NCBI GenBank assembly: GCA_026417375.1
Contig: JAOADJ010000011.1
Coordinates: forward strand, 1 to 64,000
From: Melioribacteraceae bacterium
GTDB taxonomy: Bacteria; Bacteroidota; Ignavibacteria; Ignavibacteriales; Melioribacteraceae
Direction: 5' to 3'
DNA length: 64,000 nt
This document shows, in pieces, positions 1 to 64,000 of the stretch; within the stretch, counting starts at the first letter, position 1, and every line of letters begins with the position of its first letter. Below the pieces are notes generated by a model. It ran no database searches and was not told the DNA's origin. It worked only from the letters and a program-made list of their open reading frames with translations. The translations under genes were made by a program, and so were the position numbers.

Positions 1-867
1 TGAAATATAGAAGTTAGCGTAACTTGCTGGTAATCTTAAATCTTCAAAATAAAGTGGTGCAGGCATTGGTAATTCAATAATATTTAATTTTGATCCCGCT
101 GCAGTTGTTTCACCTTGTAATCTTTCAAAGTTTTCTTCTAAAGCAAAATAATTCTCATCATTTTTATTTTTTTCTCTGACAAGTAAAACAGTATTCTCAT
201 TAACAAATCTGCATAAATCATCAACATGTCCATGTGTATCATCACCGGCAATTCCTTTTCCAAGCCATATTACCTTTTTAATTCCTAAATATTCATTAAA
301 AATTTTTTCATAATCTTTTTTTGTAAATCCCGGATTTCTTGTTTGAACTTTTTCATCAAGCAAACATTCTTCGGTTGATAATAATGTATTATTTCCATTG
401 TAATCAATAGCTCCGCCTTCTAAAACAACTTCTTTGTTATCATAAATTGCATCAATCAAATTAACTTCTAAAACATTTGATAAAACTTTGGGAATATTTT
501 TATCTTTTTTCCAGTTAGAATATTTTGCCCAGCCATTGAATTTAAATTTAACAGCAATTTTTTCATCTCCTTTTTTAACAAATGCTGGTGATGAATCCCG
601 CATCCAACCTCTGTCGGTTTGTGTAATTATGAATTCAATGTTTGATAAATCAACGTGAGCCCTTTCAAAATGCTTTTTTACTTTTTGAACTTCATTTTCT
701 TTTTGAACAATAATTCTAACTAATTCCCCTTGTGAAATATTTTTTACTATTTCAGTATAAACCCATGGAATAGGTGAAAATTTTCCGGGCCAATCTTCTT
801 TTTGGTGTGGCCAGCAAATAATTGTTGATTTATGTTCTTCCCATTCTGCCGGTATTCTTATTTTCAT
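1..867 (-). CDS. aguA: Agmatine deiminase, 3' end cut by window edge
   Basis: Hydrolyses agmatine to N-carbamoylputrescine and ammonia, the first step of the agmatine route to putrescine. I translated 289 codons by hand. They open with MKIRIPAEWEEHKSTIICWP and contain family landmarks: WMRDSSPAF near residue 80, VVLEGGAIDYNG near 150 and GDDTHGHVDDLCRF near 210 (guanidino-binding and catalytic Asp/His region). The family is about 340-370 residues long, so roughly the last 60 are missing, including the stretch with the nucleophilic Cys. The start ATG lies 2 bases after the stop of the upstream N-carbamoylputrescine amidase gene, so both enzymes of the pathway are transcribed together. Confidence 0.93.
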   Translation of the reverse strand, partial: MKIRIPAEWEEHKSTIICWPHQKEDWPGKFSPIPWVYTEIVKNISQGELVRIIVQKENEVQKVKKHFERAHVDLSNIEFIITQTDRGWMRDSSPAFVKKGDEKIAVKFKFNGWAKYSNWKKDKNIPKVLSNVLEVNLIDAIYDNKEVVLEGGAIDYNGNNTLLSTEECLLDEKVQTRNPGFTKKDYEKIFNEYLGIKKVIWLGKGIAGDDTHGHVDDLCRFVNENTVLLVREKNKNDENYFALEENFERLQGETTAAGSKLNIIELPMPAPLYFEDLRLPASYANFYIS

Positions 868-869
868 TT

Positions 870-1757
870 TTAATCCAAATATCTTTTAGTTATTTCATGA
901 TAGGTGTCAATTCTTCTATCCCGTAAGAAAGGCCAATTTCTTCTAATATTTTCAAGATGATCAAGATTAATTTCAGCCATTAAAATTTCTTCTTTATCTT
1001 GCGATGCTTTTGCTATTATTACTCCTTGTGGATCGCAAATAAATGAAGTACCCCAGAATTGTATTCCTGCTTGTTCTTTTACAGGTTGTTCAAATCCAAT
1101 TCTGTTAACAGAGCAAACATAAACACCATTTGCAATTGCATGAGAACGTTGAATTGTAATCCATGAATCTCTTTGTGCTTCACCATATTTTTCTATTTCA
1201 GATGGATGCCAACCAATTGCGGTTGGATAAAATAAAACTGAAGCTCCTTGTAATGCAGTTAATCTTGCCCCTTCCGGATACCATTGATCCCAACAAATTA
1301 GTGTTCCGATATTTCCAAACTTAGTTTTAAATGTTTTAAATCCTAAATCCCCAGGTGTGAAATAATATTTTTCGTAATAAGCGGGATCATCGGGGATATG
1401 CATTTTTCTGTAAGTGCCTAAAATTTTTCCATCTGAATCAATCATTACCAATGAATTATGATAAACACCGGGAGCTCTTTTTTCAAATATCGGGACAGCA
1501 ATTGCAACTTTATTTTCCTTTGCAACTTTTTGAAATGCATTTGTAGATATTCCCGGAATTGTTTCAGCCAAATCAAAAATTCGTGAATCTTCTTTTTGAC
1601 AAAAATATTGAGATCTGTAAAGCTCTGGTAAGCAAATAACATTTGCCCCTTGTTTAGCAGCTTTTTTAACCCACGAAATTGTTTTTTTGAGATTCTCTTC
1701 CGGTTTTTCTGAAAATGCTAATTGGATTCCTGCAACAATGAATTTTTTATTATTCAT
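870..1757 (-). CDS. aguB: N-carbamoylputrescine amidase
   Basis: Nitrilase-superfamily amidase that cleaves N-carbamoylputrescine to putrescine, CO2 and ammonia. The Glu-Lys-Cys triad is visible: E45 in CLPELYRS, K118 in TYRKMHIPDD and C155 in LICWDQWYPE. The YRSQYFCQ and HIPDDPAYYEKYYFTPGD stretches are typical of the plant/bacterial AguB subgroup. Length (295 residues) matches the family. It is the first gene of a two-gene operon with aguA. A -7-type promoter element (TATCTTTG) lies about 25 bases upstream. An arginine decarboxylase is expected elsewhere in the genome. Confidence 0.96.
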   Translation of the reverse strand: MNNKKFIVAGIQLAFSEKPEENLKKTISWVKKAAKQGANVICLPELYRSQYFCQKEDSRIFDLAETIPGISTNAFQKVAKENKVAIAVPIFEKRAPGVYHNSLVMIDSDGKILGTYRKMHIPDDPAYYEKYYFTPGDLGFKTFKTKFGNIGTLICWDQWYPEGARLTALQGASVLFYPTAIGWHPSEIEKYGEAQRDSWITIQRSHAIANGVYVCSVNRIGFEQPVKEQAGIQFWGTSFICDPQGVIIAKASQDKEEILMAEINLDHLENIRRNWPFLRDRRIDTYHEITKRYLD

Positions 1758-1780
1758 TTAATTTCCATTTATTTTTGTAG

Positions 1781-1788
1781 CAAAGATA
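1781..1788 (-). promoter_or_regulatory. Bacteroidota-type -7 element for aguBA
   Basis: On the minus strand this reads TATCTTTG, an exact match to the Bacteroidota -7 consensus TAnnTTTG, with a leader of about 20 bases before the aguB ATG. No convincing -33 TTTG sits 19-21 bases upstream. Confidence 0.45.
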
Positions 1789-1815
1789 AGTATTTGATAA
1801 AAAAGAAAATATTTT

Positions 1816-2385
1816 TTAATTGAAATAGCTTTTAATGTGTTCAATTAGTTTATCAATATTTTCATTTTCTTCGTTTGAAAGTTTATCTCTGAAGGGTTCA
1901 ATTAAATTTATAAGCCAACGAATGTTAAGTTCTTTTGTTGCCTGTTTAATTTGATTTTTATATTTCTCTTCATCAGAAAGTGCAATTTCCGAAAATTTTG
2001 CTGCAGCTTTTAAATTAATAATTGCATCAACATTTTTTAGGTTACTTATTTTGATTAGGTTGTTAATTGAATCGCCGTTTTTCAAACATAATTCAAAAGC
2101 TACATTAGCGGCTTGCAGCATTAGTTCATGTTGTTTTAAAAACTTTAAATCTATATCTGTTGCAATTGCTAAAAGATTTTCAATGCCTTTGTCAATTGAT
2201 ATTTTATATTTACTAACATTTTCAATTGTTTTGATTATCGTGTTAGTAACAGCTCTGGAAAGTCCTGCTCTTGCTTTTTGAATTGTTTCAGGTGAATAAG
2301 TAACATCTTTAATAACTTTTGCTAACTCTTGGTAATTTCCCTCAGAAATTAATTTATCTAAAGAAGGATGAGTTTTATTTGCTCT
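1816..2385 (-). CDS. Hypothetical helical protein, C-terminal part of a frameshifted gene
   Basis: This frame is open on the minus strand from 2394 down to the stop at 1816, but its first ATG is only at 2121, halfway through. Translated upstream of that ATG the protein stays sensible (RANKTHPSLDKLISEGNY, then mainly amphipathic helices rich in K, E, I and L), which argues that the coding region really begins at the A7 run where the preceding ORF ends. Reading -1 from AAA to AGA at 2385 joins the two into one protein of about 297 residues. I recognise no domain; the regular helices suggest a HEAT-like or coiled scaffold, which is inference. It may be a true programmed frameshift, a broken gene or an assembly error. 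Confidence 0.6.
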   Translation of the reverse strand, partial: RANKTHPSLDKLISEGNYQELAKVIKDVTYSPETIQKARAGLSRAVTNTIIKTIENVSKYKISIDKGIENLLAIATDIDLKFLKQHELMLQAANVAFELCLKNGDSINNLIKISNLKNVDAIINLKAAAKFSEIALSDEEKYKNQIKQATKELNIRWLINLIEPFRDKLSNEENENIDKLIEHIKSYFN

Positions 2386-2708
2386 TTTTTTATGTCAACT
2401 GTTTTAGCAAATTCAGCTAGTTCTTCTAAATATTTCTGATTTAACTTTTCGAGTATTTGTTGAACTTTTTTATCATTAGAAAGAATTGAAAAGCCATTTA
2501 AGTTGAGAATTTCAATTACTAATTCAAGTTGACTTGGTTTACCGATTGTAATTAAACAAAAAAAGTTTTTTTTATCGGGCATTAATTCTATTGGATCTGC
2601 TTCAATGCTACTTATTATATATTGAAATTGTTCAAGCAGATATTCAAATCTTGAACGGTCATTTTCTTCAATTAATACTTTAACTTTTTCTTTTTTAGGA
2701 AAAAACAT
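2358..2708 (-). CDS. Hypothetical protein, N-terminal part of a frameshifted gene
   Basis: 116 residues as read, starting MFFPKKEKVKVLIEENDRSR. It looks like a small alpha/beta N-terminal domain (residues 1 to about 75) followed by a helix (LEKLNQKYLEELAEFAKTVD). The frame passes through AAAAAAA at 2391-2385 and stops 9 codons later with the tail EQIKLILL. The overlapping frame, one base back, continues for another 189 residues, so this short ORF is probably the front of a longer protein. No family recognised. It precedes aguBA on the same strand, separated from it by the C-terminal half. Confidence 0.6.
   Translation of the reverse strand: MFFPKKEKVKVLIEENDRSRFEYLLEQFQYIISSIEADPIELMPDKKNFFCLITIGKPSQLELVIEILNLNGFSILSNDKKVQQILEKLNQKYLEELAEFAKTVDIKKEQIKLILL
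2385..2391 (-). other. A7 slippery heptamer joining two overlapping frames
   Basis: On the minus strand the upstream frame reads ATA AAA AAA GAG, so the heptamer is placed as A AAA AAA, the phase needed for tandem -1 slippage of two Lys-tRNAs. After slippage the next codon is AGA and the frame is open to 1816. One extra A in the run would also fuse the frames. I did not identify a clear stimulatory hairpin or an upstream Shine-Dalgarno-like stimulator. Confidence 0.5.
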
Positions 2709-2755
2709 ACCTATCCATTTATTTATTAAAATTATCGAACAAAAAGAAGATTAAT

Positions 2756-3412
2756 TTAATTTTTGCCAATATCTTTGCGAACACCAAATTTTTCTCGTTG
2801 AGCAATCAATTTTTTTACTTCTTTAGAATTCAGTTCTTTAACTTTTCCAAGTTGTTTTGCCACAAATAAAATTTTTGCAAAATGTTCTACGGTTTCCATT
2901 TTGTAATAAGCTTCCCATAAATCTTTTCCTAATGTTAAAGCTCCATGATTTTCTAAAAGTAGGGCATCATATTTTTTTACATAAGGAATTAATTTTTTTG
3001 ATAACTCTTTTGTCCCCGGTGTTGAGTATTTTACTAAAGGAATTTCATGTAAAGAAATTATTACTTCCGGCAAAACTTTTTTTGATAAAGATTTTCCTGT
3101 TATTGCATAAGCTGTAGAATAGATTGGATGAGCATGACAAATGGCGTTAATATCATTTCTAAAATTATAAATTGTTAAATGCATTAACATCTCAGAAGTT
3201 GGTTCTTTTATTCCTTTTAGAATATTACCTTCTAAATCAATCTCAACAATATCATCAAAAGTTAAAAATCCTTTGCTTGTACAGGTTGGGGTTATTAATA
3301 TTTTATCATTATATCTTATACTTAAATTACCATCGTTTGAAGCAACGAAATTTTTTTGATGGAGAAGCTTACCTATTTCTATAATATCAGATTTTAATTT
3401 ATTTAAACTCAT
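2756..3412 (-). CDS. Class II aldolase/adducin family protein (FucA-like)
   Basis: Zn-dependent aldolase or epimerase fold of about 218 residues, close in length to L-fuculose-1-phosphate aldolase. Visible landmarks: GNLSIR near residue 29, TPTCTSKG near 41 (phosphate and substrate loop), E74 in PTSEMLMH (catalytic acid position), Zn ligands H93 and H95 in CHAHP, and H156 in LENHGA. Known members act on fuculose-, rhamnulose- or ribulose-phosphates, or on methylthioribulose phosphate; the sequence alone does not settle the substrate, and no sugar catabolic genes lie beside it. It is transcribed alone, divergently from the hydrolase operon to its right. Confidence 0.85.
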   Translation of the reverse strand: MSLNKLKSDIIEIGKLLHQKNFVASNDGNLSIRYNDKILITPTCTSKGFLTFDDIVEIDLEGNILKGIKEPTSEMLMHLTIYNFRNDINAICHAHPIYSTAYAITGKSLSKKVLPEVIISLHEIPLVKYSTPGTKELSKKLIPYVKKYDALLLENHGALTLGKDLWEAYYKMETVEHFAKILFVAKQLGKVKELNSKEVKKLIAQREKFGVRKDIGKN

Positions 3413-3534
3413 AATTATTATTAAGATTTTTTATTGTCATAAACATATTAAAATCTTAAACAAGATATTTATAAAATGTTTGAATGAGTGAATAATTTTT
3501 TCTAAGTTACACATGAACAAATTTGAGGTATAAA

Positions 3535-4365
3535 ATGGGCAACTCAAATTTTAGTTCTAATTTTGTTGAAGTTGATAACCTTAAACTACATTACATTCAA
3601 GAGGGCGAAGGCGAGGTAGTTTTATTAGTTCATGGTATAACAACTTATTCTTTTATTTGGAGAAAAATTATTCCAAATCTATCTTCTAAGTACAAAGTTA
3701 TTGCTATTGATTTAATTGGGTGTGGCGATTCTGATAAGAGTTTAAATGTTTCTTATTCGTTAAAAAGTCATTCGGAATTTATTTATAAGTTTATTTCAAC
3801 TTTAGGAATAAATAAATTTCATTTTGTCGGGCATGATTTAGGCGGTGGCATAGGGCAAATTTTTGCTGTTAATCATCAGGAAAATTTATATGATTTGACA
3901 GTTATTAATACAGTTGCATATGATTTTTGGCCTGTGCAACCTATTATAGCTATGCGAACACCAATTATAAGACAATTAGCAATGGCAACCTTGGATTTAG
4001 GAACTTTTAGATTAATTGTTAAAAGAGGACTTTATCACAAAGAAAAATGTACCGATGAATTAATGAATTTATTTTGGAAACCAATGAAAACTTCTGAAGG
4101 AAGAAAAGCATTTTTGCATTTTGCTCATTGTTTAGACAACAGAAACTTAACCGATATTTCAGATAAACTTCATCAATTAAAAATTCCCGTTAAAATAATT
4201 AGAGGTGATGCTGATTTATATTTAAGCAGAGAAATTGCAATTCAACTTAATAAAAATATACAAGGTAGCCAGCTTAAATTAATTGAAACAGCCGGGCATT
4301 TTATTCAGGAAGATGAACCAGAATTACTTTCTAAAGAAATTTTAGAGTTTATTGAAAAAAAATGA
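3535..4365 (+). CDS. Alpha/beta hydrolase with Asp nucleophile
   Basis: 276-residue alpha/beta hydrolase. The nucleophile elbow reads GHDLGGG, giving Asp (D101) rather than Ser, and the oxyanion-side motif is HGITTYSFIWR, as in haloalkane dehalogenases, fluoroacetate dehalogenases and epoxide hydrolases; the catalytic His is in TAGHFIQEDEP near the C-terminus. Substrate unknown. A TTG at 3523 would extend it by four residues, but the ATG at 3535 has GAGG 6 bases upstream and is preferred. Its TGA overlaps the ATG of the histidine kinase gene by 4 bases, so hydrolase, kinase and receiver are co-translated. Confidence 0.85.
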   Translation: MGNSNFSSNFVEVDNLKLHYIQEGEGEVVLLVHGITTYSFIWRKIIPNLSSKYKVIAIDLIGCGDSDKSLNVSYSLKSHSEFIYKFISTLGINKFHFVGHDLGGGIGQIFAVNHQENLYDLTVINTVAYDFWPVQPIIAMRTPIIRQLAMATLDLGTFRLIVKRGLYHKEKCTDELMNLFWKPMKTSEGRKAFLHFAHCLDNRNLTDISDKLHQLKIPVKIIRGDADLYLSREIAIQLNKNIQGSQLKLIETAGHFIQEDEPELLSKEILEFIEKK

Positions 4366-5765
4366 ATTATGAAGAAGAATTAAGAAAACTTAAAAATAGA
4401 ATTGAAATTCTTGAAGAGGAAAATTATAATCTTTCTCAAAATGCAGAAGATATTCTACTACTAAATGTTTTAACTGAATCATTAGATGTAGAACAAGGTT
4501 ACGAAAATATTTTTTCAGAACTTTTGGAAAGAATTTCTATTATTAAAAACATTCCTTTGTTAGTTATTTATCAAGAAATTAAAAACACTGCCAAAGTAAT
4601 CTCTTCATTTAAAGTTTTTAACCAAGATAATAAAATACCTTCAACGTTTAATCTAATCTTTTTAGAAAATAAAAATTCGATTGTATATCCATATCATTTC
4701 GGAGGAAATAAATTAAAGGATATTACAAAACAAATAATTTTAGAAAAGGAATTTGAAGCATACGAAGGACTGATATTTAAATTAAATATTCATTCATTTA
4801 ACAATTTATTTTTGTTAATGATTGATTCAAAAGAATCATATTCAAATTTCGAAAAGAAAATTCTGACGCTTGACACTTTAATTACAAATTTATCTTTAAG
4901 ACTTGATAAGCTATTTCTTTTTTATGAGTATAAAAAATTAAATCAGGAACTTGAAAAAAGAGTTAAGCAAAGAACAAAAGAATTGGAAGAAAAAAATCAA
5001 ATGTTAATACAGGAAATTAAATTCAGGGAGGAAGTAGAAAAAGAATTAATAAAAGCAAAAGAAGAAGCAGAAAAAGCCAATCAGGTAAAGTCAGATTTTT
5101 TAGCTCAGATTTCTCATGAAATCAGAAGCCCTTTAAATGTTATTATTGGTTATTTAGGATTAATTGAAAACGATAACAGAAATAAATTGCTAAAACAATC
5201 ATTTAAAGATTTTAGAAAAATTGAACTTGCTACTAACAGAATTATGCGAACTGTTGATTTAATACTTGATATGTCTCAACTTAAAACCGGAACATTCAAA
5301 TTAAAAGTTGAAGAAACAGATTTTGATGAACTTCTTGATAATATAATTAATGAATTCAGTTATAAAGCGATTAAAAAGGGACTTAAATTCACCATTAATA
5401 AAGAAATAAATAACATTAAATTAATTATAGATAAATATTGCATTAATCAAATTCTTGTAAACTTAATTGACAATGCGATCAAATTTACAAATGAAGGGGA
5501 AATTGTAATTTCAGTCTTGAACGAAAATGAAAAATTATTGGTTATAATTTCAGATACCGGAATTGGTATTAGTAAAGAATTTATGAATAAATTGTTTGAA
5601 CCATTTTCTCAAGAAGATACTGGATATTCAAGATCATATGAAGGGACCGGCTTAGGATTATCATTAGTCAAAAAATATTGCGACTTAAATAATATTGATA
5701 TTGATGTAATTTCTGAAAAATATGTTGGCACTACTGTAAAATTAATTTTTAATAATAAGGTTTAA
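4362..5765 (+). CDS. Soluble sensor histidine kinase
   Basis: 467 residues with no membrane segment or signal peptide, so a cytoplasmic sensor. Layout: N-terminal helix (1-30), a GAF-like input region (about 35-185, assigned by position and predicted fold only), a long coiled coil (190-245, rich in E/K), then HisKA with phospho-acceptor H252 in ISHEIRSPLNV, and an HATPase domain with N box (VNLIDNAIKFT, about 366), G1 box (SDTGIGIS), F box (LFEPFSQ) and G2 box (GTGLGLSLV). It overlaps the hydrolase gene by 4 bases and is followed after 1 base by a receiver protein, its likely partner. Confidence 0.92.
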   Translation: MNYEEELRKLKNRIEILEEENYNLSQNAEDILLLNVLTESLDVEQGYENIFSELLERISIIKNIPLLVIYQEIKNTAKVISSFKVFNQDNKIPSTFNLIFLENKNSIVYPYHFGGNKLKDITKQIILEKEFEAYEGLIFKLNIHSFNNLFLLMIDSKESYSNFEKKILTLDTLITNLSLRLDKLFLFYEYKKLNQELEKRVKQRTKELEEKNQMLIQEIKFREEVEKELIKAKEEAEKANQVKSDFLAQISHEIRSPLNVIIGYLGLIENDNRNKLLKQSFKDFRKIELATNRIMRTVDLILDMSQLKTGTFKLKVEETDFDELLDNIINEFSYKAIKKGLKFTINKEINNIKLIIDKYCINQILVNLIDNAIKFTNEGEIVISVLNENEKLLVIISDTGIGISKEFMNKLFEPFSQEDTGYSRSYEGTGLGLSLVKKYCDLNNIDIDVISEKYVGTTVKLIFNNKV

Positions 5766-5766
5766 A

Positions 5767-6171
5767 ATGTCTGAAAATAAATTTACTGTTCTATTAATTG
5801 AAGATGATTCAATGACTCTTGATATTTTTTCGAGAGTTTTAAATAAAGAATTCAATTTACTTGTTACAAATGATGTAAATGAGTTTTATAAATATTGTAC
5901 AGATTTTATAATCGATTGCTTTTTAATTGATCTTTCGTTGGGTTTACAAAAAAGTGGCTTAACTTTAATTAAAGAATTAAGAGCAAGTGAAAAATATTAT
6001 AATACTCCGATAATAGTTATAACTGCTCATGCTTTTGCCAGAGATGAAAGAGTTTGCTTAGAAGCGGGTGCAAATAAATTTTTAAGAAAACCGGTTGATC
6101 ATACTAGATTAATCAAAGAAGTTAAAAACACAATACTTAAAATGAATGAAAGGAAAACTTTTATAGATTAA
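5767..6171 (+). CDS. Single-domain response regulator (CheY-like receiver)
   Basis: 134-residue stand-alone receiver domain without an output domain. The acidic pocket is IEDDS (residues 11-15), the phospho-acceptor is D55 in FLIDLSLG, the switch Thr is T86 in VITAHAF and the conserved Lys is K108 in RKPVD. It begins 1 base after the kinase gene and is probably its phosphoryl acceptor. It resembles the separate receiver at 56685-57074 (shared TAHAF and KPVD segments), so the two may belong to one paralogous set. Confidence 0.9.
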   Translation: MSENKFTVLLIEDDSMTLDIFSRVLNKEFNLLVTNDVNEFYKYCTDFIIDCFLIDLSLGLQKSGLTLIKELRASEKYYNTPIIVITAHAFARDERVCLEAGANKFLRKPVDHTRLIKEVKNTILKMNERKTFID

Positions 6172-6263
6172 TCAAATAACCCAAAACAATTTTTTCACCT
6201 TTTTAAACCCTTCTCATTTTTTTGTAAGTTTACACACAATTTTCTAACAATTAAGTAAGAGAT

Positions 6264-8729
6264 ATGAAATACCCTTTTAAAGAAGTTGAATCCAAATGGC
6301 AAAAAATTTGGGACGAAAAAAAAGTTTACAAAACAGATTTAACAAAAACAGAAAATAAACTTTATTGTTTGGTAATGTTGCCTTATCCATCTGCAGCAAA
6401 AATGCATATTGGACATTGGTACAATTACGGACCAACAGACTCATGGGCAAGATATAAAAAGCTACGTGGGTTTAATGTTTTTGAACCACTTGGCTACGAC
6501 GCTTTTGGTTTACCTGCAGAAAACTATGCAATTAAAACAGGTGTACATCCTCAGGATTCTACATTAAAAAATATTTCTGATATTAAAGAAATGGTTCTTA
6601 AAATGGGTGCAATGTATGATTGGGATGCTGAATTAATGACATGTGTACCGGAATATTATAAGTGGAATCAGTGGCTATTTTTACAACTTTATAAAAATGG
6701 AAAAGCATATCGAAAAAATGCTCCTGTTAATTGGTGCCCTTCTTGTCATACTGTTTTGGCTCGCGAACAAGTTTTAAATGATGGTTCATGTGAAAGATGT
6801 GGAACAACTGTTATTCAAAAAGCTTTAACTCAATGGTTTTTTAAAATCACTGACTACGCCGATGAATTACTCGATGGGTTAAATAAAATTGATTGGCCGG
6901 AAAAAACTAAAATAATGCAAACAAATTGGATTGGTAAAAGTTACGGCACCGAAGTTGATTTTTCTATTGAAGGGCATGATGAAAAAATTACAGTTTTTAC
7001 AACAAGACCCGATACATTGTTTGGAGTAACTTACGTAGTTCTTGCACCTGAAAAAGAAATAGTTCAAAGAATTACAAAACCAGAATTTAAAGAAGCTGTT
7101 GATAAATATATTGAACAAACAAAATTATTAACTGAAGTTGATAGAACTTCAACTGTTAAAGAAAAAACCGGTGTTCCAACTGGTGCTTATGCAATTAATC
7201 CTGTTAACGGAGAAAAAGTACCAATTTGGATTGCGGACTATGTTCTCGGTACTTATGGAACTGGTTATGTAATGGCTGTTCCCGGTCACGATGAAAGAGA
7301 TTTTGAGTTTGCAAAAAAATTCAATCTACCTATTAGAAAAGTAATATTACAAGATGGAACTAATGAAAATGATGAATTAAAAGAAGCGTTCACCGAAATT
7401 GGAACTATGATTAATTCCGGAAAATATTCTGGTTTGCGTTCAGATGCAGGTATTCTTAGAATTTCAGAAGATTTAGAAAATCAAGGTATTGGAAGAAGAA
7501 CAATCAATTATAGATTACGCGATTGGCTTATCTCTCGCCAAAGATATTGGGGAACACCAATTCCAATAATTCATTGTGAAAATTGTGGTGAAGTGCCTGT
7601 TCCCGAAGAACAATTACCGGTTGTATTACCCTATAATGTTAATTTTAAACCGGATGGTGGTTCTCCACTTGCAAGTAATCAGGATTTTGTAAATACAAAT
7701 TGCCCTAAGTGTGGTGCAATAGCTAAAAGAGATGTTGATACAATGGACACTTTTGTTGATTCATCCTGGTACTATCTGCGTTACTTAAATCCAAAATTTG
7801 AAAATGGAATGTTTGATTCTGAACTTGCTAATAAATGGACACCCGTTGATGTTTATGTTGGTGGTGCTGAACATGCTGTTATGCATCTTCTTTATGCAAG
7901 ATTTATACATAAATTTTTAAGAGATATTGGATTGGTAAATTCTGATGAACCATTCCAAAGATTAATACATCAAGGCACAATTACAAATCAAGGCGCTAAG
8001 ATGTCTAAATCAAAAGGTAATGTGGTTGATCCTACATCTTTTACTGAACAATATGGTGCTGATGTTTTCAGAATGTATTTAATGTTTATGGGACCGTATG
8101 AACTTGGAGGTGATTGGAGCGATAAAGGTATTGTGGGTGTTGATCGTTTTGTTCAAAGAACTTATTCATTATTTGAAAATTATAAAAACTATAAAAAAGA
8201 ATTTCCATCAAATAGTAAATATGATTTAAATGAACTTAATGATTCAGAAAAAAATATTTATCGTAAAGTAAATCAAACACTCGATAAATTTTCTGTTGAA
8301 TTAGAACATTTTAGATTTAATACTGCAGTAGCTTCTTTAATGGAATTAATTAATGAGTTTAAAAATTTTAACGAATGCAGAAAAGATTTAATTACATATA
8401 CTTTAGAACGTTATGCAATAATGATTTCACCACTTGCACCACATTTAGGTGAAGAATGTTGGCAATTACTTGGAAATGAAAATTTAATTTTTGAAAAACC
8501 AATTTGGTACGAAGTTGATAATTTAGCATTAACAAAAGAAGTAGCTTTGGTTGTTGTTCAAATTAATGGTAAAGTTCGTGCAAAAATTGAAGTGCCATTT
8601 AATTCAAGTGAAAGTGAAGTCAAAAAAATAATTTATGAAGATCTGAAAGTTAAATCATATGTTGAAGGTAAAGAATTGGTGAAAGAAATTTATGTTCCTA
8701 ATAAAATTTTAAACATTGTTATTAAATAA
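6264..8729 (+). CDS. leuS: Leucyl-tRNA synthetase
   Basis: Charges tRNA-Leu. 821 residues, full length for a bacterial LeuRS. The class I signatures are HIGH at residues 48-51 (KMHIGHWYNYG) and KMSKS at 579-583. Cys pairs (CPSC, CERC near 160-180, then CENC and CPKC around residues 440-490) form the zinc-type modules, and the CP1 editing domain is present with the Thr-rich VFTTRPDTLFGVTYVVLAPE and the downstream GTGYVMAVPGHDERDFEF. The C-terminal anticodon-binding and Leu-specific domains (VVVQINGKVRAKIEVP) are intact. It is followed by serS after 18 bases. A weak promoter-like TAAGTTTA is 31 bases before the last G of the ATG. Confidence 0.98.
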   Translation: MKYPFKEVESKWQKIWDEKKVYKTDLTKTENKLYCLVMLPYPSAAKMHIGHWYNYGPTDSWARYKKLRGFNVFEPLGYDAFGLPAENYAIKTGVHPQDSTLKNISDIKEMVLKMGAMYDWDAELMTCVPEYYKWNQWLFLQLYKNGKAYRKNAPVNWCPSCHTVLAREQVLNDGSCERCGTTVIQKALTQWFFKITDYADELLDGLNKIDWPEKTKIMQTNWIGKSYGTEVDFSIEGHDEKITVFTTRPDTLFGVTYVVLAPEKEIVQRITKPEFKEAVDKYIEQTKLLTEVDRTSTVKEKTGVPTGAYAINPVNGEKVPIWIADYVLGTYGTGYVMAVPGHDERDFEFAKKFNLPIRKVILQDGTNENDELKEAFTEIGTMINSGKYSGLRSDAGILRISEDLENQGIGRRTINYRLRDWLISRQRYWGTPIPIIHCENCGEVPVPEEQLPVVLPYNVNFKPDGGSPLASNQDFVNTNCPKCGAIAKRDVDTMDTFVDSSWYYLRYLNPKFENGMFDSELANKWTPVDVYVGGAEHAVMHLLYARFIHKFLRDIGLVNSDEPFQRLIHQGTITNQGAKMSKSKGNVVDPTSFTEQYGADVFRMYLMFMGPYELGGDWSDKGIVGVDRFVQRTYSLFENYKNYKKEFPSNSKYDLNELNDSEKNIYRKVNQTLDKFSVELEHFRFNTAVASLMELINEFKNFNECRKDLITYTLERYAIMISPLAPHLGEECWQLLGNENLIFEKPIWYEVDNLALTKEVALVVVQINGKVRAKIEVPFNSSESEVKKIIYEDLKVKSYVEGKELVKEIYVPNKILNIVIK

Positions 8730-8747
8730 AAGCAATTCGGAGTTAAA

Positions 8748-10025
8748 ATGTTAGATGTAAAATTTATACGTGAAAATCCTGAATTTGTTAGACAAGGATT
8801 AATTAATAAAAATGCGAAAGATGTTGTAGATGATATTCTTCAACTTGATGAAAAAAGAAGAACTATTATTTCAAAAGCAGAAGAATTAAAAGCAAAGAAG
8901 AATCAAGTATCTTCTCAAATTCCAAAACTAAAAAAAGAGGGGAAAGATACAACTGAAATTTTTGCAGAAATGAAAAAGGTTGGCGATGAAATTTCTCAAC
9001 TCGATAATGAATTAAAATTAGTTGAAGAAACATTAGAAAATATTTTAAGAAACACTCCGAATATTGCTCATAGAAGTGTACCAATTGGTAAAAATGCAGA
9101 TGATAATGTTGAAGTGAGACGTTGGTTGCCGGAAGGTTTTTCTTTCGATAATGATTTTAAAATTTTAGACCACATAGAGCTTGGTAAGAAATTAAAAATT
9201 TTAGATTTTGAAAGAGGCACAAAAATTTCAGGAAGTGGATTTCCACTTTATACCGGAAAAGGTGCAACTTTAGAAAGAGCTTTAATAAATTTTATGTTAG
9301 ATACTCATTTACAAAATCATGGATATACAGAAGTTTTACCACCTGTTTTGGTTAATCGTGAATCTATGAAAGGAACAGGTCAAATTCCTAAGATGGAAGA
9401 AGATATGTACTTTATTGAAAAAGATGGTCTTTATCCAATTCCAACTGCAGAAGTACCAATTACAAATATTCACCGTGATGAAGTATTATCAGAAAAAGAT
9501 TTAACAATTAAATATGTTGGTTATTCACCATGTTTTAGAAGAGAAGCTGGCTCATATGGAAAAGAATCAAAAGGTTTTTTACGTGTTCATCAGTTTAATA
9601 AAGTTGAAATGGTAAAATTTGCAAAGCCGGAAAATTCTTATGATGAATTAGAATCAATGACAAATGATGCAGAAAATATTTTAAAAGCTTTAAATATTCC
9701 TTATAGAATTTTAATGCTTTGTACTGGCGATTTAAGTTTTTCAGCAGCAAAGTGTTATGACATTGAAACATGGTCTCCTGCTGAATACAGATGGCTTGAA
9801 GCATCATCATGCAGCAATTTTGAAACTTTTCAGGCAAGACGCGCAAATATTAAATTTAGAAGAGAAGATTCTAAAAAATTAGAGTTTGTTCATACTCTTA
9901 ATGGTTCAGGTTTGGCTACAAGCAGATTAATGGTTTCTTTGTTGGAAAATAATCAAACTCCTGAAGGTAAAGTTATTGTTCCAAAAGTATTACAAAAATA
10001 CACAGGATTTGAAATTATCGATTAG
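8748..10025 (+). CDS. serS: Seryl-tRNA synthetase
   Basis: Class II synthetase that charges tRNA-Ser and tRNA-Sec. 425 residues, the usual length. An N-terminal antiparallel coiled coil (about residues 30-105) that binds the tRNA long arm is followed by the catalytic core with motif 2 (SPCFRREAGSYGKESKGFLRVHQFNKVEM) recognisable from residue 263 and motif 3 (LNGSGLATSRLMVSLLEN) near the C-terminus. GGAG lies 8 bases before the ATG. It sits 18 bases behind leuS, an apparent two-synthetase operon. Confidence 0.98.
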   Translation: MLDVKFIRENPEFVRQGLINKNAKDVVDDILQLDEKRRTIISKAEELKAKKNQVSSQIPKLKKEGKDTTEIFAEMKKVGDEISQLDNELKLVEETLENILRNTPNIAHRSVPIGKNADDNVEVRRWLPEGFSFDNDFKILDHIELGKKLKILDFERGTKISGSGFPLYTGKGATLERALINFMLDTHLQNHGYTEVLPPVLVNRESMKGTGQIPKMEEDMYFIEKDGLYPIPTAEVPITNIHRDEVLSEKDLTIKYVGYSPCFRREAGSYGKESKGFLRVHQFNKVEMVKFAKPENSYDELESMTNDAENILKALNIPYRILMLCTGDLSFSAAKCYDIETWSPAEYRWLEASSCSNFETFQARRANIKFRREDSKKLEFVHTLNGSGLATSRLMVSLLENNQTPEGKVIVPKVLQKYTGFEIID

Positions 10026-10142
10026 TTTATTCTTAATTGAATAAATTTGTAAAAAAATATTAAACACAGTTGAACTATTTTTTTAGAAAAAAGATTACCT
10101 AAAGTAACTTGTTATAAATTTACATTTAGTAAAGGGCATTAA

Positions 10143-11894
10143 TTGTTTAAAAATTTATCTCATCTTAAAAAGTATTTCAAGAAATATAAAAACAAAATTT
10201 TGCTTGGAATACTTTTTATTGTTCTATCTAATATTGGTGGAGTTTATATTCCAATTCTTTTAAAGAATAGCATTGATGACCTGAAAAACAACTTACACTT
10301 TGATTTAGTAATTAAAAATGTTTTACTGGTTATTGCTACATCAGCAGTTGCTGGTGTATTCCGGTTTATGATTCGTCAAACAATAATTGTTGTTTCTCGC
10401 GAAATTGAATACGATTTACGTCAAGATTTTTGGCAACACATTCAAAAATTACCATTAAGATTTTTTCAAAATAACTCAACTGGTAATATAATGGCTCATG
10501 CTACTAATGATATTAGTGCTGTTAGAATGTTTGTTGGTCCATCAATAATGTATTCAATTGATACTGGTATGAGATTTTTCTTAATCCTTCCAATAATGCT
10601 ATGGATGAATACAACTTTAACTTTGTTTGCTTTGTTACCACTTCCACTTTTAAGTTTTGCTGTTTATTTAGTAATGAAAAAAATTCATGTGCGTTATACA
10701 AAAATTCAGGAAAAATTTTCTGACTTAACAACAAAAGCACAGGAAAATTTTAGTGGGATTAGAGTTGTTAAATCTTATCTGCGTGAAGATTATGAAATAT
10801 CACAATTCGAGAAGGAAAGCAAAGAGTATTTAAAGAGAAATATGGATTTAGTAAAAATTCGCTCCCTCTTTCAACCAATATTTTATATGATTGCCGGATT
10901 ATCATCAATTATTGTTCTTTGGAAAGGCGGAACAATGATAATTAACAATCAGCTTTCTTTAGGAACTATGTTTGCGTTTTTAACTTATTTATTGATGTTA
11001 ATTTGGCCAATGATTGCATTTGGGTGGGTTGCAAATATGGTTCAACAAGCAGATGCAAGTATGAAAAGACTTCTTAAAATTTTTAATGAACCTTATGAAA
11101 TTTCAGACTCTGAAAAAACTAATTATGAAATAAAATCTGTAAATGGTGAAATCGAATTCAAAAATGTAAAATTTAGATATAAAGAAAATCTTCCATTTGT
11201 ATTAAATAATATTTCATTTAAAATAGCAAAAGGTTCAACTGTTGCTTTTATCGGTAATACAGGTGTTGGTAAAACTTCATTAATAAATTTAATAGCAAGA
11301 TTATATGATGTTACTGAAGGTGAAGTTTTAATTGATGGTATAAATGTTAAATCAATTCCTTTACAAGTCCTGAGAAAAAATATTGGTCTTGTTCCACAAG
11401 ATTCTTTTTTATTCTCCGATACTTTAAAAAACAATATCATGTACGGTCTTGAAAATCAAAACGAAAAAATAGTTGAATATGTTTCTGAAATTGCTCAATT
11501 AAAAAAAGATGTAGAAAGTTTTCCAAATGGATTTGAAACAATTTTAGGAGAAAGAGGAATTACTTTAAGCGGCGGACAAAAACAAAGATCCTCTTTCGCA
11601 AGAGCTTTAGCAATTGATCCAAAAATTTTAATCCTTGATGATTCATTTTCTGCAGTTGATACTCACACCGAAGAAGAAATTTTAAAAGGATTAAAAAACT
11701 TTATGAAAGATAGAACAAGTATTATTATTAGTCATAGAATTTCAACTGTAAAAGATTGTGATAAAATTTTTGTTTTAGATAATGGAAAAATTGTTGAAGA
11801 AGGAAATCATTTAGAATTATTAGAACTCAATGGCATTTATGCAGATTTACACAACAAACAATTACTCGAAGAAGAACTTTCCGAATTAGGTTAA
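10143..11894 (+). CDS. ABC exporter half-transporter, subunit with degenerate catalytic Glu
   Basis: 583 residues: six-helix transmembrane domain (about 1-320) fused to a nucleotide-binding domain. Walker A is GNTGVGKT (371-378), the signature LSGGQ (475-479) is canonical and the switch His is H531. Walker B ends LILDD, so the catalytic base position holds Asp (D500) instead of Glu. That is the known pattern of the inactive-site half of heterodimeric exporters such as TM287/288 or BmrCD. The partner starts 1 base downstream. The start is a TTG with AAAGGG 8 bases upstream. Substrate unknown; lipids or hydrophobic drugs are usual for the family. Confidence 0.9.
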   Translation: MFKNLSHLKKYFKKYKNKILLGILFIVLSNIGGVYIPILLKNSIDDLKNNLHFDLVIKNVLLVIATSAVAGVFRFMIRQTIIVVSREIEYDLRQDFWQHIQKLPLRFFQNNSTGNIMAHATNDISAVRMFVGPSIMYSIDTGMRFFLILPIMLWMNTTLTLFALLPLPLLSFAVYLVMKKIHVRYTKIQEKFSDLTTKAQENFSGIRVVKSYLREDYEISQFEKESKEYLKRNMDLVKIRSLFQPIFYMIAGLSSIIVLWKGGTMIINNQLSLGTMFAFLTYLLMLIWPMIAFGWVANMVQQADASMKRLLKIFNEPYEISDSEKTNYEIKSVNGEIEFKNVKFRYKENLPFVLNNISFKIAKGSTVAFIGNTGVGKTSLINLIARLYDVTEGEVLIDGINVKSIPLQVLRKNIGLVPQDSFLFSDTLKNNIMYGLENQNEKIVEYVSEIAQLKKDVESFPNGFETILGERGITLSGGQKQRSSFARALAIDPKILILDDSFSAVDTHTEEEILKGLKNFMKDRTSIIISHRISTVKDCDKIFVLDNGKIVEEGNHLELLELNGIYADLHNKQLLEEELSELG

Positions 11895-11895
11895 T

Positions 11896-13683
11896 ATGGC
11901 TGAACAAAAAGATGATGAAATATTAGGCAAAGCTTACGATGCCAAATTGATGAAAAGACTCTTAACTTACATCAAACCATATCGCAAATATGTTGTGCTT
12001 GCCATTTTTATGAATATCGTTGTTGCGGCATTACCTTCTTTAAGACCAGTTTTAACTAAAATCGCCGTTGATGATAAAATTGCAAATCATGATTATAACG
12101 GATTACTTTTAATTATCTCAGCTCTTTTTGGAATTTTAATTATTCAATCGGTCATTCAATATTTTTTAACCTACTTCACAGAATTAATCGGACAGAAAAC
12201 AATTTATGATTTAAGAACACAACTGTTTTCACATGTTCAGAAATTATCATTAAAATATTTCGATAAAGTTCCTATTGGTAGAACTGTTACTCGTGTAACA
12301 AATGATGTTGATGCTTTGAATGAAATGTTTTCAAGTGGTATTGTTGAAATTTTTAGTGATGTTTTTATGATTGTGTGGATTTTAGTTTTTATGTTCTGGA
12401 TGTCGTGGGATTTATCATTAGTAACTTTAGCAGTTTTGCCAATCTTAATTTTTGCTACATTCCTTTTCAGAAAAAAAGTAAGAGAAACTTATCGAGATGT
12501 TCGTAAACACCTTGCACGCTTAAATTCATATATGCAAGAACACATCACAGGAATGAATGTTGTACAAATTTTTTCAAAGGAAAAAGATGAACTAAAAAAC
12601 TTTTCAGCAATAAATAAAGACCATAAAGATGCAAACATTCGATCTATTTTTTACTATGCTGTATTTTATCCTTTCGTAGAATTACTTAATTCAATTGCAA
12701 TAGGTTTAATAATTTGGTATGGTGGTGGAGAAATAATTCAAAAACAACTAACAATCGGTGTTTTATTTGCATTTATTCAGTTTGTAGAAATGTTTTGGCG
12801 TCCTGTTAGAGATTTATCAGAAAAATACAATATTTTACAAGGTGCTATGGCTGCTTCCGAAAGAATATTTAAATTGCTTGATGATAAAACTATAATTCAA
12901 AACCCTGTTAATCCCATCAGGTTAAATAACTTCAAAGGAGAAATAGAATTTAAAAATGTTTGGTTTGCATATAATCCCGGTGAATACGTTTTAAAGAATA
13001 TTTCCTTTAAAATTAATCCGGGTGAAACAATTGCTATTGTTGGTGCAACTGGTGCAGGGAAAACAAGTATTATAAATATATTAACCAGATTTTATGATGT
13101 TGAAAAAGGGTCAATTACAATTGATGGAATTGATATAAAAAATATTCACGAAAAAGATTTAAGAAAATATGTTTCAGTTGTTTTACAAGATGTATTTCTT
13201 TTTAGCGGAGATATAAAAACAAACATAAGTTTAGGAAATGAAAATATTTCTGATGATAAAATTATTGAAGCCGCAAAAATAGTTGGAGCCGATAAGTTTA
13301 TATCACAACTTCCTGAAAAATATAATGAAGAAGTAAAAGAAAAAGGTGCTACTTTAAGTGTTGGACAGCGACAATTAATTTCTTTTGCACGAGCTTTGGC
13401 TTATAACCCACAGATATTAATTTTAGATGAAGCAACTTCAAGTGTTGATACAGAAACAGAAATATTAATTCAGAATGCAATTGAAAAATTATTAAAAGGA
13501 AGAACTTCAATTGTTATTGCACATAGATTATCAACAATTCAAAACGCAGATAAAATACTTGTAATGCATAAAGGTGATTTGAAAGAAATAGGCAACCATC
13601 AGGAATTACTTGCAAAGAAAGGAATTTATTATAAATTATATCAACTTCAATATAAAGATCAGGAAATAATAAAAACAAATTAG
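11896..13683 (+). CDS. ABC exporter half-transporter, catalytic partner subunit
   Basis: 595 residues with the same TMD-NBD layout as the preceding gene. Walker A is GATGAGKT (383-390), Walker B carries the canonical LILDEATSSVD with E512, and the switch His is H543. The signature is LSVGQ (487-491) instead of LSGGQ. In a heterodimer the signature of one chain completes the site of the other, so this altered signature falls in the same site as the Asp-type Walker B of the partner: one site is degenerate, the other fully canonical. It is 1 base downstream of its partner and 10 bases before fbp. Confidence 0.92.
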   Translation: MAEQKDDEILGKAYDAKLMKRLLTYIKPYRKYVVLAIFMNIVVAALPSLRPVLTKIAVDDKIANHDYNGLLLIISALFGILIIQSVIQYFLTYFTELIGQKTIYDLRTQLFSHVQKLSLKYFDKVPIGRTVTRVTNDVDALNEMFSSGIVEIFSDVFMIVWILVFMFWMSWDLSLVTLAVLPILIFATFLFRKKVRETYRDVRKHLARLNSYMQEHITGMNVVQIFSKEKDELKNFSAINKDHKDANIRSIFYYAVFYPFVELLNSIAIGLIIWYGGGEIIQKQLTIGVLFAFIQFVEMFWRPVRDLSEKYNILQGAMAASERIFKLLDDKTIIQNPVNPIRLNNFKGEIEFKNVWFAYNPGEYVLKNISFKINPGETIAIVGATGAGKTSIINILTRFYDVEKGSITIDGIDIKNIHEKDLRKYVSVVLQDVFLFSGDIKTNISLGNENISDDKIIEAAKIVGADKFISQLPEKYNEEVKEKGATLSVGQRQLISFARALAYNPQILILDEATSSVDTETEILIQNAIEKLLKGRTSIVIAHRLSTIQNADKILVMHKGDLKEIGNHQELLAKKGIYYKLYQLQYKDQEIIKTN

Positions 13684-13693
13684 GAGGCACACA

Positions 13694-14710
13694 ATGGCAT
13701 TGAAACGTTTTATGACGTTACCACGCCATATTCTTGAGGGCGAAAAAGCACATCCTGAAGCAACTGGTGAACTTTCTTCTATTCTACTTCAGTTAGGGTT
13801 GGCTGCTAAATTAATTTCACTCGAAGTTAATAAAGCGGGACTTGCAAATATTATTGGTTTTACTGGGCAAGAAAATGTTCACGGTGAACAGGTAAAAAAA
13901 CTTGATATTTTTGCTCATGAAATGTTGATTAAAGCAATGGATCATGGTGGTCATTTTTGTGTAATGGCAAGTGAAGAAGAAGAAGATATTATTCACCTTC
14001 CGCCAAATAAAAAAATTGGTAAATATGTTTTGTTATTTGATCCTTTAGATGGCTCATCAAATATTGATGCTAATATTTCAATAGGTACAATATTTTCAAT
14101 TTACAAAAGAATTAGTCCGGGAAATGGTCCCGGTAATTTAGAAGATTGTTTACAACAAGGTTATAAACAGGAAGTGGCTGGATATATTGTTTATGGCTCG
14201 AGTACAATATTTGTTTATACAGCTGGACATGGAGTTTATGGCTTTACTCTCGATCCTGCTTTTGGCGAGTTTCTTCTTTCACATGATAATATAAGAATTC
14301 CAAAATCGGGTAGAATTTATAGTTTGAACGAAGGTAATTATTTTTCATGGCCAAAAGGATTGAAAGATTATATAAAATATTTACAAGCAAATTACTACAA
14401 TGGAAAACCATATCAGGCAAGATATGTTGGTTCAATGGTTGCAGATATACACAGAACTTTGCTTTATGGTGGAATATTTATTTATCCCGGCGATAGAAGA
14501 AATCCAAAAGGTAAATTAAGATTGTGTTATGAATGTAATCCTATGGCTTTTATTGTTGAAGCTGCAGGTGGAAGAGCTACAGATGGCAAAGAACGAATTC
14601 TGGATAAAAAACCTGAATCACTTCATGAAAGATCACCTATTTATATTGGTAGCGAAGATGATGTTTTATTGGTAGAAAAATTTTTAAGAGAATCCAGAGA
14701 GGCATATTAA
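13694..14710 (+). CDS. fbp: Class I fructose-1,6-bisphosphatase
   Basis: Gluconeogenic enzyme removing the 1-phosphate of fructose 1,6-bisphosphate with Mg2+. 338 residues, full length. The metal-binding signature DPLDGSSNIDANISIGTIF begins near residue 116; an acidic EEEED segment is at about 95-99, and KLRLCYECNPMAFIVEAAGG near 273 is the conserved substrate/metal segment. A textbook AGGAGG lies 7 bases before the ATG. It is last in a cluster with the ABC exporter genes (10-base gap), and a strong hairpin follows it. Confidence 0.97.
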   Translation: MALKRFMTLPRHILEGEKAHPEATGELSSILLQLGLAAKLISLEVNKAGLANIIGFTGQENVHGEQVKKLDIFAHEMLIKAMDHGGHFCVMASEEEEDIIHLPPNKKIGKYVLLFDPLDGSSNIDANISIGTIFSIYKRISPGNGPGNLEDCLQQGYKQEVAGYIVYGSSTIFVYTAGHGVYGFTLDPAFGEFLLSHDNIRIPKSGRIYSLNEGNYFSWPKGLKDYIKYLQANYYNGKPYQARYVGSMVADIHRTLLYGGIFIYPGDRRNPKGKLRLCYECNPMAFIVEAAGGRATDGKERILDKKPESLHERSPIYIGSEDDVLLVEKFLRESREAY

Positions 14711-14716
14711 AATTAT

Positions 14717-14739
14717 GACACGGATTTTTTATCCGTGTC
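14717..14739. terminator. Hairpin between convergent fbp and the 88-residue gene
   Basis: Perfect 9-bp inverted repeat GACACGGAT / ATCCGTGTC with a TTTTT loop. It begins 6 bases after the fbp stop and ends 4 bases before the stop of the convergent gene, so it probably ends transcripts from both sides. There is no long U tract after the stem. Confidence 0.7.
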
Positions 14740-14743
14740 TTAA

Positions 14744-15010
14744 TTATCCTTTAATCTTTATAACTTCTTCTTCTATTTTTTTTGCTAATTCAGAAGCAGA
14801 AATTCCTTCAATTTTTATTTTAGTATTTTTTACAATTACTTCTGGAATGTCACCTTCTCCAATAACATAACGATAAATATTAAAAGCTAATCTATTTCTA
14901 TCATTTGCAATTGGAACATAATCTTTTAAGGATTCTGCAAAACTATAACATCTCTTTTCTATTGAATCTTCCGGAAAATATTTAACAGCAGGAGGTGGTA
15001 AAGTTGTCAT
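14744..15010 (-). CDS. Hypothetical 88-residue protein
   Basis: Small acidic-to-basic protein starting MTTLPPPAVKYFPEDSIEKR and ending in a charged helix (ELAKKIEEEVIKIKG). No domain or motif is recognised; no signal peptide. An upstream ATG at 15079 would give 111 residues, but the ATG at 15010 is preceded by AAGGA 6 bases away and by a good promoter at 15033-15063, which would lie inside the longer version. Transcribed alone, divergently from the LPS glycosyltransferase gene. Confidence 0.65.
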   Translation of the reverse strand: MTTLPPPAVKYFPEDSIEKRCYSFAESLKDYVPIANDRNRLAFNIYRYVIGEGDIPEVIVKNTKIKIEGISASELAKKIEEEVIKIKG

Positions 15011-15032
15011 AAAAATTCCTTTTTCGTTGTCA

Positions 15033-15063
15033 CAAAAATAAATAAGCTTAATCTTTCTTACAA
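15033..15063 (-). promoter_or_regulatory. Bacteroidota-type promoter for the 88-residue gene
   Basis: Minus strand reads TTG, 20 bases, then TATTTTTG (15040-15033), an exact TAnnTTTG -7 element. The ATG at 15010 follows after 22 bases. Confidence 0.55.
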
Positions 15064-15092
15064 TCTTAATGGCAAGCAAATCTTTAAATGTC

Positions 15093-15100
15093 TAATTTTG
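15093..15100 (+). promoter_or_regulatory. Bacteroidota-type -7 element for the LPS genes
   Basis: Reads TAATTTTG, an exact match to TAnnTTTG, 43 bases before the TTG start of the glycosyltransferase. No clear -33 element. The inferred transcription start near 15104 rules out a translation start further upstream. Confidence 0.4.
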
Positions 15101-15143
15101 TATTAAAATTACTGGGTGTTTTATCAATAATAATAAAAAAATA

Positions 15144-16097
15144 TTGGTAATTAGATTAAGTTCTCTGGGTGATGTTTTGTTAACTACTCCAATAGTTAGA
15201 GCTTTGAAAAGGAAACATGAAAATTCAGAGATTGATTTTTTAGTAAAAAAAGAATTCTCTGATGTTTATAAATTTAATCCATATTTAAATGAAGTAATTG
15301 AATTTAATAAAAATGATTTTTCAGAAATTAAAAAGAAATTAAACAAATATAACCTAATCATTGATTTACAAAATAATCTTAACAGTAAAAGATTAACATT
15401 TAATCATAAATCAACTGTTTATAAATTCAGAAAGCCCACTTTAAAAAAATTAATACTTGTCAATTTTAAAGTTGATTTATTAAAAAAAGAAAATACCATT
15501 GTTGAAAGATATGCTAATGCAGCAAAATTAAATCTTGATGATTTTGGTCTTGATATATTTTACAATGGAAAAAAAATAGAAAGAGAACCAAACGAAAGAA
15601 AAATTATAGGAATTTGTCCCGGAGCAAAACATCGAACAAAAAGATGGTTAACGGAATATTTTATTGACATTGGAAATAAATTAGTAGAGTTAGGATATGA
15701 AATTGCAATATTTGGCGGAACATCAGAAAAAGAACTTTGCGATGAAATTAATAAAGGAATTAAAAATTCAACAAATTATCAAAACAATAACGAATTATTT
15801 GAAACAGCATTAAATATGAAAAGTTGTAGTTTAATTATTACAAATGATTCAGGTTTAATGCACTTGGCAGCTGCTATTAATATTCCTATTGTTGCTATAT
15901 TTGGCTCAACTGTTAAAAGTTTTGGATTTGTTCCTTACAAAGTGAAAAATTTGATTATAGAAAATAATTCAATAGATTGCAGACCATGTAGTCATATTGG
16001 CAAAAACGATTGTCCCAAAAGGCATTTTAAATGTATGCGAGATATAACACCAGAGAGTGTGCTAAGTCAAATAAAAATTTTTTTGAAAGAATTATGA
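15144..16097 (+). CDS. Glycosyltransferase family 9 (heptosyltransferase-type)
   Basis: LPS or core-oligosaccharide glycosyltransferase of the ADP-heptose transferase family. RLSSLGDVLLTTPIVRAL at the N-terminus is the classic family motif, GICPGAKHRTKRW near residue 155 opens the nucleotide-sugar domain, and TNDSGLMHLAAAINIPIVAIFGST near 233 and the Cys-rich CRPCSHIGKNDCPKRHFKCM near 284 complete it. The start is uncertain: the TTG used here cuts into the first strand, and the open frame continues upstream through NNNKKI with only ATC or ATT as alternative starts. Its TGA overlaps the waaA ATG by 4 bases. Confidence 0.9.
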   Translation: MVIRLSSLGDVLLTTPIVRALKRKHENSEIDFLVKKEFSDVYKFNPYLNEVIEFNKNDFSEIKKKLNKYNLIIDLQNNLNSKRLTFNHKSTVYKFRKPTLKKLILVNFKVDLLKKENTIVERYANAAKLNLDDFGLDIFYNGKKIEREPNERKIIGICPGAKHRTKRWLTEYFIDIGNKLVELGYEIAIFGGTSEKELCDEINKGIKNSTNYQNNNELFETALNMKSCSLIITNDSGLMHLAAAINIPIVAIFGSTVKSFGFVPYKVKNLIIENNSIDCRPCSHIGKNDCPKRHFKCMRDITPESVLSQIKIFLKEL

Positions 16098-17371
16098 AAA
16101 AAACCTGGTATTTGTTTTATAACATTATATTTATTCCATTAGCAAAAATTGCTTTGTTTATTGCACAAATTTTTAATCCGAAAATTAAATCGGGAATTAA
16201 GGGAAGGAAAAAACTTTTTGAAAATTTGATAATTAATCTTGCAGGAATAGATAGAAAAAAGAAAATGATTTGGGTTCATTCAGCATCGATGGGAGAATTT
16301 GAACAAGCAAAACCAATAATTGAAAAAATTAAAAGTCAGAAAAATGTAAATATTATTGTTTCCTTTTTTTCACCATCGGGTTACAATAATTCTTTAAAGT
16401 ATCCTTATGCAGACGTTATTGTTTATTTTCCATTTGACACCTCTTTTGCTGCAGAAAGATTTTTGAAACTTGTACAACCAGATATTGCGATATTTATGCG
16501 TTATGATATTTGGCCAAATATGATTTGGAAATTAGAAAAAAGTAAAATTCCTTTTGTAATTGTTGATGCTACAATGAGAAAAAAAACTGCCAGGAAATGG
16601 TTAGTAGCAAAAAGTTTTCATAAATCTCTTTTTAATTCATTCACTAAAATTTTATGCGTATCAGTAAATGATGTAAATAATTTTTTAGAATTTGATATAA
16701 ACCCTTCAAAACTAAATGCAGTTGGTGATACACGATTTGATAGAGTATATCAAAAAAGTTTACAAGCAAAAGAAAAAAAGATATTTAAAGATTCATTTTT
16801 CGGAAACAAAAAAGTTTTTGTTGTAGGAAGTTCCTGGGAAAATGATGAAGATGTATTAATACCAGCAATTATAAAACTCCTGAAATTTGATAAAGATGTT
16901 GTTGTCATTATTGTTCCGCATGAACCAACTTTAATACATATCGAAAATTTGGAAAACCAGTTTCATAATATTGAAAAAACAATAAGATTTTCATTATTAA
17001 ATAATTATCAACAGGAAAGAATAATAATTATTGATTCAATCGGAATACTTTTAACTCTTTATTATTATGCTGATGTTGCATATGTTGGTGGAAGTTTTAA
17101 GCAGGGAATTCATAATGTGTTAGAACCGGCTGTTTATTCTATTCCTATTTTATTTGGACCCAAAAATGAAAATAGTCAGGAAGCACAGGCTTTGAAAAAA
17201 TTAGGTGGAGCATTCGAAATTAAAAATAAAAAAGAAGCATATAAGATTTTACGAAAGCTATTATCTGATGATACTTTAAGAAAAGAAAAAGGAAAATTGT
17301 GTTCAGATTATGTTCTTGAAAATATTGGAGCTACAGATAAAATTATAAAAGAAATATATAATCTTTTATGA
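16094..17371 (+). CDS. waaA: 3-deoxy-D-manno-octulosonic acid (Kdo) transferase
   Basis: Transfers Kdo from CMP-Kdo to lipid A precursor at the inner membrane. 425 residues from the ATG at 16094 (an upstream ATG at 16031 lies inside the glycosyltransferase gene and is less likely). Landmarks: N-terminal membrane anchor (WYLFYNIIFIPLAKIALFIA), IWVHSASMGEFEQAKPII (near 60, catalytic Glu), FMRYDIWPNMIW (near 135), GDTRFDRV (near 215) and the C-terminal AYVGGSFKQGIHNVLEPAVYSIPILFGP, where G-G-x-N-x-x-E is characteristic. It shows that the organism makes LPS. Confidence 0.95.
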   Translation: MKKTWYLFYNIIFIPLAKIALFIAQIFNPKIKSGIKGRKKLFENLIINLAGIDRKKKMIWVHSASMGEFEQAKPIIEKIKSQKNVNIIVSFFSPSGYNNSLKYPYADVIVYFPFDTSFAAERFLKLVQPDIAIFMRYDIWPNMIWKLEKSKIPFVIVDATMRKKTARKWLVAKSFHKSLFNSFTKILCVSVNDVNNFLEFDINPSKLNAVGDTRFDRVYQKSLQAKEKKIFKDSFFGNKKVFVVGSSWENDEDVLIPAIIKLLKFDKDVVVIIVPHEPTLIHIENLENQFHNIEKTIRFSLLNNYQQERIIIIDSIGILLTLYYYADVAYVGGSFKQGIHNVLEPAVYSIPILFGPKNENSQEAQALKKLGGAFEIKNKKEAYKILRKLLSDDTLRKEKGKLCSDYVLENIGATDKIIKEIYNLL

Positions 17372-17419
17372 ATTGATAATTCTATTTAATAAATTTTAGC
17401 GAATTAATTAAAATTATAA

Positions 17420-20400
17420 ATGGCAACTTTTTCAGAAAAAACACAAGAAAGTTCAAAATCTGAAATTTCCTTTAAAGAAATTTTAGAATATGCTCCAATT
17501 GGAATAATGATATTTCAACGTGATTGGATTATAAAATATGTAAATGAAAATTTTTTCCTCTTCCCGGGTGTATTAGGTGAAAATCCACAAAATGTAATTG
17601 GTCAAAGTATTTATTCAAACAGAATTTTTAATAACACTGATATTCGACCTGAACTTGAATTATTAAAAAATGGTGAACCCTTTGAAAAAGAAATTTCATC
17701 AATAAAAACTTTAAATGGTAATAAAATAACTTTATTACTTAAAGGCACACCTATAACTCTATCAAATGAACAAGCTGGTGGTATATTAATTCTTGAAGAT
17801 TTAAAATTTTCATCAACTGATTCAACAACTGATACTTTTCAATCTGATGAAAGTGAAATAATATTATCAAAAATTTCAGATTTTTATTTTATTATAAATT
17901 CAGATGGAAGATTATATAAAACTAATCTTAACGATATTAATAAATATAATTTTCTTTTTGAATCAGATAGTGTAAAGAAAGATGTAAAAATTCTAAATCA
18001 ATTAATTTTTGATGAACATATAAATGATGTGTTAACATCACAAAAAACAAAAACTATAACACTACCTTTCTTAATTGAAAACAAAGAAACAAACTTTAGT
18101 ATAACTCTAATTCCAGTTGATACAGATGAATTCAACAAAAAAATATTTGTTTTGTTTGAAGAATCTAATGGTGAATTTGAAAATAAATTTCATAAAGATG
18201 AGCTTAAAGAATTACTTACATATCAACAAATAGTTACTTCATTAGTTGGTGGTTTAATAGGTATAAATAAAAATGGTAGAATAATATTTTGGAATGAAAC
18301 GGCTTCCCAAATATTTGGACTTACTAAAAGCGAAGTATATGGTAAACCAATAAATAAAATATTTTCTCAGTTAACTGATGAATATGTAACTGAAATTAAA
18401 AAGAGAATAAATGAGCATGGTAATTGGAAAGAAGTTTTATCAATTGGTTTTGATGAAGAATCCAGTAACTATTTTGAAATTGAAGCAAGCATTTTAAATC
18501 AAGATGAAAACGAATTACTTTTCTTTATTTGCGAAAATGTAACCGAAAAGATTAAAGAAGAAAATAAATTAAAAGATTCTGAAGAAAAATTTCGAAATAT
18601 TGTTACAAACTCTCCAGATTATATTTTAACCACAAATGCACGTGGTTTTATTAGTTATGCTAATCAAAAATTTCTGGAAGCTTTTCAATTTTCATTTAAT
18701 GAATTATCAAAAATAAATTTCAGAGAATTAATTGATCCGGAGTATTTATTAAATAATTCATTCGAATTAGAAGATGCAGTAAAGTCGAAAAATAAAAACT
18801 ATGAATTGCCCTTAATAAATAAATCGGGACATAAAATTTTTGTTTTAGCAAGTATTATATCAACAACAAACAAAAATAAAGTTGTTTCATATAATTTAAT
18901 TTTAACAGATATAACCTTAAGAAAAGAATCCGAAAAAGATATGATGCTTATACGTTCAGTTTTTGAAGCATCAGTTGACGGAATAGCATTAATTCATAAA
19001 AATAAATTTGCTTTGTTAAATGATTCTTTCGTAAAAATGTTCGGTTATGAAAGTGTATCAGAGTTACTTGAATTAGAACCGATTGAATTAGTACATGAAA
19101 AAGATAAATGGAGAATATCAAATTTTATTGAATTAGCAGAAGAAGGAAGAGAATCCCCTTCAAGATATAGTTTTACGGCAATTAGAAAAGATGGTTCTAC
19201 TTTCGAAGCTGAAAATTCAGTATCATTTTATGAATTTGAATTAGATCGTTTTATTGTTTGGGTATTAAGAGATCAAACCGAAGAATTCAAAGCACGTCAG
19301 GCACTTCTTGAAAGCGAAGCTAAATATAGATCTATTACCGAAAGTATAAATGAATGTATCTGGGCAGCAGAAAAAAAGAATAATGATTTAAAAGCAGTTT
19401 TTTATACAAATGCAATTAAAAAAATTACAAGTTATGAAGCACAAGAATTTTTAGATGATGAAGAACTTTGGGGTAAAATTATTCATCCTGACGATGTTGA
19501 TATGGTAGGCGAAAAGATGGATATTCTTTATGAAGATCCAATTAGAAAAATGGAAACTCTGGAATATAGAATTATAGATAAACTTGGAAATATAATTTGG
19601 ATTGAAAACAAAATAACCTGCATTCGTGATGAAAGAGGTAAAATTCAAAAAGTTTTTGGTATTATAAGCGATATTACACTTTCCAAAAAAGCAGAAGAAG
19701 AATTAAAAAGATCAACAAAAGAATTAAAAGAACTGAATGAAACTAAAGATAGGTTTATATCAATTATATCTCACGATTTAAGAACACCTTTTAGTTCAAT
19801 AATAGGTTTTGCAGATTTAATTCTTAATGATAAATCTTTAGATGATGAAAAACGAAATCAATATATTCAGTTTATAAAGGATTCATCTAAAAGCATGTTA
19901 AGTTTAGTAAATTCTCTTTTGGATTGGACTAGACTTCAAACAGGAAGAATTAAATTCGAACCCGATAGAATAAATGCAAAGTATGTTATTGAAAAATCAT
20001 TTCAAATTTTATCAGGTGTTGCTCTTCAGAAAAATATTAATCTTATAAATGAAGTCGAAAAAGATTTTTTTATTCATGCAGATGAAAATCTTTTGTTACA
20101 AGTTTTTAATAATTTGATTTCAAATGCTATAAAGTTTACAAAACATAACGGGCATATTAAAATTTCTGCAAAATTAAATGTTGAATTAAAACAAGTAGAG
20201 TTCAATGTTATTGATGATGGAATTGGAATTAAAAAAGAAGATATTAATAAACTCTTTAAAGTTGATACAAAATTTACTACAAGCGGAACAGATGGTGAAA
20301 AGGGAAGTGGTCTTGGTTTATCTCTGGTTTATGAAATTATTAAAAAACATGGTGGTGATATCTGGGTAAATAGTGAAGTTGGAAAAGGAACACAATTTAC

Positions 20401-20803
20401 TTTTTCAATTCCTGTAGCTTCATCATATATTCTTTTAGTTGATGATAGTAAAACCGATAGATTACTTTATACTAAACTTATAAAAAGTTTAATGCCCAAT
20501 TATAGTATTCTTGAAGCAGAAAATGGAAAAAAAGCACTTGATGTTATAAAAGAAAATTTACCTGCTTTAGTTATAACCGATCATAATATGCCCGTAATGA
20601 ATGGTTATGATTTTGTCAAACAATTAAGCATAATTAAACTTAAATATAATCCACCCGTTATAGTATTAAGCGGTGATGTTAATAAAGCAGTTGAAAATGA
20701 ATATAAAGAATTTGGTGTTGATTATATTTTTGCTAAACCAGTAAATCTTGCAAAATTTAAAGATGCAATTGAAAGGTCGCTAAAAAAAGCAATCTTTAGT
20801 TGA
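17420..20803 (+). CDS. Multi-PAS hybrid histidine kinase with C-terminal receiver
   Basis: 1127 residues, no membrane segment or signal peptide, so apparently cytoplasmic. Successive PAS-type sensor segments: about 20-130 (EYAPIGIMIFQRDWIIKYVN), 140-250 (divergent), 265-375, 385-500, 505-625 and 635-750, the last with a PAC-like tail (GIISDITLSKKAEEEL). Then HisKA with H785 in ISHDLRTPF, HATPase (FNNLISNAIKFT, DDGIGIKKED, GSGLGLSLVYEI) and a receiver with D1054 in ITDHNMPVMNGYD and Lys in FAKPVN. The receiver is fused at the C-terminus and no output regulator is adjacent. The gene is transcribed alone; its 3' end overlaps the convergent dipeptidase gene by 8 bases. Confidence 0.93.
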   Translation: MATFSEKTQESSKSEISFKEILEYAPIGIMIFQRDWIIKYVNENFFLFPGVLGENPQNVIGQSIYSNRIFNNTDIRPELELLKNGEPFEKEISSIKTLNGNKITLLLKGTPITLSNEQAGGILILEDLKFSSTDSTTDTFQSDESEIILSKISDFYFIINSDGRLYKTNLNDINKYNFLFESDSVKKDVKILNQLIFDEHINDVLTSQKTKTITLPFLIENKETNFSITLIPVDTDEFNKKIFVLFEESNGEFENKFHKDELKELLTYQQIVTSLVGGLIGINKNGRIIFWNETASQIFGLTKSEVYGKPINKIFSQLTDEYVTEIKKRINEHGNWKEVLSIGFDEESSNYFEIEASILNQDENELLFFICENVTEKIKEENKLKDSEEKFRNIVTNSPDYILTTNARGFISYANQKFLEAFQFSFNELSKINFRELIDPEYLLNNSFELEDAVKSKNKNYELPLINKSGHKIFVLASIISTTNKNKVVSYNLILTDITLRKESEKDMMLIRSVFEASVDGIALIHKNKFALLNDSFVKMFGYESVSELLELEPIELVHEKDKWRISNFIELAEEGRESPSRYSFTAIRKDGSTFEAENSVSFYEFELDRFIVWVLRDQTEEFKARQALLESEAKYRSITESINECIWAAEKKNNDLKAVFYTNAIKKITSYEAQEFLDDEELWGKIIHPDDVDMVGEKMDILYEDPIRKMETLEYRIIDKLGNIIWIENKITCIRDERGKIQKVFGIISDITLSKKAEEELKRSTKELKELNETKDRFISIISHDLRTPFSSIIGFADLILNDKSLDDEKRNQYIQFIKDSSKSMLSLVNSLLDWTRLQTGRIKFEPDRINAKYVIEKSFQILSGVALQKNINLINEVEKDFFIHADENLLLQVFNNLISNAIKFTKHNGHIKISAKLNVELKQVEFNVIDDGIGIKKEDINKLFKVDTKFTTSGTDGEKGSGLGLSLVYEIIKKHGGDIWVNSEVGKGTQFTFSIPVASSYILLVDDSKTDRLLYTKLIKSLMPNYSILEAENGKKALDVIKENLPALVITDHNMPVMNGYDFVKQLSIIKLKYNPPVIVLSGDVNKAVENEYKEFGVDYIFAKPVNLAKFKDAIERSLKKAIFS

Positions 20804-21401
20804 AATCATCTTCATCAGGAATTGAAAAATTTTTCCAATCTTTAAAATCGAAATGCCACCATTCACTATCTAATTGAGTAAAACCAAATTTTAGCATTAC
20901 CTCTTTTAATAATTTTCTGTTTTCTAAAATCTTATTAGAAAATTTCAAATAATTTGGACTTGCTTTCTCTGTGAAATCATCATAATCAGTTCCGAAATCC
21001 AATTCGTTTCCATTAGAATCAACCAATGTAATATCAACAGCAGCACCACGATTATGTCTTGAACCTTTCAACGGATTTGCAACGTATCTTTCATCAGGAA
21101 TAATATTCCACATAATTTTTTGTATATGTAATGGTCGGAACCCGTCAAATATTTTTATTCTGTAGTTATATTTTTCTTTAAAATATTTATTTGCCTTCGA
21201 TAAACTATCAGCAACAACTTTTCTTAAAAAAACAATTGGTGATGAATACAATACTTTCCCGGTAAAATTATTTTTAGTTGCATAACGAACATCTTGAATA
21301 ATAGTTGAATCAATTGATTGAAGTGAAACAATTAAACTATCGTTCTGTGAATATATAATTGTGCAAAAAAATAAAATTGGAAAGAAAAACTTTTTTACCA
21401 T
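20796..21401 (-). CDS. D-alanyl-D-alanine dipeptidase (VanX/DdpX-type, peptidase M15)
   Basis: Zn dipeptidase cleaving D-Ala-D-Ala. 201 residues with a signal peptide (VKKFFFPILFFCTIIYSQ), so periplasmic or surface exposed. The metal site is complete: H116 and D123 in SRHNRGAAVDITL, catalytic E180 and H183 in EWWHFDF; R89 in FDGFRP is the substrate-orienting Arg. A periplasmic member is likely to work in peptidoglycan turnover rather than in vancomycin resistance, since no vanHA-like genes are near. It follows the debranching enzyme gene after 1 base, last in a four-gene operon. Confidence 0.88.
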   Translation of the reverse strand: MVKKFFFPILFFCTIIYSQNDSLIVSLQSIDSTIIQDVRYATKNNFTGKVLYSSPIVFLRKVVADSLSKANKYFKEKYNYRIKIFDGFRPLHIQKIMWNIIPDERYVANPLKGSRHNRGAAVDITLVDSNGNELDFGTDYDDFTEKASPNYLKFSNKILENRKLLKEVMLKFGFTQLDSEWWHFDFKDWKNFSIPDEDDFN

Positions 21402-21402
21402 A

Positions 21403-23514
21403 CTATTCCTTTAATTTAAGAACAGCACCAGAAATAGGTTCTAAAGTTAATATTCCACCGGTAACATAAAGCGTTTTAATTCCGGCTGTGTCCTTGTCAA
21501 CTAAAACTTCCCAAATTCCTTCTGGCAATGGAAAATCCAATTTTTGATTTTGATCAGCATTAAATAAAACAACAAATTTTTGATTTTTATAATTCAATAA
21601 ATAACTTAGTCCAAATTTGCTGTTTGGGTGTTCATAAAAAATTATATCTTCATAATTAGCTTTTCTAAAGGCATCAAAATTTTTCCTTAAATCAATTAAT
21701 CCTTTATAGTAATTAAACAAACCAATATTTATTTCAGCATGATTAAAATTAATGTAATTAGTTTCATTATCTTTTTCGTAGGAATTATGATCAATTCGCC
21801 CTTTGTTAGTGTCTTTGACTGAAATATTGTAAGGAATTACTTTTGAACGGGCAAATTCTTGTCCGCTATGAATCATAGTAATACCTTGTGAAGTAAATAA
21901 AAATAAAGCTGCAAGTCGATTTATTTTTTCTTGCAGAGGTGTTAAACGAACATGTTTATCTACATCTTTAATAATTTTGTGAGGGTCAACTTCTTTTGTA
22001 GCAATTCTTATAAAATCTCCGAGAGTGTAACCATCATGCGATTCAAGGTAATTAACAGAATGTTCTTTAACCAAAAATAATCCAAGAGAATCTTTTAACA
22101 GAGTTCCGTTTACATAACTTTTAATTCTTTGTGGCGAATTATTTCCATACCAATGACCGAAAATCCAACCTAAACCATTATAAGGATTTTCCCCTTTAAT
22201 TCCATTTCTAATCTGATCATTCCACGCTCCCCAATTTCTTTTTGAAAAACCTGTTGGATCATAGCCACCGCCCCATGGTTCACAAACAATAATAACATTT
22301 GGATTTATTTGACGAAGTTTAATTGATATATCTTCTACTGTTTCCCAATCAATTAATTTTCCCAAATCGAAACGAAAACCATCAATATGATATTCTTTCA
22401 TCCAATAAATTAAACTTTCAATTATTAAACGGCGTACCATTGGTCTTTCAGTTTTTAAATCATTTCCACAATAACTTTCTGCAATGTAGTTTCCCTTTTC
22501 ATCTAATCTGAAATAATATTCTTTATCAATTTGTTTAAGATTTCCTATTTCATATTCCGATAGGTGATTATAAACTACATCCATAATTACAGCAATTCCA
22601 TTTTTGTGAAATGCTTTAACCATATCTTTAAAATCTTTAATCTGTTTAGCATCTGTACCGATCCATTTTTTCCATTTGAATGTTTTCCACTCTGTACTGT
22701 AATAAGAAGCCGGAGCAAAAAATGATGCAGTCATATATCCCCAATGATTTCTTTCATATGGATTCCACGTATTAAATTTTCCTGCTAATGATTCTTTGTA
22801 TGGAATTTCACAATATCCAAATTCTTGTGATGGTAATAATTCTACTGTATTTACACCAAGTTTTTTTATGTATTCTAAACCACCTTTAATATTTGGCTCA
22901 ATCAAACCTTGATATGTTCCGGGTTTTTTCGCACCACTTGATTTATGAGCTGTCATATCTCTAATGTGCATTTCATAAATAATTAAATCTTCCCAATCTC
23001 TTTGAATCCATTTATCATTTTCCCAATCATATGGTTCATCTTTTACAACAATTGATAATCGTGGATTCATATAATCTGTAAAACTTGCATTTGCTTTTGC
23101 ATAAGGGTCAATACAAACAGGCATTAATGGATTGGTAAAATCATCACCTTTATGATAGACTTTGTAACCATAAAATTTATTGTATAAAACTTCTTCAACT
23201 TTTACTTCCCAAACACCTTGTTCATCACGAATCATAAAATATTCTTTGGGTTTTTTATCATCTACTTTTTGATATATACATACTTTTACAAGTTGAGCAG
23301 ATGGAGCAAAAATTCTAAAATATGTTTTACCATTTTCTACCCACGAACCTAATTTTTTGTCTGAATAGTATTTATCTAATTCTTTATAATGCTGATAAAA
23401 TTCAGTTGTGTCTTTATATGATTTAAACAAAAATGTGTCTCTACGGTACAAAGTTTCTCCGTTAATTAATGAAGTAATAAATAATGCCAATACTATTATC
23501 GTTTTGTTTGCCAT
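21403..23514 (-). CDS. Secreted GH13 debranching enzyme (type I pullulanase-like)
   Basis: 703 residues with an N-terminal signal peptide (KTIIVLALFITSLINGE). A CBM48-type N-terminal beta domain (about 50-160) precedes the GH13 barrel. Catalytic residues are in place: region I DVVYNH (312-317), nucleophile D383 in DGFRFDLG, acid/base E412 in VCEPWGGG and D494 in YLESHDGYTLGD. The pullulanase hallmark YNWGYDP is replaced by ERNHWGYM (255-261), so isoamylase-like or pullulanase-like activity on alpha-1,6 bonds is likely but not certain. It lies between a GH31 glucosidase and a D-Ala-D-Ala dipeptidase in a minus-strand operon and probably acts on imported or external alpha-glucan. Confidence 0.88.
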   Translation of the reverse strand: MANKTIIVLALFITSLINGETLYRRDTFLFKSYKDTTEFYQHYKELDKYYSDKKLGSWVENGKTYFRIFAPSAQLVKVCIYQKVDDKKPKEYFMIRDEQGVWEVKVEEVLYNKFYGYKVYHKGDDFTNPLMPVCIDPYAKANASFTDYMNPRLSIVVKDEPYDWENDKWIQRDWEDLIIYEMHIRDMTAHKSSGAKKPGTYQGLIEPNIKGGLEYIKKLGVNTVELLPSQEFGYCEIPYKESLAGKFNTWNPYERNHWGYMTASFFAPASYYSTEWKTFKWKKWIGTDAKQIKDFKDMVKAFHKNGIAVIMDVVYNHLSEYEIGNLKQIDKEYYFRLDEKGNYIAESYCGNDLKTERPMVRRLIIESLIYWMKEYHIDGFRFDLGKLIDWETVEDISIKLRQINPNVIIVCEPWGGGYDPTGFSKRNWGAWNDQIRNGIKGENPYNGLGWIFGHWYGNNSPQRIKSYVNGTLLKDSLGLFLVKEHSVNYLESHDGYTLGDFIRIATKEVDPHKIIKDVDKHVRLTPLQEKINRLAALFLFTSQGITMIHSGQEFARSKVIPYNISVKDTNKGRIDHNSYEKDNETNYINFNHAEINIGLFNYYKGLIDLRKNFDAFRKANYEDIIFYEHPNSKFGLSYLLNYKNQKFVVLFNADQNQKLDFPLPEGIWEVLVDKDTAGIKTLYVTGGILTLEPISGAVLKLKE

Positions 23515-23529
23515 ATTAATTCAGTTTAG

Positions 23530-25947
23530 TTAAAAATTAATGTTTATTCTGAAATCTTTTTTATCAGGTACTTTTAGTTTTAAAGTTTTATTTGAACTAT
23601 CATAATTAAAACTTATTTCTGATTTATCAATTTTATCCGATGAAATTTCTTTTGGTTTATCAGAATTTAAGAATGTAAATAAATAAGTTTTACGATTAGA
23701 ATTATAATTATCTTTTTCTTTTTTTACTTCAATTTGATAATTATTTCCTTTTAATTCAGAAGTAAAATTAGTGATTGAATATTTGCCATTTTCATAATCA
23801 TAAGAAATTCCGTCATCTTCATAAAAAGAGTATGTTGATTTTGCTGAAGGGAAAATAATTAATTCTAATTCATCAATGGTTTTTTCACCAACATAGTTCT
23901 GGACTTCTTGCATTGGAATTATTCCCCCTTCTTTAATAAAGAGAGGAATTTTATTTATTGGCACTTCTACAATTTTATATTCACCACCATTTTCAACTTT
24001 ATTATTTAACCAGTTGTACCAATTTCCTTTAGGCAGATATAATTTTTTTGTTTTATCAGTTGAATTTACAATTGGAGCTACCAATAAATTTTCACCAATC
24101 ATAAATTGATATTGAGCATCAAGATTGTAACAATTAGGATCATCTTGATAATTTAAAAACATTGCTCTCATAATTGGTAAACCAGATTTTGAGGAATTAT
24201 AAAATTCATTGTACCAAAATGGAATTAGTTTGTATCTAAGCTGAATTGCTTGTCTTACATTTTCTTCTGTAAACTCATTAAAAGCCCAGGGTTCACGTGC
24301 TTTAGTATCAATTGAAGAATGACCACGGAAGAAAGGAGTAAAAGCACCTAACTGCATCCAGCGAATATACATTTCATTGGTCGGTTCACCATTCATAAAA
24401 CCGCCAACATCTGAACCAATAAAAGGTTGACCACTTAATCCGATATTAACAGGCATAATTAAAGCTAATCTTAAATGTTCTTCAGTTGTAGCATTATCAC
24501 CGGTCCAGTTAGCTGCATATCTCTGAATGCCGGAGAAACCAGCTCTGCTTAAAATAAAATGTCTTTTGTTTGAATATTTTTTTAATCCTTCACGTGTTGC
24601 ATGTGCCATTTCTAAAGCATAAACATTTCTTATTTTTTTATGATCGGCAATAAAACCGTTATCATCAAACTGAACAATATCGGGAATATTGCCACCACCC
24701 CATGTAGCTGGTTCATTCATATCATTCCAAAATCCTTCAACTCCATCTTTAAGTAGTGAAGAAAGTTTTAAGCCCCACCATTGGCGTGTTTCTTTTTTTG
24801 TAAAATCTGGAAAGTAAGACCAACTTGGCCAGACTTCACCCTGGTAAACAACTCCATCAGGATATTTAATAAACAAATCTTTTTCTAATCCTTCTTTTGC
24901 AGCGTGATAATTTGGATCGGCTTTTACACCGGGATCAATAATTGTAATTACTTTAAATCCATTGTTCTTTAAATCTGATAATAATTTTGGTGGATCAGGA
25001 AATCTATTTTTATCCCAGGTAAAAACTCTGTATTCATCCATGTAATGAATATCAAAATAAATTACATCGCATGGAATATTTCTATTTCTAAAACCGTTTG
25101 CTATTTCTCTTACTTTTGATTCAGGGTAATAACTCCATCTGCTTTGTTGATAACCAATTGCCCACATAGGTGGTAATTCCATTCTGCCGGTTAATTTAGT
25201 GTAATCAGAAATTATTCGTTTCATTTCCGGACCATAAATGAAATAATAATCCATTTCTCCACGAGCAGCACCAAACCAATATAAACGATTATTTGCTGCA
25301 CCCATGTTAAACTGAGATTTATGTGTATTGTCAAAATAGATTCCGTAAGTTTTAAAATTTCTTATTCCCATAAAAAATGGTATTGACATGTATAATTCAT
25401 CTTTAGTTGATGTATAGGCAGGAAAGTCTGTATTCCACATTGTGTATTGGTCGCCATTTTTAATTAGGTTTTCTTTTGATTTTTCACCAAGTCCTATAAA
25501 TTTTTCATCGTTAAATAATTTTTTATGACATCTTACTTCATCAGCGTCGAAAGAAACACCAAAGCTATCTTCGTCCTGATTAATTAAATTCATTTCTTTA
25601 TCGTAAACTGAAATCCGGCAAGGATCTTTTTTAATATGAATAATTAATTCATCAGTTGATAAAATAAATTTTTCATTTTCTTCTTTGAAAGTAAAATTTG
25701 TTTTTTCCTGTTGTTTATAAATGACAGCATAAGAAGGAGCTTTGCTAAATTCATTTTGGTTTGTAAATCTGAATCGTATAATATTACTTTCTAATACATA
25801 AATATTAAACTTTGCATTTGATAGAATAAATTCTACTCTGTTTTTTTCTACTGAAAATGATTTTATTTTTCCAACGAATTCAAATTTGCCAAATATCACC
25901 GAAGTGAATATTAAAAAAACAAAAAATAGTTTTAAGAAATTTTCCAT
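23530..25947 (-). CDS. Secreted alpha-glucosidase, glycoside hydrolase family 31
   Basis: 805 residues with a signal peptide (FLKLFFVFLIFTSVIFG). The GH31 core has the nucleophile D409 in GFWNDMNEP and the acid/base D484 in WTGDNATTEEHL; FIGSDVGGF and the LPPMWAIGYQQSRWSY segment near 258 are also family signatures. A C-terminal beta-sandwich (about 670-800, with YEDDGISYDYENGKY) is typical. It probably removes terminal alpha-linked glucose from maltooligosaccharides made by the co-transcribed debranching enzyme; some GH31 members prefer xylosides, which cannot be excluded. Confidence 0.92.
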   Translation of the reverse strand: MENFLKLFFVFLIFTSVIFGKFEFVGKIKSFSVEKNRVEFILSNAKFNIYVLESNIIRFRFTNQNEFSKAPSYAVIYKQQEKTNFTFKEENEKFILSTDELIIHIKKDPCRISVYDKEMNLINQDEDSFGVSFDADEVRCHKKLFNDEKFIGLGEKSKENLIKNGDQYTMWNTDFPAYTSTKDELYMSIPFFMGIRNFKTYGIYFDNTHKSQFNMGAANNRLYWFGAARGEMDYYFIYGPEMKRIISDYTKLTGRMELPPMWAIGYQQSRWSYYPESKVREIANGFRNRNIPCDVIYFDIHYMDEYRVFTWDKNRFPDPPKLLSDLKNNGFKVITIIDPGVKADPNYHAAKEGLEKDLFIKYPDGVVYQGEVWPSWSYFPDFTKKETRQWWGLKLSSLLKDGVEGFWNDMNEPATWGGGNIPDIVQFDDNGFIADHKKIRNVYALEMAHATREGLKKYSNKRHFILSRAGFSGIQRYAANWTGDNATTEEHLRLALIMPVNIGLSGQPFIGSDVGGFMNGEPTNEMYIRWMQLGAFTPFFRGHSSIDTKAREPWAFNEFTEENVRQAIQLRYKLIPFWYNEFYNSSKSGLPIMRAMFLNYQDDPNCYNLDAQYQFMIGENLLVAPIVNSTDKTKKLYLPKGNWYNWLNNKVENGGEYKIVEVPINKIPLFIKEGGIIPMQEVQNYVGEKTIDELELIIFPSAKSTYSFYEDDGISYDYENGKYSITNFTSELKGNNYQIEVKKEKDNYNSNRKTYLFTFLNSDKPKEISSDKIDKSEISFNYDSSNKTLKLKVPDKKDFRININF

Positions 25948-25957
25948 TTTTTATCCT

Positions 25958-27226
25958 TTATTTTATTAACTCTCCGTTTTGAAATTCAAATGATGAAATA
26001 ATATTTCCATCAATGTCGTATGAAATTACTTTTCCATTGATAAGATTATTTTTATAAACAATAAAGTCAGAAATCGAACCATTTTCAAAATAATATTTGG
26101 CAATTCCATTTTTTAAATCATCAATATAATTTTCTTCGGCAATTAATTTTCCATTTTTTGAATAATATTTAGTCGTGCCATTTAATTTATCATTTGAATA
26201 ATATCTTATTGATTCAATTTCGCCGGTTGGGTAAAATGTTTTTGATTCTCCTTCTTTTATTCCGGATGAATAATTTATTTCTGAGATTTTTCTCCCAATG
26301 CTGTTGTATCTGATTGAAATACCTTCTTTAAAATTATTTTTAAATGTAACTTCTTCTGATATTGTCCCATTTTCATTAAAAAATTTCGCAGGTCCATTTA
26401 GTAAATCATTATTATAATTTAATATAGCTTTAATAAATCCGTTAGAATAATATTCTTTTATTTCACCTTTTAATTTTCCTTCTCTAAAGTGGAGAGTTTT
26501 TTTTAATGTTCCTTCATCATGAAATTCTTCAAAATCTTCTTCAACTTTATCAAATTTACCGCGAATATCGTATCGGATTCGTTTAACAATCTGACCATCA
26601 TTATAAAAATCAACAACTTTAATAGAGCCATCGGGATAGTAGAAATATGATTCGCCATCAAGTTTGTCGTTTTTATATTTTGCTTCCAATGCTATTTTAC
26701 CAAAATCATAATAAACTTTACTAATGCCTTCAAGTTTATCATCAATATAATTTCTTTCTACTTCTAATTTTCCATTTTCAAAAAATATTTTTGACAAACC
26801 ATTTAATTTCCCGTTTTTATAACTCCAAATAGCTAATAGATTGCCACTTTTATAATATGTTTTAGTGAAACCCTCTTGCAAGTTATTAACATAATTTGCT
26901 TCTGCCCAAAGTTCACCGGTTTCATAATACCATTTAGAAATTCCTTCAAGTTTACCATTGATATAATTCCACTCCATACTTTTGGTGCCATCTTCAAAAT
27001 ACCAAATAGAAATACCTTCTTCTTTACCATTTACAAAATTCCACTCTTTCCACAATTTTCCATTTTGAAAATATTCCTTGTAAACCCCATGTTTTTGATT
27101 GTTTATATAAAATCCTTCAGATTTTATTTTACCATTAGGATAATATTCTTTTCTTAATTCCTGCGAAAAAAATGGTAAAGAGAAAAAAGTAAAAAGGATG
27201 AATGTATTTAAAGATAATTTTGTCAT
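25958..27226 (-). CDS. YwqK/MORN-type repeat protein, secreted
   Basis: 422 residues: a signal peptide (LNTFILFTFFSLPFFSQE) then about 17 tandem copies of a roughly 23-residue unit of the form Y-x-x-G-x-(L/I)-x-x-E-x-x-Y-x-x-(G/D)-x-x-(E/N)-G. This is the YwqK/MORN repeat, known as a beta-hairpin repeat in surface and toxin-immunity proteins; individual function is unknown. It is first in the operon with the two glycosidases (10-base gap to the GH31 gene), so a role at the cell surface in glycan binding is a guess from context. Repeats 10-17 diverge less in length than in sequence. Confidence 0.82.
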   Translation of the reverse strand: MTKLSLNTFILFTFFSLPFFSQELRKEYYPNGKIKSEGFYINNQKHGVYKEYFQNGKLWKEWNFVNGKEEGISIWYFEDGTKSMEWNYINGKLEGISKWYYETGELWAEANYVNNLQEGFTKTYYKSGNLLAIWSYKNGKLNGLSKIFFENGKLEVERNYIDDKLEGISKVYYDFGKIALEAKYKNDKLDGESYFYYPDGSIKVVDFYNDGQIVKRIRYDIRGKFDKVEEDFEEFHDEGTLKKTLHFREGKLKGEIKEYYSNGFIKAILNYNNDLLNGPAKFFNENGTISEEVTFKNNFKEGISIRYNSIGRKISEINYSSGIKEGESKTFYPTGEIESIRYYSNDKLNGTTKYYSKNGKLIAEENYIDDLKNGIAKYYFENGSISDFIVYKNNLINGKVISYDIDGNIISSFEFQNGELIK

Positions 27227-27270
27227 ATCAAAAATAATTTTTACATAATGTAAAATGAAAAATAGTTAAG

Positions 27271-27278
27271 TAAATTTG
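27271..27278 (+). promoter_or_regulatory. Bacteroidota-type -7 element for the thioesterase gene
   Basis: Reads TAAATTTG, an exact TAnnTTTG, 19 bases before the ATG at 27298; AAAAGGG precedes the start as a Shine-Dalgarno. No -33 TTTG at the expected spacing. Confidence 0.4.
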
Positions 27279-27297
27279 AAAACAAAAAAGGGAATTT

Positions 27298-27696
27298 ATG
27301 TTTACCTCAAATATAAAAGTATATTTTTATGATGCGGATCCCGCAGGAATTATTTTTTATGCAAGCATCTTTAAATATGTACACGCTGCATATGAAGATT
27401 TTTTAAGAAGTCTTTCAACACAAAGAAATTTTTTCTTCGATCAGGATTATATACTTCCAATTATGCATGCCGAAGCAGATTTTGTAAGACCAATTAAAGT
27501 TGGTGATGAATTAAAAGTTGAATTAGTTGTAAGTATGTTAAAAAAATCATCTTTTGAAATTACTTACCGGTTTTACAGAGATAATGAATTTACAGCAATG
27601 GCTAAAACTGTTCATGTGTGTGTTTATAAAGGCAAGTTTGAAAAAATAGAGTTACCAAAAGATTTTTATGAAAAACTTAATCTTCATTTAGGTTGA
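27298..27696 (+). CDS. Hotdog-fold acyl-CoA thioesterase, probable DHNA-CoA hydrolase
   Basis: 132-residue single hotdog domain of the 4-hydroxybenzoyl-CoA thioesterase family. YDADPAGIIFYASIFKYVH at the N-terminus holds D14, the position of the catalytic Asp in the Pseudomonas enzyme. Menaquinone synthesis needs hydrolysis of 1,4-dihydroxy-2-naphthoyl-CoA between MenB and MenA, and no other gene in the neighbouring seven-gene men operon does this. The gene is convergent with menE and overlaps its 3' end by 20 bases. The assignment rests on family plus context; a tol-pal YbgC-like role is the alternative. Confidence 0.75.
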   Translation: MFTSNIKVYFYDADPAGIIFYASIFKYVHAAYEDFLRSLSTQRNFFFDQDYILPIMHAEADFVRPIKVGDELKVELVVSMLKKSSFEITYRFYRDNEFTAMAKTVHVCVYKGKFEKIELPKDFYEKLNLHLG

Positions 27697-29110
27697 GAAA
27701 ACTTAAAATTTCTTTCTTCGAAATTTTGCCTAACTCGTTTTTAGGGATTTTATCTGTAAAATAAAATTGCTTTGGAATTTTATATGAAGAAAATTTTTGA
27801 TTTAAATGTTTTTTAATTTCTTCTTCATCTATGTTTTTTGTTTGTATTAATGCACAAAGTTTTTGTCCCCAATGCTTGTCGCTTAAACCAAAAACATAAA
27901 CGTCTTCAACATTTTTTATTTTTTTTATTTCACTTTCAACTTCATTTCTGCTAACATTTTTACCACCGGTAATTATTATATCTTCACGGCGATTTTCAAT
28001 TACTAAATATCCATTATCATTTAGATAACCAAAATCTCCGGTTTTATAAAAATCATTTTCAAACTTCTTAATTGTTTCTTCATAATCATTATAATATTCT
28101 TTGAAAAGTGAATTTGATTTTATAAGGATTTCACCAACTCTTTCATTTTCATTTGTATTAATTCTGATTTCAATAAATTCATTAATTGGTTTTCCAACTG
28201 TTTCATTGTAATTATCATTTTGAAAAAGTAAAGTTACCATTGAGCAGGTTTCGGTTGAGCCATAAACCTTTAAAATATTTTTATAATGATCTTTAAAGAA
28301 CATAAACAACTCATTATCAATTGGTCCGCCACCAAGGAAAATATATTTCAATGATTTTGGTAATAAAATATTATCATTATAAAAATTATTTAACATTGTT
28401 GATACAAATGAAGCATGAGTTGGAGAAAAGTTAAATGATTTTGCAATGTCGTTTGCTTTTAATGAGTTTGGAAAGATTACCGTTGAACCTAAAATTAATG
28501 AGCGGATTAATATCATAAATCCGCCGATATGATATAATGGAAGTGATAAAAGCCAGAAATCATCAGAAGATAAATTTATACATTTTGATAAGTTATTAAC
28601 ATGATTATAAAGAGAATTAAAAGTATGAACAACTGCCTTTGGTTTAGCAGTTGAGCCAGATGTGAACATAATTAAAGCAGATTCATCTTTATTGAAATTA
28701 TAGTATGTTGAATTAAATTGTTCTTTGATATGATTATTGTGATATAAAATTAAGTTTACATTTAAGTTTTGTTTAATGAAATATTCATCATTTGATATTA
28801 AAAAAAATATTTCTGTTTTTTTGATTTGATACTCTAACTCTTCAAGTTTAGAATTCGGATTTAATGGAACTGCAACAGCACCAATCAACCAGATTGAATT
28901 AAGTATGATAAAAAACTCAAAAGAATGATTAACTAAAATTCCAACATTTGTTTTTGGGGTTATTCCTTCTTGAATTAAATAATTTGCAAAAATTTTGGAG
29001 AGGTTAAATAATTCATGATAAGTAATACTTTGTTCAGCAGAAATTATTGCAACCTTGTCGGGAATATTAATTGATTGTTGAAAAAGCCAATGATTTGAAT
29101 TGGAAATCAT
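27677..29110 (-). CDS. menE: o-Succinylbenzoate-CoA ligase
   Basis: ANL-superfamily adenylate-forming enzyme that activates o-succinylbenzoate with ATP and CoA. 477 residues. The P-loop-like MFTSGSTAKPKAVVHT (near 148), YGSTETCSMV (near 284), KTGDFGYLNDNGYL (near 370) and the C-terminal GGKNVSRNEVE hinge region are visible, with the catalytic Lys in KIPKNELGKISKKE. Last gene of the men operon; its start overlaps the menC stop by 4 bases. Confidence 0.93.
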   Translation of the reverse strand: MISNSNHWLFQQSINIPDKVAIISAEQSITYHELFNLSKIFANYLIQEGITPKTNVGILVNHSFEFFIILNSIWLIGAVAVPLNPNSKLEELEYQIKKTEIFFLISNDEYFIKQNLNVNLILYHNNHIKEQFNSTYYNFNKDESALIMFTSGSTAKPKAVVHTFNSLYNHVNNLSKCINLSSDDFWLLSLPLYHIGGFMILIRSLILGSTVIFPNSLKANDIAKSFNFSPTHASFVSTMLNNFYNDNILLPKSLKYIFLGGGPIDNELFMFFKDHYKNILKVYGSTETCSMVTLLFQNDNYNETVGKPINEFIEIRINTNENERVGEILIKSNSLFKEYYNDYEETIKKFENDFYKTGDFGYLNDNGYLVIENRREDIIITGGKNVSRNEVESEIKKIKNVEDVYVFGLSDKHWGQKLCALIQTKNIDEEEIKKHLNQKFSSYKIPKQFYFTDKIPKNELGKISKKEILSFLNLNED

Positions 29111-30129
29111 AAGTTAAACTTTGGCGGATATAAATTAATATCGAAGTTAATTATGGAATTTTCAGCTTTATAAAAATCATCAGCAATATCATCATTAAAA
29201 AATTCTGAAGTGTCTAAACCATGAGCATAATTATGATCTGGAAGTGAAGCCAAATAAACTAAACCACTTTTACCAACCAAACTTTCAAATAAAGATGATA
29301 TGATTATAATTTTATTTTGTGTTTTTGCCAAATCTATTAATTCAATTGTATTATTAAAACCAAACATCATTGGTTTTACAATAAAAATATTAATTGGGGA
29401 ATTCACAATTAATTCTTTTGTAAAATCAAAATCTGTAAGTGATTCATCGAGTGCAATATTAAAGTTCAGGTCTTCTAATGTTTTCAAATTACTACAAAGT
29501 GATGAACATGGTTCTTCAATGTATTCAATATTAAATTGTTCCAAGTTATTAATGTATTCAATTGCTTCGTCGCAGCTCCATTTTTGATTAACATCTAATC
29601 TCAATTTTATTTCATATCCAAAAGCTTCTCTTATTTTTTCAATTAATAAAAAATCATCAAACGGATTATCTCTTCCAATCTTTAATTTAAAAGTATCATA
29701 ACCCTGATTAATTTTTTTACTAATAAAATCTAATGTTTCATTAAGACTATACAAACCAACTAATGCACTTGTTTTAATTTTTTTTGTATAACTTTCATTC
29801 AAATTTTCAGTTTGTTGTAGAAAAAGATTAAATAAAGCTTGCTCAACGCAAAAATTAACACTTGGGTAACTTTTGAATTCAATAAAATTATTATCAACAA
29901 ATTTGTTTAAAATGAATTGAGAAAATTTATTTAGTTCATTTTGTATCTCATTTAAATTTTCTTTACTGAAATGGGGAAGAGGAGAACATTCGCCATATCC
30001 AAAATGTCCAAGATTGTCTTCAAGTTTTAAAATTATACCTTCGCGTGTATTAAACTGAAATGAGGAATTAATAAAGTTTTTTTTTAATGATAATGAAAAG
30101 GGAATCAATAAAACATTTCTGATTATCAT
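29107..30129 (-). CDS. menC: o-Succinylbenzoate synthase
   Basis: Enolase-superfamily dehydratase turning SHCHC into o-succinylbenzoate. 340 residues. Catalytic K148 and K150 lie in TFKLKIG, the metal ligands are D179 (RLDVNQKW), Glu in YIEEPC and Asp in ALDES, and the second-side Lys is in FIVKPMMFG. Overlaps menE and menA by 4 bases on either side, showing tight translational coupling in the operon. Confidence 0.93.
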   Translation of the reverse strand: MIIRNVLLIPFSLSLKKNFINSSFQFNTREGIILKLEDNLGHFGYGECSPLPHFSKENLNEIQNELNKFSQFILNKFVDNNFIEFKSYPSVNFCVEQALFNLFLQQTENLNESYTKKIKTSALVGLYSLNETLDFISKKINQGYDTFKLKIGRDNPFDDFLLIEKIREAFGYEIKLRLDVNQKWSCDEAIEYINNLEQFNIEYIEEPCSSLCSNLKTLEDLNFNIALDESLTDFDFTKELIVNSPINIFIVKPMMFGFNNTIELIDLAKTQNKIIIISSLFESLVGKSGLVYLASLPDHNYAHGLDTSEFFNDDIADDFYKAENSIINFDINLYPPKFNL

Positions 30130-31025
30130 ACTAAAATTCCAATTGCAAAAAGTAATCCGTAAATAGCAGAAAGTTTTGCAGTTAGCTCTAAAGTTTTATT
30201 TAGTTCTTTTCCTTTAAAAGTATAAATCATTTTTATCAATTTAATTGAAATTGGTAACGAAAGAATAGGTAAAAAAACCCAAATACTTTTTCTGAATGTA
30301 AAGTAAACAATAAACAAAATTGAATATGATGCAATCATAAAAATCAAATATTGAAATCTTGAAAAAGTTTCGCCGAATAAAACAGCTAAAGTTTTTTTCC
30401 CGTTTAATTTATCTTCCTCTTTATCGCGATAATTATTTACTACTAAAATATTTGTAATTAAAGAACCAACAGGAATTGAAGCCCAAAATACAAATGCTGT
30501 AATTTCATTTGCCTGCACATAGTAAGTTCCTACTGTTCCTATGAAACCAAAAAATAAAAAAGAAGCAATATCGCCAAGAGCATTATATGCCAAAGGGAAT
30601 GGACCTGCTGTATAAATTATTCCGGCAATTATAGATAAAACTCCTATTAATAAAACCAACCATCCCGCAATAGCAATTAAATAAATACCTAGCAAAAAGC
30701 TTAATGAAAATACAAGATAGATACCGAATTTTAATTCATTTACTGTAAGTAAACCAGATGCTGCTGCTCTTTGTGGTCCAATTCTTTCTTTTTTATCTGT
30801 TCCTTTTAAATAATCATAAAGGTCATTTACTAAGTTTGTACCAATTTGAATTAATAAAGAACATAATAAAGCAATTAAAGCAGCAACTGGTTTAAATTTA
30901 TTATCATGAATTGCAATTGCAGTTCCAACTAAAACGGGCATAATAGCAGCTGGTAAAGTTTTAGGGCGGATTGCTAAAATCCACGCATCAAATTTTGAAA
31001 ATGAAATATCATTTTGTTTAATCAT
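30126..31025 (-). CDS. menA: 1,4-dihydroxy-2-naphthoate polyprenyltransferase
   Basis: Integral membrane UbiA-family prenyltransferase that attaches the polyprenyl tail to 1,4-dihydroxy-2-naphthoate. 299 residues with about eight hydrophobic segments. The first prenyl-diphosphate/Mg2+ motif is NLVNDLYDY (near 75), followed by the MenA-typical GPQRAAASGLLT; the second acidic site is NNYRDKEEDKLNGKKTLAV near 196. It starts 1 base after the menB stop and overlaps menC by 4 bases. Confidence 0.95.
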   Translation of the reverse strand: MIKQNDISFSKFDAWILAIRPKTLPAAIMPVLVGTAIAIHDNKFKPVAALIALLCSLLIQIGTNLVNDLYDYLKGTDKKERIGPQRAAASGLLTVNELKFGIYLVFSLSFLLGIYLIAIAGWLVLLIGVLSIIAGIIYTAGPFPLAYNALGDIASFLFFGFIGTVGTYYVQANEITAFVFWASIPVGSLITNILVVNNYRDKEEDKLNGKKTLAVLFGETFSRFQYLIFMIASYSILFIVYFTFRKSIWVFLPILSLPISIKLIKMIYTFKGKELNKTLELTAKLSAIYGLLFAIGILV

Positions 31026-31859
31026 TTATGGAACTCTTGGAAATTTTTTAAAATCAGGTTTTCTTTTTTCGTTGTAAGCATTCTTTCCTTCCTGAGCTTC
31101 ATCGGTCATATAATATAACAGAGTAGCGTTACCCGCAAGTTCCTGTATTCCCGCTTGTCCATCAAGTTCGGCGTTGAAAGCAGATTTAAGTAATCTTATT
31201 GCTAAAGGACTTTTTTCTAAAATTTCATTTGCCCATTTAATACCTTCTTCTTCAAGTTGATCAACTGGAACAACTTTGTTTACTAATCCCATTTCGTAAG
31301 CTTCACTGGCATTGTATTGCCGGCATAAATACCAAATTTCTCTCGCCTTTTTTTGACCAACAATTCGAGCTAAATAACTTGAACCAAAACCACCATCAAA
31401 ACTTCCAACTTTAGGACCAGTTTGACCAAATATTGCATTATCGGCAGCAATAGTTAAATCGCATACAACATGAAGAACATGACCACCTCCAATTGCATAG
31501 CCAGCAACTAAAGCAATTACAGGTTTTGGAATACTTCTTATTTGTTTTTGAACATCAAGTATATTTAATCTTGGAACACCATCTTTTCCAACATAACCTT
31601 TATTGCCACGAATTGATTGATCTCCACCTGAGCAAAAAGCATACTTGCCATCTTTAGATGGTCCGGCACCCGTTAAAAGAATTACACCGATATTTGAATC
31701 TTCACGGGCATCAGCAAATGCATCGTATAATTCTTGTGTGGTTTCTGGTCTGAAAGCATTTCTTTTTTCAGGGCGATTAATAGTAATTTTTGCGATACCA
31801 TCCATTTTTTCATAAATGATATCCTGATATTCTTTTGCTTTAATCCAATTATATTTCAT
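31026..31859 (-). CDS. menB: 1,4-dihydroxy-2-naphthoyl-CoA synthase
   Basis: Crotonase-fold cyclase that closes the naphthoate ring of o-succinylbenzoyl-CoA. 277 residues. Family landmarks: [27 protein letters not shown] (near 85), [23 protein letters not shown] (near 120), [21 protein letters not shown] (near 150) with the conserved Asp/Ser, and [11 protein letters not shown] at the C-terminus, which is MenB-specific. It overlaps menH by 11 bases. Confidence 0.97.
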
Positions 31860-32685
31860 TTGAGCCTTTCAACTTATTTAAAAATTCTATAACAAAATTA
31901 GTAAAAAGCTCAGGTTTTTCTAAGTGAGTGTTGTGTGTTGCTTCTTCTATTATTTTATGTTGAGCATTTTTAAAATAATTTTTCATTATAAAATTTTGTT
32001 CAGTGTATTTTTTATCCCTGCTTCCGGTTATTAAAAGCACCGGTACATTTAATAATCCGATTTTATCCCAATAGCTATTCATTAAACCAGTAGAAAATGA
32101 TTTGAGTGTATTTGCAAGTCCAATCGGATTATTTGTTTTTCTTTTTTCAATAATTTGTAAAAAATTGTTTAAAGTTTTCAAAGAACTAAACAAAGGTGTG
32201 TTGAACCAATATTCAATAAAATTTTCAACTCCATCATTTAATATTGTTTCGGCTAAAATTAAATCATGTTCAACTCTTTTCTTTTTTTCTTCTACATCTT
32301 CAATTCCGGGTGTGGTGCTTTCTAAAATTAATGCAGAAACTTTCTCTAAATGTTTTAATGAATAGGATAAAGCAACTCTTCCCCCCATTGAATAACCAGC
32401 TAGAATTATTTTTTTAAAATTGAAGAAAGTTATTACTGAATTAATTTGATTTACGATTGAGCTACAATTATAATATTTAGAATCTTTGGGAGAGTCAGTT
32501 TTGCCGTGACCGATTAAATCAATTGCAAAGGGTAAAAAATCTGATGGAATAGAATTTAATATAAACTCCCAATCATCAGAAGAGCCGGTAAAGCCATGTA
32601 TAAACAATATCGGAATTTTATTTTGTGAAATTTTTGAATCATCAATTAGAATATTAAAATTAATTCCATCAATATTTAATTTCAT
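31849..32685 (-). CDS. menH: SHCHC synthase, alpha/beta hydrolase
   Basis: Eliminates pyruvate from SEPHCHC to give SHCHC. 278-residue alpha/beta hydrolase with [12 protein letters not shown], nucleophile S99 in [15 protein letters not shown], and the catalytic His in [13 protein letters not shown] near the C-terminus. The family by itself could be any lipase-like hydrolase; assignment to MenH follows from its place between menD and menB and from the GYSMGGR elbow typical of MenH. It overlaps menD by 17 bases and menB by 11. Confidence 0.9.
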
Positions 32686-34429
32686 TTATATAATTATTCA
32701 AATGTTCTACAGCAATATGCCAAAAATTATTTCTTAATGCTTTAGATTTTTTTGCGTTGGTTTTGATTTCTAAAACGGTGAGTTTTTTACTTTTGTGCGA
32801 TTTAATTAGTTCCAGAGAAAACTGATTCCAACTTTTTATCTTTTTGTATTCTCCATTATAAGTTTCAATAATTTTTTTGAAGTTCATATTTAGTGGCATT
32901 ATAAAATTTTCTTTAAAATATTCTTCATAATTTGAAACAGGGAGTGATTCAAAAATTCCACCACCATTGTTGTTAATTAAGATAATTGTTAATGGAATAT
33001 TGTATTTATAAGAAGCATATAATCCATTTAAATCGTGGAAGAATGATAAATCGCCAATAATTAAATATGTCGGATTTTTAGATTTATGTGCTATTGCTAA
33101 TGCTGTAGAATTAATTCCATCAATTCCACTTGCCCCGCGATTTGTAAAAATTTCAATATTCTTTTTTGATTTAGAAGCAAAGAAATCAAAATCTCTTATT
33201 GGTAATGAATTTGAAACAAATACATTCGAATTATTTGGAATTGATTTTAAAAACTCAGTAATAATTTTGCTTTCAAAGGGGAAATTATTTTTAGAAAAAT
33301 ATTTTTCTTTTTCTTTTTCAATAAGTTCATTTGCTTCAATAAAAATTTTCAACCATAATTTATTGTCAGATTTTTCTTCATTTAACTCGACTAAATTTTT
33401 ACAAAATTCTGTTGGAGAAAATTTAATTACATTTCTTGTTGTACGAGATGGATCTAAGTAATCACCATAATCATTAATAATAAATTTATTTGCATTTGAA
33501 TTTTTATAAAATTCTAAAACAACATTTGAAGTTGGAGCAGCTCCAAATTGAATTATTATTTCAGGATCAAATTTTTTCTTAAATAATTCCGATCGAATAA
33601 TTGTTGTGAAATTGTCAATAATATTTTTGTTAATATTTTTTCCAAATCTTAAAGAAGAAGCTCCGTCTACAACTATCGGATAAAAATATTTTTCTGAAAA
33701 TTTTATTAAATATTTTTCAAAAATTTCATCAAACCCGTTTGAACCAACAAAAATCAACCCTTTTTTATTTTTCATAAGTTTATTGATTTTAATGAAACTT
33801 AATTTATCATTAAAATTTTTTTTCAAAACAATTTCTGTATTAACAAAAAATTTATTTGTCTTATCCTGATTTATAAAATCTGTATAAGAATTTGGTTCAA
33901 AAGGTTTTTCGAAGGGAAAATTTATGTGAACAGGTCCGCGATTTTTATGTAATGAAACCGAATATGAATCTTCTGCAATTTTTCTTACAAAATTTAATTT
34001 GGATAAATCAGGAAGCCCGACATTAATGAAATATCTTATATGGTTACTATAAATATTATTTTGATTTATTGTTTGGTTTGCGCCACTATTAATTAAATAT
34101 TCTGGTCTATCCGCAGTACAAACAATTAAAGGAATTCTTTGATAAAAGGCTTCGATAATAGCAGGGTAAATTTCTGCAACTGCTGTTCCGGAAGTTGTAA
34201 CAATTACAACAGGATTTTTTGTTTTCTTAGCAATACCTAAAGCAAAAAAAGCTGACGAGCGTTCATCTACAAAACGATAAATTGAAAAATTATTATTCAT
34301 ATTAAACGAAAGTGTTAAAGAAGTGCTTCTTGAACCGGCAGAAATACAAACATCTTTTACACCAAGTTGTGCTAATCTATTTGTAAAAACATCGCACCAT
34401 AAAATATTACTGTTAACTTGTATTTTCAT
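32669..34429 (-). CDS. menD: SEPHCHC synthase (MenD)
   Basis: Thiamine-diphosphate enzyme adding the succinyl semialdehyde unit of 2-oxoglutarate to isochorismate. 586 residues with the three ThDP-enzyme domains. Residues 30-60 (CISAGSRSTSLTLSFN, then RFVDERSSAFFALGIAKK) carry the conserved Glu of the pyrimidine domain, and GDLSFFHDLNGLYA near 467 with the INNNGGGIFESLP segment is the ThDP/Mg site. Overlaps menF by 4 bases and menH by 17. Confidence 0.97.
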   Translation of the reverse strand: MKIQVNSNILWCDVFTNRLAQLGVKDVCISAGSRSTSLTLSFNMNNNFSIYRFVDERSSAFFALGIAKKTKNPVVIVTTSGTAVAEIYPAIIEAFYQRIPLIVCTADRPEYLINSGANQTINQNNIYSNHIRYFINVGLPDLSKLNFVRKIAEDSYSVSLHKNRGPVHINFPFEKPFEPNSYTDFINQDKTNKFFVNTEIVLKKNFNDKLSFIKINKLMKNKKGLIFVGSNGFDEIFEKYLIKFSEKYFYPIVVDGASSLRFGKNINKNIIDNFTTIIRSELFKKKFDPEIIIQFGAAPTSNVVLEFYKNSNANKFIINDYGDYLDPSRTTRNVIKFSPTEFCKNLVELNEEKSDNKLWLKIFIEANELIEKEKEKYFSKNNFPFESKIITEFLKSIPNNSNVFVSNSLPIRDFDFFASKSKKNIEIFTNRGASGIDGINSTALAIAHKSKNPTYLIIGDLSFFHDLNGLYASYKYNIPLTIILINNNGGGIFESLPVSNYEEYFKENFIMPLNMNFKKIIETYNGEYKKIKSWNQFSLELIKSHKSKKLTVLEIKTNAKKSKALRNNFWHIAVEHLNNYINEIKY

Positions 34430-35730
34430 AAAGAAAGAACTGATAAAATAGGCTTCATTTTAATTTCTGTTTCTTGAAATTCTTTTTCGGGAATTGAACC
34501 CTCAACAATTCCACAACCAGCAAAAACATTTAATTTATTTTCTTTTAATAACGCACTTCTGATTCCAACATAAAATTCACCAACATTAAATTTATTAAAC
34601 CAGCCAATAACACCTGCATACAAACCTCTGTCGAAATTTTCAGTTTCTAAAATAAATTTCATCGATACATCTTTTGGATAACCACAAACAGCTGGTGTTG
34701 GATGAATTTCTTCTAAAAATTTAAATATGTCGAATTTTTCATTTATGGTTGCTGTTATTTTAGTTTGAAGATGTTGAACTGTATTTAACTTTTTTATGAA
34801 AGGAATTTCATTGAATTTAATGTCACTTGAAAAGTTTTCAAGGATTGATAAAATATAATCCAAAACTTTTTTTTGTTCATTTAGTTCTTTCGGATCTCTC
34901 AAAAGTTGATTACCTAAAAATGCATCTTCGGTTTTATCAGAACTTCTTTCAATTGAACCTGCTAATGCTTCTGTGTGTAAAATATTTTTATTTATAGAAA
35001 ATAATTTTTCAGGTGTTGCTCCCCAAAAAATTGAATTATTTTCTTTAACAGAAAAAACAATGCAATCGTCACAAGCATTTAAAAGTTTATTTATTACAAA
35101 TGATAAACTAAATTGACTTTTTAATTGAATCTCAATTTTACGAGCTAAAACTACTTTGTCTAAAGTATTTTCATTAATTCTTTTAAGTGCAAGCTCTACA
35201 TTACTTGTCCAACTTTTTGAATCACGAGTTAAACTCAAGTCATCAACTTTTATTTCAGTTGTGGATGTTTCAATTAACTTACTTGAAAGGGAAATTAAAT
35301 AATTAAAAGAATTTTCATCATATTCATTATCCCGGAAATTGTGAATAATGTAATAATCATTATTGTCTCTAACAATTAAAAATTTTGGTATATACCATTT
35401 GTTATCAGCAAAATCATTCCAAAGATTTGATTTAGAATTATCATTAAACTTTTTATATCCAACAAATTGAGGAAATTTTTCTAATATATTTTCATCAACA
35501 TTTGTATTTATATTTAATGATGAAGTAAATACATCAACATCGGTTTTAACTTCATCAATTGCAACAAATGAAAAATTTTTTCTTTCATTAAAAAAGGTAA
35601 GTACATTTCTGAAATCTGAAATTGATTCAATCAGATTTAGAAAATTTATTGGTTCTATTCTATAAAAGAATGATGATAATGAATGTTTATCAATATTTTC
35701 ATTTTGTAAAAAAGTAGAAATTAAACTCAT
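34426..35730 (-). CDS. menF: Isochorismate synthase
   Basis: Chorismate-utilising enzyme making isochorismate, the entry into menaquinone synthesis. 434 residues. The C-terminal catalytic domain shows KVVLARKIEIQL (near 193), FWGATPEKLFS, TEALAGSIERS (near 254), HPTPAVCGYPKD (near 341) and YAGVIGWFN...GIRSALL, ending with the Mg-binding AGCGIVEGSIPEKEFQETEIK. First gene of the seven-gene menFDHBACE operon on the minus strand. The upstream 206 bases (to the MarR gene) hold the divergent promoters. Confidence 0.94.
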   Translation of the reverse strand: MSLISTFLQNENIDKHSLSSFFYRIEPINFLNLIESISDFRNVLTFFNERKNFSFVAIDEVKTDVDVFTSSLNINTNVDENILEKFPQFVGYKKFNDNSKSNLWNDFADNKWYIPKFLIVRDNNDYYIIHNFRDNEYDENSFNYLISLSSKLIETSTTEIKVDDLSLTRDSKSWTSNVELALKRINENTLDKVVLARKIEIQLKSQFSLSFVINKLLNACDDCIVFSVKENNSIFWGATPEKLFSINKNILHTEALAGSIERSSDKTEDAFLGNQLLRDPKELNEQKKVLDYILSILENFSSDIKFNEIPFIKKLNTVQHLQTKITATINEKFDIFKFLEEIHPTPAVCGYPKDVSMKFILETENFDRGLYAGVIGWFNKFNVGEFYVGIRSALLKENKLNVFAGCGIVEGSIPEKEFQETEIKMKPILSVLSL

Positions 35731-35833
35731 AAATTTGCAAGAATTTTATTACTCAAATATACTATGATTTATGACTAAAAAGTTTCATAAAAATTTATTA
35801 ATGCTAAAATGTAATATTTCAACCAAAAAATGA

Positions 35834-35864
35834 TTTGTAATTTTAAATTAAATGGTTATTTTTT
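35834..35864 (+). promoter_or_regulatory. Bacteroidota-type promoter for the MarR gene
   Basis: TTTG at 35834-35837, a 19-base spacer, then TATTTTTT at 35857-35864 (one mismatch to TAnnTTTG). The palindrome at 35870-35890 would cover the transcription start. Confidence 0.5.
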
Positions 35865-35869
35865 AATTA

Positions 35870-35890
35870 AGTTAAATTAAAAGTTTAACT
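35870..35890. promoter_or_regulatory. Palindrome, candidate MarR operator 1
   Basis: AGTTAAA, 7 bases, TTTAACT: a perfect 7+7 inverted repeat just after the predicted -7 element. MarR proteins bind such repeats, so autorepression is likely; this is inference from position. Confidence 0.45.
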
Positions 35891-35905
35891 ATGGGGAAAT
35901 ATTAA

Positions 35906-35920
35906 AAGTGTATAACACTT
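35906..35920. promoter_or_regulatory. Palindrome, candidate MarR operator 2
   Basis: AAGTGT-ATA-ACACTT, a perfect 15-base palindrome between operator 1 and the AAAGGAG Shine-Dalgarno of the MarR gene. It could also act as an RNA stem in the leader. Confidence 0.45.
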
Positions 35921-35936
35921 AAGAAAGGAGTTAAAA

Positions 35937-36356
35937 ATGAGTGACAAATTTAAGTTGGCTCTCGAACTTTTCGAAGTACTCTCCAAAGCAACAGATAAAT
36001 TACGCAAGGTACAGGCAAAACAAATGTTTGAACAAAAATTAACCGCACCACAGTTTAGTGTTTTAGAAGTTATCCATAAACATGGTTCTTTACCTTTAAA
36101 AAAAATCAGCGAAGAACTTATGGTTACCGGTGCAAACATTACTTGTGTAATTGATAATCTGGAAAAAGAAAATTATGTTAAAAGAGTTCCCTCAAATGAA
36201 GATAGAAGAGTAATTAATGCTGAATTAACTTCTGCCGGCAGAAGTAAAATTGATTCAATTTTGCCGACATACACTAAAAATATTTCCGATGTATTTTCTC
36301 CACTTAATGAAAATGAACAAAAAGAATTAATTAGATTATTAAGTAAAATTTTATAA
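35937..36356 (+). CDS. MarR-family transcriptional regulator
   Basis: 139-residue winged-helix regulator. The recognition helix region (KKISEELMVTGANITCVIDNLEKENYVKRV, residues 60-89) and the wing (PSNEDRRVINAELTSAGR) match MarR. The Shine-Dalgarno AAAGGAG lies 7 bases before the ATG. It is divergent from menF and convergent with prmA, with two palindromes in its leader. Target genes beyond itself are unknown; the divergent men operon shares the 206-base upstream region and could be co-regulated. Confidence 0.92.
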   Translation: MSDKFKLALELFEVLSKATDKLRKVQAKQMFEQKLTAPQFSVLEVIHKHGSLPLKKISEELMVTGANITCVIDNLEKENYVKRVPSNEDRRVINAELTSAGRSKIDSILPTYTKNISDVFSPLNENEQKELIRLLSKIL

Positions 36357-36363
36357 TCAATAT

Positions 36364-37215
36364 TTAGTTTTGTTTTCTAAATACTAAAGAAATCCACTCA
36401 TCTAAACCTGATTTGTTTTCCAAAACAAATCGTTTGGATTCATACAAATTAATTATTTCCTCTTCATCAATATTTAATAAACCAGATAGAATTATAATTC
36501 CGTTACTTTTTAATTTGTTAAATAAATCTTCAACAATATTTATTAAGATTGGTTTGTTAATATTTGCAAGAATTATATCAAAATCATTTTCTTTAACATC
36601 TTTGATTTCACATAATCTAATGTCAATTTTATCTTCAAGTTGATTCAGTTTTGCATTTTCATTTCCATTTAGAAAACACCATTCATCATTATCAATACAA
36701 ATAGCTTCTCTGGCACCAAGTTTAAGTGCAGTAATTCCTAAAATTGCTGTTCCTGAGCCAACATCTAAAACAAATTCATCTCCTTTGATATAATTTTCTA
36801 AATAAGTTAAAATCAATTTTGTCGTTGCATGTTCACCAGTTCCGAAAGACATTTTTGGATCAATAGTAATTACTAATTGATTTGGTTTAGAAATATATTC
36901 TTTAAATGATGGTTTAATTACAATTTTATCAGTTACTTCAACAACATTTACATTTTTTTCATATTCTTCATTCCAATTCCTTTCTTCAAGTGTTTGAAAT
37001 TCAAGCTCAAAATTTTCAATGATTTTATCTTCAACTAATTTTTTTAGTAGTGAATTAAATACTTCTTCATTTAAAAGTTTATCTTCACTAACAAACACAG
37101 TTAGATGATCATCAAATTCATTAATTCCATCTATATCAAGTTCCCAAAGAAAACCCGATAAAACATCAACATCAAATGGTTCTGTTTTAATTTTTATTTC
37201 TTTATATGTTTTCAT
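36364..37215 (-). CDS. prmA: Ribosomal protein L11 methyltransferase
   Basis: SAM-dependent trimethylation of ribosomal protein L11. 283 residues: N-terminal substrate-recruiting domain (1 to about 95), then the Rossmann domain with TIDPKMSFGTGEHATTKL (near 117) and motif I FVLDVGSGTAILGITALKLGA (near 143), and the catalytic-site NINKPILI (near 217; usually N-(I/P)-x-x-x-P-L). Its start overlaps the dacB stop by 4 bases. Last gene of the purM operon and convergent with the MarR gene. Confidence 0.94.
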   Translation of the reverse strand: MKTYKEIKIKTEPFDVDVLSGFLWELDIDGINEFDDHLTVFVSEDKLLNEEVFNSLLKKLVEDKIIENFELEFQTLEERNWNEEYEKNVNVVEVTDKIVIKPSFKEYISKPNQLVITIDPKMSFGTGEHATTKLILTYLENYIKGDEFVLDVGSGTAILGITALKLGAREAICIDNDEWCFLNGNENAKLNQLEDKIDIRLCEIKDVKENDFDIILANINKPILINIVEDLFNKLKSNGIIILSGLLNIDEEEIINLYESKRFVLENKSGLDEWISLVFRKQN

Positions 37216-38633
37216 AATTCATTATAAATTATTTCACAAATTTTATCTTGTATATCTCTTGCTTGTTTTGATGAACCAACAAAATTTTGAATTAAAATAG
37301 AAAAAACAATCAGATTATTCTTTTTTGTTTTAATATAACCGCTTAGTGATGAAACACCACTTATTGTTCCTGTTTTTGCAAAAACAAAACCTCGGGCAGA
37401 TGAATTCTTAAATCTATTTGCAAGTGTTCCATCAATTCCACCAATTGGAAGTGTATTTATAAATAAAGTTGGAATTGGTTCATTTTGTTTTTTAATAAAC
37501 TTAAGTACTTTAATCAGAAGTTCAGATGATAGCAAATTATAATATGATAATCCTGATCCATCTGCTATTCTATATTCTTTTGGGTTTGCACCTGAAAGTG
37601 TAATTAAGCTATCAATAAAAAATTTACCATTAATAGCCGATTGTTTATTAAACTTTAAACCAGCTACAGCTCGCAACAACATTTCAGCGCTTAAATTATC
37701 ACTAACTTTGTTTGTGTTTGTTATTACTGGTATTATATTCCTTTTGAAACTGGTTATTAATTTAATGTCTGAATTAATTTTGCATGTGTCAAGAGTTCCG
37801 GAAAACTGAATTCCTGAGTTGATTAATTTTTCTTTGAACAAACTTAAAAAATAAAAATGTGGTTCTCTTACACTAACTTCAATTGAATCTTTTTTTGAAT
37901 TAATTGAAATATTTCCTTTTGAAATTATTTTATTATTGTGATTTAACCAATCACGATTTATTTCAAAATTTGAATTTCCATCAAAAGTTGTTTTAGAATT
38001 ATTAATTAACTGAACAAAATTATTTTTGGGATTAAAAGAAATTTTTGCGGGTTTGTTTAATGAATCGGGTTCAAAATAAATAGTTAAAGAATTTTTATTT
38101 ATAGCAAGTTGCGATAAATATGGCATATAAGTTTCAGGTTCATCGCTCCAAATCCAACCTTGTCCAAAATAAAGAGAATCACTTTTAGAAATATCTGTGT
38201 AAATATTTCCATTGATTTTTTTAATCCCAATATTTTTTATTGCGGTTGTAACAGAATCTAAATCGTTAGTAGAAAAATCCGGATCAAAACTTCCAGTTAC
38301 AAAAATATTTCCATAAAGAACAGAATCTTTTATTTCTCCATCATAAAAAAATGAAGTTTGGAACTGATAATCTTTACCTAAAAAATAAAGGGCAGTTGCG
38401 GTAGTTAAAATTTTTTGATTTGAAGCAGGTCGCATTAATTTTTTTGAATTAATAGAAATTAGAATTGAATCCTTTTGAAAATCTAAAGCTGAAATTGAAA
38501 TGTTTGATTTTTGAAAAAAGTCTGATACTAATAAACTATCAATTCTTTTTTCGAAATAAGATTTCTCTTGCTTAAAAGTTGAACAAGCAGATATAATAAA
38601 AACGATTAATAAAAAAGTTATTAAGTTTTTCAT
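37212..38633 (-). CDS. dacB: D-Ala-D-Ala carboxypeptidase/endopeptidase (PBP4, peptidase S13), lipoprotein
   Basis: Low-molecular-mass penicillin-binding protein that trims peptide stems and cleaves crosslinks. 473 residues with a lipobox ending at C17 (VFIISAC), so a lipoprotein rather than a soluble periplasmic enzyme. Active-site motifs: SxxK at S71-K74 (RPASNQKIL), SxN in VSDNLSAEMLLRA and KTG in FAKTGTISGVSSLSGY near residue 420. The large insert between the first two motifs (about 80-300) is typical for S13. Its ATG overlaps the stop of the TatD/radical SAM gene by one base. Confidence 0.94.
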   Translation of the reverse strand: MKNLITFLLIVFIISACSTFKQEKSYFEKRIDSLLVSDFFQKSNISISALDFQKDSILISINSKKLMRPASNQKILTTATALYFLGKDYQFQTSFFYDGEIKDSVLYGNIFVTGSFDPDFSTNDLDSVTTAIKNIGIKKINGNIYTDISKSDSLYFGQGWIWSDEPETYMPYLSQLAINKNSLTIYFEPDSLNKPAKISFNPKNNFVQLINNSKTTFDGNSNFEINRDWLNHNNKIISKGNISINSKKDSIEVSVREPHFYFLSLFKEKLINSGIQFSGTLDTCKINSDIKLITSFKRNIIPVITNTNKVSDNLSAEMLLRAVAGLKFNKQSAINGKFFIDSLITLSGANPKEYRIADGSGLSYYNLLSSELLIKVLKFIKKQNEPIPTLFINTLPIGGIDGTLANRFKNSSARGFVFAKTGTISGVSSLSGYIKTKKNNLIVFSILIQNFVGSSKQARDIQDKICEIIYNEL

Positions 38634-39991
38634 TAAAAATATTCTCTTTCTCTGAAATCAACACCAAGTTCATGAGTAACAAAATTTTTAGCTGCTTCTT
38701 TATCAATTTCACTTAATCCAACAATAGACATAACAACATGTGTATAATTTTTTGCTTTTTTTGCAAAGTCAATCATTTCATTATGTAGCGAAGGATCTAC
38801 TCTCATCAACTTAGCATATTGTTCGGCATCTGTTGAATTTAAGCTAATTGAAACTACATCAATTAAATCTTTTAGTTCCGGAGTAATATCTTTTTTATTG
38901 ATATAGTTGCCGTGACCATCTGTATTCATTCTTGTTTTGCCACCATTTTCTTTAACATATTTTGCCACTTCTTTTACAACATCCCATCGAATTGTTGGTT
39001 CGCCATAACCACAGAAAACAATTTCACTGTAATTTTTAGGATCTCCAATTTCTTTAATATATACTTCAGCATCGGGTTCTTCTGCTTTGGACATTTTTAA
39101 ATTATATCCATTAATCATAGCATCACCTTTTCTGTCGCAAAAAACACAATCAGCATTGCAACGATTTGTAACATTAATATAAAGTGATTTACCAATTTGA
39201 TAAGTGAAGCTAACTTTTGGTTTCATACCAATACCAAATAATTTAAATGCATTATAAGATGTGGTTCTTGCAACATCTTCTGTTCTTAAATTATGAACTT
39301 CTGCAATTTTTTCAGCAACTAATTTTACATTTGATGGTTCATTACGTTCACCTCGGTGTGGAACAGGAGTCATAAAAGGTGAATCGGTTTCAAGTAATAA
39401 ATTTTCAACCGAAACTCTGCTTAATATACTTCTTAATGAACTCATATTTTTAAATGTAATATTTCCGGTGAAAGAAATGTAATGCCTAAGTTCAATTAAC
39501 TCTCTTGCATCTTCAAGGGAACCTGCAAAACAATGAAACTGAGCTTTTAAATTACTTCCTTTATAAGAACGAATTATATTCATCATATCGAAATTTGCAT
39601 CCCGGTTATGAACTATAATTGGTTTGTTCATTTTTAATGAAATATCAATCTGGGAAGTAAAAGCTTCAATCTGTTTTTCTTTTGGTGAGAAGTCATAAAA
39701 ATAATCTAAACCAATTTCTCCGATTGCTACAACTTTTTTGTGAGTTGCTAATTCTTCTATTTGTTGAATTAAAGAGTTATTCCAATCTTTTGTATCATGT
39801 GGATGAACTCCAACAGCTGCATAGATTATATCATATTTATCTGCAAGTTCAATTGCTTTTTTCGAAGTTTCAATATCAGTTCCCGGAACTATAATAAAAT
39901 TAACATCTGAGTTTTTTGCTCTTTCAATTACTTTATCTAAATCATTTTCAAAATTATGATAGAATAAATGAGCGTGTGTATCTATAAACAT
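38633..39991 (-). CDS. TatD-family hydrolase fused to a radical SAM domain
   Basis: 452 residues in one open frame. Residues 1-255 are a TatD metallo-hydrolase with the ligand set H6, H8 (DTHAHLF), E92 (GEIGLDYFYD), H128, H153 and D203 (LETDSPFMTP). From about 262 a radical SAM domain follows, with the [4Fe-4S] motif C278-x3-C282-x2-C285 (NRCNADCVFC) and the GEP SAM-binding motif at 330-332 (FCGYGEPTIRW). A small TatD-linked radical SAM family is known as a separate neighbour gene in other genomes (from memory, TIGR04038), so this fusion supports a functional link. The substrate is unknown. It lies between purM (15-base gap) and dacB. Confidence 0.9.
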   Translation of the reverse strand: MFIDTHAHLFYHNFENDLDKVIERAKNSDVNFIIVPGTDIETSKKAIELADKYDIIYAAVGVHPHDTKDWNNSLIQQIEELATHKKVVAIGEIGLDYFYDFSPKEKQIEAFTSQIDISLKMNKPIIVHNRDANFDMMNIIRSYKGSNLKAQFHCFAGSLEDARELIELRHYISFTGNITFKNMSSLRSILSRVSVENLLLETDSPFMTPVPHRGERNEPSNVKLVAEKIAEVHNLRTEDVARTTSYNAFKLFGIGMKPKVSFTYQIGKSLYINVTNRCNADCVFCDRKGDAMINGYNLKMSKAEEPDAEVYIKEIGDPKNYSEIVFCGYGEPTIRWDVVKEVAKYVKENGGKTRMNTDGHGNYINKKDITPELKDLIDVVSISLNSTDAEQYAKLMRVDPSLHNEMIDFAKKAKNYTHVVMSIVGLSEIDKEAAKNFVTHELGVDFREREYF

Positions 39992-40006
39992 TAAATTTTC
40001 CTTTAT

Positions 40007-41002
40007 TTAAAAAATTTCTCCAATAATTATTCCCGGTTCATTTACTTCCTTTGAAAGCTCTAATGTTTTATCAACATCATTTTTACCTACAATTGCTATT
40101 AAACCAATTCCAAGATTAAATACATTTCTCATTTCATCATCAGAAATATTTCCTGTTTCTTGTATTAATTTAAAAATCGGTAATGTCTCCCAAGAGTTCC
40201 ATTCAATTTTTATTTCGTGTGAATCAGGAACAACACGTTTTGTATTTCCAATAATTCCACCACCGGTAATATGTGAAAATGCTTTTACGGAAATATTTTC
40301 GTTTAATTTCATAATTAAATTCAAATATGATTTATGAATTTGCAAAAGCTCTTCGCCAAGTGATTTATCTAAAATTTCCGGTTTATCATTGACTGAATAT
40401 TTTTCAAACAAAACTTTTCTTGCAAGGGAATAGCCATTTGTATGCAAGCCGGTAGATTTAAAACCAATTAATACATCACCATTGGTTACATTTTTACCAT
40501 CAATTATTTTATCTTTTTCTACTATTCCAACAATAGTTCCGGAAATATCATATTCGTTTTCATCATAAAGACCGGGCATTTCGGCTGTTTCACCACCAAT
40601 TAAAGCAAAGTTGTTTTCTTTACAAGCAATAGAAAATCCTTTTATAATTTGTTCGGCTTTTTCAGGAATTAATTTGCCGAAAGCCATGTAATCCATAAAA
40701 TATTGAGGAATAGCACCGCAAACAGAAATATCATTTACGCAATGATTTACTAAATCCTGACCAATAGTGTCATGTTTATCCAAAGCAAAAGCAATTTTAA
40801 GTTTGGTTCCAACTCCATCAACACTTGATACCAAAACAGGTTTATTCCATTTAGAAAGATCAACTTCGTAAAATGCACCAAAGTGACCAATCCCCGAAAG
40901 AACATTTTTATTAAAAGTTGATTTTGCTAAACTTTTTATTCTTTTAACAGTTTCATCACCCGCTTGAATATCAACACCCGCATTTTTATAAGTGGTTTCC
41001 AA
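40007..41002 (-). CDS. purM: Phosphoribosylformylglycinamidine cyclo-ligase
   Basis: AIR synthetase of de novo purine synthesis: ATP-dependent ring closure of FGAM. 331 residues. Family stretches: YKNAGVDIQAGDE at the N-terminus, VSSVDGVGTKLKIA (near 60), NHCVNDISVCGAIPQYFMDYMAFGKL, LIGGETAEMPGLY (near 135) and SHITGGGIIGNTKRVVP. The start codon is TTG with GAGGA 5 bases upstream. It heads the purM-TatD/rSAM-dacB-prmA operon. Confidence 0.97.
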   Translation of the reverse strand: METTYKNAGVDIQAGDETVKRIKSLAKSTFNKNVLSGIGHFGAFYEVDLSKWNKPVLVSSVDGVGTKLKIAFALDKHDTIGQDLVNHCVNDISVCGAIPQYFMDYMAFGKLIPEKAEQIIKGFSIACKENNFALIGGETAEMPGLYDENEYDISGTIVGIVEKDKIIDGKNVTNGDVLIGFKSTGLHTNGYSLARKVLFEKYSVNDKPEILDKSLGEELLQIHKSYLNLIMKLNENISVKAFSHITGGGIIGNTKRVVPDSHEIKIEWNSWETLPIFKLIQETGNISDDEMRNVFNLGIGLIAIVGKNDVDKTLELSKEVNEPGIIIGEIF

Positions 41003-41023
41003 TTAATCCTCAAATTTTTTATA

Positions 41024-41031
41024 CAAATATA
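41024..41031 (-). promoter_or_regulatory. Bacteroidota-type -7 element for the purM operon
   Basis: Minus strand reads TATATTTG (exact TAnnTTTG), 21 bases before the TTG start of purM. No -33 at the right distance. Confidence 0.4.
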
Positions 41032-41127
41032 TGAAAAGCAAAATTGAAACTTAGATTTTGATAAAATTGTAATATGCAACGCTAATTTTGGATTTGCATC
41101 TAATCTGCAAAATAGAACGTTTTTTAA

Positions 41128-41135
41128 TAACTTTG
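41128..41135 (+). promoter_or_regulatory. Bacteroidota-type -7 element for hrcA
   Basis: Reads TAACTTTG (exact TAnnTTTG), 21 bases before the hrcA ATG. No CIRCE inverted repeat was found in the 155 bases between purM and hrcA. Confidence 0.45.
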
Positions 41136-41156
41136 CACTATTAAAAATTAGAAACT

Positions 41157-42200
41157 ATGACAGAGTATCAGTTAAAAGATAGAGAAAAAGCAATATTAAG
41201 ATTTGTAATTCATCAGTTTATTTTGACAGCTAACCCTGTTGGTTCTCGTAATGTATCTAAAAAATTTGACCTTGGTCTTTCACCGGCATCAATTAGAAAT
41301 GTTATGGCTGATCTGGAAGATATGGGTTTACTGGATCATCCACATACTTCAGCCGGAAGAGTTCCAACAGATAAAGGGTATCGTGTTTATGTTGATTCTT
41401 TAATGGATCCTCCTGTTATAGATTTAACTTCAAAAAAAGTTGTTGATGAAAATCTTTCTGTTCAAAATGAAACTGAAGAATTATTAAAAATTACTTCCGC
41501 AATTTTAAGTGATTTAACTAATCAGCTTGCATTAGTTACTTATCCAAAGTTTGAACAAGCTGAATTAGAAAAAATTCAACTTGTTCAGTTAAGTTCAAAA
41601 AGAATTTTAGTTGTTGTTAGTGTAAAATCCGGATTAGTTAAAACAATTACTTTGGAAGTTGACGCTGAAGTAAAAGAAGATCAACTTCAATCAATTCAAC
41701 AATTATTAAATGAAAGATTAAGCGGTTTAAAATTTTCAGAAATAAGAACATCATTTCAGGAAAGAGTTAAAGATATTTCTTCTGAAAAATATCGCCCTAT
41801 AATTCGTGTTTTTCTTGATAGCGTTGATAAAATTTTTACAGATTCAAGTATTGATAAAACATTTATAGCCGGCACAAAAAAAATGTTATCTCATCCGGAA
41901 TTTTTTGACCACGATAAATTTCAAAGTGTTATTGAACTTGTTGAAAATAAAGATATTATCATTCATGTTTTAGATAAAAACAAAGAAATAGCTAAAAACG
42001 ATATAGCAATTAGTATAGGTAATGAAAACAAAGATGAAAAACTTTCTGATTATAGTATGATTTCAAAAGAATATAAAATTGGTGATTTAACTGGTACGCT
42101 TGGTATTATGGGTCCTAAAAGAATGGACTATTCAAAAATTATTGCTGCAGTTGTTTATATTGCAGAACAATTAACCGAAGAACTAACTAAACAAAGATAA
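41157..42200 (+). CDS. hrcA: Heat-inducible transcription repressor HrcA
   Basis: Repressor of class I heat-shock genes that binds CIRCE and is kept active by GroEL. 347 residues with the N-terminal winged helix (REKAILRFVIHQFILTANPVGSRNVSKKF, then SPASIRNVMADLEDMGLLDHPHTSAGRVPTDKGYRVYVD), a dimerisation/GAF-like core and the C-terminal GTLGIMGPKRMDYSKIIAAVVYIAEQL typical of HrcA. First in hrcA-grpE-dnaJ; dnaK is not adjacent. The usual CIRCE element is not visible upstream. Confidence 0.97.
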   Translation: MTEYQLKDREKAILRFVIHQFILTANPVGSRNVSKKFDLGLSPASIRNVMADLEDMGLLDHPHTSAGRVPTDKGYRVYVDSLMDPPVIDLTSKKVVDENLSVQNETEELLKITSAILSDLTNQLALVTYPKFEQAELEKIQLVQLSSKRILVVVSVKSGLVKTITLEVDAEVKEDQLQSIQQLLNERLSGLKFSEIRTSFQERVKDISSEKYRPIIRVFLDSVDKIFTDSSIDKTFIAGTKKMLSHPEFFDHDKFQSVIELVENKDIIIHVLDKNKEIAKNDIAISIGNENKDEKLSDYSMISKEYKIGDLTGTLGIMGPKRMDYSKIIAAVVYIAEQLTEELTKQR

Positions 42201-42218
42201 AATTTGGAGTAGTAATTT

Positions 42219-42833
42219 ATGGATGAAATTAAAGAACAAAATAATAATGTTGGAAACGAAGAAGTAAAAGAACCAGAAACTATTCAACAACAAGATCAAG
42301 CTCAAGAACCAGAAAAAATAGAAGAAAATGAAAATCAATTATTAAAGGAAAAAATATTGGAATTAGAAAAACAAAACGCTGAATTAAAAGATACATTACT
42401 AAGAAAAGTAGCTGAATTCGAAAATTATAAACGAAGAAATGAAAATGAACAAATTAATTTAATAAAATATGCTGCTGAACCTTTTATTAAAAGTATTTTA
42501 ACAGTTTATGATGATTTAGAAAGATCGTTAAATCATATTGATGATCAAAACAACTTTGAACAAACTAAGAAAGGTTTGCAATTAGTATTCGAAAATTTTA
42601 ATAAAATATTAGAATCACACGGCGTAAAAAAAATTGAAGCTAAAGGACAACCATTTGATGTTCATCTTCATGAAGCTTTAATGCAACAACCAATTGAAGG
42701 CGTTGATCCTCATACAGTTTTAGAAGTAATTGAACCCGGATATTTATTTAAAGATAAAGTAATTCGTCATGCAAAAGTAATTGTTAGTTCAGAATTAGCT
42801 TCTCAAGATGAAAATCATCAATCACAAGAATAG
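42219..42833 (+). CDS. grpE: Nucleotide exchange factor GrpE
   Basis: Co-chaperone that releases ADP from DnaK. 204 residues: an acidic, Q/E-rich disordered N-terminus (1-45), a long coiled coil (45-100, with [19 protein letters not shown]), a four-helix region and the C-terminal beta-wing ([19 protein letters not shown], then [24 protein letters not shown]). GGAG lies 11 bases before the ATG. Between hrcA and dnaJ in the same operon. Confidence 0.97.
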
Positions 42834-42844
42834 GAAAAGAAAAA

Positions 42845-43960
42845 ATGGCTAAAAGAGATTATTACGAAGTGCTTGGTGTTAGTAAAGATGCATCAGCTGA
42901 AGAGATTAAAAAAGCTTACAGAAAATTAGCAATGCAATATCACCCCGATAGAAACCAGGGGGATAAAGAAGCTGAAGAAAAATTTAAAGAAGCTGCTGAA
43001 GCTTACGAAGTTTTAAGTAATCCTGAAAAGAAAGCTAAGTATGATCGTTATGGTCATAGTGGCTTACGTGGTGGAGAAGATTTCCATAGCTACCAAAACG
43101 TTAATGATATTTTTAGTCACTTCTCAGATATTTTTGGCGGTGCTTTTGGTGGTTCATCTATTTTCGATGACTTTTTCGGAACTTCTTCCAGTAGATCAAG
43201 ACAAAGATCAACAGGGCAACCGGGAGCTGACCTAAAAATTACTCTTAAATTAACTTTAGAAGAGATTGCAAAAGGAACTACTAAAAAAGTTAAAATTAAA
43301 AAATACAATAAATGTACTTCTTGTAATGGAACAGGTGCTAAAAGTAATGCTTCATTCAAAACATGTACTGCTTGTAACGGAACCGGTGAAATTCGACAAG
43401 TATCAAGATCAATATTTGGTCAGTTCGTAAATATTCAACCTTGCAATAATTGTAGTGGAACAGGAAAAATAATTTCTGAACCTTGTTCAAGTTGCAAAGG
43501 AGATGGAAGAATTCATGATGAATCAACAATAAAAATTAATGTTCCTGCTGGTGTTAATGATGGTAATTATATGACATTACGTGGTGAAGGAAATGCAGGT
43601 AAAAATGGTGGTCCCAATGGTGATATAATTGTCATTTTCGAAGAATTACAACATGAATATTTTACTCGCGACGGTGATAATATTATTTATGACCTTTATA
43701 TCAGTTATCCCGAAGCAGTTTTAGGAACCGAAGTTGAAGTGCCAACTTTAAATGGAAAAGCAAAATTAAAAATTGAACCGGGAACTAATGCCGGTAAATA
43801 TTTAAAGATGAGAGAAAAAGGAATTCAACACTTGAATGGACATGGTGCCGGAGATCAATTGGTTAGAATTAATATTCATGTTCCAAAAGTTATTACTCCT
43901 AAAGAAAAAGAGTTGTTAAAAGAATTACAAAAACAACCTAACATGAAAATTGGCAATTAG
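42845..43960 (+). CDS. dnaJ: Chaperone protein DnaJ
   Basis: Hsp40 partner of DnaK. 371 residues: J domain with HPD in [11 protein letters not shown] (residues 28-38), Gly/Phe-rich linker (70-120), four CxxCxGxG-type zinc repeats ([32 protein letters not shown]; the last with Asp in place of Thr) from about 157, and the two C-terminal substrate-binding domains with [16 protein letters not shown]. Complete type I DnaJ, 11 bases after grpE. Confidence 0.97.
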
Positions 43961-44021
43961 TTTTTCTTGAGATTTATGAAAATATTTTAAACAACAAAGC
44001 ACAGTTTTTAAATGAGGGCTA

Positions 44022-44525
44022 ATGTTGAATAAAATTATTGATCAACTTTCAAGTAAATTAAATCTTACTAACACAGAATTAAAAATTTTTCTTTTTTTAT
44101 TGTTTACATTAATTGGTGGAATAATAATTAATGTTTGGAAATCAAGTCAAAAAGAAGATTTACTTGAAGTTGATTATTCAAAACAGGATAGTATGTTTTA
44201 CTCATCAATTGGAAATATAGAAGATGAAGAAGGTTTGTCAATTGAAAACACTAATCAGGCAAGCAATAATTTAATTAAGGTAGAAAGAAAAAAAGTTGAA
44301 AATAGCAATGTAAATAAAAATATTAGCACTGTAGTTAAAATTAATTATGCAACAGAAGATGAGTTAAGTAAACTGCCCGGAATAGGAATTAAAACTGCAA
44401 AAAATTTAGTTGAGTATAGAAATAAAAATGGTGCTTTTAAAAATGCTGATGAATTATTGAATGTTAAAGGCATAGGAAAATCGAAGCTTGAAAAAATAAG
44501 AATGTTATTAAATTTCGATAAATAG
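44022..44525 (+). CDS. ComEA-like helix-hairpin-helix DNA-binding protein
   Basis: 167 residues: one N-terminal transmembrane helix (about 23-40, FLFLLFTLIGGIIINVW), a low-complexity acidic/Asn-rich linker (50-100) and a C-terminal pair of helix-hairpin-helix motifs (KLPGIGIKTAKNLVEYRNKNG near 119 and NVKGIGKSKLEKI near 148). This is the ComEA layout, a membrane-anchored DNA receptor for transformation, but short HhH proteins also occur in other settings. The next gene encodes a PilM-like protein 12 bases downstream. Confidence 0.85.
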   Translation: MLNKIIDQLSSKLNLTNTELKIFLFLLFTLIGGIIINVWKSSQKEDLLEVDYSKQDSMFYSSIGNIEDEEGLSIENTNQASNNLIKVERKKVENSNVNKNISTVVKINYATEDELSKLPGIGIKTAKNLVEYRNKNGAFKNADELLNVKGIGKSKLEKIRMLLNFDK

Positions 44526-44537
44526 TTTTGAGGATTT

Positions 44538-45452
44538 GTGTTTAATAACCATGCAGGAATAAATTTAACTGAATCAAAACTTCAAGTTGTTGAAATAAAT
44601 TACCGTGATGATTCATTTTATTTAGAAACAATAGAACAAATAATTCATGCTGAAAGTTTGACTCCGAATTTAGAAGAAGAAAAAATAATTTCGATTCTTC
44701 AAAACTCATTTGACAAACTAAACAAACGTAAACAATTAATTACAAAAAACATTTCTTTTTCATTACCAAATAATTTTTTTAAGATTTTTGAAATACCATA
44801 TGATGATTCACTTGTTAAGAAAGATTTGATGGAACAATTTAGATGGGAATTATCAATTCTTTTTCCTCAATGTAACCCGAATAATTTTTTACTTCAGCAT
44901 ATTGAAATAGATAAAAGTTCAGTAAGACAAGAAAAACGAGCTATTGTAATTGCGATAGATAAAAATCATGTTTCATGTATAAATAAATTTTGTGAAAGAA
45001 ACGATTTGCAATTAAAATTTATAGATAATGTTCATCTTGCTTCAAATGCATTTCTTTATTTAGAAAAACCAAATAATGAAAATGAAGTTTGTTTAACAAT
45101 TTATATTGATCAGAAATATTCTTCATTAAGTTGTGTTGAAGGGGTTCATCCGTTTTATTTCAAAGTTTTAAAACCTAACTCTCAAAACATTTTTGAAGAA
45201 TTGACCGAAACAATAAAAAAAATGGAAGATTATAAACTACACATAAAAGATTTTTCAAAAGTGTTGCTTTATGGTCAGGATATTGCCGAAGAATTTGAAA
45301 ATAAATTAAAATCTTTTTTTGGGTTGCCATTAAAAAAAGTTAATCCGTTTGAAAGATTAAAAATTGATGAAAAGATTAAGAACAATCCTTTTTACAGAAT
45401 TAAATATAATTCATTCACAGCCGCAACTGGTATTGCACTAAGAATAATTTAA
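44538..45452 (+). CDS. PilM-like actin-fold protein
   Basis: 304 residues, GTG start with GAGGA 3 bases upstream. The N-terminal HAGINLTESKLQVVEINY, the LEEEKIISILQNSFDKL helix, the FSLPNNFFKIFEIPYDD strand and the C-terminal KKVNPFERLKIDEKI followed by FTAATGIALRII agree with type IV pilus assembly protein PilM or a GspL-like cytoplasmic domain. The Walker-like phosphate loops are weakly conserved, so ATP binding is uncertain. No pilN, pilO, pilQ or prepilin gene is adjacent; it sits between a ComEA-like gene and rsmD, and its stop shares a base with the rsmD ATG. Confidence 0.6.
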   Translation: MFNNHAGINLTESKLQVVEINYRDDSFYLETIEQIIHAESLTPNLEEEKIISILQNSFDKLNKRKQLITKNISFSLPNNFFKIFEIPYDDSLVKKDLMEQFRWELSILFPQCNPNNFLLQHIEIDKSSVRQEKRAIVIAIDKNHVSCINKFCERNDLQLKFIDNVHLASNAFLYLEKPNNENEVCLTIYIDQKYSSLSCVEGVHPFYFKVLKPNSQNIFEELTETIKKMEDYKLHIKDFSKVLLYGQDIAEEFENKLKSFFGLPLKKVNPFERLKIDEKIKNNPFYRIKYNSFTAATGIALRII

Positions 45453-46012
45453 TGAGAATAATTGCCGGAAAATATAAAGGAAGAGTTGTAAAATTTCCTA
45501 AAAGCGATTTAGTGCGTCCAACAACAGATAGAAACAAAGAATCTATTTTCAACTATTTAACAAATCAAATTGATTTTGAAGGTATAAAAGCACTTGATAT
45601 TTATGCCGGTTCAGGTTCACTTGGTTTAGAAGCATTAAGCAGAGGAGCATCAGAAGTTCATTTTGTAGAGAAAGATTTTCGGGTTTCAAAAATGCTCGAA
45701 GAAAATATTTCCTCCTTAAATGCAAAGAATGAATGTAAAATTTTCAGAATGGAAGCACTTCGTTTTTCAAAATTAAAAGATCATGAAAAATATAATTTAA
45801 TTTTAGCCGATCCACCTTTTTTTCAACATGATATTCATACAGTTGTAAAAAATTTAATCGTTAATAATTTTTTAATTGAAGATGGAATATTACTTGTCGA
45901 AAGATCAATTCAAACAAAAGAAAAAGATCAGGAAGCATTTCAGCAAGAATATTTCAGAAAACTTGGTGATAGTTTAATTTACATTTTTGATAATCAAAAA
46001 AATTTTTCATAA
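45452..46012 (+). CDS. rsmD: 16S rRNA (guanine(966)-N2)-methyltransferase
   Basis: Methylates G966 of 16S rRNA in the assembled small subunit. 186 residues. MRIIAGKYKGRVV is the diagnostic N-terminus, RPTTDRNKESIFNYL follows, the SAM-binding motif is ALDIYAGSGSLGLEALSRGA (near 47) and the catalytic motif is ADPPFF (near 113). It starts on the last base of the PilM-like gene and is followed by coaD, a frequent pairing in bacteria. Confidence 0.95.
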   Translation: MRIIAGKYKGRVVKFPKSDLVRPTTDRNKESIFNYLTNQIDFEGIKALDIYAGSGSLGLEALSRGASEVHFVEKDFRVSKMLEENISSLNAKNECKIFRMEALRFSKLKDHEKYNLILADPPFFQHDIHTVVKNLIVNNFLIEDGILLVERSIQTKEKDQEAFQQEYFRKLGDSLIYIFDNQKNFS

Positions 46013-46067
46013 AGTTTTTTCTTTGATTTGGCTACATTATTTTTCATTAGTACAAATAGAGAATAAA

Positions 46068-46547
46068 ATGAAAAAAGTAATTTATCCCGGAACATTCGAT
46101 CCTGTAACAAACGGACACATAGATATTGTAAGAAGAGCAGTAGAATTATTTGATGAAGTTGTTGTTACAGTTGCAAAAAATCCAACCAAAACAGAATTAT
46201 TTACAGTTGAAGAAAGAATAGAAATGTTGAAAGAAAGTTTGAAGGAATTTCCAACAGTAACTGTTGATTCGTTTGGAGGATTGGTAGTAGATCATGCAAG
46301 GCAAGTTGGTGCTATAGGAATTATTCGTGGATTAAGAGCTGTAAGTGATTTTGAATATGAATTTCAGATGGCTTTAATGAATAGAAAATTAGCTGGTGAA
46401 ATTTCAACAATTTTATTGATGCCTCATGCTCGATATACATATTTAAATTCAACAATAATCAGAAACCTTGCTGCCTTTGGCGGAGATGTTTCCGGTTTTG
46501 TACCGGAAATAGTAGAAAAGAAATTGAAAGAAAAGTTTAGAAAATAA
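46068..46547 (+). CDS. coaD: Pantetheine-phosphate adenylyltransferase
   Basis: Adenylates 4'-phosphopantetheine in CoA synthesis. 159 residues from the ATG at 46068; an upstream ATG at 45987 would overlap rsmD and add a non-conserved 27 residues. The nucleotidyltransferase signature is YPGTFDPVTNGHIDIVRRA, and GLRAVSDFEYEFQMALMNRKL and the C-terminal STIIRNLAAFGGDVSGFVP complete the family pattern. Followed directly by a terminator hairpin. Confidence 0.97.
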   Translation: MKKVIYPGTFDPVTNGHIDIVRRAVELFDEVVVTVAKNPTKTELFTVEERIEMLKESLKEFPTVTVDSFGGLVVDHARQVGAIGIIRGLRAVSDFEYEFQMALMNRKLAGEISTILLMPHARYTYLNSTIIRNLAAFGGDVSGFVPEIVEKKLKEKFRK

Positions 46548-46582
46548 AAAAGCTGCATTAATTTCTTAACGCAGCTTTTTTT
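46546..46582. terminator. Bidirectional intrinsic terminator after coaD
   Basis: AAAAAAGCTGC, a 14-base loop, GCAGCTTTTTTT: an 11-bp stem with an A run on the left and a T run on the right, so it works in both orientations. It lies between coaD and the convergent TlpA-like gene. Confidence 0.85.
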
Positions 46583-46602
46583 GTAAACTTATTCTAAATA
46601 TA

Positions 46603-47208
46603 TCAGTTCAAAAGTTTTTTGATGTGATTTTCATAAACTGATATTGGCTGTAAACCTTGATAGCTTGCTATTATTTTCCCTTTTTTATCAACTATAAATG
46701 ATGTTGGTATTGCTTCAATTCCACCATAATCCATTATAACTTTTTGATTAAAATAAACTACTGGATAATTAATTCCATAATTTTTAATAAATGGTACAAC
46801 TTCGCTTTTTGTTTGAGTATCAACAGAAATTCCAATTATTTCAACTCCCTTGTTTCCATATTTATTTTTTAGTTCAATTAAATCCGGAATCCCTTTTCTA
46901 CATGGTGGACACCACGTTGCCCAAAAATCTAAAATTACAACTTTACCTTTTAGATTTGATAATTTTAATGTTTTACCATCTGTTGTTGGCAATTCAAAAT
47001 CTGGTGCCATAGATGATGATTGAATTGGTGAAGGTATATAGTTTGGTGGATATGGACCATTTGGTTCTTTGCCACCGAATAAATAATCAAAATTATTAAA
47101 AACAAAAAGTAGAAGAACAATTGTTATAAATATACCTGTATAAATTCTACCTCTGTCTTTTTTATTCAATTTAGGTGATTTTAATTTCATTATTTGATTT
47201 ATGTTCAT
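46603..47208 (-). CDS. TlpA/ResA-type thiol-disulfide oxidoreductase, membrane anchored
   Basis: 201 residues: a cytoplasmic basic stretch, one transmembrane helix (about 23-42, IYTGIFITIVLLLFVFNNFDYLF) and a periplasmic thioredoxin domain. The redox motif is WCPPC in FWATWCPPCRKGIPDL, preceded by LKGKVVILDF and followed by the cis-Pro segment AIPTSFIVDKKGKI. Typical jobs are reduction of apocytochrome or other exported thiol proteins. Last of a four-gene group with a PDO-like protein, DUF6132 and DUF1858; 53 bases separate it from the DUF1858 gene. Confidence 0.9.
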   Translation of the reverse strand: MNINQIMKLKSPKLNKKDRGRIYTGIFITIVLLLFVFNNFDYLFGGKEPNGPYPPNYIPSPIQSSSMAPDFELPTTDGKTLKLSNLKGKVVILDFWATWCPPCRKGIPDLIELKNKYGNKGVEIIGISVDTQTKSEVVPFIKNYGINYPVVYFNQKVIMDYGGIEAIPTSFIVDKKGKIIASYQGLQPISVYENHIKKLLN

Positions 47209-47261
47209 TTATGCCTCGTTAATGTTTGTTGAAAAATAAGAATTTATTACTAAAAGAAAAA

Positions 47262-47474
47262 TTAAATTGATTTACATAAAAATTTTTGATTTAATTCTTT
47301 AACAAAATTTTCAATTTCATTTTCAGTAAATCCTTTTTCTAAGGCAGCATTTTCTAAAGTTCCCCAGATTGGTTCGCCACAAATTAAACATCTTATTCCT
47401 TTTTCACTTAAATATGAAACTGCTTCAGGTAAAAGGTTTACCAATTCTTCTATTTCAATTTGTTTGGTTATCAT
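47262..47474 (-). CDS. DUF1858 / hybrid-cluster-associated redox disulfide protein
   Basis: 70 residues from the ATG at 47474; a longer open frame starting at 47579 overlaps the DUF6132 gene and is rejected. The segment RCLICGEPIWGTLENAALEKG is the family hallmark: two Cys (C-x2-C, a possible redox pair) with the conserved W-G-T-L-E. An N-terminal helix (IEIEELVNLLPEAVSYLSEKG) precedes it. Known from redox operons, function undefined. Its start lies inside the 3' end of the DUF6132 gene. Confidence 0.88.
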   Translation of the reverse strand: MITKQIEIEELVNLLPEAVSYLSEKGIRCLICGEPIWGTLENAALEKGFTENEIENFVKELNQKFLCKSI

Positions 47475-47664
47475 TTTTCTTTTTAGTTGGTATTGAAATA
47501 ATAAATCCGGCAAAAGCACCATAAAAGGTTGAAATCCATGGATTACTTGTAATTGGACAACTATTTGTTCTACAGCCAATAAAATAATAATATGAATAAC
47601 CTAAAACAGCACCAATTACAACAGGTAATATTCTTTTAATAATAAAATTTTTATCTATTTTCAT
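47455..47664 (-). CDS. DUF6132-type small membrane protein
   Basis: 69 residues with two hydrophobic helices (about 8-26 and 44-60) flanking the conserved loop GCRTNSCPITSNPWIST, which holds two Cys separated by five residues (C31, C36). This motif marks DUF6132, a family often found beside thioredoxin or rhodanese genes (from memory). It begins 6 bases after the PDO-like gene and overlaps the DUF1858 gene by 20 bases. A membrane-embedded dithiol is the natural reading; the exact role is not known. Confidence 0.8.
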   Translation of the reverse strand: MKIDKNFIIKRILPVVIGAVLGYSYYYFIGCRTNSCPITSNPWISTFYGAFAGFIISIPTKKKNDNQTN

Positions 47665-47670
47665 AATATT

Positions 47671-48315
47671 TTAATTAATTGCTTCTTTAACTTTATCAAA
47701 AACCATTTGTTCCGGAGCTGCACCCTCGATAAACACATTTTCATTAATAACAGTTCTTGGAACACCACGAACATTATATTTATTTGAAAGATGAGGAAAT
47801 TCTGTTGCTTCAATCATATCACTTTTAAATTTAGGATTAACAAAAGCAAATTTATGAGCAGTTAAAACTGCTTGTGGACAATATGGACATGTTGGTGTAA
47901 CAAAAACTTGCATATGAACTTCTTTATCAACCGATTTAACCTGATTTTCAACTTCTGGTGAAAGACCACTTATACCAGTTCCAAGCATAACAATATCTTC
48001 CAACAATGATGCAAATTCATATCCACTTGGAATACCATAAAATTTAATTCCGTAATCAATACCATTTTCATCTAAAAGCACTGTAGCAGGAATTTTATCT
48101 ACTCCATATTTTTCTGCATCCGATTTATCTGTTATGAAATTTTTAATTTCAAGCTCAAGTTTGTCTGAAGTTTCAACAAGTTCACTTAATATGGCTTTAG
48201 TTTCGCGGCAATATTGACATTCAAGTTCTTGAGTGAAAAAAATCATTTTTACTTTTTTTGTAAGAACAGAAAATCTTTTACTTAATTCAGTTCTTACATT
48301 ATTATCTAAATACAT
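47671..48315 (-). CDS. Protein disulfide oxidoreductase, tandem glutaredoxin-like (PDO-type)
   Basis: 214 residues made of two thioredoxin-fold halves, each with its own redox motif: C33-Q-Y-C36 (ECQYCRET) and C143-P-Y-C146 (TPTCPYCPQAV). Cis-Pro positions follow in KIPATVL and RGVPRTV. This is the archaeal/thermophile-type PDO layout, which is normally cytoplasmic; no signal peptide is seen. A Shine-Dalgarno AAAGGAG is 6 bases before the ATG. First gene of the thiol-disulfide operon. A likely donor or acceptor of electrons for the membrane proteins encoded downstream. Confidence 0.88.
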   Translation of the reverse strand: MYLDNNVRTELSKRFSVLTKKVKMIFFTQELECQYCRETKAILSELVETSDKLELEIKNFITDKSDAEKYGVDKIPATVLLDENGIDYGIKFYGIPSGYEFASLLEDIVMLGTGISGLSPEVENQVKSVDKEVHMQVFVTPTCPYCPQAVLTAHKFAFVNPKFKSDMIEATEFPHLSNKYNVRGVPRTVINENVFIEGAAPEQMVFDKVKEAIN

Positions 48316-48392
48316 TTTATTCTCCTTTAAAAATTTTGTATTAATATGATGATTGAATTTAACTTAAGATTCACAAAAAAATTTACACTGAA

Positions 48393-48845
48393 TTATTTTT
48401 TTCCATTTCCCCATTTTAACACTTCTACTTTAACTTCTGTAATTCCAACATTAATCATATCAAGTTTTTGTGCGGTTCCTAATGAAAGATCAATTATTCT
48501 ATCTGAACGATAAGGCATTCTATCATTTATTGGAATAACAACACTCTTGCCATTAGATAGATTTGTAACACGTATTATAGTTCCCATTTGATAAAAAGGA
48601 TGAGCAGCAGAAAGTCCAAACATATTATAAATTTCTCCACTATAAGTTACTTTTCCATTGAATTGGTCAGCATAATATGAAGCAATACCAATTTGTGTTT
48701 CTAAAACGTCATTGTTTGTAGTAAAACCAAACTCATTTTCATTTTTATCTTTAATTAAAAAACGGGGTGATGATGAACAAGATTCAAGAAAAGAAATTAA
48801 TATGATTAAGAAAAAAATTTTTTTGTTTAATAATAATATTTTCAT
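48393..48845 (-). CDS. rlpA: RlpA-like septal lytic transglycosylase, lipoprotein
   Basis: 150 residues from the ATG at 48845. A lipobox ends at Cys in ISFLESC, then a double-psi beta-barrel domain: GIASYYADQFNGKVTYSGEIYNM, SAAHPFYQMGTIIRVTNLSNGKS (catalytic His position), INDRMPYRSDRIIDLSLGTAQKL (catalytic Asp position). RlpA cleaves denuded glycan strands at the division site. The frame stays open to an ATG at 48893, but that would translate the terminator hairpin. It has a structured leader and is not co-transcribed with neighbours in an obvious way. Confidence 0.9.
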   Translation of the reverse strand: MKILLLNKKIFFLIILISFLESCSSSPRFLIKDKNENEFGFTTNNDVLETQIGIASYYADQFNGKVTYSGEIYNMFGLSAAHPFYQMGTIIRVTNLSNGKSVVIPINDRMPYRSDRIIDLSLGTAQKLDMINVGITEVKVEVLKWGNGKK

Positions 48846-48935
48846 ATTAATAAAAAGGGAGCGAATTTTCCGCTCCCAAGTTGCCCTTTGCATCTAAGAT
48901 TCCAGCCGTGAAATAGAAGATGCAAATCTGTAATG
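48846..48935 (-). promoter_or_regulatory. Structured 5' leader of rlpA, candidate riboswitch or attenuator
   Basis: Minus-strand leader of about 90 bases. It folds into a perfect 9-bp stem TTTGCATCT / AGATGCAAA (48926-48918 with 48895-48887) around a 22-base loop, then GGGCAACTT, then an intrinsic terminator, then the rlpA ATG. A terminator placed between a structured element and a start codon is how attenuators and riboswitches are built. The sequence does not match any riboswitch core I can recall (c-di-GMP, c-di-AMP, TPP, SAM, cobalamin, Mn, fluoride checked from memory). Confidence 0.5.
48852..48877 (-). terminator. Intrinsic terminator inside the rlpA leader
   Basis: Minus strand: GGGAGCG, 7 bases, CGCTCCC, then TTTTT; a perfect 7-bp GC-rich stem with a U tract. 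It ends 7 bases before the rlpA ATG at 48845, so it would stop transcription before the gene is reached. Unusually GC-rich for this genome. Confidence 0.75.
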
Positions 48936-48973
48936 CAATATAATGTTTATATATTTATTTATTATGAAATAAA

Positions 48974-49945
48974 TCACAATGAATAACCAAATTTTAAAAT
49001 GTAACTCGATTCAATTGGTATATTAATTTGTTTTATTGCATAGATACCAAAAATTCCCAAGCCACCTTTAATGTTTGTAAAATCAGGTTGATTAATACGT
49101 ACAGAAAATTCATCAAGAAAAGTTTTTTGTAATGAATAATAAGCTGCTAAATTTTTATCAAGTATTAACAAACGAAATAATGCATTTTCAATCTTATAAT
49201 TTTTTCTTTGGGTTATATCTTTACTTATTTCTCTTAATGCAACACCAAAAGCTAATGTATCGAAACTAACACTATTTTTCCCGACAGAAATTTCCGGATA
49301 GATTGGTGGTTTATCAGGAGAATTTTCTAAATAACGAATAGGCACTTTTTTATAATACTTGTTCCAATTTCCATTTTCAAATTTAGAATAAACAATTGCA
49401 AGCTCCGGCGCAAAGTATATTGTGCTTTCAAATTTATCGCCGGAAATTTTATCCCAAGAAAAAATAATTTTATTTGCATTTATTGGTGGATAAGTATCAA
49501 CAGTTTTTGAAAAATAAAGTGTGTTTAAAAAGAAAGATTCAGTTGATGCTGTTAATATTTTACCATTTGGAAGGAGTGCTTCAATTTTTAATTGTGAATA
49601 ACTTGATGGTTTTAACTTTTTTATATAATAAAAATTTATTGGTGTGTTGTATTTTGAATCAGCACTTCTTTGTGTTGATGTATCTTTAAAAGTAAAAATT
49701 GAATCTCTGTAATAAACTTTTATAGTAGCACCTTTAATAAACGGATCTATTTTATTTGAATTCGGATCATATCCATCAACATCATATGATTTTGAAATTG
49801 TAGCAATTTGATAATTTGTGTCTGCTTTCAAAACGCAGTTAAGCACATATTCTTCTTTGAAATTTGCTTTTGGATTTACATTATCATCGCAGCTAATAGA
49901 TAAAAAAATCAAAAAAATATTTATCAATAAAAAAATGTTTTTCAT
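48974..49945 (-). CDS. DUF4249-type lipoprotein
   Basis: 323 residues with a lipobox ending at Cys in LIFLSISCDD, so lipid anchored. An N-terminal beta-rich segment (EEYVLNCVLKADTNYQIATISKSY) and the arrangement after a TonB-dependent receptor fit the DUF4249 family, which is common in Bacteroidota and whose function is unknown. The start overlaps the receptor stop by 4 bases, so the two proteins are probably made in step and may form one outer-membrane complex. Confidence 0.75.
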   Translation of the reverse strand: MKNIFLLINIFLIFLSISCDDNVNPKANFKEEYVLNCVLKADTNYQIATISKSYDVDGYDPNSNKIDPFIKGATIKVYYRDSIFTFKDTSTQRSADSKYNTPINFYYIKKLKPSSYSQLKIEALLPNGKILTASTESFFLNTLYFSKTVDTYPPINANKIIFSWDKISGDKFESTIYFAPELAIVYSKFENGNWNKYYKKVPIRYLENSPDKPPIYPEISVGKNSVSFDTLAFGVALREISKDITQRKNYKIENALFRLLILDKNLAAYYSLQKTFLDEFSVRINQPDFTNIKGGLGIFGIYAIKQINIPIESSYILKFGYSL

Positions 49946-52179
49946 AGTTCCACCTTTATACTTGCTGAAGGCAAAAAGGGAAGCATATTTACTCTTTCTC
50001 CGGTATCTCTTCTAAAATAAAATAAATTTTTTCTGTTATAAACATTGATCGCGCTTAAATCAGTGGTAATTTTAAATTTTCCAATATTTAATTTTTTAGT
50101 TAAACTTAAATCCAATCGATGATAATCTGGTAATCTTCCTAAATTTTTTTCACCTAAAATTATGAATGGATTATAATTATCAAGAAGAAATTCGCGACCC
50201 GTTAAATCATCAACATTTAGTTTATCATAATAGCCAGCAATTTGAGTAAAAGGTAATCCTGATGAATAAGTCAAAACAGCACTTGCCGAAAATCCTAATC
50301 CCAAATTATATTCAAAAGTAAGATTGACATTATGTCTCGAGTCATAACGCGGCGAATATGTTTTTCCATTTACAGTTTTAAAAGAATACATTAAAGCATA
50401 TGCTGTTGTAAAATTTAAATTATTAGTTGTCAACTTGGATAAAAATTCTAACCCATATGATTTTCCATCACCATGAATTAAATCTTTATCGGTTGCAAAA
50501 AATTTATTTTCATTTATAATAGCTAAATTTTTTTGAAGTTTATAATAACCTTCAAGATTAAATGTCAAAAATTCATTTGGGGTAATTTCAAATCCTCCTA
50601 TATAATGAATTGCACTAGAAGGTTTTAAATATAATGGTGTAATAATCCAAGGTTCAAAAACTGAAACCACTTCATTCTCGTCTGATATTGTAACAAGATC
50701 TTGTAAGTAAATTCCCCAGGAGCTTTTCAAAGCAATTTGTGGGATAAACCGATATGTTAAACTAGCACGTGGTTCTAAAAAATATGCTGGTCCGCCACCA
50801 GCTAATCTTGTTGCATTTGCTCTTGTTCCAATGTCTAAACCAAAACTGCTCCATCTTAATAATTTATATTTTAAAAAAACACTTACATTAGCACCATGAG
50901 CAAGTGTTTCATTAACTTGATTTCTAAAATTTTCCAAAACTAATCTTGTATGTACTTCAGAAATTCTAAATCCACCGGATAATTCATCTTTACTATCATA
51001 AACATAAGTGAAATCTAATCTCATTGTTCCATCTGTTATTTTATTATAAACATATTTTGCACCACTTGAATTTGGAATTCTCTCTCCAATAAAATTGCTC
51101 ACAGTTACTTCAACATTGTAAAACAAAGGTGTATCGGATAACTGAAAATAACTTAAGCTCATTGTATTGTTTTCCCATTTAAAATCTTCACGCTTTGGAT
51201 TGTTATTCATAATTTTATCTTTGCTTGAAAAAATGCTGAATGACCATTTAGCATCTTTCATAAAATTATTATTTGAATAATTCGCTTTAAAAAATAAATC
51301 GTGAAAATCTGCTGGAATTGAATTATTGTTTCTGAATTTTTTTAAAACATAATCTGAATAATTTTTTCTTCCACTTAAAATAAATGAACCATTGGGAATT
51401 GGTCCTTCAAGTAAAAGTTTTGCAGTAAGCAAACTTAAACTTGCTTTACCACTAAAATTATTTTTATTACCATCTCTGCTTACAACTTTGACAACAGATG
51501 ATAAACGTCCTGCATATTCAGATGGAAAACCACCTTTATAAAATTCCATTGAATTTACCATATCCGGATCAATAGAACTAAAAATACCGAGAGCATGAAA
51601 AGGATTATAAATTGGAGTATCATCAAGCAAAACTAAATTTTCATTACTCGCACTTCCACGAACATAAAATTTTGCAGAAACATCACCAGCTGTTTGAACA
51701 CCCGGCATGTTTTGTAATGATCTGAAAATATCTAGTTCAATTCCTTTGGGTAAATTTTCTATTTCTCTTATACCAATTTTTTGAAGACTTAAATCAGTTG
51801 CATTTTCTTTAGGAATTCTTTGTGCAACCTGTTCAATAGTTTTCATTTGTATTGAAACCGGAGGAAGGAAAAATTTTAAATCTGTAACTTTGAAAGGCTC
51901 TACCATTATAAAATATTCTTTTGATTTGTAACCAATATATGAAGCTACAACTGATAGTCTTTTGTATGGTAAAGCTGCAATAATAAAATATCCACGAAAA
52001 TCGGTTTGAACACCACGATTCAATTCTTTTATAAATACATTTGCATAAGGTAATGCTTCCCCGGAAGTAGAATCGGCAACAAAACCGCGTATTATTCCTT
52101 TGTCCTGAGAATAAATGATTGAATTATTCATTAAGGAAAAAAATAATATGAACAAACAAAATTTATATAAATGCTTCAT
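49942..52179 (-). CDS. TonB-dependent outer-membrane receptor with carboxypeptidase-regulatory-like domain
   Basis: 745 residues from the ATG at 52179 (upstream ATG at 52242 gives no better signal). Signal peptide (YKFCLFILFFSLMNNSIIYSQ), carboxypeptidase-regulatory-like beta domain (about 30-115, GFVADSTSGEALPYANVFI), plug (about 140-260, with LPGIE-type helix, VRGSASNENLVLLDDTPIYNP and YAGRLSSVVKV) and a C-terminal beta barrel. No TonB box could be placed with confidence. Substrate unknown; the only partner gene in the operon is the DUF4249 lipoprotein. Confidence 0.92.
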   Translation of the reverse strand: MKHLYKFCLFILFFSLMNNSIIYSQDKGIIRGFVADSTSGEALPYANVFIKELNRGVQTDFRGYFIIAALPYKRLSVVASYIGYKSKEYFIMVEPFKVTDLKFFLPPVSIQMKTIEQVAQRIPKENATDLSLQKIGIREIENLPKGIELDIFRSLQNMPGVQTAGDVSAKFYVRGSASNENLVLLDDTPIYNPFHALGIFSSIDPDMVNSMEFYKGGFPSEYAGRLSSVVKVVSRDGNKNNFSGKASLSLLTAKLLLEGPIPNGSFILSGRKNYSDYVLKKFRNNNSIPADFHDLFFKANYSNNNFMKDAKWSFSIFSSKDKIMNNNPKREDFKWENNTMSLSYFQLSDTPLFYNVEVTVSNFIGERIPNSSGAKYVYNKITDGTMRLDFTYVYDSKDELSGGFRISEVHTRLVLENFRNQVNETLAHGANVSVFLKYKLLRWSSFGLDIGTRANATRLAGGGPAYFLEPRASLTYRFIPQIALKSSWGIYLQDLVTISDENEVVSVFEPWIITPLYLKPSSAIHYIGGFEITPNEFLTFNLEGYYKLQKNLAIINENKFFATDKDLIHGDGKSYGLEFLSKLTTNNLNFTTAYALMYSFKTVNGKTYSPRYDSRHNVNLTFEYNLGLGFSASAVLTYSSGLPFTQIAGYYDKLNVDDLTGREFLLDNYNPFIILGEKNLGRLPDYHRLDLSLTKKLNIGKFKITTDLSAINVYNRKNLFYFRRDTGERVNMLPFLPSASIKVEL

Positions 52180-52272
52180 AGTAAAAATTAAATCTATAAT
52201 TCCTTTTTTTGTAAACATAGAATTAATTGAAACTAATTTCAATTAAAAAACTTTAATAAAATTATAAATTAG

Positions 52273-52304
52273 TTTTGCAAGCATTCACTTTTTTTTTACT
52301 TTCG
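52273..52304 (+). promoter_or_regulatory. Bacteroidota-type promoter for carAB
   Basis: TTTTG at 52273-52277, a 19-base spacer, TACTTTCG at 52297-52304 (one mismatch to TAnnTTTG). The inferred transcription start near 52310 is too close to the TTG at 52315 for initiation there and supports the start at 52363. Confidence 0.6.
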
Positions 52305-52362
52305 CAAAGCATTTTTGAAACTCTTCCTACCTTACTTAACCAAAAAAAGGAGTTATTTAGTT

Positions 52363-53445
52363 TTGTCAAAAAATAAACAAACTGAACAGCCAACCGTAAA
52401 ACTTATCTTAAAAGATGGACATACATTTGAGGGAAAATTATTCGGAGCAAAACGATCTGTTGCCGGTGAAGTTGTTTTTAACACTGGAATGGTAGGCTAT
52501 CCGGAAACATTAACAGATCCATCGTATAAAGGGCAAATTCTTGTTTTAACTTATCCGTTAATTGGAAATTATGGAGTGCCACAACTTGAAGAAACAGATG
52601 ATCTATTTCAAAATTGGGAATCTGAAAAAATTCAAGTGCAAGCTCTTATTGTTTCTGAACATTCAGAAAAGTATAGTCATTGGAATTCATTTTTAAGTTT
52701 GGAAAGTTGGTTGAAAAAATATGATGTTCCCGGTATTTATGGAATTGATACTCGTAACCTAACCAAAATTTTACGTGAGCATGGTACAATGTTAGGTAAA
52801 ATTGTTGTTGGTAATGATAAAGTTGAATATTACAATCCCGATATTGATAATTTAATTTCTAAAGTAACAATTCCAAAAGTTGAAGAATATAAAAATGGGA
52901 AAAAGAGAATTTTATTAATCGATTGTGGTTGTAAGTTCAATATAATCAGAAAATTGCTTGATAAAAAAGTATCTGTTTTAAGAGTGCCTTATGATTATGA
53001 TATTGAAAAGGAAGATTATGATGGAGTTCTGCTTTCAAATGGTCCGGGCAATCCAATAGTTTATAAACAGTTAGTTGAATCAGTAAAGAAAATTATAAAG
53101 AAACAAGTTCCAACTCTGGGAATTTGTATGGGGCATCAAATTCTATCATTAGCTGCGGGTGGAAAAACTTATAAATTAAAATATGGTCACCGAAGTCAAA
53201 ATCAACCGGTAAAAACTGTTGATTCAAATAAATGTTATATAACTTCACAAAATCATAGTTTTGCTGTTGAAACAAAATCATTACCAAGAGGGTGGCAACC
53301 TTGGTTCGAAAATTTAAATGATTATTCAAATGAAGGTGTTCGTCACGAAAAATTACCATTTATGAGTGTTCAATTTCATCCGGAAGCAACTCCCGGTCCT
53401 GTTGATACAGATTTTATTTTTGATGAATTTATTAAAAATGTTTAA
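52363..53445 (+). CDS. carA: Carbamoyl-phosphate synthase, small (glutaminase) subunit
   Basis: Class I glutamine amidotransferase that feeds ammonia to CarB. 360 residues from the TTG at 52363, which has AAGGAG 11 bases upstream; the in-frame TTG at 52315 lies nearly on the predicted transcription start. Landmarks: FNTGMVGYPETLTDPSYKGQIL, SNGPGNP (near 220), nucleophile Cys in GICMGHQIL, NHSFAV and the catalytic His/Glu in QFHPEATPGPVDTDF. Co-transcribed with carB (21-base gap). Confidence 0.97.
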   Translation: MSKNKQTEQPTVKLILKDGHTFEGKLFGAKRSVAGEVVFNTGMVGYPETLTDPSYKGQILVLTYPLIGNYGVPQLEETDDLFQNWESEKIQVQALIVSEHSEKYSHWNSFLSLESWLKKYDVPGIYGIDTRNLTKILREHGTMLGKIVVGNDKVEYYNPDIDNLISKVTIPKVEEYKNGKKRILLIDCGCKFNIIRKLLDKKVSVLRVPYDYDIEKEDYDGVLLSNGPGNPIVYKQLVESVKKIIKKQVPTLGICMGHQILSLAAGGKTYKLKYGHRSQNQPVKTVDSNKCYITSQNHSFAVETKSLPRGWQPWFENLNDYSNEGVRHEKLPFMSVQFHPEATPGPVDTDFIFDEFIKNV

Positions 53446-53466
53446 TTATATTTTTCAAGGTTATAA

Positions 53467-56400
53467 ATGAAAATTAAAAAAGTTTTAATAATTGGTAGTT
53501 CAGCTTTAAAGATTGGCGAAGCAGGAGAATTTGATTATTCAGGTTCTCAGGCTATTAAAGCTTTTAAAGAAGAGGGAATTTATACAGTCCTTATAAATCC
53601 AAATATTGCTACAAATCAAACTTCTGAACATTTAGCAGATAAAGTTTATTTGTTACCAATTAATATAAATTATGTTGAAAAAGTTATAGCAAAAGAAAAA
53701 CCAGATGGAATTGTTTTAGGATTTGGTGGACAAACAGCACTTAATTGTGGATTAGAATTACACAGAAAAGGAATCTTAAAAAAATATAAAGTAGAAGTTT
53801 TAGGAACTCAAATTGATGCAATTGAAAATACAGAGGATAGACAACTATTCTGTAATAAACTTGATGAGATTAATGTTAAATATCCCAAAAGTAAAGCTGT
53901 TAATAATATTGAAGATGCAATTTCTTTTGCAGAGGAAATAAAATTTCCGGTTATAATAAGAATTGCTTATGCATTAGGCGGACTTGGTTCTGGAGTTTGC
54001 AGAAATAAAATTGAACTAAAAAAACTCGCCACAAAAGCTCTTAATTATTCATCACAAATTTTAGTTGAAGAATATCTTGAGGGATGGAAAGAAATTGAAT
54101 ATGAAGTTGTTCGTGATAAATATGATAATTGTATTACTGTTTGTAATATGGAAAATATTGACCCGATGGGTATTCATACAGGAGAAAGTATTGTTGTAGC
54201 TCCAAGTCAAACTTTATCTAATGATGAATTTCATCTTTTAAGAGAAGTAGCCATTAAAACAATTCGACATCTTGGAATTGTAGGCGAATGTAACATTCAG
54301 TATGCACTTTCACCAACTGAAAAAGATTATCGTGTTATTGAAGTCAATGCAAGATTATCAAGAAGTTCGGCATTAGCTTCAAAAGCAACTGGTTATCCTT
54401 TGGCATTTGTTGCTGCAAAACTTGCATTAGGTTATGGATTACATGAATTACCAAACTCTGTAACAAGAACAACAAAAGCTTTTTTTGAACCCGCTTTGGA
54501 TTATATTGTAGTAAAAGTACCACGTTGGGATTTGAAAAAATTCCGGTTAGTAAAACGAAAACTAGGCTCTTCAATGAAATCTGTTGGCGAAGTTATGGCA
54601 ATTGGAAAAAAATTTGAAGAAGCAATTCAAAAAGCAATGAGAATGCTTGATATTGGTGTTGAAGGATTGACAGCTAGCAGAACTAAAGTTGAATTTGACG
54701 AATTGAAAGAAGCTTTAGAACACCCAACTGAAGAAAGAATGTTTGCGGTTGTTCAAGCTTTGAAACAAGGTTATTCGATTGATTGGATTCATTCTCTGAC
54801 ACATATTAATAAATGGTTTTTATATAAAATTCAGAATATAGTTGAACTTGAAAAGAAAATAGAAGAACAAAAAGTTATTACAAAAGAATTATTATTAGAA
54901 GCAAAACAAAAAGGTTTTTCTGATCGGCAGATAGCAAATATATTAGGTAAAGATGCACACGATATTTATTTATTAAGAAAAAAATATTCAATTCATCCCT
55001 TTATTCAACATATTGATACTCTTGCGGCAGAATATCCGGCAAAAACAAATTATCTTTATTTAAGTTATAATGCTTCAAAACATGATTTTGATTTCAAATT
55101 AAAAAATTCAATTATCATTTTAGGAAGTGGTCCTTACAGAATCGGAAGTTCTGTAGAATTTGATTGGTGTTGTGTTAATACATCAAGAACTTTACGGGAA
55201 TGTGGTGTAAAATCTGTAATGATAAATTGTAATCCCGAAACAGTATCAACAGATTATGATGAAAGTGATGCTTTGTTTTTTGAAGAACTTACAACAGAAA
55301 CAATTTGGGAAATATATTCATCAATAAAAGCAAAAGGTGTAATTGTATCGATGGGTGGGCAAACACCAAATAATCTTGCTCTTAAACTTCATAAAGTTGG
55401 TATTAAAATTTTAGGAACAGCACCTGAATCAATTGATAGAGCAGAAGATAGAAGTAAATTTTCTTCTATGCTTGATGAATTAGAAATTGGTCAGCCCGAA
55501 TGGCAAAGTTTAACAACATTACAAGATGCACTTCAATTTGCAAATAAAGTAGGTTATCCGGTTTTAGTTCGCCCTTCTTATGTATTAAGTGGTGCAGCAA
55601 TGGCTATTGCAACAGATGATATTGAATTAACAAAATTTTTACAAAAAGCTGTTGATGTTTCTTCAGAACATCCTGTTGTTATTTCAAAATTTCTTGTTAA
55701 TGCAAAAGAATTGGAGTTTGATGCGGTTGCTCAAAATGGAAAAATTATCTGTTCTGCAATTTCAGAACATGTTGAAAATGCAGGTGTTCATAGCGGAGAC
55801 GCAACTTTAGTTTTACCAGCTCAAAGAACTTATCTTGAAACAATAAGACAGATAAAAGAATTTTCTTCTTTGATTGCAAAATCATTAAACATAAATGGTC
55901 CCTTCAATATTCAATATTTAGCAAAAGATAATAATGTTAAGGTTATTGAATGTAATCTTCGCGCTTCAAGAAGTTTTCCTTTTGTTTCAAAAACTTTGAA
56001 GAAAAATTTCATTGAGGTTGCAACAAAAATAATTCTTGGTCAAAAGGTTCAGCCAATTGAAGATATTACATTTAATCTTGATTATGTAGGAGTAAAAGCT
56101 CCCGAATTTTCTTTTACCCGTTTGGAAGGAGCAGACCCAACAACTGGTGTTGAAATGGCATCCACAGGTGAGGTTGCCTGTTTAGGTGAAGATTTCAATG
56201 AAGCATTTCTAAAAGCATTGCAATCTGTTGGTTATAAATTTCCAATCAAATCAATTTTAATTTCTTCTGGTACTATTGAATCTAAATCTGAATTGCTTGA
56301 ACCGATGAAACAATTACTTAAGCTTGGAATCAAATTTTATGCAACACAAGGCACTGCTAAATTTATGAATTCAAACGGAATTCCAACAGAAGTTGTAGAT

Positions 56401-56646
56401 TGGCCATCTCAAAATAAAAATTCAAATGCTGTTGAGTTAATTAAAAGCAAAGCGGTGGATTTAGTAATTAACATTCCTAAAAATTTTCAGGAAGAAGAAT
56501 TAACTAATGATTATTTAATCAGAAGAGCAGCAGTTGATTTTAAGATTCCATTAATTACAAACAGACAATTAGCAATGCGTTTAGCTGAATCAATTTGTTG
56601 TAAAGACCCATTAAACCTGGAAGTAAAAAGTTGGGATGAATATTAA
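53467..56646 (+). CDS. carB: Carbamoyl-phosphate synthase, large subunit
   Basis: Makes carbamoyl phosphate from bicarbonate, ammonia and 2 ATP for pyrimidine and arginine synthesis. 1059 residues, full length: first synthetase half (1-400, GSSALKIGEAGEFDYSGSQAIKAF), oligomerisation domain, second half (550-930, GSGPYRIGSSVEFDWCCVN) and the C-terminal allosteric MGS domain (about 935-1059, KFYATQGTAKFMNSNG). The two ATP-grasp domains carry FPVIIRIAYALGGLGSG and YPVLVRPSYVLSGAAM. A receiver gene follows after 38 bases. Confidence 0.98.
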   Translation: MKIKKVLIIGSSALKIGEAGEFDYSGSQAIKAFKEEGIYTVLINPNIATNQTSEHLADKVYLLPININYVEKVIAKEKPDGIVLGFGGQTALNCGLELHRKGILKKYKVEVLGTQIDAIENTEDRQLFCNKLDEINVKYPKSKAVNNIEDAISFAEEIKFPVIIRIAYALGGLGSGVCRNKIELKKLATKALNYSSQILVEEYLEGWKEIEYEVVRDKYDNCITVCNMENIDPMGIHTGESIVVAPSQTLSNDEFHLLREVAIKTIRHLGIVGECNIQYALSPTEKDYRVIEVNARLSRSSALASKATGYPLAFVAAKLALGYGLHELPNSVTRTTKAFFEPALDYIVVKVPRWDLKKFRLVKRKLGSSMKSVGEVMAIGKKFEEAIQKAMRMLDIGVEGLTASRTKVEFDELKEALEHPTEERMFAVVQALKQGYSIDWIHSLTHINKWFLYKIQNIVELEKKIEEQKVITKELLLEAKQKGFSDRQIANILGKDAHDIYLLRKKYSIHPFIQHIDTLAAEYPAKTNYLYLSYNASKHDFDFKLKNSIIILGSGPYRIGSSVEFDWCCVNTSRTLRECGVKSVMINCNPETVSTDYDESDALFFEELTTETIWEIYSSIKAKGVIVSMGGQTPNNLALKLHKVGIKILGTAPESIDRAEDRSKFSSMLDELEIGQPEWQSLTTLQDALQFANKVGYPVLVRPSYVLSGAAMAIATDDIELTKFLQKAVDVSSEHPVVISKFLVNAKELEFDAVAQNGKIICSAISEHVENAGVHSGDATLVLPAQRTYLETIRQIKEFSSLIAKSLNINGPFNIQYLAKDNNVKVIECNLRASRSFPFVSKTLKKNFIEVATKIILGQKVQPIEDITFNLDYVGVKAPEFSFTRLEGADPTTGVEMASTGEVACLGEDFNEAFLKALQSVGYKFPIKSILISSGTIESKSELLEPMKQLLKLGIKFYATQGTAKFMNSNGIPTEVVDWPSQNKNSNAVELIKSKAVDLVINIPKNFQEEELTNDYLIRRAAVDFKIPLITNRQLAMRLAESICCKDPLNLEVKSWDEY

Positions 56647-56684
56647 TTTTAAAATTTTTTATATTTAATTAACAAATCGAGGGG

Positions 56685-57074
56685 ATGTTGGAAAACTTTA
56701 AGCTTCCGGTTCTTTTAATAGTTGAAGACGACAAAGAAAATCTTAAATACTTAAAATTATTATTAAGAAATATTTTTATCATTGAAGATTGTGACAACGC
56801 AGAAGATTTTCATTCATTAATCAATTCTAAAACTATAGATATTATTTTAATGGATATTACAATTCATGGTTCAAAAGATGGATTGCAATTAACTAAAGAA
56901 ATAAAATCAAATCCCAAATTTGTTAACATACCTATAGTGGTTTTAACCGCACACGCATTTCAAAAAGATAAGTTGAACGCCACAGAAGTTGGTGTCGATA
57001 AATTTCTGACAAAACCTGTAGATGGAATTATTTTACGTAATACTCTTTTAGAGTTAGTTAAAAAAAATATTTAA
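56685..57074 (+). CDS. Single-domain response regulator (CheY-like receiver)
   Basis: 129-residue stand-alone receiver. Acidic pocket VEDDKE (13-18), phospho-acceptor D57 in ILMDITIHG, switch T88 in VLTAHAF, conserved K110 in LTKPVD. No output domain and no kinase gene beside it. It resembles the receiver at 5767-6171, and the multi-PAS hybrid kinase or the soluble kinase encoded in this window are possible partners by type only. GAGGGG lies just before the ATG. Confidence 0.9.
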   Translation: MLENFKLPVLLIVEDDKENLKYLKLLLRNIFIIEDCDNAEDFHSLINSKTIDIILMDITIHGSKDGLQLTKEIKSNPKFVNIPIVVLTAHAFQKDKLNATEVGVDKFLTKPVDGIILRNTLLELVKKNI

Positions 57075-57133
57075 AATACTTGTAACAAACAGGTTATACA
57101 TTCCGTCTAAATTTTCAAACAAACGGAGGAAGT

Positions 57134-58075
57134 ATGTATAAAAGAATATTTGTTTTACTTTTTTTTATAGGTATAAATTTATTTGCACAGGAATTAGATT
57201 CAACAGTAGCAAATGATGATTTCTTCAAAGAAAAATCAAAAAAACATTGGTGGAAAAATTGGAAAGAAGATTGGACACTTTGGGAATTAAAAGGTGTTCC
57301 ATTTATCGAAGCAAATTATGGATTTGGTTCCATTGACAACAAAAATATGAATTATGATTTTGCTAAAGTTGGAATGGCTGAATTAAAATTAGGATACTCA
57401 ACAAGAAAAAATTTTTACGACGAAAAGGTTATTAATTTTAAAGATAGATATTTTTTTATATCAAGAATTGGTTCTGATTTAGAATCAAAAAATGCAAAAT
57501 ATAATGAATTACGTTCGAGTATTTGGAGATTTGGTTTTAATAAAAGAAAGGGATATGGCTATAAATTAAATGATTTTTATCTGTTACCTTATAATTCGAG
57601 CGGGTTTGTTTGGACAGGATTAAATATGAAAGATTATCCGCCAACGATTTGGCCTGCAGTTTATCCACCTTTAGAAGGTCAACTTAAAGCAGAAAAAGAT
57701 GCTCATTTTCTTGAAAGGATAAACCAAACACTTAAATTTGGAACAATAAACGAAACAGGTATCAATTTCGATTTTGCTTCAAGTATAGGTTTAAATGTTG
57801 GATATGAAACAACAGTAGTTTTTCCAAGACATTTATTTTGGAAGCATTTGGGCAGTTTAATTATTGAATCAGCAGGGGAAGATTTATTAGGAAGATTTAT
57901 AAATGAAATTGCAGAATCTTCACCAATTTCTTTACCATTTGTTAATTTCATACTGAAAGGTGCTTATCAATATGCATTTTATACATTGAAGAAAGATAAA
58001 ATGAACTGGCCCTTTAATTCAGAAGCTCCATTAACATATGAACACTTTAAACTCGGTATTACATTTACTTTCTAA
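57134..58075 (+). CDS. Secreted or outer-membrane protein of unknown function
   Basis: 313 residues with a clear signal peptide (YKRIFVLLFFIGINLFAQE). The mature part begins with a Lys/Trp-rich segment (KKHWWKNWKEDWTLWELKG) and continues with aromatic, alternating strands (YGFGSIDNKNMNYDFAKVGMAELKLGYSTRK) and ends EHFKLGITFTF, a terminal Phe typical of outer-membrane beta barrels. No family recognised. GGAGGA lies 4 bases before the ATG. It stands alone between the receiver gene and the TerC-type gene, with a strong hairpin after it. Confidence 0.75.
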   Translation: MYKRIFVLLFFIGINLFAQELDSTVANDDFFKEKSKKHWWKNWKEDWTLWELKGVPFIEANYGFGSIDNKNMNYDFAKVGMAELKLGYSTRKNFYDEKVINFKDRYFFISRIGSDLESKNAKYNELRSSIWRFGFNKRKGYGYKLNDFYLLPYNSSGFVWTGLNMKDYPPTIWPAVYPPLEGQLKAEKDAHFLERINQTLKFGTINETGINFDFASSIGLNVGYETTVVFPRHLFWKHLGSLIIESAGEDLLGRFINEIAESSPISLPFVNFILKGAYQYAFYTLKKDKMNWPFNSEAPLTYEHFKLGITFTF

Positions 58076-58080
58076 AATTT

Positions 58081-58110
58081 ATGTCAGCTATTTTCAATAG
58101 TAGCTGACAT
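58081..58110. terminator. Hairpin after the outer-membrane protein gene
   Basis: Perfect 10-bp inverted repeat ATGTCAGCTA / TAGCTGACAT around a 10-base loop, 5 bases after the stop at 58075. No T run follows, so it may be a factor-assisted terminator or an mRNA-stabilising stem. Confidence 0.55.
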
Positions 58111-58194
58111 ATTCTTCAAAAAACACATTAAAAAATTATTTCATTTGGAATTCATTAAACTTTTTTTTTGTTGTTAAATTAAAAAAGGTGAAAA

Positions 58195-59208
58195 ATGCAA
58201 AATATTATTTTGTTTCCATTTTCAGAGTATTGGTTATTTTATCTTGGTTTTGTTTTATTTGTTATTTTTTTACTTGCTCTGGATTTAGGAGTATTTCATA
58301 AAAGTGCTCATGAAGTTTCTTTTAAAGAATCTCTTTCGTGGAGTATTGTTTGGATTTCATTAGCTCTGATTTTTAATTATTTATTATATGTTTATTCCGG
58401 TTGGAAATTTTCGACTGATGAAAAGTATTTATCTATTCCAAATTTCAATCCCGAAGTTGCATCAAAACAAGTTGCATTAGAATTTTTAACAGGGTTTATC
58501 ATTGAAAAAACTTTAGCAATTGATAACATTTTTGTTTTTGTTGTTGTATTTAATTTTTTTGCTATTCCATTAAAATATCAACACCGTGTTTTGTTTTTGG
58601 GAATTTTTGGTGCTTTAATATTCAGAACAATTTTCATTGCTTTAGGTGCAGCTTTAATTCAATATCAGTTTATTGTAATATTTTTTGGTGTGTTTTTAAT
58701 TTTAACAGGATTTAAAATTTTATTTGCACCTGAAAAACCAATTGAACCGGAGAAAAATCCAATAGTAAAATTATTTAAAAAATTTTTCCCGGTTACATCA
58801 ACAATAGAAAATCAAAAACTCTTTATTAAAAAAGATAATGTAATTTATGCAACTCCATTGATGATAGCTTTACTATTTATAGAAATTTCCGATATAATCT
58901 TTGCTGTTGATTCAGTACCTGCAATTTTTGCAATTACAAAAGAACCATTTATTGTATTTACATCAAATGTCTTTGCTATACTTGGATTGAGAGCATTATA
59001 CTTTATGCTTGCAGGTGTAGTTAATAAATTTAAGTATTTAAAATATGGATTGGGAATTGTATTAATTTTTGTCGGTTTGAAAATGGCATGGTTGAATGAA
59101 TTATTCGGCGGAAAGTTTCCAATTTCAATTTCACTAATAATAATCTCAGGTATAATTACTATTTCAATTTTGTATTCAATATTTAAAACAAGAGGAGAAA
59201 AACAATAA
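58195..59208 (+). CDS. TerC/Alx-family integral membrane protein
   Basis: 337 residues with about nine transmembrane helices. The family motifs are present: IEKTLAIDNIFVFVVVFNFF near 102 and FIEISDIIFAVDSVPAIFAITKEPFIVFTSN near 223, both with the membrane Asp residues thought to bind metal, and LRALYFMLAG. Members are linked to Mn2+ export and to tellurite or alkaline stress. The 119 bases upstream contain no recognisable yybP-ykoY manganese riboswitch. AAGGTG 5 bases before the ATG. Its stop is only 2 bases before the tRNA-Lys promoter. Confidence 0.92.
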   Translation: MQNIILFPFSEYWLFYLGFVLFVIFLLALDLGVFHKSAHEVSFKESLSWSIVWISLALIFNYLLYVYSGWKFSTDEKYLSIPNFNPEVASKQVALEFLTGFIIEKTLAIDNIFVFVVVFNFFAIPLKYQHRVLFLGIFGALIFRTIFIALGAALIQYQFIVIFFGVFLILTGFKILFAPEKPIEPEKNPIVKLFKKFFPVTSTIENQKLFIKKDNVIYATPLMIALLFIEISDIIFAVDSVPAIFAITKEPFIVFTSNVFAILGLRALYFMLAGVVNKFKYLKYGLGIVLIFVGLKMAWLNELFGGKFPISISLIIISGIITISILYSIFKTRGEKQ

Positions 59209-59209
59209 A

Positions 59210-59241
59210 TTTTGTATGCGTCGTGAAAATAATTATTTTTG
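59210..59241 (+). promoter_or_regulatory. Bacteroidota-type promoter of the tRNA-Lys gene
   Basis: TTTTG at 59210-59214, a 19-base spacer, TATTTTTG at 59234-59241: both elements match the consensus. The -7 element ends only 4 bases before the tRNA 5' end, so the transcript should begin at or very near the mature end. Confidence 0.75.
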
Positions 59242-59245
59242 CGAC

Positions 59246-59318
59246 GCACTCTTAGCTCAGTTGGTAGAGCATCTGACTCTTAATCAGCAGGTCGCGGGTT
59301 CGAATCCCGCAGAGTGCA
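59246..59318 (+). tRNA. tRNA-Lys (anticodon CTT)
   Basis: 73 bases. Acceptor stem GCACTCT pairs with AGAGTGC (59311-59317), D arm GCTC-AGTTGGTA-GAGC, anticodon loop CTCTTAA gives anticodon CTT, T arm GCGGG-TTCGAAT-CCCGC, discriminator A. CCA is not encoded. A tyrosine-recombinase gene starts 50 bases further on, so this is the probable integration site of the element on the right; the gene itself is intact. Confidence 0.95.
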
Positions 59319-59320
59319 CT
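59285..59320 (+). other. Probable attachment site (tRNA 3' half)
   Basis: Elements that use tyrosine recombinases usually integrate into the T arm and 3' end of a tRNA gene and restore it with an identical copy. The integrase gene is next to this end. No second copy of the tRNA 3' half occurs in the window, so the other boundary and the core sequence cannot be set. Confidence 0.4.
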
Positions 59321-59322
59321 AA

Positions 59323-59357
59323 AAAAGCTCGCTTTTCTTTTCGAAATCCGAGCTTTT
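59323..59357 (+). terminator. Hairpin after tRNA-Lys
   Basis: AAAAGCTCG, 17-base loop, CGAGCTTTT followed by ATTTTTT: 9-bp stem with a T-rich tail. It sits between the tRNA and the convergent integrase stop. Confidence 0.7.
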
Positions 59358-59367
59358 ATTTTTTCCC

Positions 59368-60417
59368 TTAACCTACAAGTCTTTTATTGTCCCTAAAATT
59401 GTCCCTAAATATCCCTCGCGAATTCAACTCTTCCTTTATCTTCTTAACATTTATTGCCGCATAATAATTTATTGTCGTTTGTATATTACTATGATCAGCC
59501 AACGCTTTTACTGTATGTATCGGTATTCCATTCTCCAATAACTTTGTTATAAATGTTTTTCTCAACTGATGCATTGTATATTTTTTACTTATACTATTTG
59601 TACTCAATAAACTTTTTTGTACTCTTAAAAAAAACTTCAATCCATTATTACTATACCTAAATATTTTCCCCTCTTTTTTAATTCCTATCTCTTTTAACAA
59701 ATAAATCAAATCATCTGTCAATGGAAAGAAAAATTCTTTATCCCTCTTAATATTTGGTGCAACTATAAAACCATTTTCCCAATCAACATTTTCCCATTTC
59801 AATTCTAACGCTGTTGATATTCTAAAACCAGTAATCAACAAAAACATTATTAAATGATACTGTTCCTTTTTCTCCTTTAACTTCAAAAAATCTAATATTA
59901 CTTTTAAATCACCATCATCTATACTTTCAGGTGGCTTTAATTTTCTCTTAATAACTTTAATTGGATTTTCTTTTGTATAATTTAACTCAATAAAAAAATT
60001 AAATATTGAATGTAAGTGTGCTGTATAAATTCCTTGCGTATTCGAACTCAAATTATTTTCACTAAAATATTTTAACATCTTTCTATAATCTAAATTACCA
60101 TAACTAGAAATATTTTTATCACCACTTACATCAATTAAAATTTCACAAGCTCTTTTACACAAACTAATAGTTTTTGTTTTTAACTTCTTCGTTGCTATAA
60201 ATTCCTCTAAACCAACACTTAATAATTTCTCTTTAGAACTAGTAACAAATTTTTCTTTAATATCATTTGTTGAATTAAATTCCTTTAATAATTTCCTAGC
60301 TTCTATCCATCCATCTCTTGTTGCATTTATCTTTGTCGAAAACTCTTTATACTTCCCCTCAATCTTATCATAATACTTTATCCAAAGTATATTTCCTCTC
60401 TTTTTTAAGAAAGCCAT
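59368..60417 (-). CDS. Tyrosine recombinase / integrase
   Basis: 349 residues. N-terminal Arm-binding region (1-60, IKYYDKIEGKYKEFSTKI), core-binding SAM-like domain (70-160) and catalytic domain with R199 (TGFRIST), H283 and R286 (HQLRKTF), H309 (LADHSNIQTT) and nucleophile Tyr at 318 or 319 (NYYAA). The catalytic Lys may be K224. It reads toward the tRNA-Lys gene, the common arrangement for tRNA-borne elements. Codon choice (more C-ending codons, e.g. in 59600-60300) differs from the left part of the window. Confidence 0.95.
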   Translation of the reverse strand: MAFLKKRGNILWIKYYDKIEGKYKEFSTKINATRDGWIEARKLLKEFNSTNDIKEKFVTSSKEKLLSVGLEEFIATKKLKTKTISLCKRACEILIDVSGDKNISSYGNLDYRKMLKYFSENNLSSNTQGIYTAHLHSIFNFFIELNYTKENPIKVIKRKLKPPESIDDGDLKVILDFLKLKEKKEQYHLIMFLLITGFRISTALELKWENVDWENGFIVAPNIKRDKEFFFPLTDDLIYLLKEIGIKKEGKIFRYSNNGLKFFLRVQKSLLSTNSISKKYTMHQLRKTFITKLLENGIPIHTVKALADHSNIQTTINYYAAINVKKIKEELNSRGIFRDNFRDNKRLVG

Positions 60418-60435
60418 TAGCCCTCCAAATTTTTT

Positions 60436-61128
60436 TTATTCCTTTTTTCCAGAGAGATCATTTTTATATACATTCCTTTGTATTCTTACCACAGGCATTA
60501 TTATCTCAATATCTTCTTTTTTAATTGTTATCGGTTCATATAAAAAATTATCACTATCTAACTGAATATAATCATCAGGCAATACTCTATACCTTTTTAT
60601 TAATTGCTCCCCAGTTTTTAACCGTGTTGCTACTATACAACCCTTATAAAGACTTTTATCACTATCTACCAAAACAATATCCCCATCTTCAATAGTTGGG
60701 TGCATACTATCACCTTTAACCATTAACGCCATACACCCATCTTTTTTCCTATAATTGAAAGTAACCCTTTCAACTACATTATCACTAAAGAATTCAATCA
60801 TACTTCCGGCACTTAAATAATGAACCAAAGGAAATTCATAACCACTTCTTGTTTTTTCAATCTCATCATAAACTTCATCAACAATTCTTTGTTTTTTATT
60901 ATTTCCAGTAAGAATATATTCTACATCAGCACCAAGCTCGCTTAACTTCTTTAATATTTGTCCACCCGGATATGATTTGCCCACTAAATACTGTTGCAAA
61001 GTTTGTTGCGTCATTCCAAGTTCTTCAGCTAACTTTTTACTAAAACCATATTTTGATTTCGCAAACTCTTTGATCCTCTCCCCAATAGCTTTTTTAATTA
61101 TCTCATCATTTTGTAAGCTTTTTTTCAT
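60436..61128 (-). CDS. CI/LexA-like repressor with S24 self-cleavage domain
   Basis: 230 residues. An N-terminal helix-turn-helix (FSKKLAEELGMTQQTLQQYLVGKSYP, 29-54) is followed by a linker and a peptidase S24 domain: cleavage bond A107-G108 (YLSAGSM), nucleophile S141 (VKGDSMHPTIEDGD) and general base K178 (QLIKRYRV). This is the set needed for RecA-stimulated autocleavage, so the element is probably induced by DNA damage. Divergent from the small regulators at 61281 and 61525, with a 12-bp inverted repeat pair in between. Confidence 0.93.
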   Translation of the reverse strand: MKKSLQNDEIIKKAIGERIKEFAKSKYGFSKKLAEELGMTQQTLQQYLVGKSYPGGQILKKLSELGADVEYILTGNNKKQRIVDEVYDEIEKTRSGYEFPLVHYLSAGSMIEFFSDNVVERVTFNYRKKDGCMALMVKGDSMHPTIEDGDIVLVDSDKSLYKGCIVATRLKTGEQLIKRYRVLPDDYIQLDSDNFLYEPITIKKEDIEIIMPVVRIQRNVYKNDLSGKKE

Positions 61129-61183
61129 AACTATTCTTTCTTTTTATTAAAAAATTATTTTTTATTTGACATAAATTAAAATA

Positions 61184-61246
61184 TTTACTTATTTTTATAT
61201 CGTAATTATTATTCATTAATAATTCTACATAACTAAAATAAGTAAA
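61184..61246. promoter_or_regulatory. Divergent promoter region with inverted-repeat pair
   Basis: TTTACTTATTTT (61184-61195) and its exact reverse complement AAAATAAGTAAA (61235-61246) lie 39 bases apart between the repressor gene and the rightward genes. They are candidate repressor operators. TTGACA at 61166-61171 may be a -35 of the rightward promoter, but no good -10 follows at 17 bases. Confidence 0.4.
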
Positions 61247-61280
61247 ATTATGTTACTAAGCAACTTTTATGGGGAAAATT

Positions 61281-61535
61281 ATGAATAATTCTAAAAATAA
61301 CTTTCAGAATACCTACATCTCATCAAATTCTGAAATCAAAGGAAATTCACTTAATTTTTTACATGAGAATAATTCCATCAGCCAATCCAAAACAAATGGT
61401 CCTTTCAAAAACATTAATATCCAAATTCCTACAGCCATTCTAAACAAAATTAAAATTCTTGCTATTGAAAAAGACCTTTACCTAAAAGACTATATCGTTC
61501 AGATTCTTGAAAAGGAGATTACCAATGCTAAATGA
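61281..61535 (+). CDS. Ribbon-helix-helix-like small regulator
   Basis: 84 residues. The N-terminal half is Asn/Ser-rich and probably disordered; the C-terminal half (FKNINIQIPTAILNKIKILAIEKDLYLKDYIVQILEKEI) has the beta-strand and two helices of an Arc/CopG/ParG-type fold. An in-frame ATG at 61269 would add four residues; 61281 has GGGGA about 7 bases upstream. It overlaps the next gene by 11 bases and is likely an element regulator or partition-type protein. Confidence 0.65.
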   Translation: MNNSKNNFQNTYISSNSEIKGNSLNFLHENNSISQSKTNGPFKNINIQIPTAILNKIKILAIEKDLYLKDYIVQILEKEITNAK

Positions 61536-61767
61536 AGATGAAAATAATAAAGCAGTCAATAAAACAAATAAAAATATTCCAGAACTTTTATCAATCCACC
61601 AAGCCGCAAAAATAACTGGCATTGGTAGAAACAACCTTGCATTTCTTATAAAACATTGCAATATGCCCGTTGTAAAAATTCCCGGCTATTCTCGTATTAA
61701 AATTCACTATTCAGACTTATTAGAATTTATCAACTCAAACAAATTTCTCTATAAGTCAAAATTGTAA
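61525..61767 (+). CDS. Excisionase-like helix-turn-helix protein
   Basis: 80 residues from the ATG at 61525, with AAAGGAG 7 bases upstream; an in-frame ATG at 61507 lies inside the previous gene. The LLSIHQAAKITGIGRNNLAFLIKHCNMPVVKIPGYSRIKIHYSDLLEFIN stretch is a winged MerR/Xis-type HTH. In this setting it is probably the recombination directionality factor that works with the integrase; a transcriptional role is the alternative. Confidence 0.75.
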   Translation: MLNEDENNKAVNKTNKNIPELLSIHQAAKITGIGRNNLAFLIKHCNMPVVKIPGYSRIKIHYSDLLEFINSNKFLYKSKL

Positions 61768-62005
61768 TTATTCACAAATTTTTATTTGTAAAAAAAATAA
61801 TTTAATAACTTTAATTTTTTTGGTAACCAATTAAAAGTTAAATTCTTAGTAACTTATAATATTATATTTTTTTTACTATATTCAGCATGATAACAATAAA
61901 TTCTTTCTTTTTTATCCAAAGTTATATGTTTAAAAAAATAGTTTTATTTAATTATAAAATAATTATTTTTAAAAAGGGTTTAATTACAAAATATTTTATT
62001 TATTA
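61768..62005 (+). other. Very AT-rich gap with no supported gene
   Basis: 238 bases, almost pure A and T. A short ACAAAT-TTTT-ATTTGT hairpin lies at 61774-61789 and a TTATCCAAA resembling a DnaA box near 61914. Neither is enough to call a function. It probably carries the promoter of the genes to the right. Confidence 0.3.
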
Positions 62006-62638
62006 ATGAGTCTCCCTAATGATAAGTTACCAGTCAAAGTCTATATAAATCGAATTTTCGATTGGTTCATTAATGGTATTTATTATTTCCTATCTCTATT
62101 TGTAATTATTATAACCATATTATATTTATTAGGTGTGATAAAAATATTTTCGAACTATATTCCAAATATTTTTTCTATCATCGGCTTAATTATTCTATTC
62201 TTTGTTTTTGTTTTTGATACTAAAATAATCCCAGAAAAAAAGACGAATCCTTTTCTTGTATGGTTAAAAAAAATCCCTAAACGAAAAATCAATGATATTT
62301 TTGTGGAAAGTTGTAATATTGAATTTAGTGCAGATATAAAAGTTTATCCAATTGTTGAACATAATGAAAATGCATCATTAGAAAGCAAAGTAAACTTTCT
62401 TTTACGTCAATTTAAAGATCTTTCTAGAACCCAAAATGATTTATTACAAAAATATGATAGTATAAATTCTGTTATATACTCTATAAAAAATGAAATTGAA
62501 GGGAAAATAGAATATATTAATTCAAATAACATTAATTTATTCTCAAATTTTATATTTTCATCTTACGATAAACATATTTTTGCATTCATATTAAATTTTT
62601 GTGCTCTTATTTTACAAATTATATTAAAGAATAATTGA
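62006..62638 (+). CDS. Membrane protein of unknown function
   Basis: 210 residues: two N-terminal transmembrane helices (about 23-45 and 51-70), a cytoplasmic region with basic stretches (KKIPKRKINDIFVE), a probable coiled coil (about 125-175, SKVNFLLRQFKDLSRTQNDLLQKY) and a third hydrophobic helix at the C-terminus (191-207). No family recognised. It ends 7 bases before the methyltransferase start, so both are likely in one transcript, which suggests an accessory to the modification gene or a separate defence component. Confidence 0.65.
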   Translation: MSLPNDKLPVKVYINRIFDWFINGIYYFLSLFVIIITILYLLGVIKIFSNYIPNIFSIIGLIILFFVFVFDTKIIPEKKTNPFLVWLKKIPKRKINDIFVESCNIEFSADIKVYPIVEHNENASLESKVNFLLRQFKDLSRTQNDLLQKYDSINSVIYSIKNEIEGKIEYINSNNINLFSNFIFSSYDKHIFAFILNFCALILQIILKNN

Positions 62639-62645
62639 CACTACT

Positions 62646-64000
62646 ATGAAACTCTACGAAACATTAGAACAACACCTCAAAAAAGAACCAAACTATGTCT
62701 CCGATAACGGTGAGTTAAAAAAATGGGTTGTCATTGACAAAGCCAGAAACTTTGACGAAGAACTGATTGATTTGCTCTTACAGAACGAAACTCTTAAAGA
62801 AAAATTCTTTGTCAAGGTTAAAGACGTATTGGTATTCAAACAAAACCTCTTTATAGAATTTTTAGAACTAAAAAACTACTTAAACGACAGCTATACCAAA
62901 TACAAAAACAAAATTGGTCTCACCATTGACGGAAAATACCTCAATCAACGCAACGAAGTGGCGTTAGTATGGCCCTTTAAAGACTGTATTTTGGAAGGAG
63001 GACAAAGCCGTGAAGAAGACAAACGAAAAGAGATATTCTTCAACGAAATCCTCGCACAAGACGAAATCACCCAGCTCTTAGAACCCAAAGTTTTAACCAA
63101 TGCCAAACGTATTGACAAAGACGGAGAGCACCCCTTTGACGGCTTTCGTAGAGATGCCGAACTGAACCGAAAACGTGGCTTACCCGAAGACACCTTAACC
63201 GACAATCTCATCATTAAAGGCAACAACCTCTTAGCATTGCACTCGCTTAAAAAAGAATTTGCAGGAAAAGTAAAACTCATTTACATAGACCCACCTTACA
63301 ACACAGGCAATGATGGATTTAATTATAACGACAGCTTTAATCATTCCTCTTGGCTTACCTTTGTTTTCAATAGACTTAAAATAGCAAGAGATTTACTTAG
63401 TAATAGTGGTTCAATTTTTATCTCTGTTGATGATAGAGAATTCGCATATCTAAAGGTTATTGCTGATGAAGTATTTGGCGAAGAAAATTTTTTGAATGAC
63501 ATTATTTGGAATTCAACTAAATCAGTTACTAATACAGCGATAATTTCTGTTTCCCATACTCATACTTTAGTTTACTTCAAAGATAAAAGATACTACGTTG
63601 AAAATAGAACTGAATTTAGATTAAAAGAGGATGGTGAAGGTTTTGAGAATCCTGATAATGACCCACGAGGTCCTTGGAAAGCAGACCCTTTTCAAGTTGG
63701 TGGTTGGAGACCAAATCAACAATATGAAATTGTAAATCCCAAAACAGGGGTTGTATATAAACCTAATGAAGGTTGTTCTTGGAAAAATGATTGCGAAAAA
63801 TTCCAGGAATTACTAAGAGATAATAGAATTGTTTTTGGTGTTTCCGGTGAAGCAGGGCCACAAAGGAAAAGGTTTTTAAGTGAAGCATTAGAAAGAGGAA
63901 AGGTTGCAAAAACAATATGGGATGACGTAGGCACTACTACCAATGGAACACAGCATTTGAAAGAACTTTTTGGAAAGAATGTTTTCAAAAATCCAAAGCC
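62646..64000 (+). CDS. Type III-like DNA methyltransferase (Mod), cut by window edge
   Basis: 451 codons are visible, starting MKLYETLEQHLKKEPNYVSD and still open at 64000. A roughly 200-residue N-terminal region (with DGFRRDAELNRKRGLPEDTLTDNLIIKGNN) precedes the catalytic motif DPPY at 215-218 (IYIDPPYNTGNDGF), then SIFISVDDREFAYLK near 255 and the start of a variable target-recognition region. The SAM-binding FxGxG motif should follow beyond the window, giving a beta-class N6-adenine or N4-cytosine enzyme of the type III family. A Res subunit is expected downstream. Base composition changes sharply around 63300. Confidence 0.88.
   Translation, partial: MKLYETLEQHLKKEPNYVSDNGELKKWVVIDKARNFDEELIDLLLQNETLKEKFFVKVKDVLVFKQNLFIEFLELKNYLNDSYTKYKNKIGLTIDGKYLNQRNEVALVWPFKDCILEGGQSREEDKRKEIFFNEILAQDEITQLLEPKVLTNAKRIDKDGEHPFDGFRRDAELNRKRGLPEDTLTDNLIIKGNNLLALHSLKKEFAGKVKLIYIDPPYNTGNDGFNYNDSFNHSSWLTFVFNRLKIARDLLSNSGSIFISVDDREFAYLKVIADEVFGEENFLNDIIWNSTKSVTNTAIISVSHTHTLVYFKDKRYYVENRTEFRLKEDGEGFENPDNDPRGPWKADPFQVGGWRPNQQYEIVNPKTGVVYKPNEGCSWKNDCEKFQELLRDNRIVFGVSGEAGPQRKRFLSEALERGKVAKTIWDDVGTTTNGTQHLKELFGKNVFKNPK

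Follow-up and report, generated by a model that had tools for sequence, protein, structure and literature searches.

TatD proteins are very widespread, and their cellular role is still debated. In the window, by which we mean the whole stretch of 64,000 nucleotides from a Melioribacteraceae bacterium that was analyzed, one gene appears to join a TatD hydrolase to a radical SAM domain. This raises the question as to whether the two domains form a genuine protein and, if so, what a radical enzyme might be doing on a TatD.

A TatD metal site and a radical SAM core in one frame

The gene (38633..39991, minus strand, as are all of the features below) is a single frame of 452 amino acids with an ATG start and without an internal stop, and is assigned as a tatD::rSAM fusion from the frame, the profile matches, and a survey of the phylum. 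The TatD domain occupies residues 2 to 253 (39233..39988), scores 293.6 bits against TIGR00010 in a profile search (cut-off, 206; residues 2 to 253), matches the Pfam family TatD_DNase (PF01026) at residues 3 to 253 (289.3 bits; 3.1e-86), has a fold match in S. aureus TatD (6l25), and carries the HxH motif of the group II TatD metal site (H6 and H8; 39968..39976). A short junction (residues 254 to 261; 39209..39232), marked by a near-constant distance between the RGxxNxP and CxxxCxxC motifs, leads into the radical SAM domain (residues 262 to 451; 38639..39208), which matches TIGR04038, "tatD_link_rSAM," across model positions 2 to 191 of 192 (212.2 bits; cut-off, 129.7) and Radical_SAM (PF04055) at residues 272 to 433 (72.2 bits; gathering threshold, 29.5; 7.7e-20). 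This domain carries the CxxxCxxC cluster motif (C278, C282, and C285; 39137..39160) and the GEP motif (G330-E331-P332; 38996..39004). An alignment of 64 fused proteins shows no variation at any of these six residues, nor at H6, H8, E92, H128, H153, and D203 of the TatD half, and all 64 proteins match TIGR04038 at E 0.001 or better. The initial annotation had described one uninterrupted frame with a TatD metal site and a CxxxCxxC/GEP radical SAM domain, and this is borne out, with every residue that it named present. The domain search and the comparison of the C-terminal region with TIGR04038 that it had proposed agree as well, with both halves above the curated cut-offs of TIGR00010 and TIGR04038, Pfam concurring, and the radical half a member of the latter family. 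Judged from these motifs and profiles, the TatD half is a complete group II TatD and a putative nuclease, and the radical half is a member of the radical SAM superfamily with predicted cluster binding and SAM cleavage. We regard this two-domain architecture as practically certain.

The spacing of the two halves is strikingly uniform. Both motifs were seen in 69 of 72 fusions that were looked at, and 66 of these place the radical SAM CxxxCxxC at a distance of 65 or 66 residues from the TatD RGxxNxP; from the first cysteine to the C-terminal end, the same 72 proteins vary from 174 to 187 residues. AlphaFold predicts the whole fusion as one confident unit (mean pLDDT, 95.9; pTM, 0.89), in which the last TatD helix ends at residue 252, the next strand starts from residue 263, and the radical half is a minimal six-strand core that stops directly behind its sixth strand (445-449) and lacks a cap domain. 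The TatD half superimposes on S. aureus TatD (6l25) with a Z score of 40.9 and an rmsd of 1.2 over 254 residues (VIA-align rows, TatD half only). The top radical SAM entries in the Foldseek list, which gives no aligned range and whose entries we take to fall on the second half, are PFL activase, TYW1, BlsE, EpeE, AprD4, and viperin-like enzymes, and by sequence profile the radical half matches the peptide epimerase YydG/EpeE as well as PFL activase. At the thresholds used, the only residues setting the fusions apart from separate proteins are D239, I369, and the junction glycine 255, the last of which is simply absent from separate TatDs.

Distribution and inheritance of the fused form

Fusions such as this could arise trivially by read-through or misassembly, and the initial annotation had held that relatives encoding two proteins with a stop between them would point to such an artifact. 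Pairs of this kind do occur in other lineages; at three loci (L097, L112, and L114) a single in-frame stop codon lies between the tatD and rSAM frames, and because it is the lone stop, the split and fused forms are one codon apart. However, in the order to which the window belongs the fusion is present in 40/40 genomes (39 near full length and 1 cut by a contig end), and it is present in all four genomes of a more distant family of the phylum (f21). Across a phylum survey of 395 genomes, including the window's own, 55 have the near-full-length protein in one stop-free frame and two more (G216 and G377) are cut by contig ends. At least 581 stretches in public genome contigs encode relatives, and the best 80 of these loci include 72 that are fused, 4 adjacent pairs, 3 without a TatD in the fetched stretch, and 1 at a contig edge, although these loci were picked by a query of fused proteins and 72/80 overstates the fused share. 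The fused loci carry the labels Ignavibacteriota, Bacteroidota, Nitrospirota, Nitrospinota, Planctomycetota, Acidobacteriota, Myxococcota, Thermodesulfobacteriota, Calditrichota, Zixiibacteriota, and Omnitrophota, among others. Thus, the stop-free frames in 55 of the 395 phylum genomes and in 72 of the best 80 public loci refute an artifact, which we consider scarcely conceivable.

We also surveyed several groups with the family model itself, counting genes over the curated TIGR04038 cut-off and ignoring weaker matches, which occur in nearly every genome; here fusion was judged by frame length (at least 425 aa), with TatD itself checked only in fetched loci. In the class Ignavibacteria, 62 of 149 genomes have such a gene, and 60 of the 62 are in frames of at least 425 aa, the exceptions being G377 (cut by the contig end) and G670 (279 aa). 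The Malonomonas phylum has 18 in 99 genomes, all 18 in frames of at least 442 aa, and Planctomycetota have 22 in 119, all 22 in frames of at least 456 aa. The Acetobacterium phylum (Bacillota) has 50 in 199 genomes, with 49 of the 50 in frames of 113 to 255 aa; the one long frame (L163, 493 aa), which resembled a fusion, gave no TatD match and was rejected. Among 30 Bacillota loci, a TatD gene is directly upstream on the same strand in 11 (with one gene between in L144), and the radical SAM gene is away from tatD in 17 of the 28 with enough upstream sequence (L162 and L168, with fewer than 210 bases upstream, were not judged). Three loci (L183, L195, and L201) were dropped from the locus analysis, as no radical SAM gene in them passed gene calling and the score filter. 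Because of the long frames (60/62, 18/18, and 22/22), together with the fused loci among the best 80, the fusion is the ordinary state of the TIGR04038 family outside Bacillota in the three groups surveyed. The initial annotation, which had suggested surveying fused against adjacent forms, was right to connect the radical half with a family known from genes neighboring tatD, but the fusion is not exceptional.

On both domain trees the fused rows show strong clustering, with 4 label changes on the radical SAM tree (mean on shuffled labels, 33.5) and 5 on the TatD tree (mean, 26.1), the latter made with 150 rows, of which 120 were used and 30 relatives of the window left out. On the TatD tree the 62 rows from the window's phylum, fused and barrel-fused (see below), make up one group (support, 96), a pattern that fits long vertical descent. 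Both are quick trees, midpoint-rooted for drawing, and a single ancient fusion with later splits looks the same on them as several fusions. The radical SAM domain can be lost, because a plain TatD (L218), from a genome without a TIGR04038 match over the cut-off, is nested among the fusions on the TatD tree. Taken together, the fixed spacing and the clustered inheritance favor a working unit.

TatD is extended differently elsewhere in the same class. We fetched 16 Ignavibacteria loci without the radical domain, chosen from the phylum survey mostly for long frames, and in 15 of them (L203-L217; all but L218) the tatD frame continues stop-free into a hydrophobic segment, which in all 15 surpasses every other 15-residue stretch of the frame in hydrophobicity. 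These frames run for about 210 to 340 residues after TatD, end in F or W in 10 of the 15, and in 12 of the 15 have an ATG 6 to 15 codons before the end of TatD, a position at which one would expect a signal peptide to begin. The L205 model has the TatD, a helix (253-266), and eight strands of at least 12 residues (pLDDT, 83.5; pTM, 0.54), with junction residues 255-288 under 50 pLDDT, and Pfam OMP_b-brl is matched by 2 of 13 members. These TatDs are thus predicted to run in frame into a signal peptide and an outer-membrane barrel, and the 15 TatD domains make up one group (support, 100) on the TatD tree. A less biased count comes from the 149 class genomes, 24 of which contain a single frame that matches the L205 protein past its residue 300, none of the 24 being over the TIGR04038 cut-off; in a further 14, where no TIGR04038 gene passes the cut-off, TatD lies in partly checked frames of at least 470 aa. 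The TatD C terminus is extended in unlike ways within one class, and therefore a fusion alone is no proof of a shared substrate.

Possible roles of the radical SAM half

The gene is closely packed on one strand with purM (40007..41002; AIRS and AIRS_C domains), which is upstream across a 15-bp gap, dacB (37212..38633; Peptidase_S13), which is downstream and overlaps the fusion by 1 bp, and prmA (36364..37215; PrmA domain), which overlaps dacB by 4 bp. Among 26 fused loci of Ignavibacteria, the next gene upstream is a purM relative in 12, and the next gene downstream is a dacB relative in 15. Outside this class, metG is next upstream in 16 of 40 fused loci, and holB, PSP1, ksgA, and tmk relatives recur nearby, a housekeeping setting; five of the 72 fused loci (L078, L089, L094, L110, and L121) dropped out of these counts through simple gene calling. 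One report relates B. subtilis yabD to metG and ksgA (PMC3814617). No TatD besides the fusion was found in the genome that carries it, and a single TatD is present in 18 of 20 other genomes with a linked radical SAM gene, including 13 of the 15 that have this gene in fused form. The single TatD and the metG, holB, PSP1, ksgA, and tmk surroundings therefore place the radical domain on the ordinary housekeeping TatD of the cell and not on a special copy.

What could a radical enzyme contribute there? According to PMC10085689, the HxH motif defines group II TatDs, relatives of TatD shorten single-stranded DNA from its 3′ ends and cleave duplexes at abasic sites, and E. coli YcfH (an HxH group II protein) does both, as a 3′ exonuclease and AP endonuclease. 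We suggest that the gene product is one bifunctional housekeeping enzyme, with a YcfH/YabD-type group II TatD and a C-terminal radical SAM core held in fixed geometry. The TatD half would use two metals and, like its relatives, trim 3′ ends or cut abasic sites; the radical half would bind a [4Fe-4S] cluster and SAM, make a 5′-deoxyadenosyl radical, and then abstract hydrogen from a substrate at the mouth of the barrel. This substrate may be the very nucleic acid that the TatD half trims, or the nucleotide that it sets free, such that an end or lesion would be processed in two steps by one protein. A nucleic-acid substrate shared by the nuclease and the radical half is the step that we find most likely, because of the fixed geometry on the cell's only TatD, and it is also the least certain; we put it forward tentatively, at less than even odds. 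The initial annotation had read the fusion as strong evidence for a common substrate, which overstates the case given the loss in L218, the 17 of 28 Bacillota genes away from tatD, and the TatD-barrel frames, the last because a substrate shared with a barrel is hard to imagine. We note that the near lack of fusion-specific residues speaks against a shared substrate too, alongside that loss, the Bacillota splits, and the unrelated secreted barrel on TatD in the same class. The solved relatives of the radical half also count against it, including enzymes acting on proteins or peptides (PFL activase and EpeE) besides those acting on tRNA (TYW1) and nucleotides (viperin).

The radical half could instead modify a protein, as an activase or peptide-modifying enzyme for which TatD is the docking partner or the target. 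Its profile relatives YydG/EpeE and PFL activase point this way, as does the first radical SAM entry in Foldseek (3c8f), and a core without a cap domain may give a large substrate access to the mouth. Nonetheless, the neighbor clusters contained no conspicuous gene for a small substrate protein (frames below 90 aa were uncalled, and very short ones would escape), and the PFLA model (TIGR02493) gives 31.9 bits, far below its cut-off of 231.75. A single glycyl radical enzyme was found in the genome, a trans-4-hydroxyproline dehydratase (1319.4 bits; cut-off, 1100), and it is accompanied just upstream by an activase of its own (TIGR02494, 263.9 bits; cut-off, 174.35); NrdD was not found in the genome. 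Protein modification is unlikely in our estimation, although a serious candidate. The narrower role of glycyl-radical activase is rejected from the PFLA score, the dehydratase's own activase, and the lack of NrdD in the genome; NrdD passes its cut-off in just 1 of the 149 genomes of the class, and this anaerobic marker is thus unusable for correlation. A more prosaic explanation is that a lost stop codon fused an old tatD-rSAM pair, with the two activities independent and only regulation or dosage shared. The lone in-frame stops in L097, L112, and L114 speak for this, as do the domain's loss in L218, its separate state in Bacillota, and the in-frame joining of same-class TatDs to a predicted signal peptide and barrel, whereas the nearly constant junction length, the confident joint model, and the clustering of fused rows on both trees argue the other way, and we likewise hold shared dosage alone to be unlikely.

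TatD is a member of the amidohydrolase-like fold, and the radical half might act on a small molecule (a cofactor, a nucleotide, or an aminoacyl-tRNA moiety) with TatD hydrolyzing the product. It does score against the models for MoaA and viperin, enzymes acting on nucleotides, but far under the cut-offs (MoaA, 46.7 bits against 231; viperin, 39.2 against 180), and those recurring neighbors that could be identified serve replication and translation and do not make up a pathway. The D-aminoacyl-tRNA version, with a TatD-type deacylase such as DTD3, meets no need, with DTD encoded in the window's genome as well as in 146 of the 149 genomes of the class, and we judge a small-molecule role improbable. 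Replacement of a missing D-Tyr-tRNA deacylase was rejected, since DTD is present in the genome and there is no gap to fill.

To return to the shared nucleic-acid substrate, spore photoproduct lyase is a radical-SAM route to DNA or RNA repair. A radical-SAM repair or end-processing enzyme for nucleic acids, built around the sole TatD, would be a second such repair route in several phyla, overlooked through a family name that casts it as a mere TatD associate; this is a long shot. If the sole TatD in several phyla is also a radical enzyme, then the substrate of the radical half would reveal the target of the housekeeping TatD, and, with the junction fixed, a single protein is enough to test the question.

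Relation to known families

Both domains are named families, and the name of TIGR04038 already records the TatD link. A literature search found no account of the TIGR04038 domain, and, in the accessible portions of papers mentioning both TatD and radical SAM, a link between them seemingly is not treated. A phage or defense role was considered and rejected; the six viral loci that match do so at only 22-39% identity. Two defense families are distant matches to one half each of the protein, QatD of the Qat system (87.9 bits; cut-off, 230) and prokaryotic viperin (NF038283; scores given above), and the neighbors of the fusion are instead purM, dacB, and prmA.

Among radical SAM families, TIGR04038 (in NCBIfam, "TatD family nuclease-associated radical SAM protein") is the one to which the radical half belongs. 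The name states no function and implies a neighboring gene, whereas outside Bacillota, in the groups surveyed, it is in most cases part of the TatD protein itself; the kind of the model (subfamily_domain) suggests that NCBI may already be aware of fusions. The closest other radical SAM model is TIGR04100 (rSAM_pair_X), at 153.8 bits yet below its cut-off of 262. PFL-AE (3c8f) leads the radical SAM entries in the Foldseek list (E, 1.2e-6) and is also matched by sequence profile (E, 7.5e-5), and the radical half nonetheless falls well short of the PFL activase model. On the TatD side, the fusion has the same HxH motif and metal residues as the TIGR00010, YcfH/YabD-type group II proteins and, in fused loci of other lineages, often has metG beside it, and it scores below the cut-off of the YcfH equivalog (NF008075, 201.5 bits; cut-off, 438). 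The solved group II TatDs (6l25, 2gzx, 1j6o, 1yix, and others) are proteins of 253 to 265 aa that, unlike the fusion, end without a radical SAM domain.

A divergent fusion and a sub-cut-off pair

The TatD-radical SAM fusion of family f21, a more distant family of the same phylum, lies at L051:3001-4362 (G001:C3), and its branch on a quick tree of radical SAM domains is very long (1.86). The cluster cysteines are retained, FCGYGEP has become FAGPGEP, and the C-terminal end differs from that of other fusions; the function of this radical SAM domain is possibly being lost or altered. In the Planctomycetota survey, the TIGR04038 model matched two adjoining frames of 284 and 281 aa (G853:C84:91265-92617), which scored 97.9 and 124.9 bits, both below the cut-off of 129.7 bits, and it is possible that they are a tandem pair from a related family.

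TatD frames running on into a predicted barrel

Among 15 loci of the same class with tatD but no radical SAM domain (L203-L217, picked mostly for long frames), the stop-free TatD frame runs on into a signal-peptide-like segment and then a predicted 8-strand outer-membrane barrel, as at L205:2401-3852 (+ strand). At 12 of these 15 loci, an in-frame ATG inside the last helix of TatD occupies the position expected for the signal-peptide start. The product could be a precursor that is cleaved, leaving TatD at the inner membrane. Alternatively, the barrel gene could be nested in tatD with its own start. A literature search on TatD, outer membrane and fusion gave no title about such frames among the matches listed, as judged by titles.

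Glycyl radical enzyme and TatD-free settings

The window's own genome codes for trans-4-hydroxy-L-proline dehydratase, a glycyl radical enzyme, and its activase (L225:4054-7253, equivalent to G000:C53:34053-37252).

With one representative tested per neighbour family, a relative of a DUF3792 gene adjoins the stand-alone TIGR04038 gene in 7 of the 20 Bacillota loci that could be laid out (L184, L185, L189-L192 and L116). A histidine kinase relative is adjacent in six of these seven, and a heavy-metal P-type ATPase relative lies on the opposite side in four. This location beside DUF3792 relatives, a second and TatD-free setting of TIGR04038 genes, might be a clue to their function.
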